From Natronorubrum daqingense (lineage in GTDB: Archaea; Halobacteriota; Halobacteria; Halobacteriales; Natrialbaceae), in the NCBI RefSeq assembly GCF_001971705.1, contig NZ_CP019327.1, forward strand, positions 496,001 through 560,000: a stretch of 64,000 nt of DNA, written 5' to 3'. Position 1 is the first letter of the stretch. Each line of letters starts with the position of its first letter. The notes below the pieces were generated by a model. The model ran no database searches and was not told the origin of the DNA. It saw only the letters and a list, made by a program, of their open reading frames with translations. Positions 1 to 64,000 of the stretch are shown piece by piece. A program made the position numbers and the translations under genes.

Positions 1-422
1 TAGTCGGGTTCGAATTCGCTGGTTCCGAGCAGTTGGAGGGTGGCAGTTCGCACGTCGCCGGCGTTGCGCTCGGTGACGTACTCGTAAGCGCGCTCGATAG
101 AGCCGCCGGTGTCGGCGATATCGTCGATAATGAGGACGTCTTTGCCCTCGACGCTTCCCTCCGGCATCGGATAGCGCACGGACGGTTCGTCGCGTTTCTC
201 GGCGGTGCCGACGTAGTGTTCCATCTTCAAACTCGTCAGGTCGTCGAGTCCGAGGAAATCACAGAGACACCGACCGGCGAACCACCCACCGCGGGCGAGC
301 GCGACGACGACGTCCGGTTCGAATTCGTCGTCGCGCACGTCGTCGCTGACGTCGCGACAGAGGCTGTAAATGTAGTCCCACGTCGTGATCGAACAGTCGA
401 AGTCGTCCGGTAGTTCGGACAT
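1..422 (-). CDS. Phosphoribosyltransferase, C-terminus cut by window edge
   Basis: The first 140 residues of a type I phosphoribosyltransferase run off the left edge. The translated strand shows the PRPP-binding loop VLIIDDIADTGGS, where the paired acidic residues and the TGG turn hold the ribose phosphate. A VVALARGGW motif comes earlier. Such enzymes move phosphoribose from PRPP to a base (xanthine, hypoxanthine or guanine salvage); some haloarchaeal members act as purine-responsive regulators instead. The ATG at 422 gives an acidic start beginning MSELPDDFD. The base specificity cannot be read from this fragment. The gene is divergent from the protease gene that follows. Confidence 0.85.
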   Translation of the reverse strand, partial: MSELPDDFDCSITTWDYIYSLCRDVSDDVRDDEFEPDVVVALARGGWFAGRCLCDFLGLDDLTSLKMEHYVGTAEKRDEPSVRYPMPEGSVEGKDVLIIDDIADTGGSIERAYEYVTERNAGDVRTATLQLLGTSEFEPD

Positions 423-511
423 CTGGGTGCACCTACTCGAGGGGAGACGCGCAATGCTCATAAGTGGGCTGAAACCCGGACTGTGCTCGCCATCTGTGAA
501 CATACAGTAAA

Positions 512-551
512 TTTAATACGTTGGAACAACAGAATCTTATACGTGTGGTGA
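512..551 (+). promoter_or_regulatory. Promoter and ribosome-binding site of the serine protease gene
   Basis: A TATA-like TTTAATA lies at 512-518. GGTGA at 547-551 matches the haloarchaeal anti-Shine-Dalgarno core and is 8 nt before the ATG at 560. A second AT-rich box (TTATA, 537-541) is too close to the start for a leaderless message. A short-leader transcript starting near 542 is the best reading. Confidence 0.45.
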
Positions 552-559
552 GATAACAA

Positions 560-1879
560 ATGCCTTCCTCACAGGATTACGAGTACCTCCTCGAGTGTAA
601 GAACGTCATCGGCGTCGACTACGACGCAGAGGGCGATCGGGTAACCGTCTTCGTCACCCAAAAAGAGTCGGACGAGTGTCTCTCGGACGAAGATCACGTC
701 GAAAAGCGTATCGCTGCTGCAGGTGACGACGTTTCTCTCGACGTCGTCGACGCGGGCTACGACGAAGAGCGAGCGGGGTTCGACGCGCTCTCGACACTCG
801 AGCCGGTTCCCGAAGCTGCGTCCGGTCGGACGGACCGTCACCGACCGATTCCGGCGGGCGTCAGCGAGATCAACGAAAACTCGACGGCGGGAACGGGCGG
901 CCCGTATCCGGCGCGCGTCACTGACGTCGGTGCTGGGGACGCAGTCTGGGACGGCGACGTCGACTCGGGCGATATCGTGCGGCTCTCGAACAATCACACG
1001 TACGCTCGGTCGAACGCCGCGGATCTCGGCGAGGTAATCTTGCAGCCGTCCCCGGAAGACGGCGGTGACGCAGACGACGCCGTCGGCGAACTCGTCGGCT
1101 ACGTCCCGATCGAAGAGGGCGTTCGCGTTGACGTGGCCGCTCGCTCCGTCGACCCCGAACAGGAGTCTACGGCGTACTACGAACTCGAGGAGTCCTGGCC
1201 GACGGCCGTTCGACGCGAGGGCTACGGTGACCTGCAGGGCGAGACGGTTACGAAAACGGGGCGAACGACGGGCGTAACGAGCGCGACCATCGAGGCGACG
1301 AGCGCAAGCGTCCGGGTCGACTTCGGCGAGGACCACGGCCCGGTACTGCTCCGCGAACAGCTCGTCACCGGCCCGATGTCCGAGGGCGGCGACAGCGGGT
1401 CGCCGGTCTTCCTCGAGGACGGAACGCTCGTGGGGCTGCTCTTCGGCGGGTCTGTCGAGCAGACGATCTGTAACCGAATCGCGACCGTCGAAACTGAACT
1501 CGGCGTCGAGATTCTCACGGCCGAGCCAGACGGGGAAGACGGGCGGACCGGCCGTGAGGACGTTCCCGTCCAGACGACGGCGTTCGATCACACCGTCTCG
1601 GTCGACCTCGAGACGCCGTCGGTGTCGCTCGAGGCGATCCGGTTCGAGGACAGAATCCGGCCCGGCGAGTCGGTCGACGTTGCGATCACGATCGACGCAG
1701 CGCCCGGGACGTACTGGCTCGCTATCGACGACGAACGAACGACGGTTTCGGTCGACGTAGACGAGAACGAAGAATCGCGAGCCAACGCGACGGGGACCGT
1801 TCCCGTTTCGCTGCCCGACGAACTCGAGGACAGGATCACGTTCCGAATTCGGGGCGGTCCTATCGGGACGCTCGCGTGA
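560..1879 (+). CDS. Trypsin-like serine protease (S1/chymotrypsin fold), no signal peptide
   Basis: A 439-residue protein with a probable trypsin-type triad: His146 in LSNNHTYA, candidate Asp191 in VDVAA and Ser279 in GGDSGSPVF. A KTGRTTG motif between Asp and Ser is typical of prokaryotic trypsin-like peptidases. Residues 1-60 resemble a small alpha/beta domain, and residues from about 345 to the end look like an Ig-like beta sandwich rich in VDV/ITI strands. There is no Tat or Sec signal or membrane segment, so a cytoplasmic location is likely, which is unusual for this fold. The natural substrate is unknown. A second, different protease with the same triad order lies at 58596-59768. Confidence 0.8.
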   Translation: MPSSQDYEYLLECKNVIGVDYDAEGDRVTVFVTQKESDECLSDEDHVEKRIAAAGDDVSLDVVDAGYDEERAGFDALSTLEPVPEAASGRTDRHRPIPAGVSEINENSTAGTGGPYPARVTDVGAGDAVWDGDVDSGDIVRLSNNHTYARSNAADLGEVILQPSPEDGGDADDAVGELVGYVPIEEGVRVDVAARSVDPEQESTAYYELEESWPTAVRREGYGDLQGETVTKTGRTTGVTSATIEATSASVRVDFGEDHGPVLLREQLVTGPMSEGGDSGSPVFLEDGTLVGLLFGGSVEQTICNRIATVETELGVEILTAEPDGEDGRTGREDVPVQTTAFDHTVSVDLETPSVSLEAIRFEDRIRPGESVDVAITIDAAPGTYWLAIDDERTTVSVDVDENEESRANATGTVPVSLPDELEDRITFRIRGGPIGTLA

Positions 1880-1991
1880 GCACGGGATCGATAATCGAGT
1901 TCCTCGCGAAAGGACCCGTGAGGGTCGTCGATCCACTCGCCCCCGCCCCGTCAAGTTTGGGGGCTTCTACCAGCTGGGAACGTGCCTTTGG

Positions 1992-2114
1992 TCAGGTGGT
2001 GCCACCGCGAATGAGGCCGGTTTCGATATCCATCACGGTGACAGTCCCATCACTCTCGGAATAGAATTCGACCACCTCGGTGCGGTCGTTCCGCATTGAA
2101 TACGCCAGAGACAT
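1992..2114 (-). CDS. Possible 40-residue small protein
   Basis: This short ORF sits in an otherwise empty 394-bp gap between the protease and thiC. It starts MSLAYSMRNDRTEVVEFYSE and continues with alternating hydrophobic and threonine residues (VTVMDIETG), the look of a beta hairpin. Composition is acidic and coding-like. There is no convincing Shine-Dalgarno, though GAGG touches the ATG, and a downstream in-frame ATG (Met7) is an alternative start. No family is recognised. The rest of the gap (1880-1991 and 2115-2240) shows nothing clear apart from a C-run/G-run pair near 1940-1965. Confidence 0.35.
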   Translation of the reverse strand: MSLAYSMRNDRTEVVEFYSESDGTVTVMDIETGLIRGGTT

Positions 2115-2241
2115 CCTCAGAGGAGAGAGACAGTGATAGGCGTTCGTTCTCACTCGAGGATGGCGGAACGATTTCAGTCACCACTAGTCGGGCGCTTCAC
2201 TCGGTGCCAAGTTCGCTCGACCATCCTGTTGGCAGCACAAG

Positions 2242-2249
2242 TAATATAA
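2242..2249 (+). promoter_or_regulatory. TATA box of thiC
   Basis: TAATATAA is centred 28 nt before the thiC ATG, which predicts transcription starting at or next to the start codon (leaderless mRNA). No TPP riboswitch is visible: the characteristic CUGAGA and GAUCUGGAUAAUGCC-type elements are missing and there is no room for a leader. Confidence 0.6.
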
Positions 2250-2273
2250 TCGAGTAGTACAACCTAGTTTTCG

Positions 2274-3740
2274 ATGGCGCGAACACAACTCGAGGCCGCC
2301 CGCGACGGAACCGTGACCGACGCAATGACTCGAATCGCCGAACGAGAGAAGTGCGATCCGGAGTTCGTCCGGGAGCAAGTCGCAAGCGGTCAGGCGGTCA
2401 TCCCGGCGAACCGACATCACGACGCGCTCGATCCGATGATCATTGGCCGCGAGTTCGCGACGAAGGTCAACGCGAACATCGGCAACAGCGACACGACGAG
2501 CGACCTCGAGACCGAACTCGAGAAACTCCACACGGCGGTTCACTACGGTGCGGATACGGTGATGGATCTCGGCACGGGTAGCGACCTCGAGGAGATCCGC
2601 GCGGCCCACGTCGAACACTCCCCCGTGCCCCTGGGGACGGTGCCGCTGTACGAGGCCGTCAAGCGGGCGGGTGATCCGGAGGCGATCACGACGGAGCTGT
2701 TGCTCGAGGTGATCGAATCGCAGGCCGAGCAGGGCGTCGACTACATGACGATCCACGCGGGAATCCTGGCGGAGCACTTGCCGTTGACCAACGACCGGAA
2801 GACGGGCATCGTCTCTCGAGGCGGATCGATCATGGCGGCCTGGATGGAAGCCCACGGCGAGCAGAATCCGCTGTTTCAGGTCTACGACGAAATCTGTGAG
2901 ATTTTCGCAACCCACGACGTGACGTTCAGCCTCGGCGACAGTCTCCGACCAGGCTGTCTGGCCGACGCCTGCGACGAGGCGCAGTACGCGGAACTGGATA
3001 CGTTGGGTGCGTTGACCCGTCGCGCCTGGGACCACGACGTCCAGGTGATGGTCGAAGGGCCCGGACACGTTCCCATGCACAAAGTCGCCGAAAACGTCGA
3101 ACGCCAACAGGAGGTTTGTGACGGCGCGCCGTTTTACGTCCTCGGCCCGCTCGTCACCGATATCGCGCCGGGCTACGATCACATCACGAGTTCCATCGGG
3201 GCCGCGATGGCCGCACAGGCGGGGGCGGCGATGCTCTGTTACGTCACCCCGAAAGAACACCTCGGACTGCCCGAGGAAGCAGACGTGCGCGACGGTCTCG
3301 CGGCCTACCGAATCGCCGCCCACGCGGGCGACGTGGCGAACGAGCGTCCGGGCGCTCGAGACTGGGACGACGCCCTCTCGGAAGCCCGGTACGAGTTCGA
3401 CTGGCGCGAGCAGTTCCGTCTCGCGCTCGACTCCGAGCGCGCCCGCGAGTACCACGATCAGACGCTGCCCGAGGACAACTACAAGGACGCTCGCTTTTGC
3501 TCGATGTGCGGCGTCGAGTTCTGCTCGATGCGGATCGATCAGGACGCGCGAGCGTCAGCGGCGTCGGCCGACCAGCCTCGAGACGACGGCGAAATGGGGC
3601 GACTCGAGTCGACGACGGACCTCGAGGCCTCGCTCGCTGCCGACGTGAACCGACCGCCGGTCGGCGCACACGAACTAGGACGGTTTTCACCGCTCGAGGG
3701 CGGTGATGCGTCCACGGTCGAATCCACTGGCGACGACTAA
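2274..3740 (+). CDS. thiC: Phosphomethylpyrimidine synthase ThiC
   Basis: ThiC is the radical SAM enzyme that rearranges aminoimidazole ribotide into hydroxymethylpyrimidine phosphate in thiamine synthesis. The 488-residue product carries the family hallmarks: VNANIGNSD near residue 65, [15 protein letters not shown] near 90, EGPGHVPMH, and the C-terminal [4Fe-4S] ligand set Cys409-x2-Cys412-x4-Cys417. The last 60 residues are a short acidic tail usual for haloarchaea. The gene stands alone; no other thiamine gene is in the window. The start at 2274 agrees with the TATA box 28 nt upstream. Confidence 0.97.
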
Positions 3741-3813
3741 GTACCACGCTCACCTCTCAGTCCGTGAGAGTCCATTGTTGGTTTATTATGCGAACCTGTG
3801 ATATTTATCGCCA

Positions 3814-5157
3814 GTGATGGCTTCCTTCCAACGGCGTACCGTGTTGACGGCTGTCTCGACCGCAACCGTTTCGGCCCTCGCCGGCTGTACCGACCTGCTC
3901 GCAGACGAGAGTGACGACGAGGACACGAGCGCTGCTGAAGACGCAGCAGTGACGTTCGTCGAAACACTAGCAGACGGCGAGTTCGAAGACGCTCGAGAGG
4001 AGTTTATCCCGGAAATGCGCGACGACATCGCGACGCTCGGACAACTCGAGCAAGCGTGGATGGGGTACACGGCCATCGGTGGTGAGTTCGAAGGCGTCGA
4101 GTCGACGACGGCTGACAAACAGGATGGGGTCTACAACGTCCGCATTACGATGTCGTTCGAACGCGGGTCACACGATCTGTTGTTCGCGATGAACGACGAG
4201 TACGAGTACGGCGAGTACGCGCCCGCGGACGAGTACGAACGCCCGGCGTACGTCGATGCCGCCGCGATCACGGACGAGGAGATAACGCTCGAGACAGACG
4301 ACGACGAGTGTGAACTCCCGGGCCTCGTGACGATGCCCGAGGACGCGGACGACGTGCCAGGCGTCGTGTTCGTCCACGACGCCGGACAGGTGTCGATGGA
4401 CAGCGACACCACCGCGACGAAACTGTTCGCCGATCTTTCCGAGGGCCTCGCGAGCCAAGAGATCGCAACGATTCGTTACGACAGCCGACTGGCCGAATGC
4501 GACGTCGATCCCGACGACCACGGAATCGATACCGTCGCGGTCGACGACGCACTGACTGCGATCGACGAACTTCGGGACACGGACGGCGTCGACGAGGACG
4601 AAATCGTCGTCGTCGGTCACGGATTCGGCGGTCTTGCAGCACCACGGATCGCCGACGAAGACGGCGACCTCGCCGGAATCGTCGGGCTGGCCGCACCGGC
4701 ACGACCGTTCTACGAGGTCACTCTCGAGCAGATCGAACACCAGGCGACCGTCGGTGATCACGAGTGGGAGGCCCGAATGGAGCAGTACGAAGAGTGGGAA
4801 GAGGACGTCGAACGAATCGAAGACGGCGACTACGACGCGGACGAGCCCGTCTGTGGTTACTACGGCTCGCTCTGGGAGAGCCTCGAGGAGTACGATCACG
4901 TCGAGGAAGCCGCCTCGCTCGAGCTTCCGACCTACTTCCTGCAGGGCGAGCGCGATACGCGAGCCACCGTCGAGGGCGACCTCGAGCGGTGGGAGAGCGA
5001 ACTCGAGGATCCCGAGCCTGAAACGTCGGTGTACGATGACCTCAACCGCGCGTTCATGCCGGGCGATGGACCGGCGACGCCGATGGAGTACGACCTTCGG
5101 AACAACGTGGACGAACGGGTCGTCGACGACGTTGCGGCGTGGATTCACGACCTGTAA
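3814..5157 (+). CDS. Lipoprotein: DUF3887-like domain plus degenerate alpha/beta hydrolase
   Basis: A 447-residue exported lipoprotein. The N-terminus has QRR, a hydrophobic stretch and the lipobox LAGC, so it is probably attached to the outer face of the membrane. Residues about 40-125 match a DUF3887-type NTF2-like domain (AVTFVETLADGEFEDA). Residues about 165-447 are an alpha/beta hydrolase. The nucleophile elbow, normally G-H-S-x-G, reads G-H-G-F-G with Gly270 in place of Ser. The His expected near LNHLF is Arg412, and the alternative His position is Asn431. Asp381 remains. It is therefore probably a non-catalytic binding or structural protein. Met2 is an equally good start. Confidence 0.82.
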   Translation: MMASFQRRTVLTAVSTATVSALAGCTDLLADESDDEDTSAAEDAAVTFVETLADGEFEDAREEFIPEMRDDIATLGQLEQAWMGYTAIGGEFEGVESTTADKQDGVYNVRITMSFERGSHDLLFAMNDEYEYGEYAPADEYERPAYVDAAAITDEEITLETDDDECELPGLVTMPEDADDVPGVVFVHDAGQVSMDSDTTATKLFADLSEGLASQEIATIRYDSRLAECDVDPDDHGIDTVAVDDALTAIDELRDTDGVDEDEIVVVGHGFGGLAAPRIADEDGDLAGIVGLAAPARPFYEVTLEQIEHQATVGDHEWEARMEQYEEWEEDVERIEDGDYDADEPVCGYYGSLWESLEEYDHVEEAASLELPTYFLQGERDTRATVEGDLERWESELEDPEPETSVYDDLNRAFMPGDGPATPMEYDLRNNVDERVVDDVAAWIHDL

Positions 5158-5252
5158 CGAGGAATCGTCGGGTGTCGCGAACTGCGATGCAAACGGTCCT
5201 CGCCCGCCTCGAGGGCAGAGGATTCATACCTCGTTCGGTCCACGGACGTGAT

Positions 5253-6152
5253 ATGGATACAATCCGGATCGTGCAGGTCGACGCCTTCACAGACGAAGCG
5301 TTCGGCGGCAACCCCGCCGGCGTCGTACCCGAGGCGGACGATCTCTCGGAACATCAGATGCAATCGATCGCCGCCGAGATGGCCCTCAGCGAGACCGCCT
5401 TTCTTCGCTCGAGTGACGACGCAGACCACCGCGTTCGCTACTTTACGCCGACCCAGGAGGTCGACCTCTGTGGACACGCGACGATCGGTAGTTTCGCACA
5501 CCTCCACGACGAGGGGCTCGAGGCCGGGACGACGACGCTCGAGACGAACGTCGGGACGCTCGAGATCGATGTGGCCGACGACGGAACGGTCTGGATGACG
5601 CAGGACGCACCGCAGGTCCGGGAAGTCGATGTCGGCTACGGCCGCGTCGCCGACGCGCTCGGAGTGGATCAGGCCGCACTCGAGGGGGCGAGCGACGACA
5701 TTCCCCTCGCCGCCTCCTCGACCGGCCTGCCCTTCCTGATCGTGCCGATCACGTACCTCTCGGACGTCGGCAACGCGCAGCCGGATATGCATGCGATCGA
5801 GAAGTTGTCCGACAGCGTCGACGTGACGGGCGTCTACCTCTTCACATTCGACGCCCTCGAGCGCGAGTCGACCCTTCACGGGAGGATGTTCGCGCCCGGT
5901 GCGGGAGTGCCGGAGGATCCGGTCACCGGTACTGCGAGCGGCGCAGTCGGTGCCTACCTCGAGCACTTCGGCGCGTTCGACGACGACTTCCCCGAGGAAC
6001 TCCGTCTCGAGCAGGGCCACTACGTCGACCGCCCGGGACGAGTCCGTGTCCGTGTCGGCGATTCCGTCCGCGTCGGTGGCCGCGGCGTGACGGTGCTCGA
6101 CGGCTCTATACTCGTCCCCGAGGACGACGAAGACGAGATTCTCGAGGCCTGA
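5253..6152 (+). CDS. PhzF family isomerase/epimerase
   Basis: A 299-residue member of the PhzF/YddE family, which uses a DAP epimerase-like fold for proton-shuttling isomerisations. Key family features are AFGGNPAGV near residue 12, the catalytic glutamate Glu47 in LSETAFL, DLCGHATIGS near residue 72 and PEDPVTGTASGA in the second lobe. The open frame extends upstream to 5139, but the ATG at 5253 gives the canonical start (MDTIRIVQVDAF). No phenazine genes are nearby, so the substrate is unknown; these enzymes often work on small aromatic or amino acids. Confidence 0.92.
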   Translation: MDTIRIVQVDAFTDEAFGGNPAGVVPEADDLSEHQMQSIAAEMALSETAFLRSSDDADHRVRYFTPTQEVDLCGHATIGSFAHLHDEGLEAGTTTLETNVGTLEIDVADDGTVWMTQDAPQVREVDVGYGRVADALGVDQAALEGASDDIPLAASSTGLPFLIVPITYLSDVGNAQPDMHAIEKLSDSVDVTGVYLFTFDALERESTLHGRMFAPGAGVPEDPVTGTASGAVGAYLEHFGAFDDDFPEELRLEQGHYVDRPGRVRVRVGDSVRVGGRGVTVLDGSILVPEDDEDEILEA

Positions 6153-6349
6153 GGCGAGCGTCACGTGCGAATCCCCGTCGAATCGAGAGATGCCGTCTAC
6201 GTCCGGAGGGCGGACCGATCGCCGTGTAGTTGCTGCTCGTGTCCGTGGCCGCAAGCGAGAAATGAAACGGACGCTAGCGGATGATACCCGCAGAACCGAC
6301 GGCGTCGATCTTCGCTCCGGCTGATCGACGGACGGAAGCCGTCGGTTGC

Positions 6350-7066
6350 TCAGCAGGTCTTTGCGTCCTCGAGACTCTCGAGTGCCGAGAGTGCCGCCTT
6401 CAGTACTTTTCGCTCGCCGCGGCGAAGGTTCATCGAGACGGCCGTCTTCGAGACGTCGAACTGTGCAGCCAATTCCTCGAGCGTCGTCTCGCGTGGCGTC
6501 TCGTAGTAGCCGTTTTTGCAGGCCGCTTCGAAGGTCGTGCGCTCGGTTTCGGTGAGCGATCGACAACCCTCGAGCAACCCGATCGCACTCTCAGAGTTCT
6601 CGAGCAAGTCGAATAGCGCCGTCGGACCAAGCTGGTCGCGGTCTTCGACGGTGAACTCGTTGTGACGCTCGAGGTCGGCGAGCGCGTGGTCCTCGTCTTG
6701 ATCGTCGTCGAAGCCGACGTGCCAGCGCTCTCGCCCGTCCTCGATCTGGAACGGTCCGGTGATGTAGCCGCCGTTTCGGTCGATCGTCCGCATCGCGTTC
6801 GTCTCCTCGATCGTCGTCCCGATCTGGGCGACGGCGTCGCGTTTCGAGAGAATGTAACACTCCGTCATGTTCGGGTGCTCGCGCAACTCACGAAGGCCGG
6901 CGTCGAGCGCTCCAACGGACCCTCCCTTCGCGATGAGTCGCGTCTCGAGCGATTCGTCGTCGGTATCGAGTTGCCACTGCACGGCCGAGAACGCGATATC
7001 GACGTCGTCAGTCGTATCGATGAACGGACAGTCGTACTGGCGCATGTCGATATCGAGGTCGATCAT
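6350..7066 (-). CDS. HTH-10 (Bat-type) transcriptional regulator
   Basis: A 238-residue haloarchaeal regulator with an N-terminal sensory region of about 170 residues (DCPFIDTT at the start) and a C-terminal HTH-10 domain of the bacterioopsin-activator class: LTETERTTFEAACKNGYYE, then TTLEELAAQFDVSKTAVS, about residues 178-230. It is divergent from the hydroxybutyrate dehydrogenase/acyl-CoA synthetase pair and is the natural candidate for controlling it. A TATATA box at 7077-7082 would favour the internal ATG at 7045, while a weaker box near 7096 fits the ATG at 7066; I chose 7066 because MIDLDIDMRQYDC looks like the usual family start. Confidence 0.85.
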   Translation of the reverse strand: MIDLDIDMRQYDCPFIDTTDDVDIAFSAVQWQLDTDDESLETRLIAKGGSVGALDAGLRELREHPNMTECYILSKRDAVAQIGTTIEETNAMRTIDRNGGYITGPFQIEDGRERWHVGFDDDQDEDHALADLERHNEFTVEDRDQLGPTALFDLLENSESAIGLLEGCRSLTETERTTFEAACKNGYYETPRETTLEELAAQFDVSKTAVSMNLRRGERKVLKAALSALESLEDAKTC

Positions 7067-7112
7067 TGGTAGCCAATATATACCATACAAGGTATTACTA
7101 CTTGTACATGAG

Positions 7113-7120
7113 TGTTAACA
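7113..7120. promoter_or_regulatory. Palindrome TGTTAACA, copy 1 (regulator side)
   Basis: A perfect 8-bp palindrome in the 213-bp divergent spacer, about 47 nt upstream of the start of the HTH-10 regulator gene. An identical copy lies at 7227-7234. The sequence is AT-rich against a GC-rich background, which suggests a protein-binding site. Confidence 0.4.
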
Positions 7121-7226
7121 TAGTGGCGATTTCGGGCCGTTCGACGGTGAGGTGATCGACTTGCTGGTGGTCTACCGAGAGCGCGTATCAGCGGTGTCCT
7201 GAATCTCGGTAGCGCAGGGGTTGATA

Positions 7227-7234
7227 TGTTAACA
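7227..7234. promoter_or_regulatory. Palindrome TGTTAACA, copy 2 (dehydrogenase side)
   Basis: The second identical palindrome, 114 bp from copy 1. It lies just upstream of the AT-rich stretch TTTTAG (7241-7246) that would be the TATA region of the dehydrogenase gene starting at 7280. Binding here could either help or block recruitment of the basal factors. Confidence 0.4.
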
Positions 7235-7279
7235 GTTGACTTTTAGCGCGTGCCGAAGGTACATCTATCGAGTACGAGC

Positions 7280-8137
7280 ATGTCTCAGCAGGAGGTTACG
7301 CCACCGACGGTCTCAGCAGCGGACATCCACAGGGTCCACGACGACTCCTTCACCGGAGAAAACGTCTGTCTCGTCACCGGGGCCGGGTCGGGAATCGGTC
7401 GCGCGACGGCGCTTGCGGCCGCCGGAAACGGCCTTACCGTCGCCGCGACGGATATCGACGAATCCGGGCTCTCCGGAACGATCGAACGCCGCGACGAACT
7501 CGGCCTCGAGGGCGAGATTCATTCGATCGTCGGCGATTTAACGGTCGACGACGACCTCGAGCGAATCGTCGACGACGCCGCGGCGTTTGGCGAACTCTCC
7601 TACCTCGCCAACGTCGCCGGGATTCAACACATCGATCCGATCGACGAGTTTCCGATGGAGGCCTACGATCGAATGCACCGAATAATGCTTCGAGCGCCGT
7701 TGTATCTCACGAAGCTGTGTGTACCCCACTTTCGAGCGAGTGCGGACGGGCGAGGCTGCGTCGGCAACATGAGTTCGGTCCACGGTCACTACGTTACCAG
7801 CGACAAGGTCGGGTACAACGTCTCGAAATTCGGGCTTCGGGGCCTCACACAGTCCATCGCCGCGGAAGGTGGGGGCGACGTTCGCGCGTTTTCGATCAGC
7901 ACGGCGTACGTCAAGACGCCGCTCGTGACGGCCCAACTCGAGGACACTGCCGAACAGCGAGGAATCTCCGTCGAGGAAGTGATCGAAGACGTGATGCTCG
8001 GGCAATCCCGCGTGACGGAGATGATGGAACCGATCGACGTCGCGAACCTGTACCTGATCGGCTTCTCCCACCTTGGCCGACATCTTAACGGCGGAGACCT
8101 CATGTTTGATGGGGGCATGTCGCTAACCTACGAGTAA
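7280..8137 (+). CDS. 3-Hydroxybutyrate dehydrogenase-like SDR
   Basis: A 285-residue short-chain dehydrogenase. The NAD-binding motif TGAGSGIG is near residue 40, NVAGIQH follows, and the catalytic residues are Ser166 (NMSSVHG), Tyr179 and Lys183 (YNVSK). NVAGIQH and SSVHG resemble the D-3-hydroxybutyrate dehydrogenase branch, which oxidises 3-hydroxybutyrate to acetoacetate. About 30 extra residues precede the Rossmann fold. The acyl-CoA synthetase gene starts 2 nt after the stop codon, so the two are almost certainly one operon. The ATG at 7280 is preferred over an upstream in-frame ATG at 7250 that would precede the expected transcription start. Confidence 0.85.
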   Translation: MSQQEVTPPTVSAADIHRVHDDSFTGENVCLVTGAGSGIGRATALAAAGNGLTVAATDIDESGLSGTIERRDELGLEGEIHSIVGDLTVDDDLERIVDDAAAFGELSYLANVAGIQHIDPIDEFPMEAYDRMHRIMLRAPLYLTKLCVPHFRASADGRGCVGNMSSVHGHYVTSDKVGYNVSKFGLRGLTQSIAAEGGGDVRAFSISTAYVKTPLVTAQLEDTAEQRGISVEEVIEDVMLGQSRVTEMMEPIDVANLYLIGFSHLGRHLNGGDLMFDGGMSLTYE

Positions 8138-8139
8138 CG

Positions 8140-10167
8140 ATGTCAGGGGACACACCACAATCGAGTCTCGCGGACGTCGATCGCGTCGTTCACGAACCGA
8201 GTCAGTCGTTCGTCGAGTCGACGAACGTATACGATTTCATGCAGACGCACGACGTCGACGACTACGACGAACTTATCGAGCGAACGACGACCGATATCGA
8301 CGGTGTCGAGGAGTCGGGCCTCGAGTGGTTCTGGGACGAACTCGTCGACTACCTCGATATCGAGTTCTACGAGCCCTACGACGCCGTCAGAGACGATAGC
8401 GAGGGACCACAGTTCAGCGACTGGTACCCCGGGGGCGAACTCAACATCGCCCACAACGTCGCGGATCGCTACGCCGCCGTCGACGAGGAGCGTCGAAACA
8501 AGGTCGCGACCATCTGGGAGGGCGAAGACGGCGACGTGCGCGAAGTAACGTACCACGAACTCGAGCGCCAGTCGAGTCAGGTCGCGAACGCGCTCGAGGA
8601 ACGCGGTATCGAAACGGGCGATACGGTGGGGCTCTACATGCCGATGGTCCCCGAAGTCGTCTCGATTCTCTACGGCTGTTTCAAGGTGGGGGCGATCGCC
8701 GTCCCGATCTTCTCGGGCTTCGGGGTGGATGCGACGGCGACTCGGATCGAGGACTCCGAGTGTACGGTGCTCTTCACGGGGGATGGATTCTACCGCCGAG
8801 GTGATCCGGTATACCTCAAATCCGCAGCCGACGAGGCGATCGAACAGGCGGGCTACGTCGAGGACACGATCGTCTTCGACCGACTAGGCGCAAGCCAGGA
8901 GTCCTCAACACACGAGGTCCCCTGGAACGACGACCGTGATTCGTGGTGGGCAGAGGCCATCGAAACGCGAGACGACGACTACGAGACGAAATCGCTCGAC
9001 TCGAGTCAGGAGTCGATGCTCCTCTATTCGTCGGGGACGACGGGGAAACCGAAGGGGATCGTCCACACCCACGCGGGCGTGCAGGTGCAGTGTGCGAAGG
9101 AAGTCTACTTCGGAATGGATCTCAAACCCGCGGATCGACTCTTCTGGGTCTCGGACATCGGCTGGATGATGGGACCGTGGACGCTCATCGGCACCCACAC
9201 CTTCGGCGGCACCGTCTTCATGTACGAAGGGGCACCCGACCACCCGCAGCCGGATCGCTTCTGGGAGATGATCGACCGCCACAGTCTCACGCAGTTCGGC
9301 ATTTCGCCAACCGCCATTCGCGCGCTCCGAAAGTACGGAGATGACTGGCTCGAGGGCCACGACCTCTCTTCGCTCCGGCTACTCGGATCGACCGGCGAGC
9401 CCTGGGACCCCGAATCGTGGCAGTGGTTCTACGAGAACGTCGGCAACGGCGAGGCTCCGATTATCAACATCTCCGGCGGGACGGAGATCTGTGGTTGTTT
9501 CCTGATGCCGTTGCCAAACCAGCCGCTCAAGCCCTGTACGCTGGGTGGCCCGGGGCTCGGAATGGACATCGACATCGTCGACCGCGAGGGCAACTCCGTC
9601 GAAGACGACCACGAACGGGGGTACCTCGTGGCTCGAGACTCCTGTCCGTCGATGACCAAGTCGCTGTGGTCGGGCGACGACCGGTATCTCAACGAGTACT
9701 GGTCGACGTTCGAGGACATGTGGAATCACGGCGATTGGGCCCAGAAGGACGAAGACGGCTTCTGGTTCCTCCACGGCCGCGCGGACGACGTACTCAACGT
9801 TGCTGGCCGGAAGGTCGGCCCCGCGGAGGTGGAGAGTGCGTTGATCGACCACGAGGCCGTCAACCAGGCCGCCGCCATCGGCGCGCCGGACGACACGACC
9901 GGAACGGCGGTCGTCACCTACGTCGTCCTCGACGACGGCCACCAGGTGTCAGACGCGTTGCGCGAGGAACTGCGCGCACAGGTCGGCGAGGAGTTAGGCA
10001 AACCGTTCCGTCCCCGCGAGGTACTGTTCGTCGACGAGTTCCCCAAGACGCAGTCGGGCAAGATCATCCGCCGCGCCATCGAAGGCACCTACACGGGCGA
10101 GGAATTGGGCGACATGAGCAGCATCGAGAACCCCGATGCGCTCGAGGAACTCGAGAACGCGCAATAG
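8140..10167 (+). CDS. Acyl-CoA synthetase (acetyl/acetoacetyl-CoA synthetase type)
   Basis: A 675-residue adenylate-forming ligase that activates a carboxylic acid with ATP and CoA. The P-loop-like SSGTTGKPKG is near residues 297-306, ISGGTEICG near 445, GRADDVLNVAGRKVGPAEVE in the hinge, and the catalytic Lys641 in QSGKIIRR. Length and motifs fit the acetyl-CoA synthetase subgroup. Because it directly follows a 3-hydroxybutyrate dehydrogenase, acetoacetate is the likely substrate: 3-hydroxybutyrate to acetoacetate to acetoacetyl-CoA. Acetate or propionate remain possible; sequence alone does not settle this. Confidence 0.88.
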   Translation: MSGDTPQSSLADVDRVVHEPSQSFVESTNVYDFMQTHDVDDYDELIERTTTDIDGVEESGLEWFWDELVDYLDIEFYEPYDAVRDDSEGPQFSDWYPGGELNIAHNVADRYAAVDEERRNKVATIWEGEDGDVREVTYHELERQSSQVANALEERGIETGDTVGLYMPMVPEVVSILYGCFKVGAIAVPIFSGFGVDATATRIEDSECTVLFTGDGFYRRGDPVYLKSAADEAIEQAGYVEDTIVFDRLGASQESSTHEVPWNDDRDSWWAEAIETRDDDYETKSLDSSQESMLLYSSGTTGKPKGIVHTHAGVQVQCAKEVYFGMDLKPADRLFWVSDIGWMMGPWTLIGTHTFGGTVFMYEGAPDHPQPDRFWEMIDRHSLTQFGISPTAIRALRKYGDDWLEGHDLSSLRLLGSTGEPWDPESWQWFYENVGNGEAPIINISGGTEICGCFLMPLPNQPLKPCTLGGPGLGMDIDIVDREGNSVEDDHERGYLVARDSCPSMTKSLWSGDDRYLNEYWSTFEDMWNHGDWAQKDEDGFWFLHGRADDVLNVAGRKVGPAEVESALIDHEAVNQAAAIGAPDDTTGTAVVTYVVLDDGHQVSDALREELRAQVGEELGKPFRPREVLFVDEFPKTQSGKIIRRAIEGTYTGEELGDMSSIENPDALEELENAQ

Positions 10168-10359
10168 TACCGGCTCGAGAGACTCTCGTTGTGAGGGCAT
10201 GAATCACCGTTCTGTTGTCGAAGCGGTGTCTCCCACTGTCCTGAACAATCGTTATATTCTCCGGGCGCGTTTCCTCACGTGATATAGGTCGCCCTACGGC
10301 GAGTCGACACGTTTCGTGCCGTCGTGAGACGGCCCATAATCACACGGGGGAGTACTACC

Positions 10360-10857
10360 ATGGCGACAACATCGAAGAACCACCAAGAAGCGCCTCGAGC
10401 CGTCGACCTCGACCAGTTCGAGGGTGCCGACGTGTATCAGGAGAGCGACGAACACGCCCGAGTCCGCGGGTACTTCCCGCTGACACCCGGAATGCCGAAC
10501 GGAACCGACGCCGGTGCCGAGGAGTCGATGCTCGTTTGTATCGAAATCGAGCCCGGAAATTACCTGCCGTCCCACGAGGACAGCAACGAGGAACTCCTCG
10601 TCGTGACTGCAGGGACCGTCGAGGCGACGGTCGGTGACGACACGGTCGACCTGCGAGCTGGACAGTGTGCGGTCGTCCCCGAGATGGTGCCACACGCCAT
10701 CTCTAATACGGGCGAGGAGACGGCCTTCGTGATCGGATTCTTCCCTAACACCGAACTGACCGCGACGTTCGACGAGACGCTCGAGCCGTTCGGTTCGACG
10801 GAAGTAACTATCGGCCCCGTGCCACCGGAAGATCGAGGAAACGGCGACGAAGCGTAA
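10360..10857 (+). CDS. Cupin domain protein
   Basis: A 165-residue single-domain cupin. PGNYLPSHEDSNEELLVVTAG (residues about 67-86) is cupin motif 1; only one His is seen and the usual second His is Asp, so metal binding may be weak or altered. PEMVPHAISNTG is motif 2. A proposed start at 10324 is rejected in favour of the ATG at 10360, which is preceded by a G-run (10346-10350) that could pair with 16S rRNA. A TTATATT box near 10250 may be the promoter. Function unknown; many such proteins bind small ligands or carry dioxygenase or isomerase activity. Confidence 0.8.
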   Translation: MATTSKNHQEAPRAVDLDQFEGADVYQESDEHARVRGYFPLTPGMPNGTDAGAEESMLVCIEIEPGNYLPSHEDSNEELLVVTAGTVEATVGDDTVDLRAGQCAVVPEMVPHAISNTGEETAFVIGFFPNTELTATFDETLEPFGSTEVTIGPVPPEDRGNGDEA

Positions 10858-10906
10858 GTCACCCGATCCCGTTACGTTTTACCCCACCCGGACCGAACCC
10901 CCTCCA

Positions 10907-12400
10907 ATGACTGCCCAGACCGTCCAGCAGGGCGACCTCGTCACCGTCATCGGCCTCGAGGTGCACGTCCAGTTGGAAACCGACACGAAGATTTTCTGTG
11001 GCTGTTCGACGGCACAGACGGACGAGCCGAACGAAAACGTCTGTCCGGTCTGTCTCGGCCTGCCGGGTGCCCTGCCCGTGCTCAACGAGGCTGCCGTCGA
11101 AGCCGCGGTCAAGATCGGGAAGGCGATCGACGCCGAAATCCCAGAGGAAACGCGATTCCACCGGAAGAACTACTACTACCCCGACCTGCCCAAGAACTTC
11201 CAGATCACCCAGTACGACGAACCGATCTGTGCCGACGGCGACCTCGAGATCTCCGTCGAGGGCGACCGGCGCACGGTCACCATCGAACGGGCGCACCTCG
11301 AGGAAGACCCGGGCAGCCTCCAGCACGTCGGCGGCGGTGGGGGAATCGACTCCGCGGACTACACGCTGGTCAACTACAACCGCGCGGGCACGCCCCTCAT
11401 GGAGATCGTCACGGCACCCGACTTCCGAAGCCCCGGCGAAGTTCGAGCGTTCCTCGCCGAACTCGAGGAAGTGCTCGAGTACCTGGGCGTCTTCGACGCG
11501 GAGCGAGACGGCAGCCTGCGGATCGACGCCAACCTCTCGATCATCCCCGAGGAGGACATCGAGAGCGACGACGTGACCGAGATCGGCACGGACGCCCTCG
11601 AGTCGGCCAACCGAACCGAGGTCAAGAATATCTCGAGTCACAAAGGTTCCGAGAAGGCCCTGGCCTACGAGGAGACCCGCCAGAAGAACGCGATCCAGCG
11701 CGGCCGTGCGGTCGAACAGGAGACGCGTCACTGGGACGAGTCTCGCGGTATCACGGTCTCCATGCGCTCGAAGGAAGAGGAGAAGGACTACCGGTACTTC
11801 GAGGAGGCCGACCTGCCGCCGCTTCGGGTTTCCCACTGGAAAGAAGAGATCGACATTCCGGAGCTTCCGACGGCCCGTCGCGAGCGCTTTCAGGCGGAGT
11901 ACGACTTGAACGAGGAAGCCGCCTCGAAGCTCACGTCGACGAAACAGGTCGCGGACTTCTACGAGGACGTCGCGAGCGAGTTCGACCCCGACCTCGCAGC
12001 CACCTGGGTCGCGGACAACCTGCTCGGCGAACTCAACTACCGCGACATGGAGATCACCGACCTCGAGGGGCGACTCGAGGACGTTACTCGTCTCGTGGAA
12101 CTCGTCGCCGAAGACGAGATTACGTCGAAGAACGCCCACGAGACGGTGCTTCGCTCGATGCTCGACGACGGGGCTACACCCGACGAAATCGTCGACGAAG
12201 AAGGACTCGGCAAGACGAGCGGCGACGAGGTCCAATCGGCAGTCGTCGAGGCCATCGACGAGAATCCCGAGGCGGTCGAGGACTACGAATCGGGCGACGA
12301 CGGCGCGATCAACTTCCTCGTCGGACAGGTGATGCAAAAGACCGGTGGCAGCGCGGACCCTGGTGACGTGAACCAGTTGCTGCGGGCGGAACTCGAGTGA
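10907..12400 (+). CDS. gatB: Asp/Glu-tRNA amidotransferase subunit B
   Basis: GatB is the tRNA-binding and kinase subunit of GatCAB, which converts Glu-tRNA(Gln) or Asp-tRNA(Asn) to the amidated form. The 497-residue length is standard. Hallmarks are GLEVHVQLETDTKIFCGC at the N-terminus, CPVCLGLPGALPVLN with zinc-ligand cysteines, HRKNYYYPDLPKNFQI near residue 85, and a C-terminal YqeY-like tail ending in TGGSADPGDVNQLLRAELE. The gatA and gatC genes are not adjacent. The last 70 bases are repeated 190 bp downstream. Confidence 0.97.
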   Translation: MTAQTVQQGDLVTVIGLEVHVQLETDTKIFCGCSTAQTDEPNENVCPVCLGLPGALPVLNEAAVEAAVKIGKAIDAEIPEETRFHRKNYYYPDLPKNFQITQYDEPICADGDLEISVEGDRRTVTIERAHLEEDPGSLQHVGGGGGIDSADYTLVNYNRAGTPLMEIVTAPDFRSPGEVRAFLAELEEVLEYLGVFDAERDGSLRIDANLSIIPEEDIESDDVTEIGTDALESANRTEVKNISSHKGSEKALAYEETRQKNAIQRGRAVEQETRHWDESRGITVSMRSKEEEKDYRYFEEADLPPLRVSHWKEEIDIPELPTARRERFQAEYDLNEEAASKLTSTKQVADFYEDVASEFDPDLAATWVADNLLGELNYRDMEITDLEGRLEDVTRLVELVAEDEITSKNAHETVLRSMLDDGATPDEIVDEEGLGKTSGDEVQSAVVEAIDENPEAVEDYESGDDGAINFLVGQVMQKTGGSADPGDVNQLLRAELE

Positions 12401-12518
12401 ACGGTACCGAACGCGAAGAGACGAACGGACAGCGTCCGTAAGTCACGAGCGTTCGGCTTTTGGTCCAGGTTTTTCTCGGAGTGGGTGCGAGTCTCGCGAG
12501 CATCCCGACGAGAAAAAG

Positions 12519-12590
12519 GTGGCAAAACTGACCGGCGGCAGCGCGGACCCTGGTGACGTGAATCAGCAGTTGCGCGCCGAACTCGAGTGA
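12519..12590 (+). repeat. Partial duplication of the gatB 3' end
   Basis: This spacer segment repeats the end of gatB. Bases 12531-12590 align with 12341-12400 without a gap at a constant offset of 190 bp, differing at only a few positions. The open frame would end TGGSADPGDVNQQLRAELE and stop at the same codon as gatB (QQ in place of QL). Similarity fades upstream of 12519. It has no start codon or upstream domain, so it is a gene scar, not a gene. Confidence 0.85.
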
Positions 12591-12662
12591 GAGACGGAGG
12601 GTTCGCGGTCGGCCCCGATCCTATCAGGTGAATTAAGAGCGAGGAACGTGTTCTGTGTCGAC

Positions 12663-13664
12663 ATGGATCGGATTACGCTGGGGAACGACGAGTTCGAGGG
12701 CCGAAACAACGCGTACGTGCTCGCAGACGACGAACGGGACGAACTCGCGCTGGTCGATACCGGCATCGCGACGCCGGACATTCGCGAGCAGTTGCGTGTC
12801 GGACTCGAGGAACGGGGGTACGCGTTTTCGGACGTCGACGACATCGTCCTGACGCACTTTCACGTCGATCACGCGGGACTCGCCGGAGAGATACAAGCGG
12901 CGAGCGACGCGACGGTGTACGTCCACGAGGCCGACGCGCCGATGGTCGAACGCGATTCCGAGGCGATCGCCGCCGTCGAACGGCGGCGACAGGCGTACTT
13001 AGACGAGTGGGGCGTTCCCGAGGACGAGCGAGCGGAACTGTTGGCGTTTTTCGAGGACGCGATCAGCATCGAAGGCGATGGCGCATCCGTGACGCCGGTC
13101 GAAGACGGGGATCGACTCGAGGTCGGGGGAGACATCCTCGAGACGGTACACGCACCCGGTCACTCGGCCGGCCTCAGTTGTTTCGACGTGGCCGATGGAA
13201 CTGAGGCGTTCGTCGGGGACGCACTGTTGCCGGTCTACACGCCGAACGTTGGCGGGGCAGACGTTCGCGTCGAGCGCCCACTGGAGCAGTATCTCACGTC
13301 TTTGCGTCGAATCGCCGACCACGAGTACGACCGAGTCTGGCCTGGCCACCGCGATCCGATCGAGAACCCGCGCGAACGAGCCCTCGAGATCCTCGAGCAC
13401 CACCGCGAGCGAAGCGAGAACATCCTCGGCGTACTCGAGGAACACGGGCCGGCGGACGCGTGGACGGTCAGCGAGCACTTATTCGGCGACCTCGAGGGAA
13501 TCCACATCGTCCACGGGCCGGGCGAGGCGTTCGCGCACCTCGATCACCTGACGCACGAAGGGGTCCTCGAGAAGGATCAGGGCGTCTACCGAATGCCGGA
13601 GTCGGTGGACGGAATACAGAATTCGGCGGACGACCTCGAGTCGGTATTTTCTCGAGAGACGTAA
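12663..13664 (+). CDS. MBL-fold metallohydrolase
   Basis: A 333-residue metallo-beta-lactamase fold protein. Metal ligands are THFHVDHAG (residues about 63-71), PGHSAG and FVGDALLP, plus a later PGHRDPI. The C-terminal 100 residues (ALEILEHHRERSENIL) look like the winged-helix tail of the LACTB2/glyoxalase-II-like group, and a second winged segment follows (HLTHEGVLEKDQGVYRM). It may be a thioesterase or nuclease; the substrate is unknown. Three unrelated MBL proteins occur in this window. The ATG at 12663 is preferred over an upstream one at 12648. Confidence 0.88.
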   Translation: MDRITLGNDEFEGRNNAYVLADDERDELALVDTGIATPDIREQLRVGLEERGYAFSDVDDIVLTHFHVDHAGLAGEIQAASDATVYVHEADAPMVERDSEAIAAVERRRQAYLDEWGVPEDERAELLAFFEDAISIEGDGASVTPVEDGDRLEVGGDILETVHAPGHSAGLSCFDVADGTEAFVGDALLPVYTPNVGGADVRVERPLEQYLTSLRRIADHEYDRVWPGHRDPIENPRERALEILEHHRERSENILGVLEEHGPADAWTVSEHLFGDLEGIHIVHGPGEAFAHLDHLTHEGVLEKDQGVYRMPESVDGIQNSADDLESVFSRET

Positions 13665-13718
13665 TCCGACCGCGAAACGAGTTCGACTATTTACCATATT
13701 GTCGAGTTAGAGACAACA

Positions 13719-13773
13719 ATTGGCCAATCAGCCTCGCTTACAAATGTGAATTGGTAACGGTAGCATAGTTACC
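13719..13773. promoter_or_regulatory. Two palindromes upstream of the liv operon
   Basis: ATTGGCCAAT (13719-13728) is a perfect 10-bp palindrome. GGTAAC-N9-GTTACC (13753-13773) is a perfect inverted repeat about one turn and a half further on. Both lie in an AT-rich stretch upstream of a TATA-like TTTAATA near 13818, in a position fitting an activator or repressor for the transport operon. Confidence 0.4.
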
Positions 13774-13873
13774 TGTGTACATCGCTCATTTCAGGAGCCT
13801 AATATTGGATACATACATTTAATAGATGCCACTGGAAAATCAGCGATGGCACGAAGCGTGTCTGTGTTCAACA

Positions 13874-15193
13874 ATGTCAAATATAACTGCATCTGGGGAT
13901 AAACGGGATCGAAATGCAACTGGAATGAATCGTCGACGGTTTTTGGCTGCAACCGGTGCAGGGGCCGTCATGACGACAGTTGCAGGGTGTGCTGGCCGTG
14001 GTGGTGACGACGACGTCTTCCGAATCGGTCACATTGCTCCGACGACCGATCCAATGGGGATCGGGTCGGAACGGAGCGCGGAGATCGCGGTCGATCAGAT
14101 CGACGAAATTCTCGATCAAGAGGTCGAACTCTTGACTGGTGATACGGAAGGAGAGGTCGACGAAGCGGAATCGGATATCGAGACGATGATCGTCGAGGAC
14201 AACATCGATCTCCTCGTCGGGACGTTCGTCACCGAGGTAACGCAGGGGAACATGGACTTCGTCGCCCAACGCGACGTGCCGTTCATCATCACCGGTTCTG
14301 CCGACACCGAGACTGTCGTCGACTACCACGGCGAGGACTACGAGACGTACAAGAACATCTTCAGAACGGGACCGATCAACTCGTCGCTTCAGGCGGAGTC
14401 GGTCGTCGAGTACGCGGAGTTCCTCGCCGACGAACACGGCTGGACCTCGTTCGGATTGCTCCGCGACGACGCCGCGTGGACGGTGCCATTCGGCGACGAG
14501 ATTCCCGGCCTGTTCGAGGAAACTGACCTCTCGCTCGATTACGAGACAGCCGCCGACATCGAGACGGATGACTTCTCCTCGTACTACGATTCCTTCGAAA
14601 GCGAAGGAGTCGACGTCGTCCTTCGGATCGCTGCACACGCCAATGGGGCGAATCTGGTCTCCACGTGGCAAGGGGAGTACGACTTCGCAATGGAGGGTAT
14701 TCACGTCACGTCGATGTCCCCAGAATTCTGGGATCAGACCAACGGAGCCTGCCTCTACGAGTCGACGGGACAGGCGGGCGCTGGCGGCGTCACCGAGATG
14801 AGCGAGGGCGACGAAACGATGTCGTTCGTCGAGGCCTATCAGGAGGAGTACGGGGACGAAGAGCCGAGCATGCCGATGTACATGGGCTTCAACACGTACG
14901 ACGCGATCAACTTCTACAAGGAAGCCGTCGAGGACGCCGGAACCGCCGACTATGACAACGACCTCGACGACATCGTCGACGCCATGCTCAGTCTCACCTA
15001 CGACGGGACGGCGGGCGAGATCAGCCTCTACGGCGAAGACGGCGAGTATCCACACGACGTTCAGGAAGTCCGCGACGAAGACGGCCGAATCGTCAACTTC
15101 CCCTTCACACAGTGGCAAGAAGGCGGGGAAGTCGAGTGCGTCTTCCCGGAGACGTACGCGACGGCAGACCACCAAGCCCCCGACTGGATGTGA
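13874..15193 (+). CDS. ABC transporter substrate-binding lipoprotein (branched-chain amino acid type)
   Basis: The solute receptor of the operon, about 439 residues. A twin-arginine signal NRRRFLAATG is followed by the lipobox VAGC, so it is exported folded and anchored by lipid. The mature part starts FRIGHIAPTTDP and keeps the periplasmic-binding-protein type I layout (Leu/Ile/Val, amide or urea group). I prefer the ATG at 13874, because the possible promoter near 13818 makes 13826 unlikely; the ATG at 13925, right before the Tat motif, is also possible. The stop codon is 3 nt before livH. Substrate not determinable from sequence. Confidence 0.88.
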   Translation: MSNITASGDKRDRNATGMNRRRFLAATGAGAVMTTVAGCAGRGGDDDVFRIGHIAPTTDPMGIGSERSAEIAVDQIDEILDQEVELLTGDTEGEVDEAESDIETMIVEDNIDLLVGTFVTEVTQGNMDFVAQRDVPFIITGSADTETVVDYHGEDYETYKNIFRTGPINSSLQAESVVEYAEFLADEHGWTSFGLLRDDAAWTVPFGDEIPGLFEETDLSLDYETAADIETDDFSSYYDSFESEGVDVVLRIAAHANGANLVSTWQGEYDFAMEGIHVTSMSPEFWDQTNGACLYESTGQAGAGGVTEMSEGDETMSFVEAYQEEYGDEEPSMPMYMGFNTYDAINFYKEAVEDAGTADYDNDLDDIVDAMLSLTYDGTAGEISLYGEDGEYPHDVQEVRDEDGRIVNFPFTQWQEGGEVECVFPETYATADHQAPDWM

Positions 15194-15196
15194 GGC

Positions 15197-16078
15197 ATGT
15201 TAGATAGTATTATTTCGATACTCGTCACCGGAGCGATGCTCAGCGCAGTCTACGCGCTCATCGCCGTCGGCTTCACGATGATCTTCGGCGTCGGCGGCGT
15301 GCTCAACCTCGCCCACGGCGGGTTGATCATGATCGGTGCGTACACGTACCTAGTCGTCACCGATGCCAGCTTCGTCGGACTCCACCCCGTCGTCGGGTTC
15401 GTCGTCGCGATTGCAATCGCCGCAATCGCGTCCTACGTCCTCTACATCGGACTGGTGCAGTTCATCGAAGACGACATCGTGATCACGTTCCTGGCGACCG
15501 TCGTCGTCGCGCTCCTCCTCACGCAACTCGCGACGATGCAGTTCACGACGAACTCGTACACGCTCGCCGTCTGGGGCGGCTCGTTCCACCTCGAGTCGGT
15601 CGGCGTTCGCGTCAGGTACAACGATCTCCTCGGGTTCGTCGCCTCGTGGATCGCCATCGGCTTGCTCTGGTACTACGTGACGAAGACGGACCAGGGTCGC
15701 TCGATTCTCGCGGCTTCTATGAGCGAACGAGGGGCGCAGTTGACCGGCGTCGATCTCCGCGCCGTCAAGGCTCGAACGTGGCTGATCGCCGGCGGCCTCG
15801 CCGGCCTCGCCGGGATCTTCCTCGGCACGCGGACCTACCCCGCGGACCCGGAGATGTGGTTGAACCCGCTCGCACTGGCGTTCATCATCGTCGTCATCGG
15901 CGGGATCGGGAGTATCAAAGGCTCGATCGTCGCCGCGTATCTGATCGGCTACCTCGAGACGATCGCGATCACCCAACTGGGTGCGAGTTATCAGGGCATC
16001 TTCGCGCTGATCGTGCTCGTGGCAGTGTTGATCGTCCTGCCGGAAGGCCTCTACGGGAGGGAGTTCGTCCATGACTGA
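15197..16078 (+). CDS. livH: Branched-chain amino acid ABC permease LivH type
   Basis: A 293-residue inner membrane permease with about eight hydrophobic helices. LivH signatures include VGFTMIFGVGGVLNLAHGG near residue 25 and GGIGSIKGSIVAAYLIGYLE near 235. It pairs with LivM to form the transmembrane channel. It starts 3 nt after the receptor gene and its last 8 nt overlap livM (ATGACTGA), pointing to coupled translation and equal expression. Confidence 0.93.
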   Translation: MLDSIISILVTGAMLSAVYALIAVGFTMIFGVGGVLNLAHGGLIMIGAYTYLVVTDASFVGLHPVVGFVVAIAIAAIASYVLYIGLVQFIEDDIVITFLATVVVALLLTQLATMQFTTNSYTLAVWGGSFHLESVGVRVRYNDLLGFVASWIAIGLLWYYVTKTDQGRSILAASMSERGAQLTGVDLRAVKARTWLIAGGLAGLAGIFLGTRTYPADPEMWLNPLALAFIIVVIGGIGSIKGSIVAAYLIGYLETIAITQLGASYQGIFALIVLVAVLIVLPEGLYGREFVHD

Positions 16079-17129
16079 TAGCACGCCGCGATTCACGACG
16101 CCGTTTGGATCGATGAACACGGTACAGTTCGCGTTCATCGCCGCGTCCGTGCTCGCACTGCTCACCGCGCCGTTTTGGAGCGCAATGTTGCCGAGTCACC
16201 TCGCGCTCATGCAGGCGTTGACGATCGCGTGTATCTGGGCCATCTTCGCGATGGGTTGGGACATTCAAAGCGGGTACACCGGCTACATCAGCTTCGGGCA
16301 TTCGGTACTCTCAGGCGCTGCCGGGTACACGACCGCGATGTTGATCTACAACGTCGACCCGAACATGTCCCTGTGGATCACGATTCCACTGTCGATCATC
16401 GTGACGGTGCTTATCGGACTCGTCATCGCGTTGCCGTCGCTTCGGCTGCGCGGTCCGTACTTCTCGCTGATCACGTTCGCCGCGGTGCTCGTCTTTTACC
16501 GAATGCTCCGACCGCTCAGCGAGTACACCGGCGGAGAGACGGGCATCTCGAGGAACATCTACACCTACGGCAGCGACACGACCATCCTCGGGTTCGAACT
16601 GTTCTACTACGAGGTTCGCTACTACATCGCGCTCGTACCGATGCTCCTCGTCGCGCTCGGATTGCTCTACATCTCGCGGTCGAATAACGGGATGGTGTTT
16701 AAGGCGATCCGTGAGAACGAATCGGCCGTCGAGGCGGCGGGACTCGACGCGACGAAGTTCAAGATCTGGTCGTTCGCGGTGAGTTCGGTGCCGATGGGTA
16801 TCGGTGGTGTCTTGCTCGTCCACCGATTCGGGAGCGTCGACCCGGAGCTGTTCGTCATCGTCGACAACAGCATCGAAATGATCGCGATGGCCGTCCTCGG
16901 CGGAATCGGGTCGATTCTCGGGCCGATCGCCGGGGCGTTCTTCTTCATCGTCGCGAACGATTACCTCCTCCCAGGATTCGGTAACGTCCTGCCGATAATC
17001 GATTTCGGGACGACGACCAGATACGCCGTGCTCTGGACGCTCGTCCTACTCGTCCTCGTGTTCGCACGGGACGGGCTTGGCAGGAAACTCTGGAACTGGC
17101 TCGGACGCCTCGGAGGTGACGACCGATGA
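16071..17129 (+). CDS. livM: Branched-chain amino acid ABC permease LivM type
   Basis: A 352-residue partner permease. GWDIQSGYTGYISFGHSVLS near residue 63 and LGGIGSILGPIAGAFFF near 280 are LivM hallmarks; the loop KAIRENESAVEAAGLDATKF near 205 is the coupling region that meets the ATPases. About nine hydrophobic segments are seen. The start overlaps livH by 8 nt, and the end overlaps livG as ATGA. Confidence 0.93.
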   Translation: MTDSTPRFTTPFGSMNTVQFAFIAASVLALLTAPFWSAMLPSHLALMQALTIACIWAIFAMGWDIQSGYTGYISFGHSVLSGAAGYTTAMLIYNVDPNMSLWITIPLSIIVTVLIGLVIALPSLRLRGPYFSLITFAAVLVFYRMLRPLSEYTGGETGISRNIYTYGSDTTILGFELFYYEVRYYIALVPMLLVALGLLYISRSNNGMVFKAIRENESAVEAAGLDATKFKIWSFAVSSVPMGIGGVLLVHRFGSVDPELFVIVDNSIEMIAMAVLGGIGSILGPIAGAFFFIVANDYLLPGFGNVLPIIDFGTTTRYAVLWTLVLLVLVFARDGLGRKLWNWLGRLGGDDR

Positions 17130-17857
17130 CGCTGCTCGAGATCGACGGACTCACCAAGCGATTCGGTGGCCTCGTCGCCGTCGACGACTTCGACATGACC
17201 GTCGAGCGCGGCGAGATCGTCGGCTTGATCGGCCCGAACGGCTCGGGCAAGTCGACCGTCTTCAACTGCCTCATGGGGATCTACAACGTCACCGACGGAC
17301 AGATTCACTTCGACGGAGAAGAGATCACGAACGACTCGACTCACGAAATCGTCAACCGCGGGCTCTCTCGAGTCTCCCAAGAGTCGAACCCGATCGACGA
17401 CATGACCGTTCGTGAGAACATCAAGTTGTTCACACTCCCGAACTCCATTCTGGCGTTCTCCGGCGGCGCGAGCGACGAGGAGATCGCCGAGTACGCCGCG
17501 CGCGTAGACATCGAAGACCAACTCGAGGAGCATCCGGGGTCGATGCCCCACGCGGGCGTTCGTCGCTTAGAAATCGCGAAAGCGTTGGCGACGGAGCCGG
17601 AGATGTTGCTCCTCGACGAACCGTTCGCCGGGATGAACCAACAGGAGATCACCGAACTCGCGGCGAAGATGGAGGAGTTCCGCGAGGAGGGAATCACCCA
17701 GGTCGTCGTCGACCACAACATGGGCGGTCTGATGGGACTGGTCGACCGAATCGTCGTCATCAACAACGGCGACTTCCTCGCGGCGGGGACGCCAGAGGAG
17801 ATCGCCGGCGACAACGACGTCCAGGAAGCGTACCTCGCTGGTGAGGTGACACAATGA
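17126..17857 (+). CDS. livG: Branched-chain amino acid ABC ATPase LivG type, altered signature motif
   Basis: A 243-residue ATPase. Walker A is GPNGSGKST near residue 36, Walker B is MLLLDEPFAGM, and the switch His is present in VVVDHNMGG. The ABC signature is unusual: where relatives have LSYGQQRRLEIA, this protein reads MPHAGVRRLEIA (residues 140-148 onward), so the signature Ser and Gly are replaced by Pro141 and Ala143. The flanking RRLEIA shows that the alignment is right. One of the two ATP sites of the LivG-LivF pair would be built with this altered motif. It overlaps livM and livF by 4 nt each. Confidence 0.9.
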   Translation: MTLLEIDGLTKRFGGLVAVDDFDMTVERGEIVGLIGPNGSGKSTVFNCLMGIYNVTDGQIHFDGEEITNDSTHEIVNRGLSRVSQESNPIDDMTVRENIKLFTLPNSILAFSGGASDEEIAEYAARVDIEDQLEEHPGSMPHAGVRRLEIAKALATEPEMLLLDEPFAGMNQQEITELAAKMEEFREEGITQVVVDHNMGGLMGLVDRIVVINNGDFLAAGTPEEIAGDNDVQEAYLAGEVTQ

Positions 17858-18570
17858 GCGACCCACTACTCGAGATCGACGATCTACACGTCTACTACGG
17901 CAAAGCACACGCGCTCAAGGGCGTCTCGGTGTCCGTCGAGCGCGGCGAGATCTACGGCGTCATCGGCCCGAACGGGGCCGGCAAGACGACCATGCTGAAC
18001 GCCGTCGCCGGCTTCGTCGACTACGAGGGAACGATCCGCTACGATGGCCGGGATCTCGCCGACGAGCGAGCCCAGGATATCGTTCAGGATGGCCTCATCT
18101 ACTGTACCGAAGATCGGGATCTGTTCCCGTTCTTCTCGGTCCACGAGAACCTGCTCATGGGGGCGCAGTTCAGAGACGATCGCGAGGCCGTCGAAGCCGA
18201 CCTCGAGATGGTCTACGACCTGTTCCCGCGCTTAGACGAGCGACGCGAGCAGGAGGCCGAAACGATGAGTGGCGGCGAGCAACAGATGCTCGCCATCGGT
18301 CGCGCGCTGATGAGCGACCCCGAGATGCTCATGCTCGACGAGCCCACGATCGGGCTCGCGCCGGTGATCATCCAGGACATCAGCGAGGCCATCGAACGGC
18401 TGCTAGACGAGGGGCTGACCATCTTGCTGGCCGAACAGAACTCGACGTTCGCGTTGCGCCACGCCGAACGACTCTCGCTGATCGAAACCGGCGAAATCGA
18501 ACTCGAGGGAACGGCCTCTGAGTTCCACGACAACGAGTACGTCCGCGAGGCGTACGTCGGCGTTCACTGA
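17854..18570 (+). CDS. livF: Branched-chain amino acid ABC ATPase LivF type
   Basis: A 238-residue second ATPase with all consensus motifs: Walker A GPNGAGKTTM, signature MSGGEQQ at residues 138-144, Walker B MLMLDEPTIGLAP and switch His replaced by the LivF-typical LLAEQN. ATGA overlap with livG. This completes a five-gene receptor-permease-permease-ATPase-ATPase operon (13874-18570). Confidence 0.93.
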   Translation: MSDPLLEIDDLHVYYGKAHALKGVSVSVERGEIYGVIGPNGAGKTTMLNAVAGFVDYEGTIRYDGRDLADERAQDIVQDGLIYCTEDRDLFPFFSVHENLLMGAQFRDDREAVEADLEMVYDLFPRLDERREQEAETMSGGEQQMLAIGRALMSDPEMLMLDEPTIGLAPVIIQDISEAIERLLDEGLTILLAEQNSTFALRHAERLSLIETGEIELEGTASEFHDNEYVREAYVGVH

Positions 18571-18698
18571 GCCGGGTTCCGGTACCGAATTCCCGGTGCA
18601 ACCGCGACGTTCCTCGGTCATTTTTCGCGAAATCCGGGTCGTTCCCTCGAGCGAGGTCCGTATGCACGCCTCCGTTCCCCTCGAGACCGAGCCCTCAG

Positions 18699-19166
18699 TT
18701 AGGGGTCGCTCTCCAAGCCGCCCTGAAACGAGGCGACCGCTTCGCGAAACTCGTCCGGAACGGTGATCGGGCGCTCGGTCTCGAGATCGACGGCGACCTG
18801 CGTGACGCTGCCGTCTGCGAGTAGGTTCTCGTCCTCGAGGCGTTTCACGCGGTAGTCGAACGTGAAACTCGAGGTTCCCATCTCGACGATTCGGATTTCG
18901 TTGACGAGTCGGTCGCCGAACTCGGCCGCGGCGCGGTAGTTCAGTTCGGTGTTGACGACGTGGACCTGCCAGTTGTCGGCTTCCATCTGCTCGTAGCTGT
19001 ACTCGATCTGGCGGAAGAACTCGGAGACCGTCTCGTCCTGAAAGGTGAAGTACTCGCCGTAGAAGACGATTCCCTGCTTGTCGGTTTCGGCGAATCGCAC
19101 GCGATTCTCGAAGACTGGTTGGTAGTCGGGTTCGACGGTTGCGTCCGCATCGTCAGTTGTTCCCAT
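18699..19166 (-). CDS. Hotdog-fold acyl-CoA thioesterase
   Basis: A 155-residue protein of the 4-hydroxybenzoyl-CoA thioesterase/YbgC group. The catalytic motif is FAETDKQGIVFYGEYF near residue 30, where the Asp activates water to cleave the CoA thioester. Chain length and substrate are unknown. The start at 19166 (MGTTDDADATVE) is chosen over an in-frame codon nine positions upstream. It runs in the same direction as the MBL gene upstream (69-nt gap), possibly one transcript. Confidence 0.85.
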   Translation of the reverse strand: MGTTDDADATVEPDYQPVFENRVRFAETDKQGIVFYGEYFTFQDETVSEFFRQIEYSYEQMEADNWQVHVVNTELNYRAAAEFGDRLVNEIRIVEMGTSSFTFDYRVKRLEDENLLADGSVTQVAVDLETERPITVPDEFREAVASFQGGLESDP

Positions 19167-19235
19167 ACCACCTACCGCTGGTTCGACCGGCAAAGTCGTA
19201 CCGACCTCGGCAACTCGCTTCGGTACCAGGCGGTG

Positions 19236-20027
19236 CTATAACTCCGAGAGCACCTCGAGATCGTCGCCGTCGTGTCCGCAGATAACGGTCGCGTCGTGGC
19301 GACGCTCGAGGTCCTGAACCGTTCGCAGGCTCTCGAGCCAGTGGCGTTTGCTCCAGAGCAATGCGCCGCCCATCGGGAGTTCGTCGTAATAATTCGCGCG
19401 GGTGTAGGCCTGGTCGCCGGCGAGAACGACCGTTCCGACGCCGTCGAGGTCGAGTTTCACGCCGAGTAACCCGGGTGTGTGACCGGGAAGGTGAACGAAC
19501 TCGAGGTCCGTGAAGTGCTGTTCGCGATCGTCGTGAACGATCCGCCAGTTCAGGTCGTGATCGAAGTCCCCGGCGATGTAGGCGTCGTCGCCCTCGTCGG
19601 TCTTTACGCTGTAGTAGGCGAACTCGAGTTCGCGTTTGTGGACGTAGATCGGCGTCTCGGTGCCCGCGAATGCCCCAAGGCCGCCCGCGTGATCGAGGTG
19701 GAGGTGCGTCTGGATCACGCAATCGATATCCGAGATGGTGTAGCCGGCGTCGGCGAGGTCGTCCTCGAGCGGACGCAGACCGGTGTGTTCGAACGCGGCG
19801 TAGAGGCCGTCGGGCCAGTGACCCGAATTCGCCTCGGGATGAGAGCCGGTGTCCCAGAGGATCGTCGCCTCGGGGTGATCGATCACGAGGTTGTAGACGG
19901 GGCCATCACCCATCAGCGTCTGCGGATTCGGCTCGTCGGCCGTCCCCAACGTCTGGCCCTCGATGATGTTGTTCACGTCGGTCGTGATCGTTCCGCGCTC
20001 GAGTACTGAAAGCGTCGCATCGACCAT
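19236..20027 (-). CDS. MBL-fold hydrolase, N-acyl homoserine lactonase-like
   Basis: A 263-residue metallo-beta-lactamase protein. TILWDTGSHP (residue about 56), THLHLDHAGG (about 107), HLPGHTPG and LAGDQAY give the dinuclear metal site; ICGHDGDD supplies the last His. The spacing and WDTG motif resemble the AiiA-type lactonase branch, although haloarchaeal relatives have unproven substrates. TATA-like TTTATAG lies about 25 nt upstream of the start (20050-20056), so leaderless transcription is plausible. Confidence 0.85.
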   Translation of the reverse strand: MVDATLSVLERGTITTDVNNIIEGQTLGTADEPNPQTLMGDGPVYNLVIDHPEATILWDTGSHPEANSGHWPDGLYAAFEHTGLRPLEDDLADAGYTISDIDCVIQTHLHLDHAGGLGAFAGTETPIYVHKRELEFAYYSVKTDEGDDAYIAGDFDHDLNWRIVHDDREQHFTDLEFVHLPGHTPGLLGVKLDLDGVGTVVLAGDQAYTRANYYDELPMGGALLWSKRHWLESLRTVQDLERRHDATVICGHDGDDLEVLSEL

Positions 20028-20137
20028 ACGACAGCGTCTCTCTCCGACGGTTTATAGCTCAGGTCGGCCAAAATTTGCCCGAATCGGTACGAGATGCGCT
20101 CGAGTCGCTGTTCATGCCAGCCGTAGCACTACCCGTC

Positions 20138-20154
20138 GGGCCGTCGAACGGCCC
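20138..20154 (+). promoter_or_regulatory. Hairpin just before a small membrane protein gene
   Basis: GGGCCGT-CGA-ACGGCCC forms a perfect 7-bp stem with a 3-nt loop, ending 2 nt before the ATG at 20157. In the mRNA it would occupy the ribosome landing site; in DNA it could be an operator. No Shine-Dalgarno lies between the hairpin and the start. Confidence 0.45.
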
Positions 20155-20156
20155 GT

Positions 20157-20291
20157 ATGGTCCGAGTCTCGACCCTCGTCATCCTCGCCGGTATCGTCTT
20201 GTTGTTCATCCCGATTCCGCCCGTCGCGACGGTATCCGGCGTGATCGTCATCCTGATCGGCCTCGCGCTCAGGTTTCTGACGGATCTCTGA
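20157..20291 (+). CDS. 44-residue small membrane protein
   Basis: The frame reads MVRVSTLVILAGIVLLFIP, then IPPVATVSG and a second hydrophobic stretch VIVILIGLALRFL, ending TDL. This is a clean two-helix hairpin with a Pro-rich turn, typical of small haloarchaeal membrane proteins. Codon use is consistent with the neighbours. It lies alone between two minus-strand genes and directly after a strong hairpin. Function unknown. Confidence 0.7.
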   Translation: MVRVSTLVILAGIVLLFIPIPPVATVSGVIVILIGLALRFLTDL

Positions 20292-20326
20292 ACGGCTCAC
20301 GGAGACGCCCGCATTCGGCGGGGCAC

Positions 20327-22096
20327 CTACGTCTCCGGATCGGCCAGCACCTCCGGTTCCTCGAGGTATTCCTCGATTCCCTCTGCCGCGCGAAATGCTA
20401 GCGCGCCGACGGTGCCGGTCGGGTTGTAGCCGCTGTTGTGGACGAACGCCGACGCTCCGGGGACGAACAGGTTGTGGGCGTCCCAACACTGGAGGTAGTT
20501 GTTGACGACCGATTCGTCGGGATCGGCACCCATGATTGCCCCGCCGGTGTTGTGAGTCGTCTGATACGGGATAATGTCGAAGTCACCCTCGAGGCCGCCG
20601 CTGGCGTCGACCTGATCGGCCCCCATCTCCGCCATGACCTCCTCGCAGACGTCGCTGCCGTACTCCGCGAGCGCGTAGTCCTGATCGTGCCAGTTGAACG
20701 TCATTCGAAGCAGCGGCAGGCCGTAGTCGTCAGTGTAGTTCGGATCGAGGTCGAGGTAGTTGTCCTGGAACGGCAAGACGGCTCCCTGACAGGATATCTC
20801 GAGGCGGCTGTGATTGTACTCGAGACTCGCCTCTTTGAACTCGGAGCCCCACGAGGGAGTGTCCTCGGGGACGGGGTTGTTGGCGATCGGTCGTTCGCCC
20901 GTCTGGTTGATGGCGACGTTCCCACCGTGGAGGAAGTCCTCGTCCTCGTGATCGAAGTTATCGCCGTTGATGTCGTCGAATGAGGCTCCGAGTGCGCCCG
21001 CGCCCATGTAGAGGTTCCACTCCTCGTCCTCGAAGAAACCGGTGGCGCTGCCGCCCATATTCTGGTAGCAGTAGTTCTTCCCGACGACGCCCTCGCCCGT
21101 TTCGGGATCGTACGGCTCCCCGATACCCGACAAGAGGAGCAGGCGCACGTTGTTGAGCACGTACGCCGTGAGGGCGACGACGTCGGCCGGTTGCTCGTAG
21201 ACGGTGTTCGTCCTCGAGTCGACGTACTTCACCCCCGTCACCGCCTCGTCGTCCTCGTCGTAGAGCAACTCGACGACGTTCGAGTGCGTCCGGAGTTCGA
21301 AGTTCCCCGTGTCCTCGGCGGCGGGAAGGACGGTGACGGTCGGATCCGACTTGGCGCCCCACTCGCAGCCGAAGCGTTCGCAGTAGCCACAGTACTCACA
21401 CTGCCCGAGGTTGATGCCGTCGGGGTTCTCGTACGTTTCCGAGAGGTTCGCCGAGGGCTGCATGAACGGTTCGTAGCCGGCCGCGTCGGCCCCTTCCGCG
21501 AACACCTCGAGCGAGGGCGTCTGCATCATCGGCGGTAGCGGGTAATCCCTGGCTCGCGGCCCTTCGTATGGGTTCCCTTCGTCCTGTATCTCGCCCTCGA
21601 TGTTACCGGCAACACCGGAGATGCCGGCCGTGTACTCGAACTCGTCGTAGTAGGGCTCGAGTTCCTCGTAGGTGATCCCCCAGTCCTGGAGTTGCATGTC
21701 CTCGGGGATGGCGTCCTCACCGTACTCGTCGATCGTCTCCGATTCGATCTCGAAGTCGTAGGGGAGGAACCGCCACGTGATGCCGTTCCAGTGGACGCCA
21801 GCGCCGCCGACGCCGGTCCCGGGCAGGAACGCGCCGTAGCGACGCATCGGTAACGCCGTATCGTCCGGTTCGTGACGGAAGGTGAGCGTCTCCCTCGAGA
21901 GGTCCTGCATGAGCTTATAGCGCAGCGCGTAGCCCAGTTCGTCGTGAACGGTCAGCCAGTCGTCCGTGTCGCGCTCGCCGCCGCGTTCTAAGCCGACGAC
22001 GTCGTAGTCGGCCTGTGCCAGTTCCTTCGCGATGATGCCGCCAGTCCAGCCCACGCCGACGGTGACGACGTCGACGGGATCGAGTTCTTCTGCCAT
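20327..22096 (-). CDS. GMC oxidoreductase (gluconate/alcohol dehydrogenase flavoprotein type)
   Basis: A 589-residue FAD enzyme of the glucose-methanol-choline family. The dinucleotide motif GVGWTGG is near residue 14, LERGGE binds FAD, and the C-terminal FVHNSGYNPTGTVGALA closes the FAD site. A cysteine-rich segment CEYCGYCERFGCEWG (about residues 237-251) could hold an iron-sulfur cluster, as in membrane sugar/gluconate dehydrogenases. No signal peptide of its own; it may be exported piggyback with the Tat-bearing subunit encoded 78 nt upstream. Substrate (gluconate, sugar or alcohol) is unknown. I chose the ATG at 22096 (MAEELDPVD). Confidence 0.88.
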   Translation of the reverse strand: MAEELDPVDVVTVGVGWTGGIIAKELAQADYDVVGLERGGERDTDDWLTVHDELGYALRYKLMQDLSRETLTFRHEPDDTALPMRRYGAFLPGTGVGGAGVHWNGITWRFLPYDFEIESETIDEYGEDAIPEDMQLQDWGITYEELEPYYDEFEYTAGISGVAGNIEGEIQDEGNPYEGPRARDYPLPPMMQTPSLEVFAEGADAAGYEPFMQPSANLSETYENPDGINLGQCEYCGYCERFGCEWGAKSDPTVTVLPAAEDTGNFELRTHSNVVELLYDEDDEAVTGVKYVDSRTNTVYEQPADVVALTAYVLNNVRLLLLSGIGEPYDPETGEGVVGKNYCYQNMGGSATGFFEDEEWNLYMGAGALGASFDDINGDNFDHEDEDFLHGGNVAINQTGERPIANNPVPEDTPSWGSEFKEASLEYNHSRLEISCQGAVLPFQDNYLDLDPNYTDDYGLPLLRMTFNWHDQDYALAEYGSDVCEEVMAEMGADQVDASGGLEGDFDIIPYQTTHNTGGAIMGADPDESVVNNYLQCWDAHNLFVPGASAFVHNSGYNPTGTVGALAFRAAEGIEEYLEEPEVLADPET

Positions 22097-22174
22097 TGTA
22101 TCAATCTGTGAGTGTGTCGCGATTCGGTCGGTCGTCGATACGCCGCAGATTCGCACACCGCTTCGTCGCTCGGC

Positions 22175-23392
<1,218 letters not shown>

Positions 23393-23542
23393 GGGGGTTC
23401 CCGACTCTCGAGAGCCGTGTAGTTCGGTACCCTTCGTGTGACGGTATCACACACCAGTAGTGTCGCCGATACCCCACAGGAATGGTACGCGCCAGCAGCG
23501 AGGGGGTCAATCGCTTTCCGTCCACTCGTCGTAGGCGCGGGT

Positions 23543-24838
23543 ATGCAGTCGACTCCACGGGTACTCGTCGCGGGCGGTGGACTGGCCGGCCTCGTCGCGG
23601 CGCGTCACCTCGCGGGCGGCGGGGCCGACGTGACCCTCCTCGAGCGCCGCGACGCGGTCGGCGGTCGAGTTCGGACTATCGAACGGGACGGGTACCGATT
23701 CGACAGCGGATTCCAGGTGCTCTTCCCCGCGTATCCGGCCGTCAGGCGGGAACTGGACCTCGAGGCCCTGGACCTCCGTCGGTTCACCTCCGGAGCCACT
23801 ATCGCCCGACCGACCCACCGTTCCGTCCTCGCAAATCCCCTCGACGCGCCGCGAACGCTCCCGTCGACGCTGTTCAACGCCGATATCACAATCGGTGACC
23901 GACTCCGCGTCGCGGCGCTCTGGTGGGACTTTCGGGATCTCGAGCCAGAGACGTTCTTCGACGACCTGGAGGGTGGCGACGAGTCGATCGAACGATACCT
24001 CCGCGAGCAGGGTTTCTCGGATGGATTCGTCGAGCGGTTCGTCGCGCCCTTTTACGGCGGGATCACGCTCGATCGCTCGCTGTCGACCTCGAGACGGGTC
24101 TTCGAGTACACGTTCCGAACCCTCGCTACGGGTGGAGCTGCGGTGCCCGCAGAAGGAATGGAAGCGATTCCGAACCAACTCGCCAAGCGTGTTCGAGAGG
24201 TCGGCGGAGCCATCGAGACCGGTTGCGAGGTGACGGAGGTTCGAAACGGACCGGGCGAGGGCTCCGTGCGAGTAACGACCGATGGCGGAACCGACGACTG
24301 GGACGCCGTCGTTGTCGCGACCGACCCGCCGACGGCGCGCGAACTCACCGGCCTCGAGTCGATCCCCACCGACGCCCGGAGTTGCGTCACGCAGTACTAC
24401 GCGCTGGTCGATGACTCGAGCCTCGAGACGGGGAAGCGACTCCTGTTGAACGCGGTCGACGACGAGGGGCCGAATCACGTCGTCCCACACAGCGCGGTCG
24501 CGCCGGAGTACGCACCCGACGGGGTGACGTTGCTGAGTGCAACGTACCTCGGCCAGCCGGAAGCGGACGACAGCGAACTGGCCGAGCGAACGCAGACAGC
24601 TCTCGAGTCGTGGTATCCCGACGGTGGGTTCGAGGACCTCGAAGTTCTTCACACCGAACGCGTCGAGTTCGCGCAGTTCGAGCAGCCACCAGGCATCCAC
24701 GGGGAGTTGCCAGACGCCCGCGACCCCGACGAATCGGTATATCTGGCCGGCGACTACACCCGCTGGTCGTCGATTCAGGGCGCGATGCGAAGCGGCCGAG
24801 ACGCGGCTCAGGCCGTTCTCGAGGACTGCTCGCAGTAA
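23543..24838 (+). CDS. FAD-dependent amine oxidase/phytoene desaturase-like flavoprotein
   Basis: A 431-residue NAD(P)/FAD-binding protein. VLVAGGGLAGLVAARHLAGGG (residues 7-27) is the FAD Rossmann motif, followed by LLERRDAVGGRVRT, and the C-terminal YLAGDYTRWSSIQGAMRSG closes the FAD site as in amine oxidases, protoporphyrinogen oxidases and carotenoid desaturases. The exact reaction is unclear. The upstream frame to 23438 is discarded because MQSTPRVLVAGGG is the canonical start. It is divergent from the gluconate dehydrogenase pair across 150 bp. Confidence 0.87.
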   Translation: MQSTPRVLVAGGGLAGLVAARHLAGGGADVTLLERRDAVGGRVRTIERDGYRFDSGFQVLFPAYPAVRRELDLEALDLRRFTSGATIARPTHRSVLANPLDAPRTLPSTLFNADITIGDRLRVAALWWDFRDLEPETFFDDLEGGDESIERYLREQGFSDGFVERFVAPFYGGITLDRSLSTSRRVFEYTFRTLATGGAAVPAEGMEAIPNQLAKRVREVGGAIETGCEVTEVRNGPGEGSVRVTTDGGTDDWDAVVVATDPPTARELTGLESIPTDARSCVTQYYALVDDSSLETGKRLLLNAVDDEGPNHVVPHSAVAPEYAPDGVTLLSATYLGQPEADDSELAERTQTALESWYPDGGFEDLEVLHTERVEFAQFEQPPGIHGELPDARDPDESVYLAGDYTRWSSIQGAMRSGRDAAQAVLEDCSQ

Positions 24839-24875
24839 TCGGGTTCAGAGGATGATGCTCGACGTCGAGTTGATT

Positions 24876-25580
24876 TCAAAGTAATCGCCGACACTCACCG
24901 AGCGGCGGGAACCACAACGGTTCGTCGCTCGAGTCGTCCCAGACGCCGGGATGAAACCGATCCACGTTCGAAATCAGCGGCGACTGAAAGTCGCGCGCGT
25001 ACATTCCGTTGACCGTCGCACCGGCTGCGAGGGGAGTGAACGCGGGCACCATCATCACGTCGGCACCGTCGTAAACGTTCGGTCCGTAGAGGAAACACGG
25101 CAGTTTGCGACCCTCGACCGACAGCGCCGGATGATCGTGGCCGACGACGTATCTCGCGGCTTCCGTCTCCGGCCGTTCGTGGCCGTGACAGACCACCGTC
25201 TCGCCGTCGGCGAGTCGATACTCGCTCGCGGTCTCACCGTCGAAGACCGACTCGAGCATCGAGTCGTGGTTCCCCAGCGTCACGACGAGGGAGGCCCCGG
25301 CATCGTTGATGGCTTCCTCGAGCGCGGCCAGGTCCCGCTCGACGCCCCGCGGAATCGTCTGGAAGGAGTGGAGAAGGTCACCGGCGACGACGACCGTTGC
25401 GGGTTCTGTGCGAGCGAGGAGTGACTCGAGCGCGTCGCGGACGGCCAGTCCGTCGTCGATGGGCGCGTCGACGCTCGAGTCGGCGGCCCGACCGAGGTGT
25501 ATGTCGGCGATCACGAGCGTGTCGGCTGCGGGAACGAAGAGCGCGCGATCGGAAAGCGAGAGGGAGGGAGTCGCGGTCAC
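24876..25580 (-). CDS. ICC-like metallophosphoesterase
   Basis: A 234-residue calcineurin-like phosphoesterase. Metal-binding motifs appear in order: DIHLGRA near residue 26, VVAGDLLHSF near 65, TLGNHDSM near 95, HGHE near 130 and VGHDHPA near 142. The start is GTG at 25580, which overlaps the artA stop codon (GTGA), so translation depends on artA. Relatives are often annotated as DNA-processing or phosphodiesterase proteins in archaea, but the substrate is unproven. Confidence 0.87.
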   Translation of the reverse strand: MTATPSLSLSDRALFVPAADTLVIADIHLGRAADSSVDAPIDDGLAVRDALESLLARTEPATVVVAGDLLHSFQTIPRGVERDLAALEEAINDAGASLVVTLGNHDSMLESVFDGETASEYRLADGETVVCHGHERPETEAARYVVGHDHPALSVEGRKLPCFLYGPNVYDGADVMMVPAFTPLAAGATVNGMYARDFQSPLISNVDRFHPGVWDDSSDEPLWFPPLGECRRLL

Positions 25581-26587
25581 TGTGAGGAGTAGCGGTGATC
25601 CGGACGGGCGTCGGATTTGCCGAGCGCCTCGAAGAGGTCGTACTCGGTGCCCGTGAGGACGAAGAGGACTTCCTCGAGTGGCGCGAGGATCTCGGGGAGA
25701 ATCTTGACGAGGACGTACGTGATTCCGACGAGAGCGACGACAGCGAGCACCTGCGAGATGTAGTTGTGGGCGACCAGATACGAGACGCGGTCGGGCTGTG
25801 CGCCCATGTACGTCGTCATGAACGAGACGAGCCACTCTTGTTGGAACCAGCCCCACGGCGAGGCGAGTCCGATGAAGACGTTGCGAACGAGGTTGAGGAA
25901 CCAGATGACGACGATAGAAAGCGAGAACGCCGCCGCTTTGCGTTTGAACGGTGCGTTCACGGCAGCGATGAGGCCACCGAAGATCGCCATGCTACCGAGG
26001 CCCGTACACGCGAGGACGATGTACGTCGTCCGACCGGTCACCGTTTCGTCGGGATCGAAGTCGAAACGACTCTCGTAGCCGTTCGCTCCTTCGTTGATGC
26101 CCGGACTGTGGCCGAGGAGTTCCATCGCGACGTGCGTCTGGGCCGCCGTCGTCTCGATCAGCCACTGGCGAACGAACGGGATCGTTTCCGCCGGCAGATA
26201 GATCAGCCCCATCAGGGCGATCGCTTTCGTCAGGAGGAACAGCGAATTCCGTCCGTTCCAGAGGAGGTAGCCGGTGTAGACACACAACGGCAGCGCGACG
26301 ACTGCGAGAACGGTCTGCAACGGACTCTGGGCGTCAGCGTAGTAGTACGGCACCATCGTGAGCCAGAACACGCCGAAGGTGAACCACGCACCCGTCCCCA
26401 GATAGCGCGCCGGTTCTCGGACACCCTGCCACTCGAGACCCAAGGCGAGGAGAAACGCGCCGATTGCAACCCACGCCAGTGCGTCCGTCATCCCAATCGA
26501 CGAGAAGAGCGCTGGCGTCGTGCTTGCAGCCTCGAGGCCGACGACCGACGCAGATTCGGCCGTCGAAAAAGCGAACGACATAGTCAT
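25577..26587 (-). CDS. artA: Archaeosortase A
   Basis: ArtA is the membrane transpeptidase-like enzyme that processes PGF-CTERM surface proteins such as the S-layer glycoprotein, linking them to a lipid. The 336-residue product has about eight hydrophobic helices. The active-site Cys194 sits in VLACTGLGSM and Arg235 in LNLVRNVFIG; their 41-residue spacing matches the catalytic Cys and Arg reported for Haloferax volcanii ArtA (from memory). The third basic residue may be Arg267 or His274. No PGF-CTERM substrate is encoded in the window. Two in-frame starts (26587, 26581) are equally good. Confidence 0.93.
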   Translation of the reverse strand: MTMSFAFSTAESASVVGLEAASTTPALFSSIGMTDALAWVAIGAFLLALGLEWQGVREPARYLGTGAWFTFGVFWLTMVPYYYADAQSPLQTVLAVVALPLCVYTGYLLWNGRNSLFLLTKAIALMGLIYLPAETIPFVRQWLIETTAAQTHVAMELLGHSPGINEGANGYESRFDFDPDETVTGRTTYIVLACTGLGSMAIFGGLIAAVNAPFKRKAAAFSLSIVVIWFLNLVRNVFIGLASPWGWFQQEWLVSFMTTYMGAQPDRVSYLVAHNYISQVLAVVALVGITYVLVKILPEILAPLEEVLFVLTGTEYDLFEALGKSDARPDHRYSSQ

Positions 26588-26767
26588 CGAATACTGACGA
26601 ACCCTCCTGCTATCAACTTGACGACTCGTGGTTCAGTTGCCCGATTCGTCAGTGTGTCACAGTACCGGTACGTGTCCGGCGAAGAACGTCGAACTCGAGA
26701 ATCGATAGCCCAATTCGGTCGTCGCTGACCGAGGGGCTTTTTGGCACGCTCGTGAAAGTACCGGCGT

Positions 26768-27547
26768 ATGGTCGACGTCCTCGATAACAAGCGGGCTGCA
26801 ACGCGCTTTCGGATCCTCGTCCAGATCGCAGAGCGCCAGCCCGCCGTCAGTCAGGGTGAGATCGCCGAGGAGGTCGGCGTGACGAGTCAGGCAGTCAGCG
26901 AGTACATCCGCGAACTCGTCGACGACGACCTCGTCGAGAAAGAGGGACGCTCGCGCTATCGCGTCACTCCGGAGGGGGTCGACTGGCTGTTTCGGGCCGC
27001 AGACGACGTCCGTCGATTCGCAGATCACGTCACGGGCGACGTCCTCGGTGCGATGAGCGAGGCGGCGTACATCGCCACCGATGCTATCGAGGAAGGCGAA
27101 ACCGTCACCCTCTCGGTGCAAAACGGATTGTTACACGCGAGTCCCAGCGATGACGGGCCGGCGACTGGCGTGGCGACCACTGACGCCGACGCGGGAACCG
27201 ACGTCGGTGTCACGAGTTTCGAGGGCGTCATGGATCTCTCACCCGGTTCGGTGACCGTTTTGCAGGTCCCTGCGGTCAGATCCGGGGGCAGTGAAGCCGT
27301 CGACTCGTCGGTTATCGCCGACCACTGTGAGTCGTCCGACCTCGTCGTCGCTGCCGGTGTCGAAGCCGTCGTCGCCTGTCGACAGGTCGACGCCGACCCG
27401 ACGGTCGCCTTCGCCGCCGCCGAAGTCGCCTCGGAAGGTGCCGAACGCGGCCTCGAGGTGACGACAGTCGCGACGACCGACGAAGTCGGGCGAGTCACCG
27501 ATACGCTTCGAGATTCCGATATTTCCTACGAAGTACTCGAGATCTAA
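26768..27547 (+). CDS. Winged-helix (MarR-like) regulator with ligand-type C-domain
   Basis: A 259-residue protein. The N-terminal 85 residues form a winged helix: AVSQGEIAEEVGVTSQAVSEYI is the HTH, then DDDLVEKEGRSRYRVTPEG the wing. The rest is an alpha/beta domain with glycine- and valine-rich strands (VAAGVEAVVACRQV), possibly for ligand binding or dimerisation. It is divergent from artA over 180 bp, so it could regulate archaeosortase. No known effector. Confidence 0.8.
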   Translation: MVDVLDNKRAATRFRILVQIAERQPAVSQGEIAEEVGVTSQAVSEYIRELVDDDLVEKEGRSRYRVTPEGVDWLFRAADDVRRFADHVTGDVLGAMSEAAYIATDAIEEGETVTLSVQNGLLHASPSDDGPATGVATTDADAGTDVGVTSFEGVMDLSPGSVTVLQVPAVRSGGSEAVDSSVIADHCESSDLVVAAGVEAVVACRQVDADPTVAFAAAEVASEGAERGLEVTTVATTDEVGRVTDTLRDSDISYEVLEI

Positions 27548-27633
27548 GGCACTATTCAGTGACTGAGAACTTCGAAAGTAACGCGCGACTCGATTTCGAG
27601 GGCAACGTGACGAACCGCGCCCGAAGTGCGTGA

Positions 27634-28530
27634 TTATCGTCGGTCGTAAAGTTGAACCGCTCGGTCGTGACGAATCGAGATACCGTTTGGATTGCGTTTT
27701 GCCGACCGATCGGTGTAGCGAGCGCGGAGTCCGCTGGCAATGCCGCGCGCGATATTCGAGACGACGTCGGTGCCATCCGACGTCCAGTCAGTCGGCGTCT
27801 CCTCACCGGTGACGATACTTCGAACGCCCCGAACGCCGTCGCGGAGCGCACTGACGAAAATCCGGGCGAAGATCGTCGGTCGCGGGCCGTAATTCTTCGT
27901 GAGTCGGTACGCGAACGAATAATAGGCCATCCCCCACTCTCGGTCGGGCGTCCCCCCGTCGGTCCCGAGTTCGTCGTTCGCCGCCATCTCCGCGTTCCAG
28001 GTAACGTCGAAGTCGAACCCGGCGACCCGATGTGCACAGTCTCGTTCGCCACCGACCTCGAGCGCTTCGTCGAACCCATCTAAGGCCTCGAGAACGGTGC
28101 GTGCGAACGCGACGTTGGTGCCGTCGAACTCCGTCACCTGCCGACCGGCGACCGTTCTGGCCGACTGTTCGTAGTCGGTGTCACGACCCGTGACGGGGCC
28201 GGTGACGACATCCGTTCCGGACGTGATCGTCGCCTCGATGGCGTCGTACCAGCTGTGAGAAACGGTGTACTCGCCGTCGAGGAATGCGACGACTTCGCCG
28301 GTCGCACTCTCGAACCCGGCGTTCCTCGAGACGTTCGAGTTCCGTTCGGAAATTTCGACGAGCACGTCGACATCGTCTCGATCACGGACCACACCGGACG
28401 TGCCATCGGACGACGGCCCGTTGACGACGATAATCTCCGTCGTATCCGAGGTCCGTTCGGTGAGCGCATCGAGACACGAGAGCAACTGCTCCCGATCGTT
28501 GAGCGTCGAGACGACGACCGAGAGCTTCAT
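27634..28530 (-). CDS. Family 2 glycosyltransferase
   Basis: A 298-residue GT-A glycosyltransferase. KLSVVVSTLNDREQLLSCLD at the N-terminus is the nucleotide-sugar fold, IIVVNGPSSDGT follows, then RNAGFESATGEVVAFLDGEYT with the metal-binding DxE in place of DxD, and GGERDCAHRV resembling the ED acceptor motif. There are no membrane spans, so the enzyme is cytosolic or peripheral. It probably builds a surface glycan, as glycosyltransferases and a methyltransferase gene are adjacent. The ATG at 28530 is chosen; GTG at 28536 is in frame. Confidence 0.85.
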   Translation of the reverse strand: MKLSVVVSTLNDREQLLSCLDALTERTSDTTEIIVVNGPSSDGTSGVVRDRDDVDVLVEISERNSNVSRNAGFESATGEVVAFLDGEYTVSHSWYDAIEATITSGTDVVTGPVTGRDTDYEQSARTVAGRQVTEFDGTNVAFARTVLEALDGFDEALEVGGERDCAHRVAGFDFDVTWNAEMAANDELGTDGGTPDREWGMAYYSFAYRLTKNYGPRPTIFARIFVSALRDGVRGVRSIVTGEETPTDWTSDGTDVVSNIARGIASGLRARYTDRSAKRNPNGISIRHDRAVQLYDRR

Positions 28531-28646
28531 ATACACCCCTAACGGTCATCGGTAGTAAAAACAAGGGGGTTTTGGTATTGCGTCCCAGCAATCGTGTCCG
28601 ATTTCGGACACCGATCGCAGGTAGGGTGCTATGAATGGTCTCCCGA

Positions 28647-29354
28647 TCAGCGCACGCGCGTATCCCAGTAGGAGACGGACGCGAGATGATCCGTCACCGG
28701 AAGTTTGCCAATCGTCTCGTCGACCGTTCTGATCGGCGATGCGAGCCCGTTCGGAATCGACCGATAGAGCCCATACGGCGCGAGGAAATCGTCCTCGACG
28801 TCCACGAGCGTTAGTTCGGTTTTTGCGAGTAGGACGCTCACTTCGCTCTTCGAGTACAGTCGCGACCCCATCGGTAACGCCCAGTTGTAGATGCTTCGGG
28901 CGCTGAATCGGTTGAACGTATCGAAGACGATCTGGTCGCTCGAGACCCGACGCATCTCCGTGAGAAACGCCTCCGGGTCGTCAGCGAGGTGGAAAAACCG
29001 CATCGCGATGACGGTATCGAAGTGATCGTCCGGGAACGGCAGTCGCCCTGCGTCTCCGCGGAGGAACTCGAGCGTCCCCTCGAGTTCGACGTTCTTGGTT
29101 TTCTTGCGGCCCTGCTGTAACATTGCCGCCGAGATGTCGAGTCCAACGACGTCTGCCCCCTGTTCTGCGAGCATCACCGTAAACCGCCCGGTACCACAGG
29201 CGATCTCGAGGATGTTCCGGTCCTCGACGGGCATGATAGCCTCGAGGACGGCTTCTTTCTCGCGGCGGTCGATCAACTGACCGCCCTGGGAGAAACGCTT
29301 GTCGTCGTACTCCTCGGCGACGTCGTCGGCTTGGTACCACTCCTGTCCTTTCAC
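28647..29354 (-). CDS. Class I SAM-dependent methyltransferase
   Basis: A 235-residue methyltransferase. ILEIACGTGRFTVMLAEQG (residues about 48-66) is motif I for SAM, VVGLDISAAML motif II, and RGDAGRLPFPDDHFDTVIAM motif III/IV. It resembles small-molecule or glycan methyltransferases (UbiE-like group). It is transcribed in the direction of the glycosyltransferase (116 nt further), so the pair may decorate the same glycan. Confidence 0.85.
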   Translation of the reverse strand: MKGQEWYQADDVAEEYDDKRFSQGGQLIDRREKEAVLEAIMPVEDRNILEIACGTGRFTVMLAEQGADVVGLDISAAMLQQGRKKTKNVELEGTLEFLRGDAGRLPFPDDHFDTVIAMRFFHLADDPEAFLTEMRRVSSDQIVFDTFNRFSARSIYNWALPMGSRLYSKSEVSVLLAKTELTLVDVEDDFLAPYGLYRSIPNGLASPIRTVDETIGKLPVTDHLASVSYWDTRVR

Positions 29355-29611
29355 ACTGGACGCAACTACAGTAGCCGGAGGATAAAACGATACTGGAGTC
29401 TATCGACGAAACACACCGTCAGCCACCCCGAGAGGTGACTCCCGCGTGTCATGATGTGGCCGCATGCGTTGTGAGTGTCCGCCCTCCGAATTCGAGTTAC
29501 TCACGCTCGTGTCCCGAAAAGTTGCTCGAGATTGCCACGTAGAGTGCTGTGTGCCTGTGTTCGATTACAATCGCGCTGATTTACAAAGACGCGTCGTTCG
29601 CATTGCTTGTG
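29355..29611. other. Gene-poor spacer
   Basis: Between the methyltransferase and the small HTH gene I see no convincing coding frame; an open frame from 29464 has cysteine-rich, uneven composition and lacks a ribosome-binding site. The proximal 90 bp hold the methyltransferase promoter region; no TATA box stands out. Confidence 0.4.
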
Positions 29612-29666
29612 TTTATACCTCATTTATACCCCTTATACAAACTTCACTATTCGTATCCACATATAG
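29612..29666 (+). promoter_or_regulatory. Cluster of TATA-like boxes
   Basis: TTTATACC occurs at 29612-29619 and again at 29623-29630, exactly 11 bp apart, followed by TTATAC at 29633-29638 and ATATAG at 29661-29666. The last fits a start just before the ATG at 29703. The others may be alternative promoters or sites for tandem factor binding. Confidence 0.4.
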
Positions 29667-29702
29667 GGAAGGTTTACCATCAGGGGTTCCGCTGGAATAG
29701 AC

Positions 29703-29984
29703 ATGAGCATGAGTACAACCGAGGACGGTGCCGCCGCCGGCGAAGAGACCCTCTCTGAGGACGAATACCGCGAGCGTCTTCGTGACCTCCCACCGAGTGC
29801 GAAACTGGTCGCGAAAGTGCTCGAAGCCGATTCGCCGCTCTCGCAGGGCCAACTCGCCGAGGAATCGCTCCTCCCCGACCGCACCGTTCGCTACGCCCTC
29901 AACCGACTCGAGGATGTGGACCTCGTCGGCTCTCGATACAGTTTCCGCGACGCGCGGAAACAGGTGTACTACCTCAAACGCTGA
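29703..29984 (+). CDS. Small winged-helix transcription factor
   Basis: A 93-residue DNA-binding protein. SQGQLAEESLLPDRTVRYAL (residues 47-66) is a helix-turn-helix and NRLEDVDLVGSRYSFRDARKQVYYL the wing. The acidic 40-residue N-terminus is haloarchaeal style. This MarR-like small family is common in halophiles; regulated targets are unknown. Several TATA-like boxes lie just upstream, hinting at complex or self-regulation. MST at the second ATG (29709) is also possible. Confidence 0.8.
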   Translation: MSMSTTEDGAAAGEETLSEDEYRERLRDLPPSAKLVAKVLEADSPLSQGQLAEESLLPDRTVRYALNRLEDVDLVGSRYSFRDARKQVYYLKR

Positions 29985-30110
29985 CCGGGCCGGACGAACG
30001 CTGCCTGCTACCACGGTTCACAACACGGGGATGCAGTGTGGGGTGGCCGACAGGCGCTTTGCATCGACGTGCCGATATACACTTTTTCGTGCGCTCGGAA
30101 GTCTCGAGGT

Positions 30111-30905
30111 ATGTCGCTCACTCGCTGTCCGGTCCCGGTATCCACGTACGCGCCGACTGGAACGACGAACGCCTATCTAATCGGCCGTGAATCGGCAGTT
30201 CTCGTCGATCCGGCGGCGCGGACCGACGAACTCGATCGACTCGTCGCCGACCGGTCGGTCGAACACATTCTCGCTACGCACACCCATCCCGACCACGTCG
30301 GCGCACTCCAATCCTACGCGAACGAAACCGACGCGACCGTCTGGGCCAGGTACGGCCGACGGGAGCGATTCGCCGACGCGACCGGTCTCGAGCCCGATCG
30401 AACCCTCCAACCGGGAACGACCCTTTCCGTCGACGACGAGCGAATTCGAATCGTCGGAGCGCCCGGACACGCGGCCGACCACATCGCTCTCGAGGTCGGG
30501 TGCGGTGGCCCGATTCTCTGTGGCGACTGTGCGATACGCGAAGGCAGCGTCGTCGTCGGCGCACCCGACGGCGACATGCGCGCGTACGTCTCGACCCTTC
30601 GACGCCTCTGGACGATGGACCCGCCGACGCTTCACCCCGGTCACGGCCCCGTGATCGACGACCCTCGAGCCACCCTCGAGCGACTGCTCGCACACCGTCG
30701 ACGCCGCGAACGAACGGTCAACGACGCGGTCGAATCCGGTGCCAACGATCTCGAGGAAATCCTCGAACGTGCGTACGAGAAAGACCTCTCGGGCGTCCGC
30801 GAACTCGCCCGCGCAACGGTCGTCGCTCACCTCGAGAAACTCGATGTGGAAGGGCGACTCGAGTGGGACGGCGAGCGAGCGACCGCTCGAGCGCGGAGCG
30901 ACTGA
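30111..30905 (+). CDS. MBL-fold hydrolase with winged-helix tail (LACTB2-like)
   Basis: A 264-residue protein. ATHTHPDHVGAL near residue 67 binds metals, GAPGHAADH and LCGDCAI follow, and HPGHGPVIDDP closes the site. The C-terminal 70 residues (RERTVNDAVESG, then ELARATVVAHLEKLDVEG) are the winged helix typical of LACTB2-like nucleases/thioesterases. The start at 30111 gives MSLTRCPVPVSTYAPTGTTN, the family N-terminus. The next gene follows after 29 nt. Confidence 0.87.
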   Translation: MSLTRCPVPVSTYAPTGTTNAYLIGRESAVLVDPAARTDELDRLVADRSVEHILATHTHPDHVGALQSYANETDATVWARYGRRERFADATGLEPDRTLQPGTTLSVDDERIRIVGAPGHAADHIALEVGCGGPILCGDCAIREGSVVVGAPDGDMRAYVSTLRRLWTMDPPTLHPGHGPVIDDPRATLERLLAHRRRRERTVNDAVESGANDLEEILERAYEKDLSGVRELARATVVAHLEKLDVEGRLEWDGERATARARSD

Positions 30906-30934
30906 CTTTTCCCCGCTCGCGGGTAGTACTCGGT

Positions 30935-31687
30935 GTGCAATCACTCGAGGCAGAACTCGAATCCGCTCGTGCACTCGACGTCGCCGACCTCGCGGACGCC
31001 ATCGAGTCGATCGGCTTCGAGTGCACTCGCTGTGGGGCCTGCTGTAAAGGCCACGGTGAAGAAGAACACACGGCGACGGTGTTCCCCGAGGAGATCCGGA
31101 CGCTCGTGGATCGAGAGACGAGCGATGGCGACCCGACCGACAACGTTTCGGCGGCCAGCGAGGCGTCCGATGACGAGACAGACGACGACAATCACGAGAC
31201 GGACACCGGCGAATACGACTGGCGAGACGTCGCTCGCCCGATGCCCTACGGCCTCAGCGAAACGGACGACGGCCTCGAGGGGGAGACCTTCGAGTGGGCG
31301 CTCCAGACCGACGGCTGTGGCGACTGCACCTTTTATGAGACGACGGCCGACGGGACCGGCGCCTGCAGCGTCCACGAGGATCGGCCCCTGATCTGCCAGA
31401 CGTACCCCTTCAGTATCGACCTCGCTGGAACCAGCCAGCCGATGGGCGAGGCGGTCGACGAAGCGGGCGACGTTCGCGCCCACGAGTGTGAAGGACTCGG
31501 ACGAGACATTTCGCGCGAGGACGCCGAGGCCCTCGCCCGGACGCTCAAAGACCGGACGATCACCGAACTCGAGCAAGCGATCGGCGTCCGAGACACCTAC
31601 GAACCCGCCGACCCTGACGCCGGCGAAATCGTCGTTCACGACGCCGAAGGAGCGAAACGCGACGACGGGACGCCACTCGAGAAGTAA
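30935..31687 (+). CDS. YkgJ-type cysteine cluster protein
   Basis: A 250-residue member of the zinc/iron-chelating YkgJ group. Cys30-x2-Cys33-x2-Cys36-Cys37 (CTRCGACCKGHG) forms the first ligand set; CGDC, CSVHEDRPLICQTYPF supply the rest. An acidic linker (residues about 65-100) is inserted between the halves. The start is GTG at 30935; a longer frame upstream overlaps the previous gene antiparallel to its codon bias. The role is unknown; such proteins may bind Fe-S or zinc. Confidence 0.85.
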   Translation: MQSLEAELESARALDVADLADAIESIGFECTRCGACCKGHGEEEHTATVFPEEIRTLVDRETSDGDPTDNVSAASEASDDETDDDNHETDTGEYDWRDVARPMPYGLSETDDGLEGETFEWALQTDGCGDCTFYETTADGTGACSVHEDRPLICQTYPFSIDLAGTSQPMGEAVDEAGDVRAHECEGLGRDISREDAEALARTLKDRTITELEQAIGVRDTYEPADPDAGEIVVHDAEGAKRDDGTPLEK

Positions 31688-31757
31688 CGACGGTCGGAGT
31701 CGTATTTCTGACACCGAAATCGATAGGCCATTGAGGGCCTTCTTCGAAGCAATTCGC

Positions 31758-32522
31758 ATGAGCCTCGAGTGGGAACAGATTACGCACATCACGAAAGTCG
31801 ACCCTGCGAAGCCCCTCCCGTCCGATCTCGGCGTCCTCGAAGGAACTGATCTGGTAATCGTCGGCGGCTCCGACGGCGTGACGGAGGAAAATACGATCGA
31901 CGCCATCGAATCGATCGCGAACACGTATCCGTCGGTTCCCGTCTTTCAGGAACCCTACAGTGCAGCCCACGTCTCACGCGAAACGATCGAAACGGCGGAC
32001 TTCGTCGCCGTCCCGGCCGTCTTCAACGGCGACCGAACGCACTTCGTCGGAAAACACACCGCCCTCTTCACCGAAATCGCTCGCAAACCCGAAGACCTCC
32101 TCGGGGCGAGCCTTCCCGTCGTCGGTAACTTCATCGAGTCGAAGGGCGTCGACGCTGTCGCCGACCTCACGGAGACGCTCGTGGGCGAGGGGTACGTGGT
32201 CCAGCACCTCGACTCCGCCGCGGCTTCGGTCTCGGGGGTCGACACCACGTACACGCCCGAACAGGTCGCCGGCGCTGCCCTCGCGACGGAGACGTTCTAC
32301 GGCTTCCCTATCTTCTACATCGAGTACTCTGGCACCTACGGTGGTACCGACGACGTCGAAGCGGCCGCTCGCTACCTCGAGGACACCCAACTCGTCTACG
32401 GGGGTGGGATCGACAACCAGGAGAAGGCCACAGCCGTTCTCGAAGCCGGTGCGGATGCGATCGTCGTTGGCGACTGTTTCCACGACGACCCGGCACAGTT
32501 CCGAGCGACGATCCCGAAATAA
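31758..32522 (+). CDS. Geranylgeranylglyceryl phosphate synthase
   Basis: A 254-residue TIM-barrel prenyltransferase that joins glycerol-1-phosphate to geranylgeranyl diphosphate, the first committed step of archaeal membrane lipids. Diagnostic motifs are HITKVDPAKPLP, VGGSDGVTEENT, FYIEYSGTYGG and VYGGGIDNQEKA, GADAIVVGDCFH, which hold the phosphate and substrate. A long frame upstream (to 31488) overlaps the preceding gene; the ATG at 31758 gives the standard length. No riboswitch or TATA is obvious. Confidence 0.94.
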   Translation: MSLEWEQITHITKVDPAKPLPSDLGVLEGTDLVIVGGSDGVTEENTIDAIESIANTYPSVPVFQEPYSAAHVSRETIETADFVAVPAVFNGDRTHFVGKHTALFTEIARKPEDLLGASLPVVGNFIESKGVDAVADLTETLVGEGYVVQHLDSAAASVSGVDTTYTPEQVAGAALATETFYGFPIFYIEYSGTYGGTDDVEAAARYLEDTQLVYGGGIDNQEKATAVLEAGADAIVVGDCFHDDPAQFRATIPK

Positions 32523-32650
32523 GGCGACGCTGTGGGTGCTCGGTCGTTTTCATCCGCCGTCGCAGTCGTTGTCTGTACACTCCGTCGCAGTCGTGTCAGT
32601 ACTCGGCGCGTACGCTGTATCGGTGACTTGTCGGCAAAAGGGCGGTGTCG

Positions 32651-33055
32651 TTAGAACGTCTCTTCGACGATCTCGCCGACCGCGAAGTTCGATTTGACCT
32701 CGGTGACTTCCACCTTGACGCGTTCGCCGACGTCGGCGTCGGGGACGATGATAACGTACCCACGCTCGACGCGAGCGATACCGTCGCCCTGCTTCCCGAT
32801 GTCCTCGATTTCCACGTAGCGCGTTTCGCCGACGTCGACTGGCGGTTGTGGCTCCGACGGCGCGGTCTGTGGCTGTGCCGTCGTCGACTCACTCTCAGTC
32901 GCTTCCTCACGTGAAATGAGTGCGACGCGATAGACATCGTCGGGATCGATGTCCCCAGTTTCGACTTCTTGTCGTGGCACTTCGATGACGTAGCGATCCT
33001 CCTCTTCTGTAACGTCCGCACTGAACAAACACAGGAGCTTTTCAGATATTTCCAC
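32651..33055 (-). CDS. TRAM domain RNA-binding protein
   Basis: A 134-residue protein. Residues about 75-134 form a TRAM beta-barrel (GKQGDGIARVERGYVIIVPD, VKVEVTEVKSNFAVGEIVE), which binds RNA and in halophiles is often a small RNA chaperone. Residues 1-45 are a conserved haloarchaeal lead (EISEKLLCLFSADV). Residues 50-72 are a Ser/Thr/Pro/Gln linker. The start is GTG at 33055. Confidence 0.87.
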   Translation of the reverse strand: MEISEKLLCLFSADVTEEEDRYVIEVPRQEVETGDIDPDDVYRVALISREEATESESTTAQPQTAPSEPQPPVDVGETRYVEIEDIGKQGDGIARVERGYVIIVPDADVGERVKVEVTEVKSNFAVGEIVEETF

Positions 33056-33195
33056 AGGTAGACCCTCGTTTCACCTCTGACTCTCATTCGTAATAGAACT
33101 ACCGACAGGATACCACGCCAACATGGTACCACACCGTGCCTCGAAACTCGCTTCACTCGCCACATCCGCAACATAGCGCGCGTTCGGGTCCGGAT

Positions 33196-34956
33196 TTACT
33201 GTACGGGCTCGAACGCCCGCGTCGTCATGAATTGTGAGACATCGAACGTCGTGTCGAGTTCGGCGTCTGCCACCGTCTCGTAGGGGCGGTTGACGACGAT
33301 GTCGCCCGCCGTACTGTTCCCGACTCCGGGAATCACCGTGAGTTCGTCCATCGACGCCCCGTTGAGATCGAGCGGATAGGGGACGCCGGTGACGGAGCGA
33401 TACCCGTGGTCGACGACGGCGACGTCGAGCGTCGATCCGAGTTCGCGCTCTCCCGGAATCCCGACCAACAGCGGATAGGTCCCGAGTTGTCGACCGAAGG
33501 TCTTCCCGTCCTGGTGGTACTCGAGGTGGACGTCAGGCAAGACGGTTCCCGGCGGCGCGACTCGCTCGAGCATCGGCTGGTCGATCTCTTCGCGTACTTG
33601 CTGTTTGTAGCGTTTGAACAGCTTCTTGTGGTCGTGAGCGATTTCGGCACCCGTGTCGGACATGTCGGTGCCGTCGAAGGACATCACCTGCCGGATATTG
33701 ATCCGCCGGAGCATGTAGCCCTCGTTGTAGACTCGCTCGAGGAATTTCCGATTCCGTTCGTACGTTTCCTCGCGTTCGCCCTTGAGCCCGTGGAGCAGGT
33801 TGATGCCGGGAAGGAGTTTGGGCAGCCGTCGCGGCGTGTCGTCGTCTTCGCCCGTGATCACGGCGCCGTCGCTCGCGCGGTCGGAAGGCCCCGGATCGTC
33901 CGGTCCCCCCGGCCGCCAGCCAGCCTCCTCGTTGACGATTCTGACCGCTTCGAAGCACTCCTCGGCGCTGACGTTTAGATTGTTCTCCTCTTGGACGAGT
34001 GGATCTGCGGACTCGAGGCCGAAGGCGGCCGTATCACCCGGCGTATTGTGTTCCGCGATGATCCGAATCCCCTCCCGACTCGCTTCGGGCCACTCGACGA
34101 TGGTAATCGGGTTCATGTTGTCGAGGTGAAGCGTCTCGAGGTCGGGCGCAACGTCGCGGATACCGCCGTAGAGCTGGCTGAGGGCGTCGGGATTGGGCGC
34201 TTCACCGTCGCCGCCGTAGGCGAGGATGTCGGCCTGTCGGCCGATTCGGAAGTGCTTGACGCCGTAGTCGGAGAGCGCGTCGACTTCGCCGACGACCGTG
34301 GGCGGGGGCCGGAAGGTCGGATTGCCGTACAGCGGTTCGGTACAGAACGAACAGCGATAGGCACAGCCTCGAGAGGTCTCGAGTTCGGCGATGAGGTAGT
34401 CGGGGTGATTCGGATGCTGTTCGACGACGAACGCCCCGCCTTGGGCCCAGCGAGAGACTTCGTCGACGTCTCGCATTCGGTTGTTGAAGCCTTCGAGACC
34501 GCTCTCGACGAGGTCGTAGACGGCGGCCTCGACGTCACCTTTCGCGACGAAGTCGAAGTCGAGGTCCTGTCGCTCGGTTTCGGTCGCGCCGGCGTTCTCG
34601 TCGCCGACGCCGAACTTGATGGGGCCGCCCATCAGGCTCGTGCCGTTGGCGGTCCAGGCGAGTTTGCGCACCTCGTCGGGTTCCGCGGGCGTGCCACCGA
34701 CGTACTTTCCGGGGACGGTCATGCCGCCGAGGTAGATCAAGAGGTCGGCCTCGTCGACGTCGCGCCAGCGACCGGGCTCGTCGCGCAGGCCGTCGATCGT
34801 GTGATAGGTGATCTGGCCTTCGGGGACGCCCGCGTCGACGAGCGCACCGGCCGTGTATCGCGGGTACGTCGAAATGTACGGCGGCACCCCGAAGTGAGCG
34901 GGCTCGTCGACGTAGCCGTCGACGATCGTCACCGAGAGCGTCTCGGGGTCAGTCAT
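33196..34956 (-). CDS. Radical SAM protein with C-terminal HhH
   Basis: A 586-residue radical SAM enzyme. Cys198-x3-Cys202-x2-Cys205 (CAYRCSFC) binds the [4Fe-4S] cluster. The N-terminal 180 residues have a B12-binding-like alpha/beta layout (GVPPYISTYPRYTAGALVDAG, LLIYLGGMTVPG). The C-terminal 60 residues contain a helix-hairpin-helix (MDELTVIPGVGNSTAGDIV), as in UPF0313-like archaeal proteins. The RNA/DNA-contact look of that domain suggests a nucleic-acid substrate, but this is unproven. The acidic insert near residues 375-395 is haloarchaeal. The start at 34956 gives MTDPETLSVTI. Confidence 0.85.
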   Translation of the reverse strand: MTDPETLSVTIVDGYVDEPAHFGVPPYISTYPRYTAGALVDAGVPEGQITYHTIDGLRDEPGRWRDVDEADLLIYLGGMTVPGKYVGGTPAEPDEVRKLAWTANGTSLMGGPIKFGVGDENAGATETERQDLDFDFVAKGDVEAAVYDLVESGLEGFNNRMRDVDEVSRWAQGGAFVVEQHPNHPDYLIAELETSRGCAYRCSFCTEPLYGNPTFRPPPTVVGEVDALSDYGVKHFRIGRQADILAYGGDGEAPNPDALSQLYGGIRDVAPDLETLHLDNMNPITIVEWPEASREGIRIIAEHNTPGDTAAFGLESADPLVQEENNLNVSAEECFEAVRIVNEEAGWRPGGPDDPGPSDRASDGAVITGEDDDTPRRLPKLLPGINLLHGLKGEREETYERNRKFLERVYNEGYMLRRINIRQVMSFDGTDMSDTGAEIAHDHKKLFKRYKQQVREEIDQPMLERVAPPGTVLPDVHLEYHQDGKTFGRQLGTYPLLVGIPGERELGSTLDVAVVDHGYRSVTGVPYPLDLNGASMDELTVIPGVGNSTAGDIVVNRPYETVADAELDTTFDVSQFMTTRAFEPVQ

Positions 34957-35094
34957 AGCGACAGGTAGCGCCTCGAGTGGTAAAACGGTGACTACACGCA
35001 CGTAGGCGTGAGTGGCCCCCGGCCGAAGGCGACAGCGAGCAGACTCCGACGACGAACCCCGACGTTGATAGTCGTGCTCACACTACAGGTGGGT

Positions 35095-35253
35095 ATGCCA
35101 CCAACCGAGGAACTCGTCTGTACCGACGACGATTGCGTACTCGACCTCTTCGAGAATCACTACACCTACGACGTGCCGGACGACCTCGAGGACCTCGCGC
35201 TCTCGTGTCCCGTCTGTGGCGGGAGCACCTGCCTCGAGCGCGTGGACCTCTGA
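35095..35253 (+). CDS. 52-residue zinc-ribbon-like protein
   Basis: Five cysteines (Cys9, Cys14, Cys38, Cys41, Cys46) form CTDDDC and CPVCGGSTC, a likely zinc ribbon. The ends match a family of small haloarchaeal zinc proteins (DUF7559-like, from memory). ATG at 35095; upstream frame codons are rejected as non-conserved. No partner gene is obvious; such microproteins often bind RNA or protein partners. Confidence 0.7.
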   Translation: MPPTEELVCTDDDCVLDLFENHYTYDVPDDLEDLALSCPVCGGSTCLERVDL

Positions 35254-35340
35254 CTCGAGTACCCCCAACCGGGTGACGTGGCTCCTCAGACACACCGCAG
35301 ATCGGTCGGACGTGTCAGACGTTTATTTTGGCGCCACAAA

Positions 35341-35374
35341 AAATATAAATAGGTATGTTGTACCCGCACATACC
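35341..35374 (+). promoter_or_regulatory. hsp20 promoter: TATA box and inverted repeat at the start site
   Basis: ATATAAAT within 35341-35350 is a strong TATA box. GGTATGT (35352-35358) and ACATACC (35368-35374) form a perfect 7-bp inverted repeat with a 9-nt spacer between the TATA box and the predicted transcription start (about 35375). This is the usual place for a repressor site in archaea. Confidence 0.6.
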
Positions 35375-35376
35375 AA

Positions 35377-35445
35377 ATGACGTCAATGGCTTTCTCGGTC
35401 TTCGTTACACATTCACATCCTCGTTCCGTCGGTGATTACGTATGA
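35377..35445 (+). CDS. 22-residue leader ORF of hsp20
   Basis: The ATG at 35377 lies about 31 nt after the TATA box, so it could be the first codon of a leaderless transcript. The frame MTSMAFSVFVTHSHPRSVGD ends YV, and its TGA overlaps the hsp20 start (ATGA at 35442-35445). It has a His-rich, hydrophobic composition. The Shine-Dalgarno of hsp20 lies within its last codons, so ribosome traffic through it should affect hsp20 translation. No other function is suggested. Confidence 0.5.
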   Translation: MTSMAFSVFVTHSHPRSVGDYV

Positions 35446-35939
35446 CTCCAGGGTACCTTCGGGAGTCGATCGGTAACGCCCTCTATCGACAGGTCGGGCG
35501 GGCGAACGGGCAGGTCCAGAGCCATCGCTCGCTCCCCGTCGACATTCTCGAGAGCGAAACGACCTACCAGGTCGTCTTCGATGCACCGGATGCCGAACCC
35601 ACTGACATCGAGGTCAGGTATCTCGAGGGGACCGTCAAAATCCGAATCGAGCGCTTCCGGCAGTATCGCGACGGCTACGAGATGCGCTTTCCCGGCCGCG
35701 GAATGGAGTTGACCGGATCGGCCGAACTGCCAGCAGACGCCATCGTCGAACCCGACGCCGGCGAGGCGACGCTGACGGAAACCGGAACCCTGCGCATTAC
35801 GATCCCTAAGGGATCCCGCGAGGAGGAACCGACGGCAGAGAGATCAGCTGATTCGTCGGCCGAGACCGACTCCGTTTCTCACTCGTCGTCGACCGACTCG
35901 TCGACACCGGCCGGCGAACTCGCCGTCGACGAGCAGTAA
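35442..35939 (+). CDS. Hsp20/alpha-crystallin family chaperone
   Basis: A 165-residue small heat shock protein. Residues about 30-125 hold an alpha-crystallin-type sandwich: LPVDILESETTYQVVFDAPDA, VKIRIERFRQYRDGYEMRFP, ending with ETGTLRITIPK (the G-x-L motif near the end). The last 40 residues are a Ser/Glu tail. It prevents aggregation of unfolded proteins. GGTGAT (35431-35436) is a Shine-Dalgarno 5 nt before the ATG and lies inside the leader ORF. Confidence 0.8.
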   Translation: MTPGYLRESIGNALYRQVGRANGQVQSHRSLPVDILESETTYQVVFDAPDAEPTDIEVRYLEGTVKIRIERFRQYRDGYEMRFPGRGMELTGSAELPADAIVEPDAGEATLTETGTLRITIPKGSREEEPTAERSADSSAETDSVSHSSSTDSSTPAGELAVDEQ

Positions 35940-35945
35940 CTCGGA

Positions 35946-37130
35946 TTACTGCTCGGAGTCGAGCGTCATTCCGTCGACGATATCGAACGATTCGTCGCCG
36001 TCGAATCGAGTCGGGTCGAACGCGTCGATACCGTCGTCGCCGAGGACCTGCTCAGCCAGTCGCTCGCCGATCGCCGGCGCGCGCATGAATCCGTGTCCGT
36101 GGAATCCAGTCGCGACGTAGAGTCCGTTCTCGAGTTCCCCGACGAGCGGATCGCGATCCGGCGTCGCCGTACAGAGGCCCGCCCACGCCCGCTCGAGTTC
36201 GATCTCGAGGTCGGGAAGACGGGTTTCGACGCGCGCGAGAATGTCTTCGGTGAACTCGCCGTCAGCGCTCCGATCGACCGAATCGGGGTCGGCTTCGACG
36301 AACTCTGTGCCGTCACCCGCGAGCAAGCCGTCAGGGTGGGGCCGCACGTAAAATTCGTCGCTCGCGTCGTACCACATCGGCTCCTCGAGGTCGGCGCTCG
36401 CGACGAGCGCCTGCACGCGATACGGTTTCATCGCGATCGACACGCCGTCGTCATCGAGCAACGATTTCGTGTGCGCGCCCGCCGTAACGACGACGGCGTC
36501 GACCTCGCGTCCGGCTCCGTCCGGGAGGACGACTCGAGAGGGGTCGGTTCGGACCTCGACGGGCGTGTTCGCCTCGAGCGTCGCGCCGGCACCGGTCGCG
36601 GCCGCGGCGAGACTCGCCGTGTACCGCCTCGGATCGGTGTAGCCCGCCGCGCCGGCGATTCCCGCGACCGCGACGTCGTCGGTCCGGAGCGTCGGGAACC
36701 GCTCGGCGAGGGAGTCGGCGTCTGCCTCGAGGGCGACGATGCCCCGTTCTTGCATCTGGCGAACCTGTTCGCGGATCGCCTCCGCCCGATTCGAGTCGCC
36801 GTCCCGTGCGAACCAGACGTAGGGACACTCGACGAACGGGAACGTGTCGTCGCCGGAGAACGCCCGAAATCGTTCGATCGCCTCGCCGGCGATTTCGGCG
36901 TCGAGGGAACCCGCAAACGCGTTGTAACAGATGCCAGCAGCGCGCCCGCTCGCACCGCTTGCGACCTCGCCGGCGTCGTAGAGCGTCACGTCCGCGCCCG
37001 CTCGAGCGAGGTCGTACGCCGTCGTCGCGCCAACGGCACCAGCACCGACGACGGCGACCTCGAGTCCGGTACCCGATTGCGTGAACGCGTTCGCGCCGAC
37101 TGCAATATCGGGGTCGTCTTCGGGCGTCAT
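35946..37130 (-). CDS. D-amino acid/glycine oxidase-like FAD protein
   Basis: A 394-residue DAO-family flavoprotein. VAVVGAGAVGATTAYDLARAG near residue 24 binds FAD, LYDAGEVASGASGRAAG follows, and FHGHGFMRAPAIGERLAEQ is the C-terminal FAD closure. Relatives oxidise D-amino acids, sarcosine, glycine or dimethylglycine; the substrate here is unknown. It is convergent with hsp20 (6-nt gap) and co-directional with the next upstream gene across 147 nt. Confidence 0.87.
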   Translation of the reverse strand: MTPEDDPDIAVGANAFTQSGTGLEVAVVGAGAVGATTAYDLARAGADVTLYDAGEVASGASGRAAGICYNAFAGSLDAEIAGEAIERFRAFSGDDTFPFVECPYVWFARDGDSNRAEAIREQVRQMQERGIVALEADADSLAERFPTLRTDDVAVAGIAGAAGYTDPRRYTASLAAAATGAGATLEANTPVEVRTDPSRVVLPDGAGREVDAVVVTAGAHTKSLLDDDGVSIAMKPYRVQALVASADLEEPMWYDASDEFYVRPHPDGLLAGDGTEFVEADPDSVDRSADGEFTEDILARVETRLPDLEIELERAWAGLCTATPDRDPLVGELENGLYVATGFHGHGFMRAPAIGERLAEQVLGDDGIDAFDPTRFDGDESFDIVDGMTLDSEQ

Positions 37131-37277
37131 CGTCGATCACGTACCGAGTGTCGATACCAACCCCGTCGACGCGATACCCTTCCACCACCATCGTGTGTAC
37201 TCGTCGTCATGTGGGGTACTGTGGAGAGGAGGTACTTACCTCTGGGTGGTACGCGACGCGTCCTGTGGCCGACCGAC

Positions 37278-38057
37278 TCACGAGCGAAGCGACTCGAGGC
37301 CCTGTGCCGGATAGCCGACGACGGTGGTCGCCCCGGAGTCGCGAAGTCGCTCGACCCGTTCGCCGACCGCTTCCGGGGAGCCGACGAGCGCGTACTCCGT
37401 GGCCGCCGCGAGCAAGACCTCACGTGCGCGAGCGCTCGCACTCGAGTCGGTCGCTGCGCCGTCGGGGAGTTTCCGGGAGACCGGTCGGCGACGGGCGACG
37501 TACTCGCCGACGGCATCGAGAATCGCGTCGTCGTCCGTCGTCAACACCGTCGGGGCGTAGACCGCAATCTCGCCGCCGAAGCCTGCCGTTCGGAGGGCTT
37601 GTAGTTCCTGTTCGGTCGTCCGCGAGAGGAGGTCGTACTGGGTCGCGCCCGTCGCCATGGCGATCCGTTCGACGCTCTCGGTGCCGACCCAGGCGTCCGG
37701 ATCTGACTCGAGGGCGCGACCGAATCGGGGAGCGACGGTTCGCTCTCGCTCCGTCTCGGTGAGATACCCAGGGTGGCCGGCGACGAGAATTCGACTGACT
37801 GCGTCGGGGACGTCCGTCCAGAGCGAGTCGTCTCCGAGCGGATCGAACCCGTCGGCACGGACGGGCGTCGTGAGGTAGACGGAGCCCTCGCGGGCGAGAG
37901 AGCGCAGCGTTTCGGCGGATGGGACGTGCTCTCGGCCCTCGTAGTCGATTGCGAGCGTGTCGACTGGAAGTACTCTGGCCGTTTCGACGGCACATTCGGT
38001 TGGCTTCAGCGCGATTGCATCCAGACCGGCGCGGGCGACGGTATGTTCGGTCAACAT
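37278..38057 (-). CDS. Haloarchaeal conserved protein (luciferase/LLM-like end)
   Basis: A 259-residue protein with TIM-barrel-like repeats of strand and helix. The C-terminal YALVGSPEAVGERVERLRDSG followed by TTVVGYPAQG matches the end of LLM/F420-dependent monooxygenases, where this loop closes the barrel. RILVAGHPGYL and TVLTTDDDAILDAVGEYVARR also fit. The protein is shorter than a standard LLM enzyme, and I recall such proteins only as a conserved haloarchaeal family (DUF7388-like). Function unknown. GTG at 38069 is an alternative start. Confidence 0.65.
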   Translation of the reverse strand: MLTEHTVARAGLDAIALKPTECAVETARVLPVDTLAIDYEGREHVPSAETLRSLAREGSVYLTTPVRADGFDPLGDDSLWTDVPDAVSRILVAGHPGYLTETERERTVAPRFGRALESDPDAWVGTESVERIAMATGATQYDLLSRTTEQELQALRTAGFGGEIAVYAPTVLTTDDDAILDAVGEYVARRRPVSRKLPDGAATDSSASARAREVLLAAATEYALVGSPEAVGERVERLRDSGATTVVGYPAQGLESLRS

Positions 38058-38275
38058 CGATAACGTCACTCGCTCGACGCGCGGTAGGTTCCGACGTGGT
38101 CTCCATCGATCGGTCTACCGTCGTCGACGCGATTGTCGGGTCTGCGGGGTCGACGCGCAAAAATCTGGCGTTCCGTCAGGATCGATCGATCGCTCAAAGC
38201 CGATTGCCTTCGGCCGACGCGAGTCCACAATCTACTCGTATGAGGGACACAGACTCTGTGTGTGAACGTCGCCAC

Positions 38276-38962
38276 ATGAGTTCGCTGAAAGGGGATTTCG
38301 GTCGGGGGCTGATCGTCGTTGGACCCGTCCTCGTGACGCTCGTACTCCTCTACATTCTCTACTCGTTTATCGCGCGATTCACGCCTGCCGTCCTCATCAA
38401 CGCCGACGTACTCGGCGTGTTCCTCCCCGGCGTCAACGAGTTCGTCCTCGCCCAACTCGCAGCCGTACTTCGCGTCCTGACCTTCGTCGCCCTCCTCTGT
38501 CTCGCGATGTACGGGATCGGACAGACGACGGACACGACGACGGGCGAAGTCCTCGAGGGAATCGTCGACTATCTCGCCAACCGCGTTCCCCTCATTCGAG
38601 TCATCTACAACGCGTCGAAAACTGCCACCGAAACGGCCCTCGGCGCGGGCGATACGCTTCAGACGCCCGTCAGACTCGAGACGTGGAACGGGCTGCGGAT
38701 GACGGCGTTCAAGACGGGCCGCACGACGACCGACGGTCGCGTCTTGCTCTTTTTGCCCACCTCACCGAACATCACGACCGGGTTCGTCCTCGAGGTCTCA
38801 CCCGAGGAAATAACCGAACTGGACGAAACCGTCGAGGAAGCGCTCACTCGAGTCGTCAGCGCCGGATTCGGCGATGCCGATCGAGCGGAGGCGGACATCG
38901 ACGAACTCTCCCTGTCCGTCGTCGGCGAGATGGAGATCGAACGGGGCCCGCCCAAGAAATAG
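38276..38962 (+). CDS. DUF502 family membrane protein
   Basis: A 228-residue protein with two to three hydrophobic segments: LIVVGPVLVTLVLLYILYSFI near the N-terminus and LRVLTFVALLCLAMYGIGQ after it. The rest is a soluble domain with VPLIRVIYNASKTATET and VLLFLPTSPNITTGFVLEV, the DUF502 signature. Role in membranes unknown. ATG at 38276 gives MSSLKGDFGRG, the usual start; the open frame extends much further upstream without support. Confidence 0.85.
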   Translation: MSSLKGDFGRGLIVVGPVLVTLVLLYILYSFIARFTPAVLINADVLGVFLPGVNEFVLAQLAAVLRVLTFVALLCLAMYGIGQTTDTTTGEVLEGIVDYLANRVPLIRVIYNASKTATETALGAGDTLQTPVRLETWNGLRMTAFKTGRTTTDGRVLLFLPTSPNITTGFVLEVSPEEITELDETVEEALTRVVSAGFGDADRAEADIDELSLSVVGEMEIERGPPKK

Positions 38963-39015
38963 CGGCGTCGTGGCTCGCTCCATCGTCGTAGCTCACTCGA
39001 CATACCGACGGCGGT

Positions 39016-39606
39016 TCACTCGGCCCGGTCGACTCGCTCGGACGCGTCGAAATCGGTCGCCAACTCGAGTAACTGGACGAGCATTCGGCCCGTGGCGCCC
39101 CAGACGGTGTAGCCGTCGACGTGGAAGTAGTGGATGACCATGTCGCCGTAGTAGGGGTGATCGCGGTGCTCGTACTCGTAATTCGCCGGATCGAGGAGCT
39201 CGGTCAGCGGCAGGACGACGATTTCGGCAACCTCGTAGCCGTCGCGTTCGTACTCGCGGTCTGGCACGTGGCCGACGAACGGCGTGACGGCGTACTCGGA
39301 GACCGTTCGAATGTCGTCTAACCGGCCGACGATTTCGACCTCGTGGGGCTCGAGTCCGATCTCTTCGTGAGACTCTCGAAGCGCGGTCTCGAGGATCGTT
39401 TCGTCGATCGGTTCGGCACCCCCGCCCGGAAAGCTCATCTGGCCGGGGTGTTCGCCGAGGTCGTCCGATCGCCGCGTAAACAGCAGGTGGTCCTCACCGT
39501 CGCGTTCGACGATGGGGGCGAGGACCGCGGCGTCGTACTCCTGATCGTCGATCTCGAGCGGTTCGTGGCTCGCGACGGGCTCGAGCGTTAGTGTCGTCTG
39601 GGTCAC
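39016..39606 (-). CDS. Nudix hydrolase, CoA pyrophosphatase-like
   Basis: A 196-residue Nudix enzyme. The box GGAEPIDETILETALRESHEEIG (residues about 61-83) matches G-x5-E-x7-R-E-x2-E-E-x-G. LLFTRRSDDLGEHPGQMSFPGG just before it is typical of the CoA diphosphatase (NudL) subgroup. It would hydrolyse CoA or acyl-CoA. The start is GTG at 39606. Confidence 0.88.
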   Translation of the reverse strand: MTQTTLTLEPVASHEPLEIDDQEYDAAVLAPIVERDGEDHLLFTRRSDDLGEHPGQMSFPGGGAEPIDETILETALRESHEEIGLEPHEVEIVGRLDDIRTVSEYAVTPFVGHVPDREYERDGYEVAEIVVLPLTELLDPANYEYEHRDHPYYGDMVIHYFHVDGYTVWGATGRMLVQLLELATDFDASERVDRAE

Positions 39607-39703
39607 GCGTGATCACACTCGTTCGGAGCTGGCCGAACTCGAGTCGGAAACCGGGTGAGGCTCGTCCGCGTTCGTCGGTCGCGCGGCCGGGGGAGCGGTC
39701 GAT

Positions 39704-40183
39704 TCACTCGAGTGACGCCTCCAGTTGGTCGCGCTCGTTCGCGAGGTCGACCGGCGCCCACGCTTCGACGTCGTAGCTGATGTCGATCAGTTCCTCGAGA
39801 TCCGCGTCGGCCGGGTTCTCGGTCGCCGTCTCGACAGCCTCGAGGAACTGCTCGCGGGCGGTCTCGCCGAGCGCGTCGCGGTCGAGTCGCCGTCGGTCGA
39901 CGTCGAGGATGTGCGGGACGTCTTCGGCGTGAGCCGGCACCGACGGGAACGCCGTCGGACCGGCGACCAGTACCGTCGTCTCAGCCCCGTTTCCGCGTGG
40001 CTCGTGGCGAACCAGCGCAAACGACTCGATGGCGTCGTCGATGGCCGCTTCGAGGGACGCTTCGTCGAGCGATCGGCCGTCGGCCCGATATGCGGCTTCC
40101 GAGAGCGCCCGCTCGAGTTCGGAGCGAGTCAACGCGCCGAAGAGGTCGACCACGCCGGCGAGTTCGTCGGCGGTCGCGTTCAT
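39704..40183 (-). CDS. Haloarchaeal conserved protein (DUF7109-like)
   Basis: A 159-residue acidic protein without cysteines or membrane spans. It starts with a helix-rich region (ELAGVVDLFGALTRSELERAL) resembling an HTH or tetratricopeptide start, with VDRRRLDRDALGETAREQFLEAV in the middle. No catalytic motif is visible. Co-directional with the glycosyltransferase (26-nt gap), it may be its partner. GTG at 40192 is another start. Confidence 0.65.
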   Translation of the reverse strand: MNATADELAGVVDLFGALTRSELERALSEAAYRADGRSLDEASLEAAIDDAIESFALVRHEPRGNGAETTVLVAGPTAFPSVPAHAEDVPHILDVDRRRLDRDALGETAREQFLEAVETATENPADADLEELIDISYDVEAWAPVDLANERDQLEASLE

Positions 40184-40209
40184 ACCCGCCACAACGAAGG
40201 GCGGGAAGA

Positions 40210-41373
40210 TTAGTCTTGTGCGCTGCCGTCGACGCGCCCGAGCGAGCGCCGTTCGGATCGCTGGTCCGTTCGCCAGGGGCGTGTCGCCTCGAGTACCGCC
40301 GTCGCGTCGAACGGCGCGTCCGCCCAGCGCGGTAATCTTCGGTCCGGACCCGGCGGCGTGATCGACTCGGCGTATCGAGCGAGCTGGTCTCGCTCGCTCG
40401 CCGGATCGTACGCGAGGCCGTTGAACGCCGCGTCAGCGCGATAGTGACCGACAAGTCCCTCCCCAGTCGCGAGAAACCGCTCCTGGAGGGTCTCGTAGTC
40501 GGGATCGACGCCGCGTTCCTCGACGACGCGCAACAGTTCGCTGGCGACTTCGCGGCTCATCCCCTCGAGTCCGGTCTCGCCGGAGACGCCGCGGTGGTCG
40601 TGTTCGTGTCGCCCAAGGTCGACCTGTGCGGTTCCGTCAAACCCGGCGGCGTCGAACGCGTCGCCGAGCGTTCCGACCTCGAGCCCCCACGCTCGCGGGG
40701 CACGGAGTTGCCGTGCGAGGTCCGAACGCGCGGCGAACTCGCCCGCGAGGGCGTAGCGAAACGAATCCAGATACGCCAGAATATCCTCGTTGTGTTCGTC
40801 CGCGAGCGTCCGGACGAGTGGCGTGTAAAAGAGCCGAAAGAGACGACCGTAGAGCCGTTCGTCTTCGATTCGCGCGTAGTAGCCCTTCGAGAACGAGAAC
40901 CCCATCGTCAGCGGGGCGAGCAGTCGGTGGACGTGCGAGGCGTCGTAACTCCGGACGTCGGCGTCGTGGACGACGACGAACTCCGCCGCTGTCGTGGCGG
41001 GGCCAAGCGCCAGCCAGACGTCGCGTCCTTTACCCGCACCCGGGGACACTCCGGCCGCCGCGAGTCGCGATTCCATCGCTGGTGAGTTACACCAGAGCAC
41101 CTGAATCGGGAGCGAGAACGACTCGAGCCACTCCCGAACCGGGCCGATACTGTCGGCGTCGGCGCGAACGGGAACGACGACGGCCGCCGGCGCTGGTGCG
41201 AGCGACTCGAGTTCCTCGAGCACGCGTTCGGCCGCGGGACTCCCATGCTCGCGGTCGGTCATCGGGACGACGACGGCCGTCTCGGCTATCGCCGCCGTCG
41301 TGTCGGCGCTATCTTCGCACGCCGAGCCACCGAATTCGTGGAGCGTCGCGATTCGCTCCTGGACGTACTCCAT
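40210..41373 (-). CDS. GT-A glycosyltransferase (glucosyl-3-phosphoglycerate synthase-like)
   Basis: A 387-residue glycosyltransferase. VVVPMTDREHGSPA and AAVVVPVRADADS start the nucleotide-sugar fold; GAGKGRDVWLALG and FVVVHDADVRSYD give the DxD metal site; GLEVGTLGDAF and HEHDHRGVSGETGLEGM resemble glucosyl- or mannosyl-3-phosphoglycerate synthases. It may make a compatible solute or a surface glycan. The start at 41373 (MEYVQERIATLHEFG) is standard for the family. Confidence 0.85.
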   Translation of the reverse strand: MEYVQERIATLHEFGGSACEDSADTTAAIAETAVVVPMTDREHGSPAAERVLEELESLAPAPAAVVVPVRADADSIGPVREWLESFSLPIQVLWCNSPAMESRLAAAGVSPGAGKGRDVWLALGPATTAAEFVVVHDADVRSYDASHVHRLLAPLTMGFSFSKGYYARIEDERLYGRLFRLFYTPLVRTLADEHNEDILAYLDSFRYALAGEFAARSDLARQLRAPRAWGLEVGTLGDAFDAAGFDGTAQVDLGRHEHDHRGVSGETGLEGMSREVASELLRVVEERGVDPDYETLQERFLATGEGLVGHYRADAAFNGLAYDPASERDQLARYAESITPPGPDRRLPRWADAPFDATAVLEATRPWRTDQRSERRSLGRVDGSAQD

Positions 41374-41608
41374 CGGTGGAGTGTTCGGCTGGACCGGTAA
41401 AATGGTCACGACTCCGGCCAAAGACTGTCGCAACGCAGGCTCGCGTCTCGAGCGTGCTTTTCGCCACCCTCGATACGTGGTTTCCGTGACGAACGAAGAA
41501 CGCTCGTTCTTTCACCAGCTTTCTCTCAAAAATATTGTCGTTCAGCTGATGGGAATAGTTCGGAAAAAGCACCGGTCTTTTTCTCCCCCTCCTTCGTAGG
41601 AGCGCAAC

Positions 41609-41779
41609 ATGAAATCGATCCGAAAGGCACTTCGCGAGGGTGAACTCGATAAAGACACCTACGATAGACTGGTCTGTGGCGAGTGTGAACAGCCACTGAA
41701 GACCGAAAACGACCCGGACAAAATCGCCACACTTCGGATCTGTCCGGAGTGTGACGATACCTGGAAGGAGATTCGCTAG
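41609..41779 (+). CDS. HVO_0758-type zinc finger protein
   Basis: A 56-residue microprotein beginning MKSIRKALREGELDKDTYDR with two CxxC pairs, Cys23/Cys26 (CGEC) and Cys45/Cys48 (CPEC), forming a zinc finger. In Haloferax volcanii the homologue (HVO_0758, from memory) has been linked to biofilm formation or regulation. AGGAG at 41598-41602 is 6 nt before the ATG. It is conserved throughout halophiles. Confidence 0.9.
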   Translation: MKSIRKALREGELDKDTYDRLVCGECEQPLKTENDPDKIATLRICPECDDTWKEIR

Positions 41780-41840
41780 CGCGGTCACGAAACTGTCCGG
41801 AAACGATCACGGTGACCGATCGGTCACCCTTGGCCACAGA

Positions 41841-42419
41841 TCACTCGAGTTCGTCGCGGCGAGGCTCACGGTGACGGCCCGTCACTCGCTCGAGGGCACG
41901 TTGTAGCGGCCCGAGACCGGGATAGCCGTGTCGTCGCCAGAGGACGAACGCGAGTGCAGCGAAGACGAACTCCGAGAGAAAGTACGGATCGGTCAGCGAG
42001 TCTTGGAGGAGGGCCGTGATGGTCGGCGGCCCCTGCTCGTACTCCTCGACGCCGACAACCGGCCAGAGGAGGTGATCGGCACTCCCTTCTTCGCCCCAGA
42101 GGGCTGGGACGGCATCGACGATAACGTGTGAGAGCGCACCGATCGCGAAGGCAACGCCGTACTCGCGACGATCGTACGCTCGAGCGAGGACGTAGGCCGC
42201 GAGCGAGAGCGGAACGATCGTGAACAGTGAGTGTGTGAGCGTCCGTCCGGTCGGAATAACGCCCAGATACCACGCCAGCGGTTTGTCGACGAGGTCCGGA
42301 AACTGACTCCCGAAGACGAGAATAATGACTGGAATCGCTGCTGGCCGCGCATCGAAGCGAACGCGGGTCGCAATCGCGTAACAGAGATAGGCGACGGCGA
42401 CGTGTCCGAGTGGCCACAT
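41841..42419 (-). CDS. Membrane metal-dependent hydrolase-like protein (YdjM/DUF457)
   Basis: A 192-residue protein with four to five hydrophobic helices. GHVAVAYL at the start, LVFGSQFPDLVDKP, RTLTHSLFTI and SHVIVDAVPA are the metal-binding His/Asp motifs of the YdjM/DUF457 group of phospholipase-D-nuclease-like membrane proteins. Function unclear. Convergent with the zinc finger gene (61-nt gap). Confidence 0.85.
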   Translation of the reverse strand: MWPLGHVAVAYLCYAIATRVRFDARPAAIPVIILVFGSQFPDLVDKPLAWYLGVIPTGRTLTHSLFTIVPLSLAAYVLARAYDRREYGVAFAIGALSHVIVDAVPALWGEEGSADHLLWPVVGVEEYEQGPPTITALLQDSLTDPYFLSEFVFAALAFVLWRRHGYPGLGPLQRALERVTGRHREPRRDELE

Positions 42420-42510
42420 GCTGGGGTGTGAGATGTGTCGACGGCCTATAACAGATGTGATCGAACTCAGCGACCGTTCAGCTTCCTCGGAAAGCGAGTC
42501 CGTCGTCGAT

Positions 42511-43692
42511 CTATCGGTCTCGGTCGACTGTCTCGCCGGGTTTCGTCGTCGCTCCGGGTGAGAGTTTTAGCCCCGGCGTGAGACTCGAGTTGATACCCGT
42601 CTTGACGTCGTCACCGGCGACGATTCCGAACTTTCGGCGGCCCGTCGAGACGCGTTCGCCCTTGACGGTAAACTCGATAGCTGCATCGTCGTGTCGCAGG
42701 TTCGCGACGTTCGTTCCCGCGCCGAGGTTGACGTCGCGACCGAGGACGCTGTCGCCGACGTACGAGAGGTGACTGACCGACGCGTCGCGTGAGAGCACGC
42801 TGTTTTTCACTTCCGCGGCGTGGCCGACTTTCGCGCCTTCGTCGATCAGCGTTGCGCCGCGAACGTACGCGTTGGGCCCGACGGTTGCACCCGAGCGAAT
42901 CAACGCGGGCCCCTCGATCACGACGCCGGATTTGACCGTTGCACCCGGCTCGACGACGACGTCACCCTCGAGGTGGGCGTCTTCGCTCACGTCGCCGTCG
43001 ACGCGTCGCTCGAGGACGGAGAGTTTCCACTCGTTGGCCTCGAGTAGTTCCCAGGGGCGGCCGACGTCGAGCCACCGCGAGAGCGTGACGGGGCTGACGT
43101 CGAACTCGTCTATTACCGTCGCGAGCACGTCCGTGATCTCGTGTTCTCCGCGGTCGCTTTCGGGGACCTCGAGCCACTTGCGGGCCGCCTCGGGAAATGC
43201 GTACGCGCCCGCGTTTGCGAGATTCGTCGGCGGATCGGCCGGCTTCTCGACGATGCCGGAGACCGAGTCGCCGTCGGTGCTGAGGACGCCGTAGTTTCGC
43301 GGGTCGTCGACTTCGATGGCGCAGACGGCCGGACACTGTTCGAAGAGTTGCGCGATCGCGGCCGGATCGTAGAGGTTGTCGCCGTTCAAGACGGCGAACG
43401 GGCCATCGAGGTGTTCGCTGGCAGCGTTGACGGCGTCTGCCGTGCCAGCCTGTTCGGTCTGGACCGCATAGGAGACGGGAACACCGCGATATTCCGGGCC
43501 GAAGTACTCGCGGACGGTATCGGCTTCGTAGCCGATGACGAGGACGATTTCGTCCGCGCCGGCGTCGATTGCAGCGTCGATCGTGTGGGCGACGAGGGGC
43601 CGGTCGGCGACCGGCAACATTGGTTTCGGGACCGAATGAGAGAGTGGTCGAATACGCGTGCCCTGCCCAGCCGCAAGAACGACTGCTTTCAT
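42511..43692 (-). CDS. Sugar nucleotidyltransferase with left-handed beta-helix (GlmU-like)
   Basis: A 393-residue bifunctional protein. KAVVLAAGQGTRIRPLS at the N-terminus is the nucleotidyltransferase motif, LPVADRPLVAHTIDAA and VLNGDNLYDPAAI contain the metal-binding residues. From about residue 230 come hexapeptide repeats (GATVKSGVVIEGPALIRSG, VGPNAYVRGATLIDEGAKVG) of a left-handed beta-helix acyltransferase domain. It likely makes UDP-GlcNAc or a related sugar nucleotide. The frame extends upstream to 44187 over another gene; ATG at 43692 is correct. CTTTATAC near 43764-43771 (reverse strand) may be its TATA box, giving a leader of about 45 nt. Confidence 0.88.
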   Translation of the reverse strand: MKAVVLAAGQGTRIRPLSHSVPKPMLPVADRPLVAHTIDAAIDAGADEIVLVIGYEADTVREYFGPEYRGVPVSYAVQTEQAGTADAVNAASEHLDGPFAVLNGDNLYDPAAIAQLFEQCPAVCAIEVDDPRNYGVLSTDGDSVSGIVEKPADPPTNLANAGAYAFPEAARKWLEVPESDRGEHEITDVLATVIDEFDVSPVTLSRWLDVGRPWELLEANEWKLSVLERRVDGDVSEDAHLEGDVVVEPGATVKSGVVIEGPALIRSGATVGPNAYVRGATLIDEGAKVGHAAEVKNSVLSRDASVSHLSYVGDSVLGRDVNLGAGTNVANLRHDDAAIEFTVKGERVSTGRRKFGIVAGDDVKTGINSSLTPGLKLSPGATTKPGETVDRDR

Positions 43693-43832
43693 GTATCTCG
43701 TTTGTTCCACGAACCGTCGGATAAGCGATTCGCTACCTCGCAGAGACAAGTATCTATTTTCTAGTATAAAGCGTGCAGATATCTTGAACGAGAACATACG
43801 AGAGCGATCTCGTTCGGTAGCCGACGACGGGG

Positions 43833-45434
43833 TTAGTCGTCGGTCGTCGTAATGTCGGCCGAAAGTCCCTGTGCCATCTCGATGTCGTCGGCGTTGTTGA
43901 TCGTCCAGGCCGTTCGCTCGGTGACGGCCTCGATGGCCTCTCGAGCGCTCGGATAGCCGTTTCCGGACTTCTTGACGCCGCCAAAGGGTAACTGCACCTC
44001 CGCGCCGATACACGGGAGGTTCGCGTACGCGAGACCGATTTCCGCCCGATCTCGGAACGCGTTCAACTGCCGGTAGTCTTCGGAGACAATCGCGCCCGCG
44101 AGGCCGTAGGGGGTATCGTTGTGAATCTCGAGCGCGCGGTCGATGTCGCCGTCGTACTCGATAAGGGCGACGTGCGGGCCGAAACACTCCTCGTTCAAAC
44201 AGCGCAGGTCCGGCTCGTAGTCGATTTCGTAGACGAACGGGCCGACCCAGTGGCCGTTCGCGAAGCCATCGGTTCGCTCACCGTCGCCAGCGATGGCCGC
44301 TCCCTCCGCGTGACCGTCGGGAATCTCCTCGGCCTCGAGTTCGAACCGATCGACGAGCACATCGGCACCCTCCTCGACGGCCAGTTCGTTGTGCCGGCGG
44401 ATCTTCTCGACGTGGTCGTCTTCGATGACGGGCCCCATGAACGTGTCCGCCTCGAGCGGGTCGCCGACGGCGATGTCTTCGGCGATGTCGACGAACCGCG
44501 ATTTGAACTCGTCGTAGACGTCGGTGTGGACGATCAGGCGCTCCGAGGAGACGCAACGCTGGCCGGTCGTCTTGAAACTCGACATGATCGCCGAGTGGAC
44601 CGCGACGTCGAGGTCGGCTTCTTCGGTGACGACGATGCCGTTCTTGCCGCCCATCTCGCAGGCGGCGAGTTTGCCCGCTTCGCCGCCGACTTTGCCCGAG
44701 ATTTCGTGGCCGACTTCGGCGGAGCCGGTGAAGAGGACGGTGTCGACGCGGTCGTCGTCGGTGATCGCCGCGCCGGCGTCGCCGTAGCCCTGGACCATGT
44801 TGAACACGCCGTCGGGAACGCCGGCCTCGTCCATCATCTCGGCGATGACCTGCCCGCACCACGGCGTCTGTTCGGCGGGTTTCCAGACGACGGTGTTGCC
44901 TTCGACCAGCGCGATAGCCATGTGCCAGAAGGGGATCGCGACGGGGAAGTTCCACGGCGTGATACAACCGACGACGCCCCGTGGTTTGCGGCGCATGTAG
45001 GCGTCCTTGCCCGCGACCTCGCTCGGAACGACGTCGCCGTGGGGATGGCGGGCGTTGCCGGCGGCCCACTCGACCATGTGCCAGGCTTCGGTCACGTCGG
45101 CTTTCCCCTCCGAAATCTCCTTCCCGCACTCTTTCGAGACGATTTCTCCCAACTCGTCGTGACGCTCGCGGAGCTCGTGGTAGATGTCCCAGAGGTACTC
45201 CGCGCGATCGATGTACGACAGTGATCGCCACTCCTCGAACGCCCCCTCGGCGGCCTCGAGCGCCGCGTCGACGTCCTCCGCCGTTCCGCGCTCGAATGTC
45301 GCGAGCGATTCGCCGGTTGCTGGGTTCTGACTCTCGAAGCGTTCGGCCTCCTCCGATCGAGACGCACTCGAGTCGTCCGTCCACTCGCCGCCGATGTAGT
45401 GGCCGTGTACCTGTGTCGTGGCTTGTTGACTCAT
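43833..45434 (-). CDS. NAD(P)-dependent aldehyde dehydrogenase
   Basis: A 533-residue ALDH superfamily enzyme, oxidising an aldehyde to an acid. PWNFPVAIPFWHMAIAL near residue 160, ELGG-equivalent CEMGGKNG near 258, and catalytic Cys294 in GQRCVSSERLIV are all present; a C-terminal NLPCIGAEVQLPFGGVKKSG is the family's last motif. Relatives include 1-pyrroline-5-carboxylate and alpha-ketoglutarate semialdehyde dehydrogenases, but substrate is not clear. It stands between sugar nucleotidyltransferase and RIO-like kinase genes. Confidence 0.92.
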   Translation of the reverse strand: MSQQATTQVHGHYIGGEWTDDSSASRSEEAERFESQNPATGESLATFERGTAEDVDAALEAAEGAFEEWRSLSYIDRAEYLWDIYHELRERHDELGEIVSKECGKEISEGKADVTEAWHMVEWAAGNARHPHGDVVPSEVAGKDAYMRRKPRGVVGCITPWNFPVAIPFWHMAIALVEGNTVVWKPAEQTPWCGQVIAEMMDEAGVPDGVFNMVQGYGDAGAAITDDDRVDTVLFTGSAEVGHEISGKVGGEAGKLAACEMGGKNGIVVTEEADLDVAVHSAIMSSFKTTGQRCVSSERLIVHTDVYDEFKSRFVDIAEDIAVGDPLEADTFMGPVIEDDHVEKIRRHNELAVEEGADVLVDRFELEAEEIPDGHAEGAAIAGDGERTDGFANGHWVGPFVYEIDYEPDLRCLNEECFGPHVALIEYDGDIDRALEIHNDTPYGLAGAIVSEDYRQLNAFRDRAEIGLAYANLPCIGAEVQLPFGGVKKSGNGYPSAREAIEAVTERTAWTINNADDIEMAQGLSADITTTDD

Positions 45435-45494
45435 GGCAAATATTACGACGAGTATCGTGAAAACCCTGCTGGTGAGTTACACGACGAGGAGTGG

Positions 45495-46304
45495 TTATCG
45501 GCGACCGAGGTCCGCCGCTCGCTCGAGTTCGCTTCTGAGCGTCGCGGCGTCGAACTCGTGGTCGGGGCGCATGCGGATGAAATCGAGGAACCGGCGGGCG
45601 GAGAGCAACTCGTCGGGGTCGTAGACCATCGCGGCGGCGCGAACGGTGTCGCGGGCACCGATTCGGGGCTCGAGGATGGCGAGCGCGCAGGCGAGGTCGT
45701 AGGCGGTGGTCTCGTCGACGCGGTCGTCGTGGACGTTCGTTGCATCGATGACGTAGAATTCGTCCTCGAAGAGCAAGATGTTCTCCGCGCGGAGGTCGCC
45801 GTGTGCCATGCCGTGGTCCCGAAACGTCGCCAGCATCGAGAACAATTCCGGCGCGCGTTCGGTGACGAGCCAGTCCGGCGCGTCGTCCAGCGAGCGGAAT
45901 TCCGGGAGGTACTCGAGGACGAGCACGCCGAGGCCGTTGACCTCGAAGGCGTCGATCGGTCTGGGCGCGTTGATCCCGATGTCGCGCATCCGTTCGGTCG
46001 CCTCGTACTCGTGTTCGACCATCTCTCGGGGCGTGTCGAATCGGCCGAAGAAGCCGCCGGTGCCCGCCGAGACCGCGCCGACGTTTCGCCCGGTCGTCAA
46101 CACCGCGTGGACGAGGGCGTTTTGCCGTGAAACGATCTTGACGAACCACTCCTCGTCGATGACACAGGGCGTCGAGAGCCAGTTGTCAGCCTCGAGAAAC
46201 TCGACGCGAACCTCCTCGCGGTCGTACCGATCCGCCAGCGTCTGGATCACGCGCTCGAGGCGGTCCCACTCGACATTTCCTCGCGCGAGCCGGCGGATAT
46301 CCAT
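45495..46304 (-). CDS. RIO-like protein kinase
   Basis: A 269-residue kinase of the RIO family. The phosphate-binding part holds a flexible loop NVGAVSAGTGGFF, the catalytic loop is MAHGDLRAENIL, and the metal-binding motif is YVIDATN in place of the common DxG. LVLEYLPE is the hinge. RIO kinases act in ribosome maturation; the RIO2-like type in archaea may phosphorylate itself. TATA-like elements are not clear upstream. Divergent from the next membrane protein gene over 190 bp. Confidence 0.88.
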   Translation of the reverse strand: MDIRRLARGNVEWDRLERVIQTLADRYDREEVRVEFLEADNWLSTPCVIDEEWFVKIVSRQNALVHAVLTTGRNVGAVSAGTGGFFGRFDTPREMVEHEYEATERMRDIGINAPRPIDAFEVNGLGVLVLEYLPEFRSLDDAPDWLVTERAPELFSMLATFRDHGMAHGDLRAENILLFEDEFYVIDATNVHDDRVDETTAYDLACALAILEPRIGARDTVRAAAMVYDPDELLSARRFLDFIRMRPDHEFDAATLRSELERAADLGRR

Positions 46305-46434
46305 ATGTCTGGTGTGGGTGCTCGGGCGTTAAATGCATCCCGAACTATCGCAATCGGTACGTGTCAGGGACGAAGTCGATGGCTGATTCGGCGTCGTTCA
46401 CCCCTCTCACCGGCGCACGAAATGTGCCGTTTTG

Positions 46435-46450
46435 CGTCCGTCTGCGGACG
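46435..46450. promoter_or_regulatory. Inverted repeat upstream of a TATA box
   Basis: CGTCCG-TCTG-CGGACG is a perfect 6-bp inverted repeat 7 nt upstream of TATTATTAT (46458-46466), which itself is about 33 nt before the ATG at 46495. It could be an operator or an RNA hairpin if a transcript starts upstream. Confidence 0.35.
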
Positions 46451-46494
46451 AGAACAGTATTATTATCATCGAGGCTACTGAACTCGTGGCTAAC

Positions 46495-47760
46495 ATGGAC
46501 GCGATCGACGATCTCAGCGACGCACTCGAGACGACACGGAACGTGTTGACCCCGGTGAGTCTTGGCTTCTGGCTCAAACTCGCGGTCGTCGTCTTCTTCG
46601 TCAGTTCCCTCGGCCTCGGCGGACCGATGCTCCCGGGTGGCGACGTGGGTGCGATCCTCGAAGAGCCAACCGCCGGCGAGCAGGGAGGCGAAGAACTCGA
46701 GGCGCTCGAAGAGGACGTTCCCGTCGATGAGATCTTGCTCGCATTGGCAATACTGCTCGTGATCGGGTTAGTTCTCTGGCTCGTCTACGCGTTCATTGCC
46801 GCGATCATGGAGTTCGTCTTCATCGAGACGTTGCGCTCGAGTGAACTCAATTTGCGGAGTTACTTCGGAGCCAATCTCGGAAACGGCGTGCGATTGTTCC
46901 TGTTTCGAATCGGCGTATTGCTCGCGATGGGGGTGCTCGCAGTGGGGCCAGCGCTCCTCCTCGAGGTGACGGGAACCGGACTCGAGGCCGCTTCGGGCGG
47001 AACGTTCGGCATCTACTTGCTTTATGGCATCGCCGTCTATCTGGGCTATTCGATCGTCCAACGGTTTACGAGCGAGTTCGTCGCTCCGATCATGCTCCTC
47101 GAGGATCGTGGCGTCCTCAGCGCCTGGGGGCGACTGTGGCCGACCGTCACGTCGAACGTGTCGGAGTACCTGGTCTATCTGATCCTCGTTTGGATCCTCT
47201 CGTTCGCGATTTCACTCGGCGTGTGGTTCCTGATCTCTTTCGGTATCCTCGCCCTGATGATCCCCTTCGTCATCGGCTTCGTACTGCTGGCGTTTTTGGG
47301 AGAGATCGGGTTCGTCCTCATGCTCCCGCTCGGCGTCCTCGCGTTCGTGTCGGTACTGCTGTTCGTCGCGCTCGTCTGGACGCCGATCACGACGTACTTC
47401 CAGTACTACGCGCTGCTCGTCCTCGGTGACACGAACGACGAACTCGACCTCATTCCCGACCAGCGCAACGCCGTTCGCTCCGGTAACGGCCCACAGACGC
47501 CCCGCGATGGAACTGCGAGTCGAGGGGACACCCAAAGCGGCGACGGCGCGTGGGGACGCGACTCGAGTGGGAGCGACGAGGGAAGCCTCTGGGACGATAC
47601 CGACGACTCGGACCCGTGGGGTGAACCAGACGACGGCGACGGCACCGGCGATACCGACGATGGGCCGTCGTGGGACGACGCCGGCGGCGACGACGACCGA
47701 GATCGCACTGGTACCGAGGACGAATCAACCGACCGTGACGATGACACGCGCGGCTGGTAA
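46495..47760 (+). CDS. Multi-pass membrane protein with acidic C-tail (DUF7544-like)
   Basis: A 421-residue protein with about seven hydrophobic segments (residues 20-315), including LALAILLVIGLVLWLVYAFI and LGYSIVQRFTSEFVAPIMLL. Residues from about 335 to the end form an Asp/Gly/Ser tail with WDD and WGEPDD repeats (cytoplasmic). Polar motifs for catalysis are missing. It resembles a conserved haloarchaeal membrane protein of unknown role (DUF7544-like). The TATA box upstream suggests a leaderless message. Confidence 0.75.
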   Translation: MDAIDDLSDALETTRNVLTPVSLGFWLKLAVVVFFVSSLGLGGPMLPGGDVGAILEEPTAGEQGGEELEALEEDVPVDEILLALAILLVIGLVLWLVYAFIAAIMEFVFIETLRSSELNLRSYFGANLGNGVRLFLFRIGVLLAMGVLAVGPALLLEVTGTGLEAASGGTFGIYLLYGIAVYLGYSIVQRFTSEFVAPIMLLEDRGVLSAWGRLWPTVTSNVSEYLVYLILVWILSFAISLGVWFLISFGILALMIPFVIGFVLLAFLGEIGFVLMLPLGVLAFVSVLLFVALVWTPITTYFQYYALLVLGDTNDELDLIPDQRNAVRSGNGPQTPRDGTASRGDTQSGDGAWGRDSSGSDEGSLWDDTDDSDPWGEPDDGDGTGDTDDGPSWDDAGGDDDRDRTGTEDESTDRDDDTRGW

Positions 47761-47832
47761 CGTCGCCTCCAACCGTCCCGTGGCCGGGTAACTCGGCGGT
47801 GCGTTTAACCTCCACCTCGGAAACTATTGTGT

Positions 47833-48975
47833 ATGGACACGACGTTGCCCGACGAACACCGGATGATACGCGAGACCGTCAGGGACTTCTGTGAGAGTGA
47901 AATCGAGCCGATCGCACAGGAGATCGAAGACGAGCACCGGTTTCCCGAGGAAATCTTCGAGGAACTCGCGTCGCTCGATATGATGGGCGTGCCGATTTCC
48001 GAGGAGTACGGGGGACTCGGCGGCGATACCCTCATGTACGCGCTGGTCGCCGAGGAACTGGGGCGGGTGTCAGGATCGATCGGCCTCTCCTACGTCGCCC
48101 ACACGTCATTGGCGTCCAAACCGATCGAACACTTCGGGACGGAACGCCAAAAGGAACGCTGGCTCCGCCCACTCGCGGAAGGCGAGTATCTCGGCGGCTG
48201 GGCGCTGACGGAACCCGAAAGCGGCTCCGACGCCTCGAGTATGAACACGACTGCACGCAAGGAGGGCGATGAGTGGGTGCTCGACGGCACCAAGCAGTTC
48301 ATCACCAACGCCTCCGAGGCCGGGTCGATCCTCGTCAAAGCGGTTACGGACCCCGACGCTGGCTACGACGGCATCTCGACGTTCATCGTCGATCCGCGCG
48401 AGGACGACGGCTTCGAGGTGACGACGATCTGGGACAAGATGGGGCTCAACGCCTCGCCGACCTGTGAGATCCACCTCGAGAACGTTCGCCTTCCCGAGGA
48501 TCGACTGCTCGGCGAGGTGGGCGAGGGCTGGACCCAGACGAAGAAGACCTTAGACGGCGGTCGAATATCGATTGCCGCGCTCTCGACGGGGTTAGCACAG
48601 GGTGCGTACGAACACGCGAAGGACTACAGCCAGGAACGCGAGCAGTTCGGCGAGCCGATTTCGAAGTTCGACGCGATTCGAGACAAGATCGTCGACATGC
48701 ACCGCAAAACCGAGCGCGCACGGTTGCTCACCCACCGCGCTGCGCGGAACTACGACGACGGTCACGACGTAACGCGAGAGTCTGCACTCGCGAAACTCGA
48801 CGCTAGCGAGGCCGCTCGAGCGGTCGCCGAAGACGCCGTCCAGGTGTTGGGCGGGTACGGCTACACGACCGATTTCGCCCCCCAGCGCTTCTACCGGGAC
48901 GCGAAACTGATGGAAATCGGCGAAGGGACGAGCGAGATTCAACACCTCGTGATCGGGCGCGAACTGGGACTCTAA
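47833..48975 (+). CDS. Acyl-CoA dehydrogenase
   Basis: A 380-residue FAD enzyme that introduces a 2,3-double bond into acyl-CoA. WALTEPESGSDASSMNTTA near residue 120 is the FAD signature, and the C-terminal YRDAKLMEIGEGTSEIQHL carries the catalytic Glu and the Ac-CoA dehydrogenase signature 2. Gene neighbours (small membrane proteins, 10 nt further) do not indicate a substrate. ATG at 47833 gives MDTTLPDEHRMIR; a GTG at 47827 in frame is possible. Confidence 0.94.
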   Translation: MDTTLPDEHRMIRETVRDFCESEIEPIAQEIEDEHRFPEEIFEELASLDMMGVPISEEYGGLGGDTLMYALVAEELGRVSGSIGLSYVAHTSLASKPIEHFGTERQKERWLRPLAEGEYLGGWALTEPESGSDASSMNTTARKEGDEWVLDGTKQFITNASEAGSILVKAVTDPDAGYDGISTFIVDPREDDGFEVTTIWDKMGLNASPTCEIHLENVRLPEDRLLGEVGEGWTQTKKTLDGGRISIAALSTGLAQGAYEHAKDYSQEREQFGEPISKFDAIRDKIVDMHRKTERARLLTHRAARNYDDGHDVTRESALAKLDASEAARAVAEDAVQVLGGYGYTTDFAPQRFYRDAKLMEIGEGTSEIQHLVIGRELGL

Positions 48976-48985
48976 CCCGGATTCT

Positions 48986-49210
48986 ATGCTCGTCACGCTC
49001 GTTGGTATCGGCTTCATCGCTCTCGGCCTCGTGGGTGTTCGATACGCACCCGCCATCGTCGCCGCCCAACACCAGGAGGGGATGGCCCCACTCGAGGACG
49101 GTCGCGACGAACTGGACGACACAGACAGGGTGAGCGTGACGAAGTGGACGGGTGTCGCGTTCGTCGCGCTCGGCGTCGTCGCCGTCGCGTACGGCGTTGG
49201 AATCGTATAA
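48986..49210 (+). CDS. 74-residue two-helix membrane protein
   Basis: Two hydrophobic segments, LVTLVGIGFIALGLVGV at the N-terminus and VAFVALGVVAVAYGVGI at the C-terminus, frame a polar middle. It begins 10 nt after the dehydrogenase stop, so it is probably cotranscribed. No family beyond small haloarchaeal membrane protein; function unknown. Confidence 0.7.
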   Translation: MLVTLVGIGFIALGLVGVRYAPAIVAAQHQEGMAPLEDGRDELDDTDRVSVTKWTGVAFVALGVVAVAYGVGIV

Positions 49211-49273
49211 CGACGTCGCCATCGAGTACCGCCAGAGGGAAGTTCTATACGGAACGGAGGAAATGTACGACCA

Positions 49274-49543
49274 ATGACCGATTCGGCACTCGTTTGGATT
49301 GGACTTATCGCGATTGTCGGCGGCGTGTCTACTACCCATCTCGTCCGAACGTGCGTGACTGCCCGTGAACTCGATTACTGGGCGGTTTCAATCGCGTCCC
49401 TCAGCTGTGCGGGGGTTCTCGAACTCGGGATGGCCAATAGCTACCTCCCCGCCGCCAAGCCGCTTACAGTTCTCAGTGGACTCGCGACGGTTACCGCGCT
49501 CGTCCTCGCTGCCGTCGCAATCCGAACACGAACAACGGGATGA
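49274..49543 (+). CDS. 89-residue membrane protein
   Basis: Three hydrophobic segments: LVWIGLIAIVGGVSTTHL, YWAVSIASLSCAGVLEL, and LSGLATVTALVLAAVAIR, ending with a basic stretch RTRTTG. Expected to span the membrane three times. Located 63 nt after another small membrane protein gene. No function evident. Confidence 0.6.
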   Translation: MTDSALVWIGLIAIVGGVSTTHLVRTCVTARELDYWAVSIASLSCAGVLELGMANSYLPAAKPLTVLSGLATVTALVLAAVAIRTRTTG

Positions 49544-49609
49544 TCGACGATTCGAGTGACTCGAGTTCGCCACCGCCGTCGAATACCCAAACCGTGCGCC
49601 AAACTCCTG

Positions 49610-50317
49610 TTAGAGCAACTCTCTGACGCCGTCGTCGTCTTCGTCCGTCGAGTCTTCGTCCGTATCGTTCGTCTCCTCGTCGCTACTCGCCCCTTCCATC
49701 ATCTCGAGGGCGTCCCCCTCTTCGTCGTCTCGAGCGTCCTGTGGATAGAGACAAATCGTCAGGAGCAAGTCGTCGTTGTCGGTCGGGACGGCCTCGCTGA
49801 CATGAAGATCGATCGTCGTGTCGTAGCCGTCGTAATTCGCGTCCGCGACGAATCTCGAGCGGGTCGTCTCGGTCCCGAGAATCGTGATTTCATCGTCCTC
49901 GTCGTGGGAAACGTTACTAATGTCGTCGTACTCGTCCTCGAGCATCTCGACGAACTCTTCGGCCGACTTGTCCTCGATCGGATTGAAGTTCTGCCCGGCG
50001 ACCCCGATCTGGGGCGTCGTGAGGACGATCGCGATCGCACCGGACTGGTTTCCGAGCGGACCCATAGAGACTTCCTTCTGGTACTCGGTCGCGTAGTTAG
50101 TAACCGAGATGCGCTCCGAATAGGGACCGATGCTCACCTCCTCCTCGGCGGCGATATTGGTCACGACGGACGGTTCGTACCCGGCGTCTTCGTAGACGCC
50201 TTCCTCGACACTCCCCGGCGACGCTTCGTGTTCGTCCATGCCGACCACGCCGAGACAGCCCGAGAGCGCCGTCAGTCCCGCGACGCCGACACCGCCGAGT
50301 AGTGTTCTTCGGTTCAT
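49610..50317 (-). CDS. DUF6517-like lipoprotein
   Basis: A 235-residue lipoprotein. The N-terminus MNRRTLLGGVGVAGLTALSG is a twin-arginine signal with the lipobox LSGC. The mature part (ISVTNYATEYQKEV, GAIAIVLTTPQIGVAGQNFNP) matches the DUF6517 family of haloarchaeal surface lipoproteins. The last 40 residues are an acidic tail. Function unknown. A longer frame extends upstream; start codons there lack support. Confidence 0.82.
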   Translation of the reverse strand: MNRRTLLGGVGVAGLTALSGCLGVVGMDEHEASPGSVEEGVYEDAGYEPSVVTNIAAEEEVSIGPYSERISVTNYATEYQKEVSMGPLGNQSGAIAIVLTTPQIGVAGQNFNPIEDKSAEEFVEMLEDEYDDISNVSHDEDDEITILGTETTRSRFVADANYDGYDTTIDLHVSEAVPTDNDDLLLTICLYPQDARDDEEGDALEMMEGASSDEETNDTDEDSTDEDDDGVRELL

Positions 50318-50426
50318 AGCCGACACAATTTCAGTCCAGTTCATAAGTGTTTGTTGAATCGGCGATTGTCTGTCGGTTCGACAAGATGTTTCTCGAGGCG
50401 CGAGAGATCCTATCCTCGCGTTCGAA

Positions 50427-50924
50427 CTACCGTTTGAACGGCCCCAGAACGAACGAGAGCAGTGACATCCCGACGTGTTCGCCACTTTGACGCCGATGGA
50501 CTCGAGTGAGATGGAGGACGACGACGTATCCGATCACGGAGAGGATGACTGCGATAATGACGTTTCCAACGAGTAATTGCTGGAGTGCGACCCAGGCGAA
50601 CTCACTCGAGAGCATTTCGTACGACGCGGCCGACTCCGATCCGAGGACGAACGCACCCACCTGAAAGCTCACGACGTAAACGGCGGGCTTTACGAACGGG
50701 TTGAAGACCGCAACTGAGGCAAAAAGCGCCGGTTTGGAGATCCACGGCCAGATCGAGACGAACACGAAGAACAATCCGAGACCGAGACCGCCGGTTGGGA
50801 GCGCCGTCACGAACACTCCCATCGCAAAACTCGCAGCCACTTCTCGAGGCGTGCGCTCTTCGCTGAAGGCCTTCACGAGCCCCGCCCTCACTCGGTCTCT
50901 GTACGCCTGCAGGCGTTTTCTCAC
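50427..50924 (-). CDS. DUF2062 membrane protein
   Basis: A 165-residue protein starting at GTG 50924 (VRKRLQAYRDRVRAGLVKAF). Residues 35-150 hold three hydrophobic helices with the family motif PREVAASFAMGVFVTALPTGG and FNPFVKPAVYVVSF. The DUF2062 domain occurs in transporter- or glycosyltransferase-linked membrane proteins. The frame upstream is rejected: it has no ATG/GTG near the expected N-terminus and basic, shadow-like composition. Confidence 0.8.
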   Translation of the reverse strand: MRKRLQAYRDRVRAGLVKAFSEERTPREVAASFAMGVFVTALPTGGLGLGLFFVFVSIWPWISKPALFASVAVFNPFVKPAVYVVSFQVGAFVLGSESAASYEMLSSEFAWVALQQLLVGNVIIAVILSVIGYVVVLHLTRVHRRQSGEHVGMSLLSFVLGPFKR

Positions 50925-51058
50925 TATTCGCTCTGTCGGGCCCTCACGAGCAATCGCCAAAAAGCTACCGAGTGTCTCGACGAAACTGTTAGAAATTGCT
51001 ACACTTCGGCCGTCCCATATCGCCCGACAAGATGGGATCGGCGTGATGTCGACTCGTC

Positions 51059-52318
51059 TCAGGGGAACGTTCCGGCTTCCTCGAAGGCATCGGCGACGCG
51101 TTGAATCGCGACGACGTAGGCTGCAGTCCGGGGATTGTCGAGATCGTGTTCTTCGAGGGTATCGACGAGCGCGTCGAACGCGTCGACGATGATCTCCTCG
51201 AGTTCGTCGTTGACCTTCGATTCGCTCCAGTAGAAGCGCTGTCGGTTCTGGACCCATTCGAAGTAACTGACCGTCACGCCACCCGCGTTCGCGAGAATAT
51301 CGGGGATGACGAAGACGTCTTCGTCCTCGAGAACCTCGTCGGCTGCGGGCGTCAGCGGCCCGTTCGCGGCTTCGGAGATGACGTCCGCACTCACGTTTTC
51401 GGCGAGGTCGGCGTCGATAGCGTTCTCGAGTGCCGCAGGAATCAGGAGATCGACATCCATCGTCAGCACGTCTTCGTTCGTGAGTTCTTCGACGCTCTCC
51501 TCGTAGCCGAGGATGCTTCCCGTTTCGTTCTTGTGGTCTTTCGCTGCGACCGGATCGAAGCCGTCGGGATTGTAGATGCCGCCACTCGAGTCGCTGGCTG
51601 CGACGACGGTCGCGCCCATCTCGTCGATGAGTTTCGCGGCGATCCAGCCGGCGTTTCCGTAGCCCTGGACGGCGACGGTCGCTCCCTCGAGGTCCTTGTC
51701 GAGGTAGTCGAACGCCTCGCGGGCGGCGATCACGGTCGAACGGCCGGTCGCTTCGACGCGGCCTTCGCTTCCGCCACTCGCGAGGTTCTTGCCCGTGATG
51801 ACGCCGGGTTCGGTCGTGTTCTCGAGCGATTCGTACGTGTCCTTGATCCAGTTCATCTCGCGTTGACCCGTGTTGACGTCGGGTGCAGGAATGTCACGGT
51901 CTTCGCCGATCAGGGGGCGAAGCTCCGTCGCGAACGTGCGAGTAACTCGCTCGAGTTCGTCGTCAGAGTACTCGTCGGGGTCGATGATGATGCCACCCTT
52001 GCCGCCGCCGAGTGGGATGTCGACGATCGCGGTCTTGTAGGTCATCCACCCGGAGAGCGCCTTTACTTCGTCGCGTGAGACCTGTGGATGGTATCGAATG
52101 CCGCCCTTGTAGGGGCCGCGATCGGCGTTAAACTGCGATCGAAACGCCGTGAATCGCTCGAGTTCGCCGTCGTCGCGTTCGACCGTCAGGTTCGTCTCGA
52201 GCACCCGTTCGGGGTGCTTGAGTCGCTCGATGAGGTCGTCGCCGATCTCGAGGTGGGTGGCTGCCTCGTCGATCTGTGACTGCAGGCTTTCGAATGGATT
52301 CGTCGTGCCTTCGGCCAT
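51059..52318 (-). CDS. gdhA: Glutamate dehydrogenase
   Basis: A 419-residue hexameric-type enzyme interconverting glutamate and 2-oxoglutarate plus ammonia. [21 protein letters not shown] near residue 80 and PLGGGKGGI contain the catalytic Lys; [10 protein letters not shown] near residue 217 is the dinucleotide fold; [12 protein letters not shown] closes the active site. Cofactor (NAD or NADP) is unclear. The start at 52318 is favoured; the upstream codon at 52351 sits in a spacer that includes GGGA-N5-TCCC near 52368. It lies in the same direction as the CitE-like, CcdA and redoxin genes. Confidence 0.95.
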
Positions 52319-52426
52319 ATCTGCCTGTTTCTCGGACGCAGGGATAAGCATAGCGAATACCTATCATAGGGAAACGATCCCCTACATTCGAGGATATTGA
52401 TATTCCCTCCTATCGTGGACGTTCGT

Positions 52427-53314
52427 TCACTTTTCCCCCGTCGCTGCGTCGGCTCGCTCCTGGATTCGTCGGGCCTGTGCGATCAGCGGTGCATCGATCA
52501 TCTCGCCGTCGACCTCGAAGACGCCTCTGTTCTCGGCGTCAGCCTCGCGTTTGGCCGCCAGCACTCGCTCGGCCCACTCGCGTTCCTCGTCGCTCGGCGT
52601 GAACGTCTCGTTGATCGGGTCAACTTGCGCCGGGTGAATCGCCAGTTTGCCGTCGTACCCAAGTTGGAGCGCGAATTCGGTATCATCCCGGAGTGCCCGC
52701 TCGTCGCCGAAGTCCGTGACGACGGTGTCGATCGCGAGACACTCCTTGGCCGCTGCTGCGAGTACGACGCGTTCGCGTGCGTAGAGGACTTCCGTGCCCT
52801 CCGACGTTCGCGAGGCACCGATGTCAGCGGACAGGTCTTCGGCGCCGAACACCAACGCGTCGGTCGCCGGTACGGCGGCGATCTCCGGCGCGTCGAGCAC
52901 CCCGGACGCGTTCTCGATCAACGCGAACACCGGCACAGTGTCGCCGATTCGTCCGAGTTCGTCCTCGAGCGAGCGAACGTCGGCCGCCGACTCGACTTTC
53001 GGGAGCACGAGGCTATCGAGTCGTAGGCCGTCAGCAGCGCCGTCGCGGTCAGCCCCTCCCGATTCATCGAAGATCGCCTCGAGATCGTCCGAGTACGCCG
53101 ACTGGGAGGCGTTGACCCGAACACAGACCTCACAGTCCGGGTCGAACTCGGGATCGGCGAGGACGTCGCGGACGGCGTCTCGAGCCTCGTCTTTTCGCGC
53201 GGGGGCGACGGCATCCTCGAGGTCGAAGATGATCACGTCGGCCCCGGCGTCAGGTGCCTTTCTGAGCATTTCCGGTCGATCGCCCGGCGTGAACAACAGA
53301 CTTCTGCGAGCCAT
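52427..53314 (-). CDS. HpcH/HpaI aldolase (CitE-type) CoA lyase
   Basis: A 295-residue TIM-barrel lyase of the CitE/malyl-CoA lyase group. RSLLFTPGDRPEMLRKA at the N-terminus, DVIIFDLEDAVAPARKDEAR, VLPKVESAADV, LIENASGVLDAPEIA and LVFGAEDLSADIG contain the Mg ligands (Glu and Asp) and the CoA pocket. In Haloarchaea such proteins serve as beta-methylmalyl-CoA or malyl-CoA lyases of the methylaspartate cycle (from memory), and the neighbouring gdhA and MaoC genes make that attractive. Other CoA lyase roles remain possible. Confidence 0.88.
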   Translation of the reverse strand: MARRSLLFTPGDRPEMLRKAPDAGADVIIFDLEDAVAPARKDEARDAVRDVLADPEFDPDCEVCVRVNASQSAYSDDLEAIFDESGGADRDGAADGLRLDSLVLPKVESAADVRSLEDELGRIGDTVPVFALIENASGVLDAPEIAAVPATDALVFGAEDLSADIGASRTSEGTEVLYARERVVLAAAAKECLAIDTVVTDFGDERALRDDTEFALQLGYDGKLAIHPAQVDPINETFTPSDEEREWAERVLAAKREADAENRGVFEVDGEMIDAPLIAQARRIQERADAATGEK

Positions 53315-53403
53315 ACGCCCCCTCTCTCGTCCACGAGTAAATGGCTATGTGTGCCCCCTCACGCGTACCGGAAACGGCGGTGAGGATGGTGTGTCGCGTC
53401 ACT

Positions 53404-54138
53404 TCACCATCGGCGTAGCGAACTCTCGATCGGGTTCTCGAGCGCACCAGTACCGGGAATCACCTGAAAGACGAAGAGCAGGTAGTACGCGGAGACGACG
53501 AGCAAGACGACGCCGACGACCCGGTTGATCGGATCACTGTAGCGCGCGAGGGTCTGGGTCACCTGGCGACTGTAGGGCTGTGAGACGAGTGCGAAGGCGA
53601 GAAGCGGGGCACCGATACCGAGTCCGAACGCCAAAAATCCGAGCATCACCTCGAGTTGGGTATCGAACTCGGGGAACGCGACCGTCGAGCGACTGAAGAA
53701 CAGCGCGATGAGACCGGGGTTGCAGGGAATCACGATCGCACCGAAACCGAATCCGTACCCGAATGCAGACAGCGTCGGGTACCGCGAGTGTGGCGGTTCG
53801 ACCGTCGGAAGCCTCGAGAAGCCGGCGGGCGCAACGACGAGTACGAGGCCGACGACGGCCAATACGGCGAACGCGACCGGCGAGAGCTGTGTCACGGCCC
53901 TCGTGACGCCGCCGCTGAACGCGACCGTCCAGAGCGAGCCGACGACCGCCATGAACGAGAGGACACCGGCGACGACGAGACTGCCGAGGACGCCCGTCGA
54001 GGGACTCCGACCGTGCTTCCCCGTCGACGCGAGATAGGCGATGAAACTCGGGTACAGCGGGAGGACGCACGCCGCGGTTAACGGCGTCGCGAGGCCGATG
54101 AGGAAAAACTCGAGGAGTGCGCCGGTCGTCGACGTCAT
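53404..54138 (-). CDS. ccdA: Cytochrome c biogenesis protein CcdA
   Basis: A 244-residue membrane protein with six hydrophobic helices that moves reducing power from cytosolic thioredoxin to the cell exterior. The two redox cysteines are Cys24 (TAACVLPLYPSFIAYL) and Cys139 (IVIPCNPGLIALFF), each at the CcdA position next to Pro. A thioredoxin-like lipoprotein is encoded upstream across 177 bp that contain a tandem repeat; the two should work together. Confidence 0.92.
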   Translation of the reverse strand: MTSTTGALLEFFLIGLATPLTAACVLPLYPSFIAYLASTGKHGRSPSTGVLGSLVVAGVLSFMAVVGSLWTVAFSGGVTRAVTQLSPVAFAVLAVVGLVLVVAPAGFSRLPTVEPPHSRYPTLSAFGYGFGFGAIVIPCNPGLIALFFSRSTVAFPEFDTQLEVMLGFLAFGLGIGAPLLAFALVSQPYSRQVTQTLARYSDPINRVVGVVLLVVSAYYLLFVFQVIPGTGALENPIESSLRRW

Positions 54139-54168
54139 ACTCGCGCTCGCCCCAGGGTAGCGGCTATC

Positions 54169-54267
54169 GCGACTGAGTCGGTTATGGACCGAGAGACGGC
54201 CGCGACTGAGTCGGTTGTGGACCGAGAGACGGCCGCGACTGAGTCGGTTATGGACCGAGGGACGGCC
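54169..54267. repeat. Three 33-bp tandem repeats
   Basis: Three consecutive 33-bp copies at 54169-54201, 54202-54234 and 54235-54267; the unit begins GCGACTGAGTCGGTTATGGA. Copies differ by single substitutions (GTTATGG/GTTGTGG, GAGAGAC/GAGGGAC). A fourth copy starts but breaks after GCGACT. It fills the ccdA-redoxin spacer. The length is a multiple of three, but no frame is supported. Confidence 0.95.
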
Positions 54268-54315
54268 GCGACTCGAGCGCCGGCCGCGTTGCTCGAGGTG
54301 ACCAAAACCGTCCGC

Positions 54316-54900
54316 TCAACACTCATCGTCGATCATCGATTCGAACTCGTCGGCGTCGACGCGTTTCTCGTAGCGGTAACTCTCGCCGTCGGGACAGATC
54401 ATGACCACCGGGGATCTGGCGCTGTTGGTGACGTCACGGCCGACATCGCTCACGAGCCCCTCGATGACCTCCTCTTCAGCGATTGCGAATCGCCACTCGT
54501 AGTCGTCGTCTTCTGCATAGGCCCGAATGTCGTCCGGACTGGCACCGACGTCCGTCGTCACGTCGACGATTTCGACGTCCCCCTCGGCCCGTTCGTAGAA
54601 CTCTTCGAACTCGTAGTGTTGACTGTGGCAGGTCGCACAGCCAGTCGAAAACGTGTGAAGGAAAAGCGGGTGGTCGAACTCGCCGAGCGTAAACTCCTCG
54701 TCGGTCCGCACGTCCGTCAACGACGTCGTTTGCCACGCCGCGTCCTCGTCGCTCGAGACCGGCTCTGGCTCGTCGCTCGAGTCGTCGTCCGTACCGTCCT
54801 CACTCTCGTCGAGACATCCCGCAATGGCACCGATAGCCCCCACAGCGATCGATCCGAGCACGGCGCGTCGCTCGATCGGGTTCCGTTGTGGTGTGCTCAT
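54316..54900 (-). CDS. Thioredoxin-like lipoprotein (redoxin)
   Basis: A 194-residue lipoprotein. A twin-arginine signal ERRAVLGSIAVGAIGA precedes the lipobox IAGC, and an acidic linker follows. The thioredoxin domain holds the redox pair Cys88-Ala-Thr-Cys91 (STGCATCHSQ), a cis-Pro equivalent in SARSPVVMICPDGE, and fold strands between. It is the extracytoplasmic partner of CcdA, for reducing or assembling heme or disulfide-containing proteins. Also fits TlpA/ResA-like proteins. Confidence 0.87.
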   Translation of the reverse strand: MSTPQRNPIERRAVLGSIAVGAIGAIAGCLDESEDGTDDDSSDEPEPVSSDEDAAWQTTSLTDVRTDEEFTLGEFDHPLFLHTFSTGCATCHSQHYEFEEFYERAEGDVEIVDVTTDVGASPDDIRAYAEDDDYEWRFAIAEEEVIEGLVSDVGRDVTNSARSPVVMICPDGESYRYEKRVDADEFESMIDDEC

Positions 54901-55043
54901 GGGATGGCTCCAGTGTGTAAATACAGTGTCTGTGGCCTGAAATTCGATTCGGTTCCGGACCCCACTCTCAGGCCGAATCGTGCTCGAGGAGCGACGTGAG
55001 AACGAGCACGACGTTTTTAGGCTCGCTGGACAACGTCTGTCGT

Positions 55044-55499
55044 ATGGCTGGACTGTACTACGAGGAGTTCACCGTCGGAGAGACGATCGAACACGAGCGT
55101 CGGCGCACGATTTCCGAGAGCGACAATCAGCGCTTTTGCGATATGACGATGAACCAACAGCCGTTGCACCTCGACGCGGAGTTCGCGGCCGACACCGAGT
55201 TCGGCGGGCGACTGGTCAACGGGCTCTACACGATGTCGCTCGCGACCGGGATTTCGATTCCGGAGACGACCGACGGCACCATCGTCGCGAATCTGTCGTA
55301 CGACGACGTCGAGCATCCGAAGCCGGTCTTTCACGGCGATACGATCCGTGCCCAATCGACGGTCACCGAAAAACGCGAAACCAGCGACGGCGAGCGCGGA
55401 ATCGTCACGATGTGCGTCGAGGTGTTCAATCAGGACGACGACCTCGTCTGTTCGTTCGATCGAACGATTCTCTCGCTCAAACGCGCACTCGAGGAGTGA
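55044..55499 (+). CDS. MaoC-family hydratase
   Basis: A 151-residue hotdog dehydratase. YYEEFTVGETIEHERRRTISES is the family N-terminus. The hydratase motif normally contains D-x4-H near N-Q-Q-P-L-H-L-D; here it is NQQPLHLDAEFAADTEFGGRLVNG, with the catalytic Asp and His. It adds water to an enoyl-CoA such as crotonyl-CoA or mesaconyl-CoA. CitE-type lyase and carboxylase genes are nearby, so a role in methylaspartate/propionyl metabolism or in PHA turnover is likely. The upstream ATG (54996) is rejected; MAGLYYEEFTVGE is the canonical start. Confidence 0.87.
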   Translation: MAGLYYEEFTVGETIEHERRRTISESDNQRFCDMTMNQQPLHLDAEFAADTEFGGRLVNGLYTMSLATGISIPETTDGTIVANLSYDDVEHPKPVFHGDTIRAQSTVTEKRETSDGERGIVTMCVEVFNQDDDLVCSFDRTILSLKRALEE

Positions 55500-55531
55500 C
55501 GACGGGGTCGAAATACGACGGCTGAGACGGC

Positions 55532-55882
55532 TCAGATCACCGTCGATATCATGTAGAGATTGATGAAGACGGCCGCCGTCCACGGGACCGCCAACCCGGC
55601 GGGAACGATCGCTCGATACGCGACGGGTAACAGCGGTCGACAGACGAGACCGATTCCAACCGCGAACGCTTTCAACGCGATCATGCCCACCAGTCCGTAC
55701 CCCTCGATTGCACTTCGTGCGATCGGATTCGACTCCGCTAACCCCATGTGGAGGCCGACGAAGGTCGTCACGATATCGCCCACGAGCGAGACCCCGACGA
55801 GGATCCAGCAAAATCGCTCGAGTGCAACTGGCGACACATCGACTGGGAAGTGAACGCGTGCGTGAGCGCCGTCGGAACTCAT
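55532..55882 (-). CDS. DUF5658-like membrane protein
   Basis: A 116-residue protein with four hydrophobic segments: FCWILVGVSLVGDIVTTFVG, GLVGMIALKAFAVGIGLVC, YRAIVPAGLAVPWTAAVFI and a C-terminal NLYMISTVI. GDIVTTF plus AESNPIA matches the DUF5658 family (role unknown). Converges on the MaoC gene (32-nt gap). Confidence 0.75.
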   Translation of the reverse strand: MSSDGAHARVHFPVDVSPVALERFCWILVGVSLVGDIVTTFVGLHMGLAESNPIARSAIEGYGLVGMIALKAFAVGIGLVCRPLLPVAYRAIVPAGLAVPWTAAVFINLYMISTVI

Positions 55883-55972
55883 ACGCTCCCCGCCGGAGTC
55901 GAACCGGCTGTCGCGGTGACCGTCGGGAGGTATCCTCTCGCACCCGACGCTTTCAGCAAACGGGCTATTGTT

Positions 55973-56152
55973 ATGCCAAGCGTAGAGTCTCTGTACGTGG
56001 CACTAAGCGGGAACTACCCGCTGGAATGCGCCTGCTACCAGGTGCTCGAGAGAATTGTTCCGACGCCGAATGCTATCGAAATTGAGCCTGCGCTCGCTAC
56101 CGACGCGAATGGAGTTCTGCTCGAGTGGCCCAAAGACACGACACTCGAGTAG
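55973..56152 (+). CDS. Possible 59-residue small protein
   Basis: Begins MPSVESLYVALSGNYPLECA and continues CYQVLERIVPTPNAIEIEP, ending LLEWPKDTTLE. Composition and codon use look coding, with two cysteines. A weak TATA-like stretch lies just upstream. No relatives are recalled. It sits between two minus-strand genes in a 300-bp gap; the longer frame upstream overlaps the DUF5658 gene and is not believed. Confidence 0.4.
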   Translation: MPSVESLYVALSGNYPLECACYQVLERIVPTPNAIEIEPALATDANGVLLEWPKDTTLE

Positions 56153-56188
56153 CTGGCAGACGGCCCGTGACTGGAGACGCCAACCGGA

Positions 56189-58003
56189 TTACAGAATCGT
56201 GCCGTGTTTTTTGTCCGGCAGAGACTTCTCGACGTCTTCGTAGAAGTCGAAGCGGGCGGCGAGTTCCTCGCGTAGCTCGCTGGGCGGGACGATTTCGTCG
56301 ATAACGACCTCGCTCGCCATCCGGTGGACGTCGATGTCTTCGCGGTACTCCGCTCTGAGTTCTTGTTCCATTCGCTCGCGTTCATCGGGGTCGTCCACCT
56401 CGGAGAGCTTTCGGGCGTACACGGCGTTGATCGCGGCCTCGGGCCCCATGATGGCTATCTCCCCGGACGGGAGGCCGAGCACGCTCTCCGGGTCGTACGC
56501 CGGCCCGCCCATCGCGTAGATGCCGGCTCCGTAGGCCTTTCGCACGACGACGGTCTGTTTTGGCACCGTCGCCGACGACGTCGCGTAGATCAGCTTCTTC
56601 CCCTGCTCGAGAATGCCGTCTTTTTCGACCTGCGAGCCGGCCATGAACCCCGGCGTGTCACAGAGGTAGAGCAACGGAATGTTGAACGCGTCCGACTTCC
56701 AGACGAACTCCGCGGCCTTCTCCGCGGCGTCCGGGAAAATCGCGCCCGCCCGCGATGCGGGTTGGTTCGCGACGATGGCGATCGGCCGCCCGTCGATTCT
56801 GGCGTAGGCCGTGATGATCTCCGAGCCGTACTCCGGGCGCACCTCGAAGTACGACCCTTCGTCGACGATGCGGTCGATCACGTCCGTCATGTCGTAGCCG
56901 CGATTCGGTTCCTGGGGAACGACGGCGTCGATCCCCGCCGGAGCCCTGGCTGGTGGTTTCGACTCCTGTTTGGGCGGCTTCTCGTCGGCGTTGTTCGGCA
57001 GGTAGGTAAGCAACTGGGAGACGAGTTCGCGGGCGTGTGCTTCGTCGTTCGCGATCAGGTCCGCCGAACCCGACTCTCGAGCGTGGACGTCCGGGCCGCC
57101 GAGTTCCTGCAAGTCGATATCTTCGCCCGTAACCATCTGTACCATCCGCGGAGAGGCGATCGCCATCGCGGACATCCCTTCGACCATAATCGTGAAGTCG
57201 GCGAAGACGGGCGTGTACGCCGCACCGGCGATAGACGGGCCATAGAGGACGCAGATCTGTGGCACTCGTCCCGAGAGCATCGAGTGATTGTAGTAGTACT
57301 TCCCGATACCCTCTCGATTCGCGAAGAAGCCCGTCTGCTGGTCGATCCGACCGCCGGAGGAGTCCATCAGGTACAAGACCGGCTGGCCGGTTTTCAACGC
57401 CCGTTGTTGCATCCGAAGGAACTTCTCGACGCCTTTTTCGGCCATACTGCCGCGCTTAACGGTGTAGTCGTTGGCCATGAAGTGGAGATTTCGTCCCTCG
57501 AAGGTTGCACCGCCCGTGATGAGGCCGTCCGCTGGCAGTCGATCGTCGGTCTCTCCACCCACGCCGTCGGGATGCCAGTCGTCGAACGCCGCGAACCGAC
57601 CGTCCTCGAACTGCAGTTCGCAATTCTCGGCGTCGAACCACAGCGCGAGTCGGTCCCGGACGAACAGTTTCTCCGACTCCGCTAATTGCTCACGATACTT
57701 CTCGGGACCGCCCTCGAGAATGTCGTCGATCTCTGACTTGAGACGCGCCTCGCGTTCGGTCGGTCCGAGATCTTCGCTCGAGTTGGGCGGTTGCTCGCGC
57801 GTCGAGGCCCCAGAATCGGCGTCGGTACCGGAGGATGCGCCGTGGGCCTCGTGACTCGAGGTCGACTCGAACTCGTGGACGGCGACGGGGTCATCGTTCC
57901 CGTCAGCGTACACTTCGACCGTCTCGCCGACGTGTTCGGCGAGCGCAGCGGCGATCGCTGCCGCTTCGTCGTCGGATGGCGCTGACGTGATATGAACCTG
58001 CAT
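56189..58003 (-). CDS. pccB: Propionyl/methylmalonyl-CoA carboxylase beta subunit with epsilon-like head
   Basis: A 604-residue carboxyltransferase subunit transferring carboxyl from biotin to propionyl- or acetyl-CoA. Residues about 80-604 hold the tandem crotonase-like lobes: LYLMDSSGGRIDQQTGFF, GPSIAGAAYTPVF, VANQPASRAGAIFPDAAEKAAEFV and CDTPGFMAGSQVEKDGI. Residues 1-36 (ITSAPSDDEAAAIAAALAEH) resemble the small acyl-CoA carboxylase epsilon/PccX subunit, fused by a Ser/Gly/Glu linker. Carboxylases of this type normally have that subunit as a separate gene. The partner biotin carboxylase (PccA) is outside the window. Two hairpin arms abut the ATG. Confidence 0.93.
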   Translation of the reverse strand: MQVHITSAPSDDEAAAIAAALAEHVGETVEVYADGNDDPVAVHEFESTSSHEAHGASSGTDADSGASTREQPPNSSEDLGPTEREARLKSEIDDILEGGPEKYREQLAESEKLFVRDRLALWFDAENCELQFEDGRFAAFDDWHPDGVGGETDDRLPADGLITGGATFEGRNLHFMANDYTVKRGSMAEKGVEKFLRMQQRALKTGQPVLYLMDSSGGRIDQQTGFFANREGIGKYYYNHSMLSGRVPQICVLYGPSIAGAAYTPVFADFTIMVEGMSAMAIASPRMVQMVTGEDIDLQELGGPDVHARESGSADLIANDEAHARELVSQLLTYLPNNADEKPPKQESKPPARAPAGIDAVVPQEPNRGYDMTDVIDRIVDEGSYFEVRPEYGSEIITAYARIDGRPIAIVANQPASRAGAIFPDAAEKAAEFVWKSDAFNIPLLYLCDTPGFMAGSQVEKDGILEQGKKLIYATSSATVPKQTVVVRKAYGAGIYAMGGPAYDPESVLGLPSGEIAIMGPEAAINAVYARKLSEVDDPDERERMEQELRAEYREDIDVHRMASEVVIDEIVPPSELREELAARFDFYEDVEKSLPDKKHGTIL

Positions 58004-58018
58004 GACACATGCTGTGTC
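58004..58018. promoter_or_regulatory. Inverted repeat abutting the pccB start
   Basis: GACACA-TGC-TGTGTC is a perfect 6-bp inverted repeat ending at the base before the pccB ATG. It would cover the transcription start of a leaderless message; a weak AT-rich stretch near 58030 may be the TATA box. Likely operator. Confidence 0.45.
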
Positions 58019-58595
58019 GGGGGGTCAAAAACCATTTTCGCCCGCGACGCGTAAAAACCGGCCCGCGTCCACCGACCGCGACTGACCGGAGAACTCGCCA
58101 CGAGTGTGTTGAGGATCGCCTTGTGTGGACGCGGATCGGTCGGGAGTGAGTCGGCTGTCGAGCACGCGTACCCAACAGTCAGTTGTCTCCGTGGTCACCA
58201 ACACGAAGACAGCGTTGAGTGGAGTGGCGTCCATCACGAACGCTTGCGTTTAGTCGTCCAGTCGTTAAGACGGGGCCGCTCTTTCGAATGGTGCGTTCGT
58301 ACCCGTGGGATTGGTGCGACCGCTGTGGGTCATAGTCGCCGGATTTCCGCTATATGAGCGACGGGTAGCAGTCGGTTTCGCTTTCCCAGCGAACGTTCAC
58401 ATTTGGCCTGAGTAGACGGCTGTCGGACCTGTCCGAATAGCGGGAAATTACGCGGTAGAACGGACGTAGCAGGTGCAGGCATAACGAGTATCGGCAATAT
58501 TCTCGTCAGTTCGGGTGCTGACAACTGTCCCGTGTACGTGAGTATTAGCTTTAGCCGCCTGGGGTGAACGCCCGTTACGACCTTCGATTCGCGGC
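58019..58595. other. Spacer between pccB and the second protease
   Basis: About 580 bp hold the two divergent promoters. I found no convincing coding frame, tRNA or repeat. Open frames on the minus strand near 58025-58237 and 58448-58783 have shadow-like arginine/serine composition. The last 60 bp before the protease have GTATTAGC and CTTTAG stretches that could serve as a TATA box. Confidence 0.5.
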
Positions 58596-59768
58596 ATGGA
58601 CCACCCACACACTGAGAACCTCGTCCATCGACTAACGACGATCCGCGACCACCTCGAGGCCGGCATGGATCGTCGCGAGTTCGTCCGAACCCTCGTTACT
58701 GGCGGGTATGCGATTGGACTCGCCGGGTTCCTCGGTGTCGACGACTTTCTGGCGGCCGGCGACGACGAGGTTCCGATCGTCACGGCACTCGTCCGAGAGG
58801 ATCCCGACGATCCGTGGTCGCTCGAGGAGCGAACGCAGTACGTCCCGGCGGAGTGGTACGCCTCCGTCGAGAAGGCGATCGAACTGAACGAGTTGCTGGC
58901 CAGAACGGCCTTTACCGGCTACTTGGGCAGTGCCGTCGTCCCAAACTCTTACGAGCGCGGGACGGCAGCCGTCTCCGTCGGCCTCTCGAGTGATCTCGAG
59001 TCGATCCGCGAGGCTATCGATGGACTGTTCAACGGTGTTTCACTCGACCTCGAGTCGATCATCGATATCGAGGACAGCCGGGACAAGCCGGACGATATCG
59101 AACCGCGAGTCATCGATTCGATCTCGAACCCCGATATTCCCAGCGGGATCGCCTGCGAGACGGCAGAGAGTATCGCGACGTTGGCTCCCGTCATGTACGA
59201 CCCCGAGACTGAACAGGAGTTTTTCGTGACGGCCGAACACGCCTTCAACGACGGGGCCGAACCGGACAGCGATCGTCTGTCGCTCCCGACCGAAAACGAC
59301 GACTCGGTCGAGTTGGGGACCGTCGAGTACGCACACCCGACCGAAGATATCGTTGCGGTCGTCCCCGATGATCGCGTTCGGCCGTCGAACGTCATCGACG
59401 CCGACTCGCCGGTTCGCGTTCGCGGGCAACTCACCCGAATGGGGCTCGCAGACCTCATCGCTCGAGACGAAGACCTCGAGAAAGTCGGCGCGGTCACCGG
59501 ACACACGAGCGGCGCAATTCAGGGCTTCGACGCAGTCACCTGCTTTACCGACAACTTCTGTCGATACGGCCAGATACGCTGGGGTGGCGAAATGGATCTC
59601 ACCGACGGTGACAGCGGCTCCGTGAGCTACTATCACGACCCGGACGGGGAGGACGAAGACGTACTCGTCGCGGGGTTCAACAACGCACGGACGTGGTGGC
59701 CGGGTCAGAGTTACGTCTGGGGAATCGGCGCGTACACGCTGAACGAAACGTACGGCTATCACTTCTAA
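58596..59768 (+). CDS. Exported trypsin-like serine protease, coupled to a membrane protein gene
   Basis: A 390-residue protein. The N-terminus holds MDRREFVRTLVTGGYAIGLA, a twin-arginine-like motif with a hydrophobic core, so it is exported or membrane-anchored. His215 (TAEHAF), Asp251 (EDIVAVV) and Ser340 (GDSGSVSY) form a trypsin-type triad; VTGHTSGAI parallels the GRTTG motif of the first protease. The catalytic domain is about residues 150-385. The next gene begins at the last base of the stop codon (TAATG). Function unknown. Confidence 0.78.
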   Translation: MDHPHTENLVHRLTTIRDHLEAGMDRREFVRTLVTGGYAIGLAGFLGVDDFLAAGDDEVPIVTALVREDPDDPWSLEERTQYVPAEWYASVEKAIELNELLARTAFTGYLGSAVVPNSYERGTAAVSVGLSSDLESIREAIDGLFNGVSLDLESIIDIEDSRDKPDDIEPRVIDSISNPDIPSGIACETAESIATLAPVMYDPETEQEFFVTAEHAFNDGAEPDSDRLSLPTENDDSVELGTVEYAHPTEDIVAVVPDDRVRPSNVIDADSPVRVRGQLTRMGLADLIARDEDLEKVGAVTGHTSGAIQGFDAVTCFTDNFCRYGQIRWGGEMDLTDGDSGSVSYYHDPDGEDEDVLVAGFNNARTWWPGQSYVWGIGAYTLNETYGYHF

Positions 59769-60007
59769 TGGCGACAGACGACACATCCACGACGAACCGC
59801 CTCGGCGATACCATCCGACGGACTGTCCGAACGATCGCTCGGTTCGTCGGTGACCTTCTCATCGTCACCTGCTGGGTCGTCTTCCTGACGCTCGTCTTTC
59901 TCGAGACCGCGTGGCCGGGGTGGACGTTTTATCTCCTCCTCGTTCTCGGAATCGGACTCTACGTCTCCGTCACTGCCACGTGGACAAATTCTGGTAGTGA
60001 CCAATAG
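59768..60007 (+). CDS. 79-residue two-helix membrane protein coupled to the protease
   Basis: Its ATG shares the last A of the protease stop codon (TAATG), so translation is coupled. Two hydrophobic helices (FVGDLLIVTCWVVFLTLVFL and YLLLVLGIGLYVSVTATW) follow an RRTVRTIARF basic helix. It may anchor or regulate the protease, but no such family is known to me. Confidence 0.75.
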   Translation: MATDDTSTTNRLGDTIRRTVRTIARFVGDLLIVTCWVVFLTLVFLETAWPGWTFYLLLVLGIGLYVSVTATWTNSGSDQ

Positions 60008-60080
60008 CACGGGAGGAGTCGGCGGGAAACTGTCGCAAAAACCGTTCGCAGAAAATCGCCGTCGAAGCAGCCACCCGAGT

Positions 60081-60950
60081 CTACGCGAGTCGATCCTCGA
60101 GTCGCTCGATCAGGTCGGCGTTGCCGACGTGAACCGGCGTTCGATCGTGGAGTTCCGTCGGTTCGACGCTCAACAGCGACTGTGAGCCGTCAGAGGAGCG
60201 CCCGCCGGCGCGTTCGACGATGTAGCCGATCGGGTTCCCCTCGAACTGAAGACGCAACTTGCCTTCGGGGCGGGACTCGAGGCCGGGGTAGCCGAAGATG
60301 CCGCCGTAGGTGAGCACCTGATTGACGTCGCCGATCATGGCCCCGCCGTAGCGGAGTTTGAGTTCGGATTCGATCTCGCGGGCGTAGGCCTGGAAGTCCT
60401 CGGGCCAGTCGGGAACGCGACCGCCGAAGCCGTAGACGACGGGGTCGTCGGGGAGCGTAAGGTCCGTCTCGACGACGGTCCGTTCGCCGCCGGTCAACTC
60501 GTACTCCGAGACCGTCTCCTCGGTCGCGAGCACCATCGTCGTGATTGGTCCGTAGAGGATGTACCCCGCGGTGACGAGGGCGTCCCCTCGAGCGGGAAGG
60601 GCGTCGTCGTAGACGCCGAAAACGGTCCCCATCGCGTTGTTCGATTTGAGGTTCGAGGAGCCATCAAGCGGATCGACCGCGACGGCGAAGCTTCCTGACG
60701 TCGCCGGGTCGTCGCCGCAGTCGTCGACCTCGGCTCGCTCTTCGCTCGCGTACTGCCCGACGCCGTCGATCGCTCTGAGACGGTCGCCGAGTAACTCATC
60801 CGCCCAGATGTCGGCTTCGACCTGCGTCTCGCCGCTCGGATTCTCCTCGTCGACGGTGCTACGACGGCCGATGAGCCCCTGTCTGATCTCGGTCGCCGAG
60901 CGCGAAATCGTCGCGACGATCGACTCGACGACTGGATCGGACACCGTCAT
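60081..60950 (-). CDS. fbp: Class I fructose-1,6-bisphosphatase
   Basis: A 289-residue FBPase of the IMPase-like fold, acting in gluconeogenesis. [18 protein letters not shown] near residue 92 is the metal-binding motif; [12 protein letters not shown] precedes it; [15 protein letters not shown] and [21 protein letters not shown] follow. The start at 60950 is 1 nt after the aldolase stop region, so both genes form one operon. Confidence 0.94.
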
Positions 60951-60951
60951 C

Positions 60952-61746
60952 CTACTGGGTCGCCTCGAGCGCGGCGTCCGCCGTCTCCTCCTCGTAGATG
61001 ACCTTCTCGAGGGCGTCGAGCAGTTGGGTTGGGTCCTCGCGCTGCCAGACGTTACGACCGACGGCGAGGCCCTTACAGCCCGCGGCGACGGCGTCTTCGA
61101 CGGTCGAGAGGAACTCGTAGTCGGAGGTCTTCGAGCCGCCGCTCATGACGACGCTCATGTCTCCCGCGGCTCTGCAAGCGTGTTCCATCGCTTCGGGGCT
61201 GCCGGGGTATTTGACCTTCGCGATGTCCGCACCGAGCTCGAGGCCCAGACGGGTCGCGTAGGAAATCGTACTTGGTTTGGTGTCGTTTTTGAGTCCCTGT
61301 CCGCGCGGGTACGACCACATGACGACGGGGAGGTCGTGTTCGCGGGCGTCCTCCTGGACGTCGCGAAACTCTTCTGCCATCTCGACCTCGTGGTTCGAAC
61401 CACCATAGAGGGTGAAGCCGACGGCGTCGGCACCGAGTTCGGCCGCGTAGTCGACCGAGCAGTTTACGGCGGAGTCGTACTCGCCCATCCAGAGATTCGA
61501 GGTCCCGTTGACCTTCAACAGGAGATTCACGTCGTCATCGTAGCTGGGGTAGTAGCCTTCTGCGATACCCTTCTGGACGGCCATCGCGGTGACGGCGTCG
61601 TGGGTCGCCGTCTCGAACACCGTCGACGGATCGAGTTTCTCCGGAACGTCCTCGAAGTCGACGGGACCGTGTTCTAACCCGTGGTCCATCGCCAGAATCA
61701 GTGACTTGCCATCGCGTACGATCGGAGAGTCGTCGATCGGAATCAT
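60952..61746 (-). CDS. Class I fructose-bisphosphate aldolase (DhnA type)
   Basis: A 264-residue TIM-barrel aldolase. [17 protein letters not shown] at the N-terminus, [25 protein letters not shown] and [13 protein letters not shown] (Schiff-base Lys in VKYP) match archaeal class I aldolases. Its relatives also include hept-6-ulosonate synthases for aromatic acids, but co-operonic fbp argues for fructose-1,6-bisphosphate. ATG at 61746; the TATA box ATTTATAG (61770-61777) lies 28 nt upstream, so the message is likely leaderless. Confidence 0.92.
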
Positions 61747-61781
61747 CTGTTAGCAGGTCCAACAGGCCGCTATAAATCTCT

Positions 61782-61797
61782 GATGGTCCGGACCATC
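61782..61797. promoter_or_regulatory. 16-bp palindrome at the aldolase-fbp promoter
   Basis: GATGGTCCGGACCATC is a perfect 16-bp palindrome lying 5 bp upstream of the TATA box of the aldolase-fbp operon (minus strand). It is well placed for an activator or for sugar-dependent control of gluconeogenesis. Confidence 0.55.
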
Positions 61798-61931
61798 GAA
61801 ATTACGTACTATTGTAGTTGTTGTTGCGGTGAGGCGGCCGATTTGGGAGTGAACATCCCCCACAGTTTGCGAGAAAAGTTGTCGATATTCGAGGAGATGT
61901 TACTCGCCGATATTCGAGTCCACGACGTGTG

Positions 61932-62777
61932 CTATTCGAGCAGTTCTCGAGCGTTGTGTCGCCACGTCCGAACGTGCAACACCTGTAAATCGAGCACCCG
62001 CGCGACCTCGAAGGCGCTGGCGCGTGCTAACTGACTCGCCGAGTGGATCCCCGCCGTGGCCAACGCGTCCGCGTCGTCGGGACCGACCCCCGCGACCGCC
62101 GTCACCGGCGTCGGTTCGGGCCACGGTCGTTCAGACGGCTGCTCGCGACCGACAGCGGACTCGACGGCGTGTTCGTACTCGAACGATTGCCACTCCTCGT
62201 CATCGCTGAGAGCGATCCACTCGCGTTCGGCCGCACCTAACCCTCGAACCTCGCTCGAGCGTCGCTCGAGGTCGCCGTCGCTCTCGAACGACCAGGGGAG
62301 CGAGAATCGCCGCCGGAGCGTCGCTGCGGTCGACTCCTCGACCTCGGCGTCCAGTAGCATGCGATAGGAGCACGCTTTCTCTCTAATTTCGGCCGGGTCG
62401 ATGTCGGCCGCCTCGAGCGACTCGCGCTCCGTCGGCGTGATTGTGCGCGATTCGATCGGGCGAGCGTCGGTCGTCGGACGTGTGGGGTTCCCGTGCGTTC
62501 GCTCGTCGCGTGCGCCGTCGGTCGCCGTCGCTCCCACGGATCGTCTGTTCTCCCGCGCTCGTCCACCGTCGTTATCGCCGCCCTCTGGTTCTTCGATGTC
62601 ACTCGCTTCGTCGAACGTGAGTTCGACGGTCTCCGTCGACTCCATCTCGAGGTCCTCGAGACGCTCGACGCCGAGATCCACCGTGATGCCGATTCCCAGA
62701 TCGACGGCGCTCTCCCCACCAGCGTCGTCGCTTTCGGTTCCCGTCCCCGTATTGCCTGCAACGTGTTTCTTGCTCAC
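61932..62777 (-). CDS. DUF7409-like/helix-hairpin-helix protein
   Basis: A 281-residue protein starting at GTG 62777 (VSKKHVAGN). The first 130 residues are acidic and low-complexity (DDAGGESAVDLGIGI), probably disordered. The middle has ESLEAADIDPAEIREKACSY and VEESTAATLRRRFSLPWSFE (DUF7409-like, from memory), and the end a helix-hairpin-helix (VAGVGPDDADALATAGIHSA, ASAFEVARVLDLQVLHV). It may bind nucleic acid. Function unknown. GTG 62786 and internal ATG are alternative starts. Confidence 0.65.
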   Translation of the reverse strand: MSKKHVAGNTGTGTESDDAGGESAVDLGIGITVDLGVERLEDLEMESTETVELTFDEASDIEEPEGGDNDGGRARENRRSVGATATDGARDERTHGNPTRPTTDARPIESRTITPTERESLEAADIDPAEIREKACSYRMLLDAEVEESTAATLRRRFSLPWSFESDGDLERRSSEVRGLGAAEREWIALSDDEEWQSFEYEHAVESAVGREQPSERPWPEPTPVTAVAGVGPDDADALATAGIHSASQLARASAFEVARVLDLQVLHVRTWRHNARELLE

Positions 62778-62925
62778 GCGTTCCACCGGATAGCCGGTAT
62801 CTCTCACTGTCCAGTCTTCAAACTTCCCCTCGAGAGGTGACTGAGAACTATCACGTCCGATCGATCCGTCGGACGTGACGGATGTGACCAGTACCCTTAC
62901 GATCGAGTCTCCGGTAGCAGCGGGT

Positions 62926-63780
62926 ATGGTTCGTGACCAGATCGATCGTATCGGCGTCGTCGGCGCGGGGACGATGGGCAGTGGCATCGCGCAAGTCGCG
63001 GCAACCAACGGCTACGACGTCGTCCTCCGCGACGTCGAGCCGGAATTTCTCGAAAACGGGTTCGAAACCATCGACCACAGCCTCGAGCGACTCGAGAATC
63101 GCGACGCGCTCGAAGCGGAGCCGGAGACGGTCCGCGGTCGAATCGAGGGAACGACGACGCTCGAGGACCTCGCGGAGTGCGACCTCGTCGTCGAGGCGGC
63201 CCTCGAGGAGCTGGCGGTCAAACGGGAGATTTTCGCCGACCTCGAACGAGTCTGTGCGGACGACGTAGTGCTCGCGACGAACACGAGCACGCTCTCGATC
63301 ACCTCGATTGCGTCGAACCTCGAGCACCCAGAACGCGTCGTCGGCTTGCACTTCATGAATCCGGTCCCGATCATGGAGGGCGTCGAGGTCGTCGTCGGTG
63401 AGTTGACGGCCGAAGCGGTGGTCGACCTCGCCCACGAACTGGCCATGGATCTCGGGAAGACGACGTGGGAGGCGGACGACAAACCCGGCTTCGTGGCGAA
63501 TCGAATCCTGATGCCGTGGATCAACGAGGGGATTCGGGCGTACGACGAGGGCGTCGCCTCGAAGGAGGACATCGACGCCGGAATGGAACTCGGGACCAAC
63601 GTTCCGATGGGGCCGCTCACCCTCGCGGACCACATCGGACTCGATATCTGTCTCCACGCCACCGAGACGCTTCACGAGGAACTCGGCGATCGGTACAAAC
63701 CGGCCTACCTCTTGAAGCGGAAAGTCGAGGCCGGAACGCTCGGCAAGAAGACGGGATCCGGATTCTACGAGTACGACTGA
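62926..63780 (+). CDS. 3-Hydroxyacyl-CoA dehydrogenase
   Basis: A 284-residue NAD-dependent dehydrogenase. IGVVGAGTMGSGIAQVAATNG near residue 9 is the Rossmann motif; Ser in TNTSTLSITSIA and the catalytic His142 in GLHFMNPVPIMEGVEVV follow; the C-terminal helices (NVPMGPLTLADHIGLDICL) complete the active site. It interconverts 3-hydroxyacyl-CoA (for example 3-hydroxybutyryl-CoA) and 3-ketoacyl-CoA. Works in beta-oxidation and PHA metabolism. ATG at 62926 gives MVRDQIDRIGVVGAG. Confidence 0.94.
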   Translation: MVRDQIDRIGVVGAGTMGSGIAQVAATNGYDVVLRDVEPEFLENGFETIDHSLERLENRDALEAEPETVRGRIEGTTTLEDLAECDLVVEAALEELAVKREIFADLERVCADDVVLATNTSTLSITSIASNLEHPERVVGLHFMNPVPIMEGVEVVVGELTAEAVVDLAHELAMDLGKTTWEADDKPGFVANRILMPWINEGIRAYDEGVASKEDIDAGMELGTNVPMGPLTLADHIGLDICLHATETLHEELGDRYKPAYLLKRKVEAGTLGKKTGSGFYEYD

Positions 63781-63825
63781 CGAGTGTACACGAGGTGTGC
63801 GAGATCCCCCCTGTTCGGGAGAGCG

Positions 63826-63846
63826 TTTATATCAACTGATGATCAG
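63826..63846 (+). promoter_or_regulatory. TATA box and palindrome before the last gene
   Basis: TTTATAT (63826-63832) is centred about 26 nt before the ATG at 63855, a leaderless layout. CTGAT-G-ATCAG (63836-63846) is an inverted repeat between the TATA box and the start, where a repressor could bind. Confidence 0.5.
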
Positions 63847-63854
63847 TAACGGGC

Positions 63855-64000
63855 ATGTGCTCTCGATACGGTCGTCGGACGATCCTCGGTGCTGGAGCGG
63901 GCGGAGTCGGTGTCCTCGCTACCGGCTACTACGGCTGGTCCCAGTACGAACGGCGGACCCACCTGCGACTCAGACCGCTCGAGATCCGTTCGGACGCCGA
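63855..64000 (+). CDS. Tat-exported protein, C-terminus cut by window edge
   Basis: The open frame starts MCSRYGRRTILGAGAGGVG and continues VLATGYYGW, then basic and hydrophobic residues. YGRRTILGAG is a twin-arginine motif with a hydrophobic core; no lipobox is visible in the part seen. Only 48 residues are in the window, so the family cannot be named. Confidence 0.65.
   Translation, partial: MCSRYGRRTILGAGAGGVGVLATGYYGWSQYERRTHLRLRPLEIRSDA

Follow-up and report, generated by a model that had tools for sequence, protein, structure and literature searches.

A short open reading frame (ORF) lies directly in front of an Hsp20-family gene of Natronorubrum daqingense, and its stop codon overlaps the start codon of the heat-shock gene. 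Does this leader matter for its peptide, as regulatory DNA or RNA, or because it brings ribosomes to the chaperone gene? The locus was studied in its window, the whole 64-kb stretch of DNA that was analysed, and in Hsp20 upstream regions gathered from 104 genomes. The favoured reading, given a probability of about 0.8, is that this ORF works as a leaderless ribosome-delivery ORF which feeds Hsp20 by termination-reinitiation.

The hsp20 locus

The features of the locus are collected in Table 1. The hsp20 product belongs to its family by Pfam score (28.9 bits against a gathering cut-off of 20.8); the NCBIfam equivalogs Hsp14 and Hsp20 also match it, with scores under their cut-offs. A homologue was found in all 99 of the good-quality relatives searched (99/99). 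Heat inducibility of the gene in this genome is assumed from its family. The DUF7559 gene is on the same strand, upstream of the leader, and holds this position in 59 of the 63 loci that have a leader. Its small product contains a CPxC motif.

The leader ORF reads MTSMAFSVFVTHSHPRSVGDYV and closes with the TGA at 35443-35445. The Shine-Dalgarno (SD) sequence within it matches the genome's own 16S 3' end, GGCTGGATCACCTCC, and is complementary to it (GGATCACCTCC); GGTG at -11 to -8 is near-invariant over 26 genera. The two ORFs form a same-strand pair with a 4-nt overlap and an SD in the end of the upstream member, as in termination-reinitiation pairs. An earlier note on this DNA had listed the TATA box, an inverted repeat, the ATG-initiated ORF, ATGA and GGTGAT, and all were found in place. 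One explicit rule applied to the 64-kb window returned a single convincing instance of promoter, ORF and overlap together; with its retention in 26 genera, this puts the arrangement beyond chance as judged from sequence comparison. The leader was rejected as a general trait of Hsp20 genes, as none comparable was seen at the other Hsp20-family loci of the genome in a quick look that resolved some but not all starts.

Table 1. Features of the hsp20 locus in the window
Feature	Position	Strand	Evidence or remark
DUF7559 small protein gene, 52 aa	35095..35253	+	PF24440, E=1.2e-25
Conserved upstream element GTCWGACGTTTATTTT	35314..35329	+	One exact site in the genome; nearly all matches in relatives at the same locus
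TATA-like sequence AAAATATAAATA	35340-35351	+	Sequence present as listed
TATA box core AATATAAA	35342..35349	+	Centre 31 nt from the leader ATG
Promoter element 'TA' (WW) at -10	35361..35362	+	Position of TA relative to the TATA centre
Inverted repeat GGTATGT (35352-35358) / ACATACC (35368-35374), 9-nt spacer	35352..35374	.	Judged a chance palindrome
Predicted transcription start, ~35372 (+/-2 nt)	35372..35372	+	TATA and -10 positions, haloarchaeal promoter rules (PMC4983044)
Leader mini-ORF, 22 codons, from ATG 35377	35377..35445	+	Start, frame and overlap kept in 63 genomes
Shine-Dalgarno GGTGAT inside the leader ORF	35431..35436	+	Complementary to the 16S 3' end
ATGA stop/start overlap, leader TGA on Hsp20 ATG 35442	35442..35445	+	4-nt overlap
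Hsp20-family small heat-shock protein gene, 165 aa	35442..35939	+	PF00011

Conservation of start, frame and overlap

The same plan is found in 63 genomes from 26 genera of the family to which the window genome belongs: a TATA box, a TA element, an ATG or GTG, and an ORF that reaches the Hsp20 start. Leader starts in the relatives were anchored by TATA spacing. Two of the 63 loci (L027 and L050) were added by hand, and the promoter alignment contains 61 sequences. The leaders are 16 to 62 codons long. GTG replaces ATG in G010 and in two genomes of genus g25, at a similar distance from the TATA box.

The leader stop overlaps the Hsp20 start by 4 nt (NTGA) in 54 of the 63 genomes, a figure partly predetermined by Hsp20 second codons starting with A. 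The overlap is 10 nt in five genomes, 14 nt in two and 1 nt in one; in one further genome the stop lies 6 nt upstream of the Hsp20 start (-6). Overlaps of 4 nt or 1 nt thus occur in 55/63. The exceptions are telling. A one-base loss in G001 and G007 leads to a new stop and so to the 14-nt overlap; in genus g28, G072 and G012, NTGA is gone and the leader stop is 6 nt further on.

Leader start and Hsp20 start are 47 to 185 nt apart, and this spacing leaves the same remainder modulo 3 in 60 of 63 genomes. Differences in leader length within genera are multiples of three in 11 of 12 cases (binomial P=4.7e-5, with cases that are not strictly independent). Among 1200 interior leader codons there is not one in-frame stop, against 6.2 expected from the other frames (pooled P=0.002; weaker when each genus is represented by a single genome, P=0.077). 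It should be noted that a close stop is not in itself proof of coupling, and it was dropped as a stand-alone argument: one shifted frame would stop at -6 in 43/63 loci because the SD sequence GGTGA itself contains TGA. It is therefore the choice of frame and the length rule that carry the argument.

The overlap could instead be a relic of an ancestral DUF7559-Hsp20 overlap, with an unused ORF in C-rich DNA that is readily open-framed. NTGA is present in many outgroups too, and the two other leader frames are also poor in interior stops (about 0.5% of codons). A relic would not, however, predict a fixed distance from TATA to start, nor a frame that meets NTGA through lengths of 47 to 185 nt, and this is the least probable of the explanations considered here. 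The earlier note had proposed a leaderless short ORF translationally coupled to hsp20, an idea that would have been undermined if relatives had failed to keep the leader frame and the overlap. The idea survived comparison across the 63 genomes and 26 genera, and the sequences argue strongly for it.

The leader peptide

Within Natronorubrum and genus g20, pN/pS of the leader is 0.98 (95% 0.78-1.26) against 0.28 for codons 2-60 of Hsp20 (from the first 60 codons) in the same genomes, although a ratio near one is also expected of non-coding DNA. Differences at codon positions 1/2/3 number 364/307/337 in the leader and 334/191/820 in Hsp20 codons 2-60. Amino-acid constraint was sought in each third of the leader and found in none. 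Since non-coding DNA gives a similar ratio, the frame evidence is needed beside pN/pS; taken together, frame retention and peptide drift say that translation to the right end matters and that the product does not.

A functional microprotein, or a stalling or regulatory peptide which senses heat or another signal, is accordingly hard to sustain and was rejected, with no third of the leader under amino-acid constraint. At the N-terminus some genera do resemble one another, with MSxxYC(Q/H) or a QVP block for example, and the leader diverges less over codons 2-9 than in its middle. However, pN/pS is near one throughout (0.33 against 0.32 in codons 2-9), and the codon positions change about equally. 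The leaders differ in length from 16 to 62 codons, the peptides appear unrelated between many genera, and there is no Pfam match. The conserved peptide sequence of a regulatory leader peptide was not found, pN/pS being 0.98, and the peptide explanation is unlikely.

Several genera share Tyr-Cys (TAC TGC/TGT) at codons 5-6, as seen in codons 2-9 of the leaders at L014, L015, L017, L019-L021, L023 and L033. Some genera have a GTCCCC block as well. The shared TAC TGC/TGT and GTCCCC are perhaps a signal at the nucleotide level.

The promoter and its surroundings

The TATA centre lies 29-34 nt from the leader start in the 61 aligned promoters (mode 32; 31 or 32 nt in 48/61), and TA is found exactly 15 nt 3' of the TATA centre in 61/61. 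The haloarchaeal promoter rule cited here from PMC4983044 places WW at -10. Taken with such rules, the TATA and -10 geometry predicts a transcription start about 5 nt 5' of the leader ATG. A 5' UTR of about 5 nt would be at the edge of the leaderless definition (0-5 nt).

Further upstream, almost all matches to GTCWGACGTTTATTTT in the relatives lie directly 5' of this Hsp20 gene, with essentially one site per genome. The element is located about 43-58 nt 5' of the predicted transcription start and begins ~30 nt ahead of the TATA centre. It is strongly conserved, with a palindromic GTCWGAC core, and is missing from some leader genera. It may be an activator site or else a second promoter. The idea that GTCWGACGTTTATTT marks a heat-shock regulon was also considered and rejected: the motif is essentially limited to the Hsp20 locus, and of its three weaker sites in the genome none recognisably adjoins a heat-shock gene.

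The earlier note combined translational coupling with repressor control, taking the inverted repeat as the repressor's target. On this view a repressor would occupy the DNA between the TATA box and the start and silence transcription, like Phr or HSR1, both of which control archaeal hsp20 genes and bind near the start (PMC9133787). The repeat is suitably positioned and its 7-nt arms are perfect. Among the 61 promoters examined, the window alone reaches arms of 7 nt. However, the genome contains a single copy of the repeat, which is broken by one changed base in the closest relative (G003), and is absent from the other relatives. Arms of at least 7 nt arose in 46 of 3000 shuffles of its 40-nt segment, so that it is not convincingly beyond chance. 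The repeat also differs from the HSR1 motif CTAAC-N5-GTTAG, and a review reports no such repressor mechanism identified in halophiles (PMC9133787). According to the same review, BRE and TATA box were sufficient for the heat response of haloarchaeal hsp5; by analogy, this precedent would fit a promoter which has no operator. A conserved operator overlapping the start region, as in Phr- or HSR1-type control, was not found. The operator was rejected, its likelihood being very slim, and the repressor half of the proposal is not supported: the repeat is confined to this species and does not exceed what chance would give.

RNA structure

Bacterial small heat-shock genes often have RNA thermometers. 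The region could likewise be a thermometer or structured 5' leader in which the ORF is incidental, and predicted folds show moderate pairing of the SD. The folds nevertheless argue against it. Predicted folding energy is weaker than that of shuffled sequences (mean z +0.93), pairing of the SD is not above that seen with the leader interior shuffled (P=0.42), pairing partners vary between genera, and there is no Rfam match. An untranslated leader would also have no reason to change length in multiples of three. Stable structure sequestering the SD beyond expectation was not found in these folds; a thermometer or structured leader was rejected as highly unlikely.

Origin of the leader

Most genomes outside the leader clade have no leader, including those of g6 and g9, genera of the same family. 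In most of these outgroups the DUF7559 stop and the Hsp20 start either overlap, often as ATGA, or are separated by no more than about 12 nt. All leader genera of family f1 fall together in EF-2 trees (support 100/98), and the loss in genus g5 is nested within this clade, which suggests a single origin. In the simplest history, DUF7559 and Hsp20 were apparently an ancestral coupled pair, and a promoter and mini-ORF were inserted between them; the overlap was retained and the partner exchanged.

DUF7559 is found directly 5' of Hsp20 across the order (L064-L065, L067, L069-L078, L080-L081, L083-L087, L089-L095, L097-L098, L100-L101), and stop and start in these loci usually overlap or nearly touch. 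From this adjacency the two proteins may work together.

Four genomes of genus g5 (L030, L038, L041, L042) have lost the leader ORF and retain the promoter and the SD-bearing 5' region; the leader is thus dispensable there. Family f7 (L079, L088, L096) has no leader ORF. DUF7559 ends 40-75 nt 5' of the Hsp20 ATG in two of these loci and was undetected by motif scan in L079. Hsp20 itself may be leaderless in f7, another solution to the same problem. Outside family f1, the leader arrangement is seen, together with a portion of the upstream motif, in L082, from a fragmentary genome (G087, 59% complete). This leader-like ORF may reflect transfer or mis-binning.

Probable ribosome delivery to Hsp20

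On the favoured reading, ribosome delivery by a leaderless ORF, the promoter inserted between DUF7559 and hsp20 would give an mRNA that starts about 5 nt 5' of the mini-ORF ATG. Ribosomes would initiate at this ATG by the leaderless route and read the 22 codons. They would traverse the internal SD, terminate at the leader TGA, which overlaps the start of Hsp20, and begin again at the Hsp20 ATG. The leader peptide would be a by-product. We infer the transcription start, the translation of the leader and the dependence of Hsp20 on it from sequence.

The Hsp20 start is GTG in 21 of 26 genera (one genome per genus). GTG is a poor start in haloarchaeal mRNAs with short UTRs (PMC4574771), and GTG starts at Hsp20 would also fit a start fed by reinitiation. 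Nine of nine overlapping pairs tested in Haloferax volcanii are strictly coupled, most of them with 4-nt or 1-nt overlaps; an internal SD in this organism does not support de novo initiation, though it functions in reinitiation (PMC6728339). Coupling in H. volcanii is abolished by a gap of 22-23 nt; in E. coli, the upstream gene need contribute no more than its final 15 nt (PMC10666635).

A further reading is more speculative, and is offered as possible rather than probable. On this view the clade set a new promoter inside an overlapping gene pair. A plain 5' UTR would not have served Hsp20, since an SD does not bring about de novo initiation by haloarchaeal ribosomes; a leaderless nonsense mini-ORF would have evolved instead as a replaceable ribosome loader, under selection for its frame and ends only. 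If true, chaperone synthesis would depend on leaderless initiation, a pathway that heat or other stress may favour.

Relation to known systems

Parts of this design are already known: leaderless mRNAs, H. volcanii uORFs, termination-reinitiation, the ribosome-delivery idea and engineered nonsense-ORF boosters. The overlapping gene pairs of H. volcanii (Huber et al. 2019, 2023; PMC6728339, PMC10666635) are the closest in form. They are haloarchaeal, share the NTGA overlap and an SD placed within the last part of the upstream ORF, and use an SD that does not start translation de novo; a short upstream 3' end is enough (E. coli). Those pairs, however, encode two genuine proteins, whereas the Hsp20 leader is a 16-62 codon ORF which has its own promoter and no amino-acid constraint.

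The uORFs of H. volcanii in Table 2 of PMC4983044 are also haloarchaeal, encode 15-31 aa and stand ahead of normal genes. As presented there, they lie inside 5' UTRs of 150-250 nt in one species, with no analysis of overlap or evolution, and none precedes Hsp20. The Hsp20 leader, unlike these, is predicted to start its transcript and is conserved in 26 genera. Another haloarchaeal heat-shock mRNA, that of Natrinema hsp70, has a 5' UTR of just 4 nt (PMC4574771) against the 5 predicted here; in Natrinema this short 5' UTR precedes the chaperone gene itself, whereas at the Hsp20 locus it would precede the mini-ORF.

Natural short ORFs whose sole role is to deliver ribosomes to a downstream gene have been proposed in a review (PMC12548453). 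To this proposal the Hsp20 leader adds comparative evidence, with the frame kept and the peptide not. Boosters engineered in E. coli (PMC13255528) are short nonsense ORFs with an internal ribosome binding site near the stop, and they raise translation of their target. They are engineered and bacterial; the Hsp20 leader is natural, archaeal and predicted to be leaderless. No description of a conserved natural archaeal case was found in the literature searched, a scope which lay mostly outside subscription journals.

With the Hsp20 leader, the proposal that certain short ORFs serve only to deliver ribosomes can be tested on a natural and conserved case. It makes a sharp prediction: a change of peptide would have no effect, and a change of frame would cost the cell the chaperone. 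It also suggests a route by which a translationally coupled gene gains its own promoter where an SD alone cannot start translation. Annotation can easily miss such ORFs, and the design could therefore be commoner than is known.
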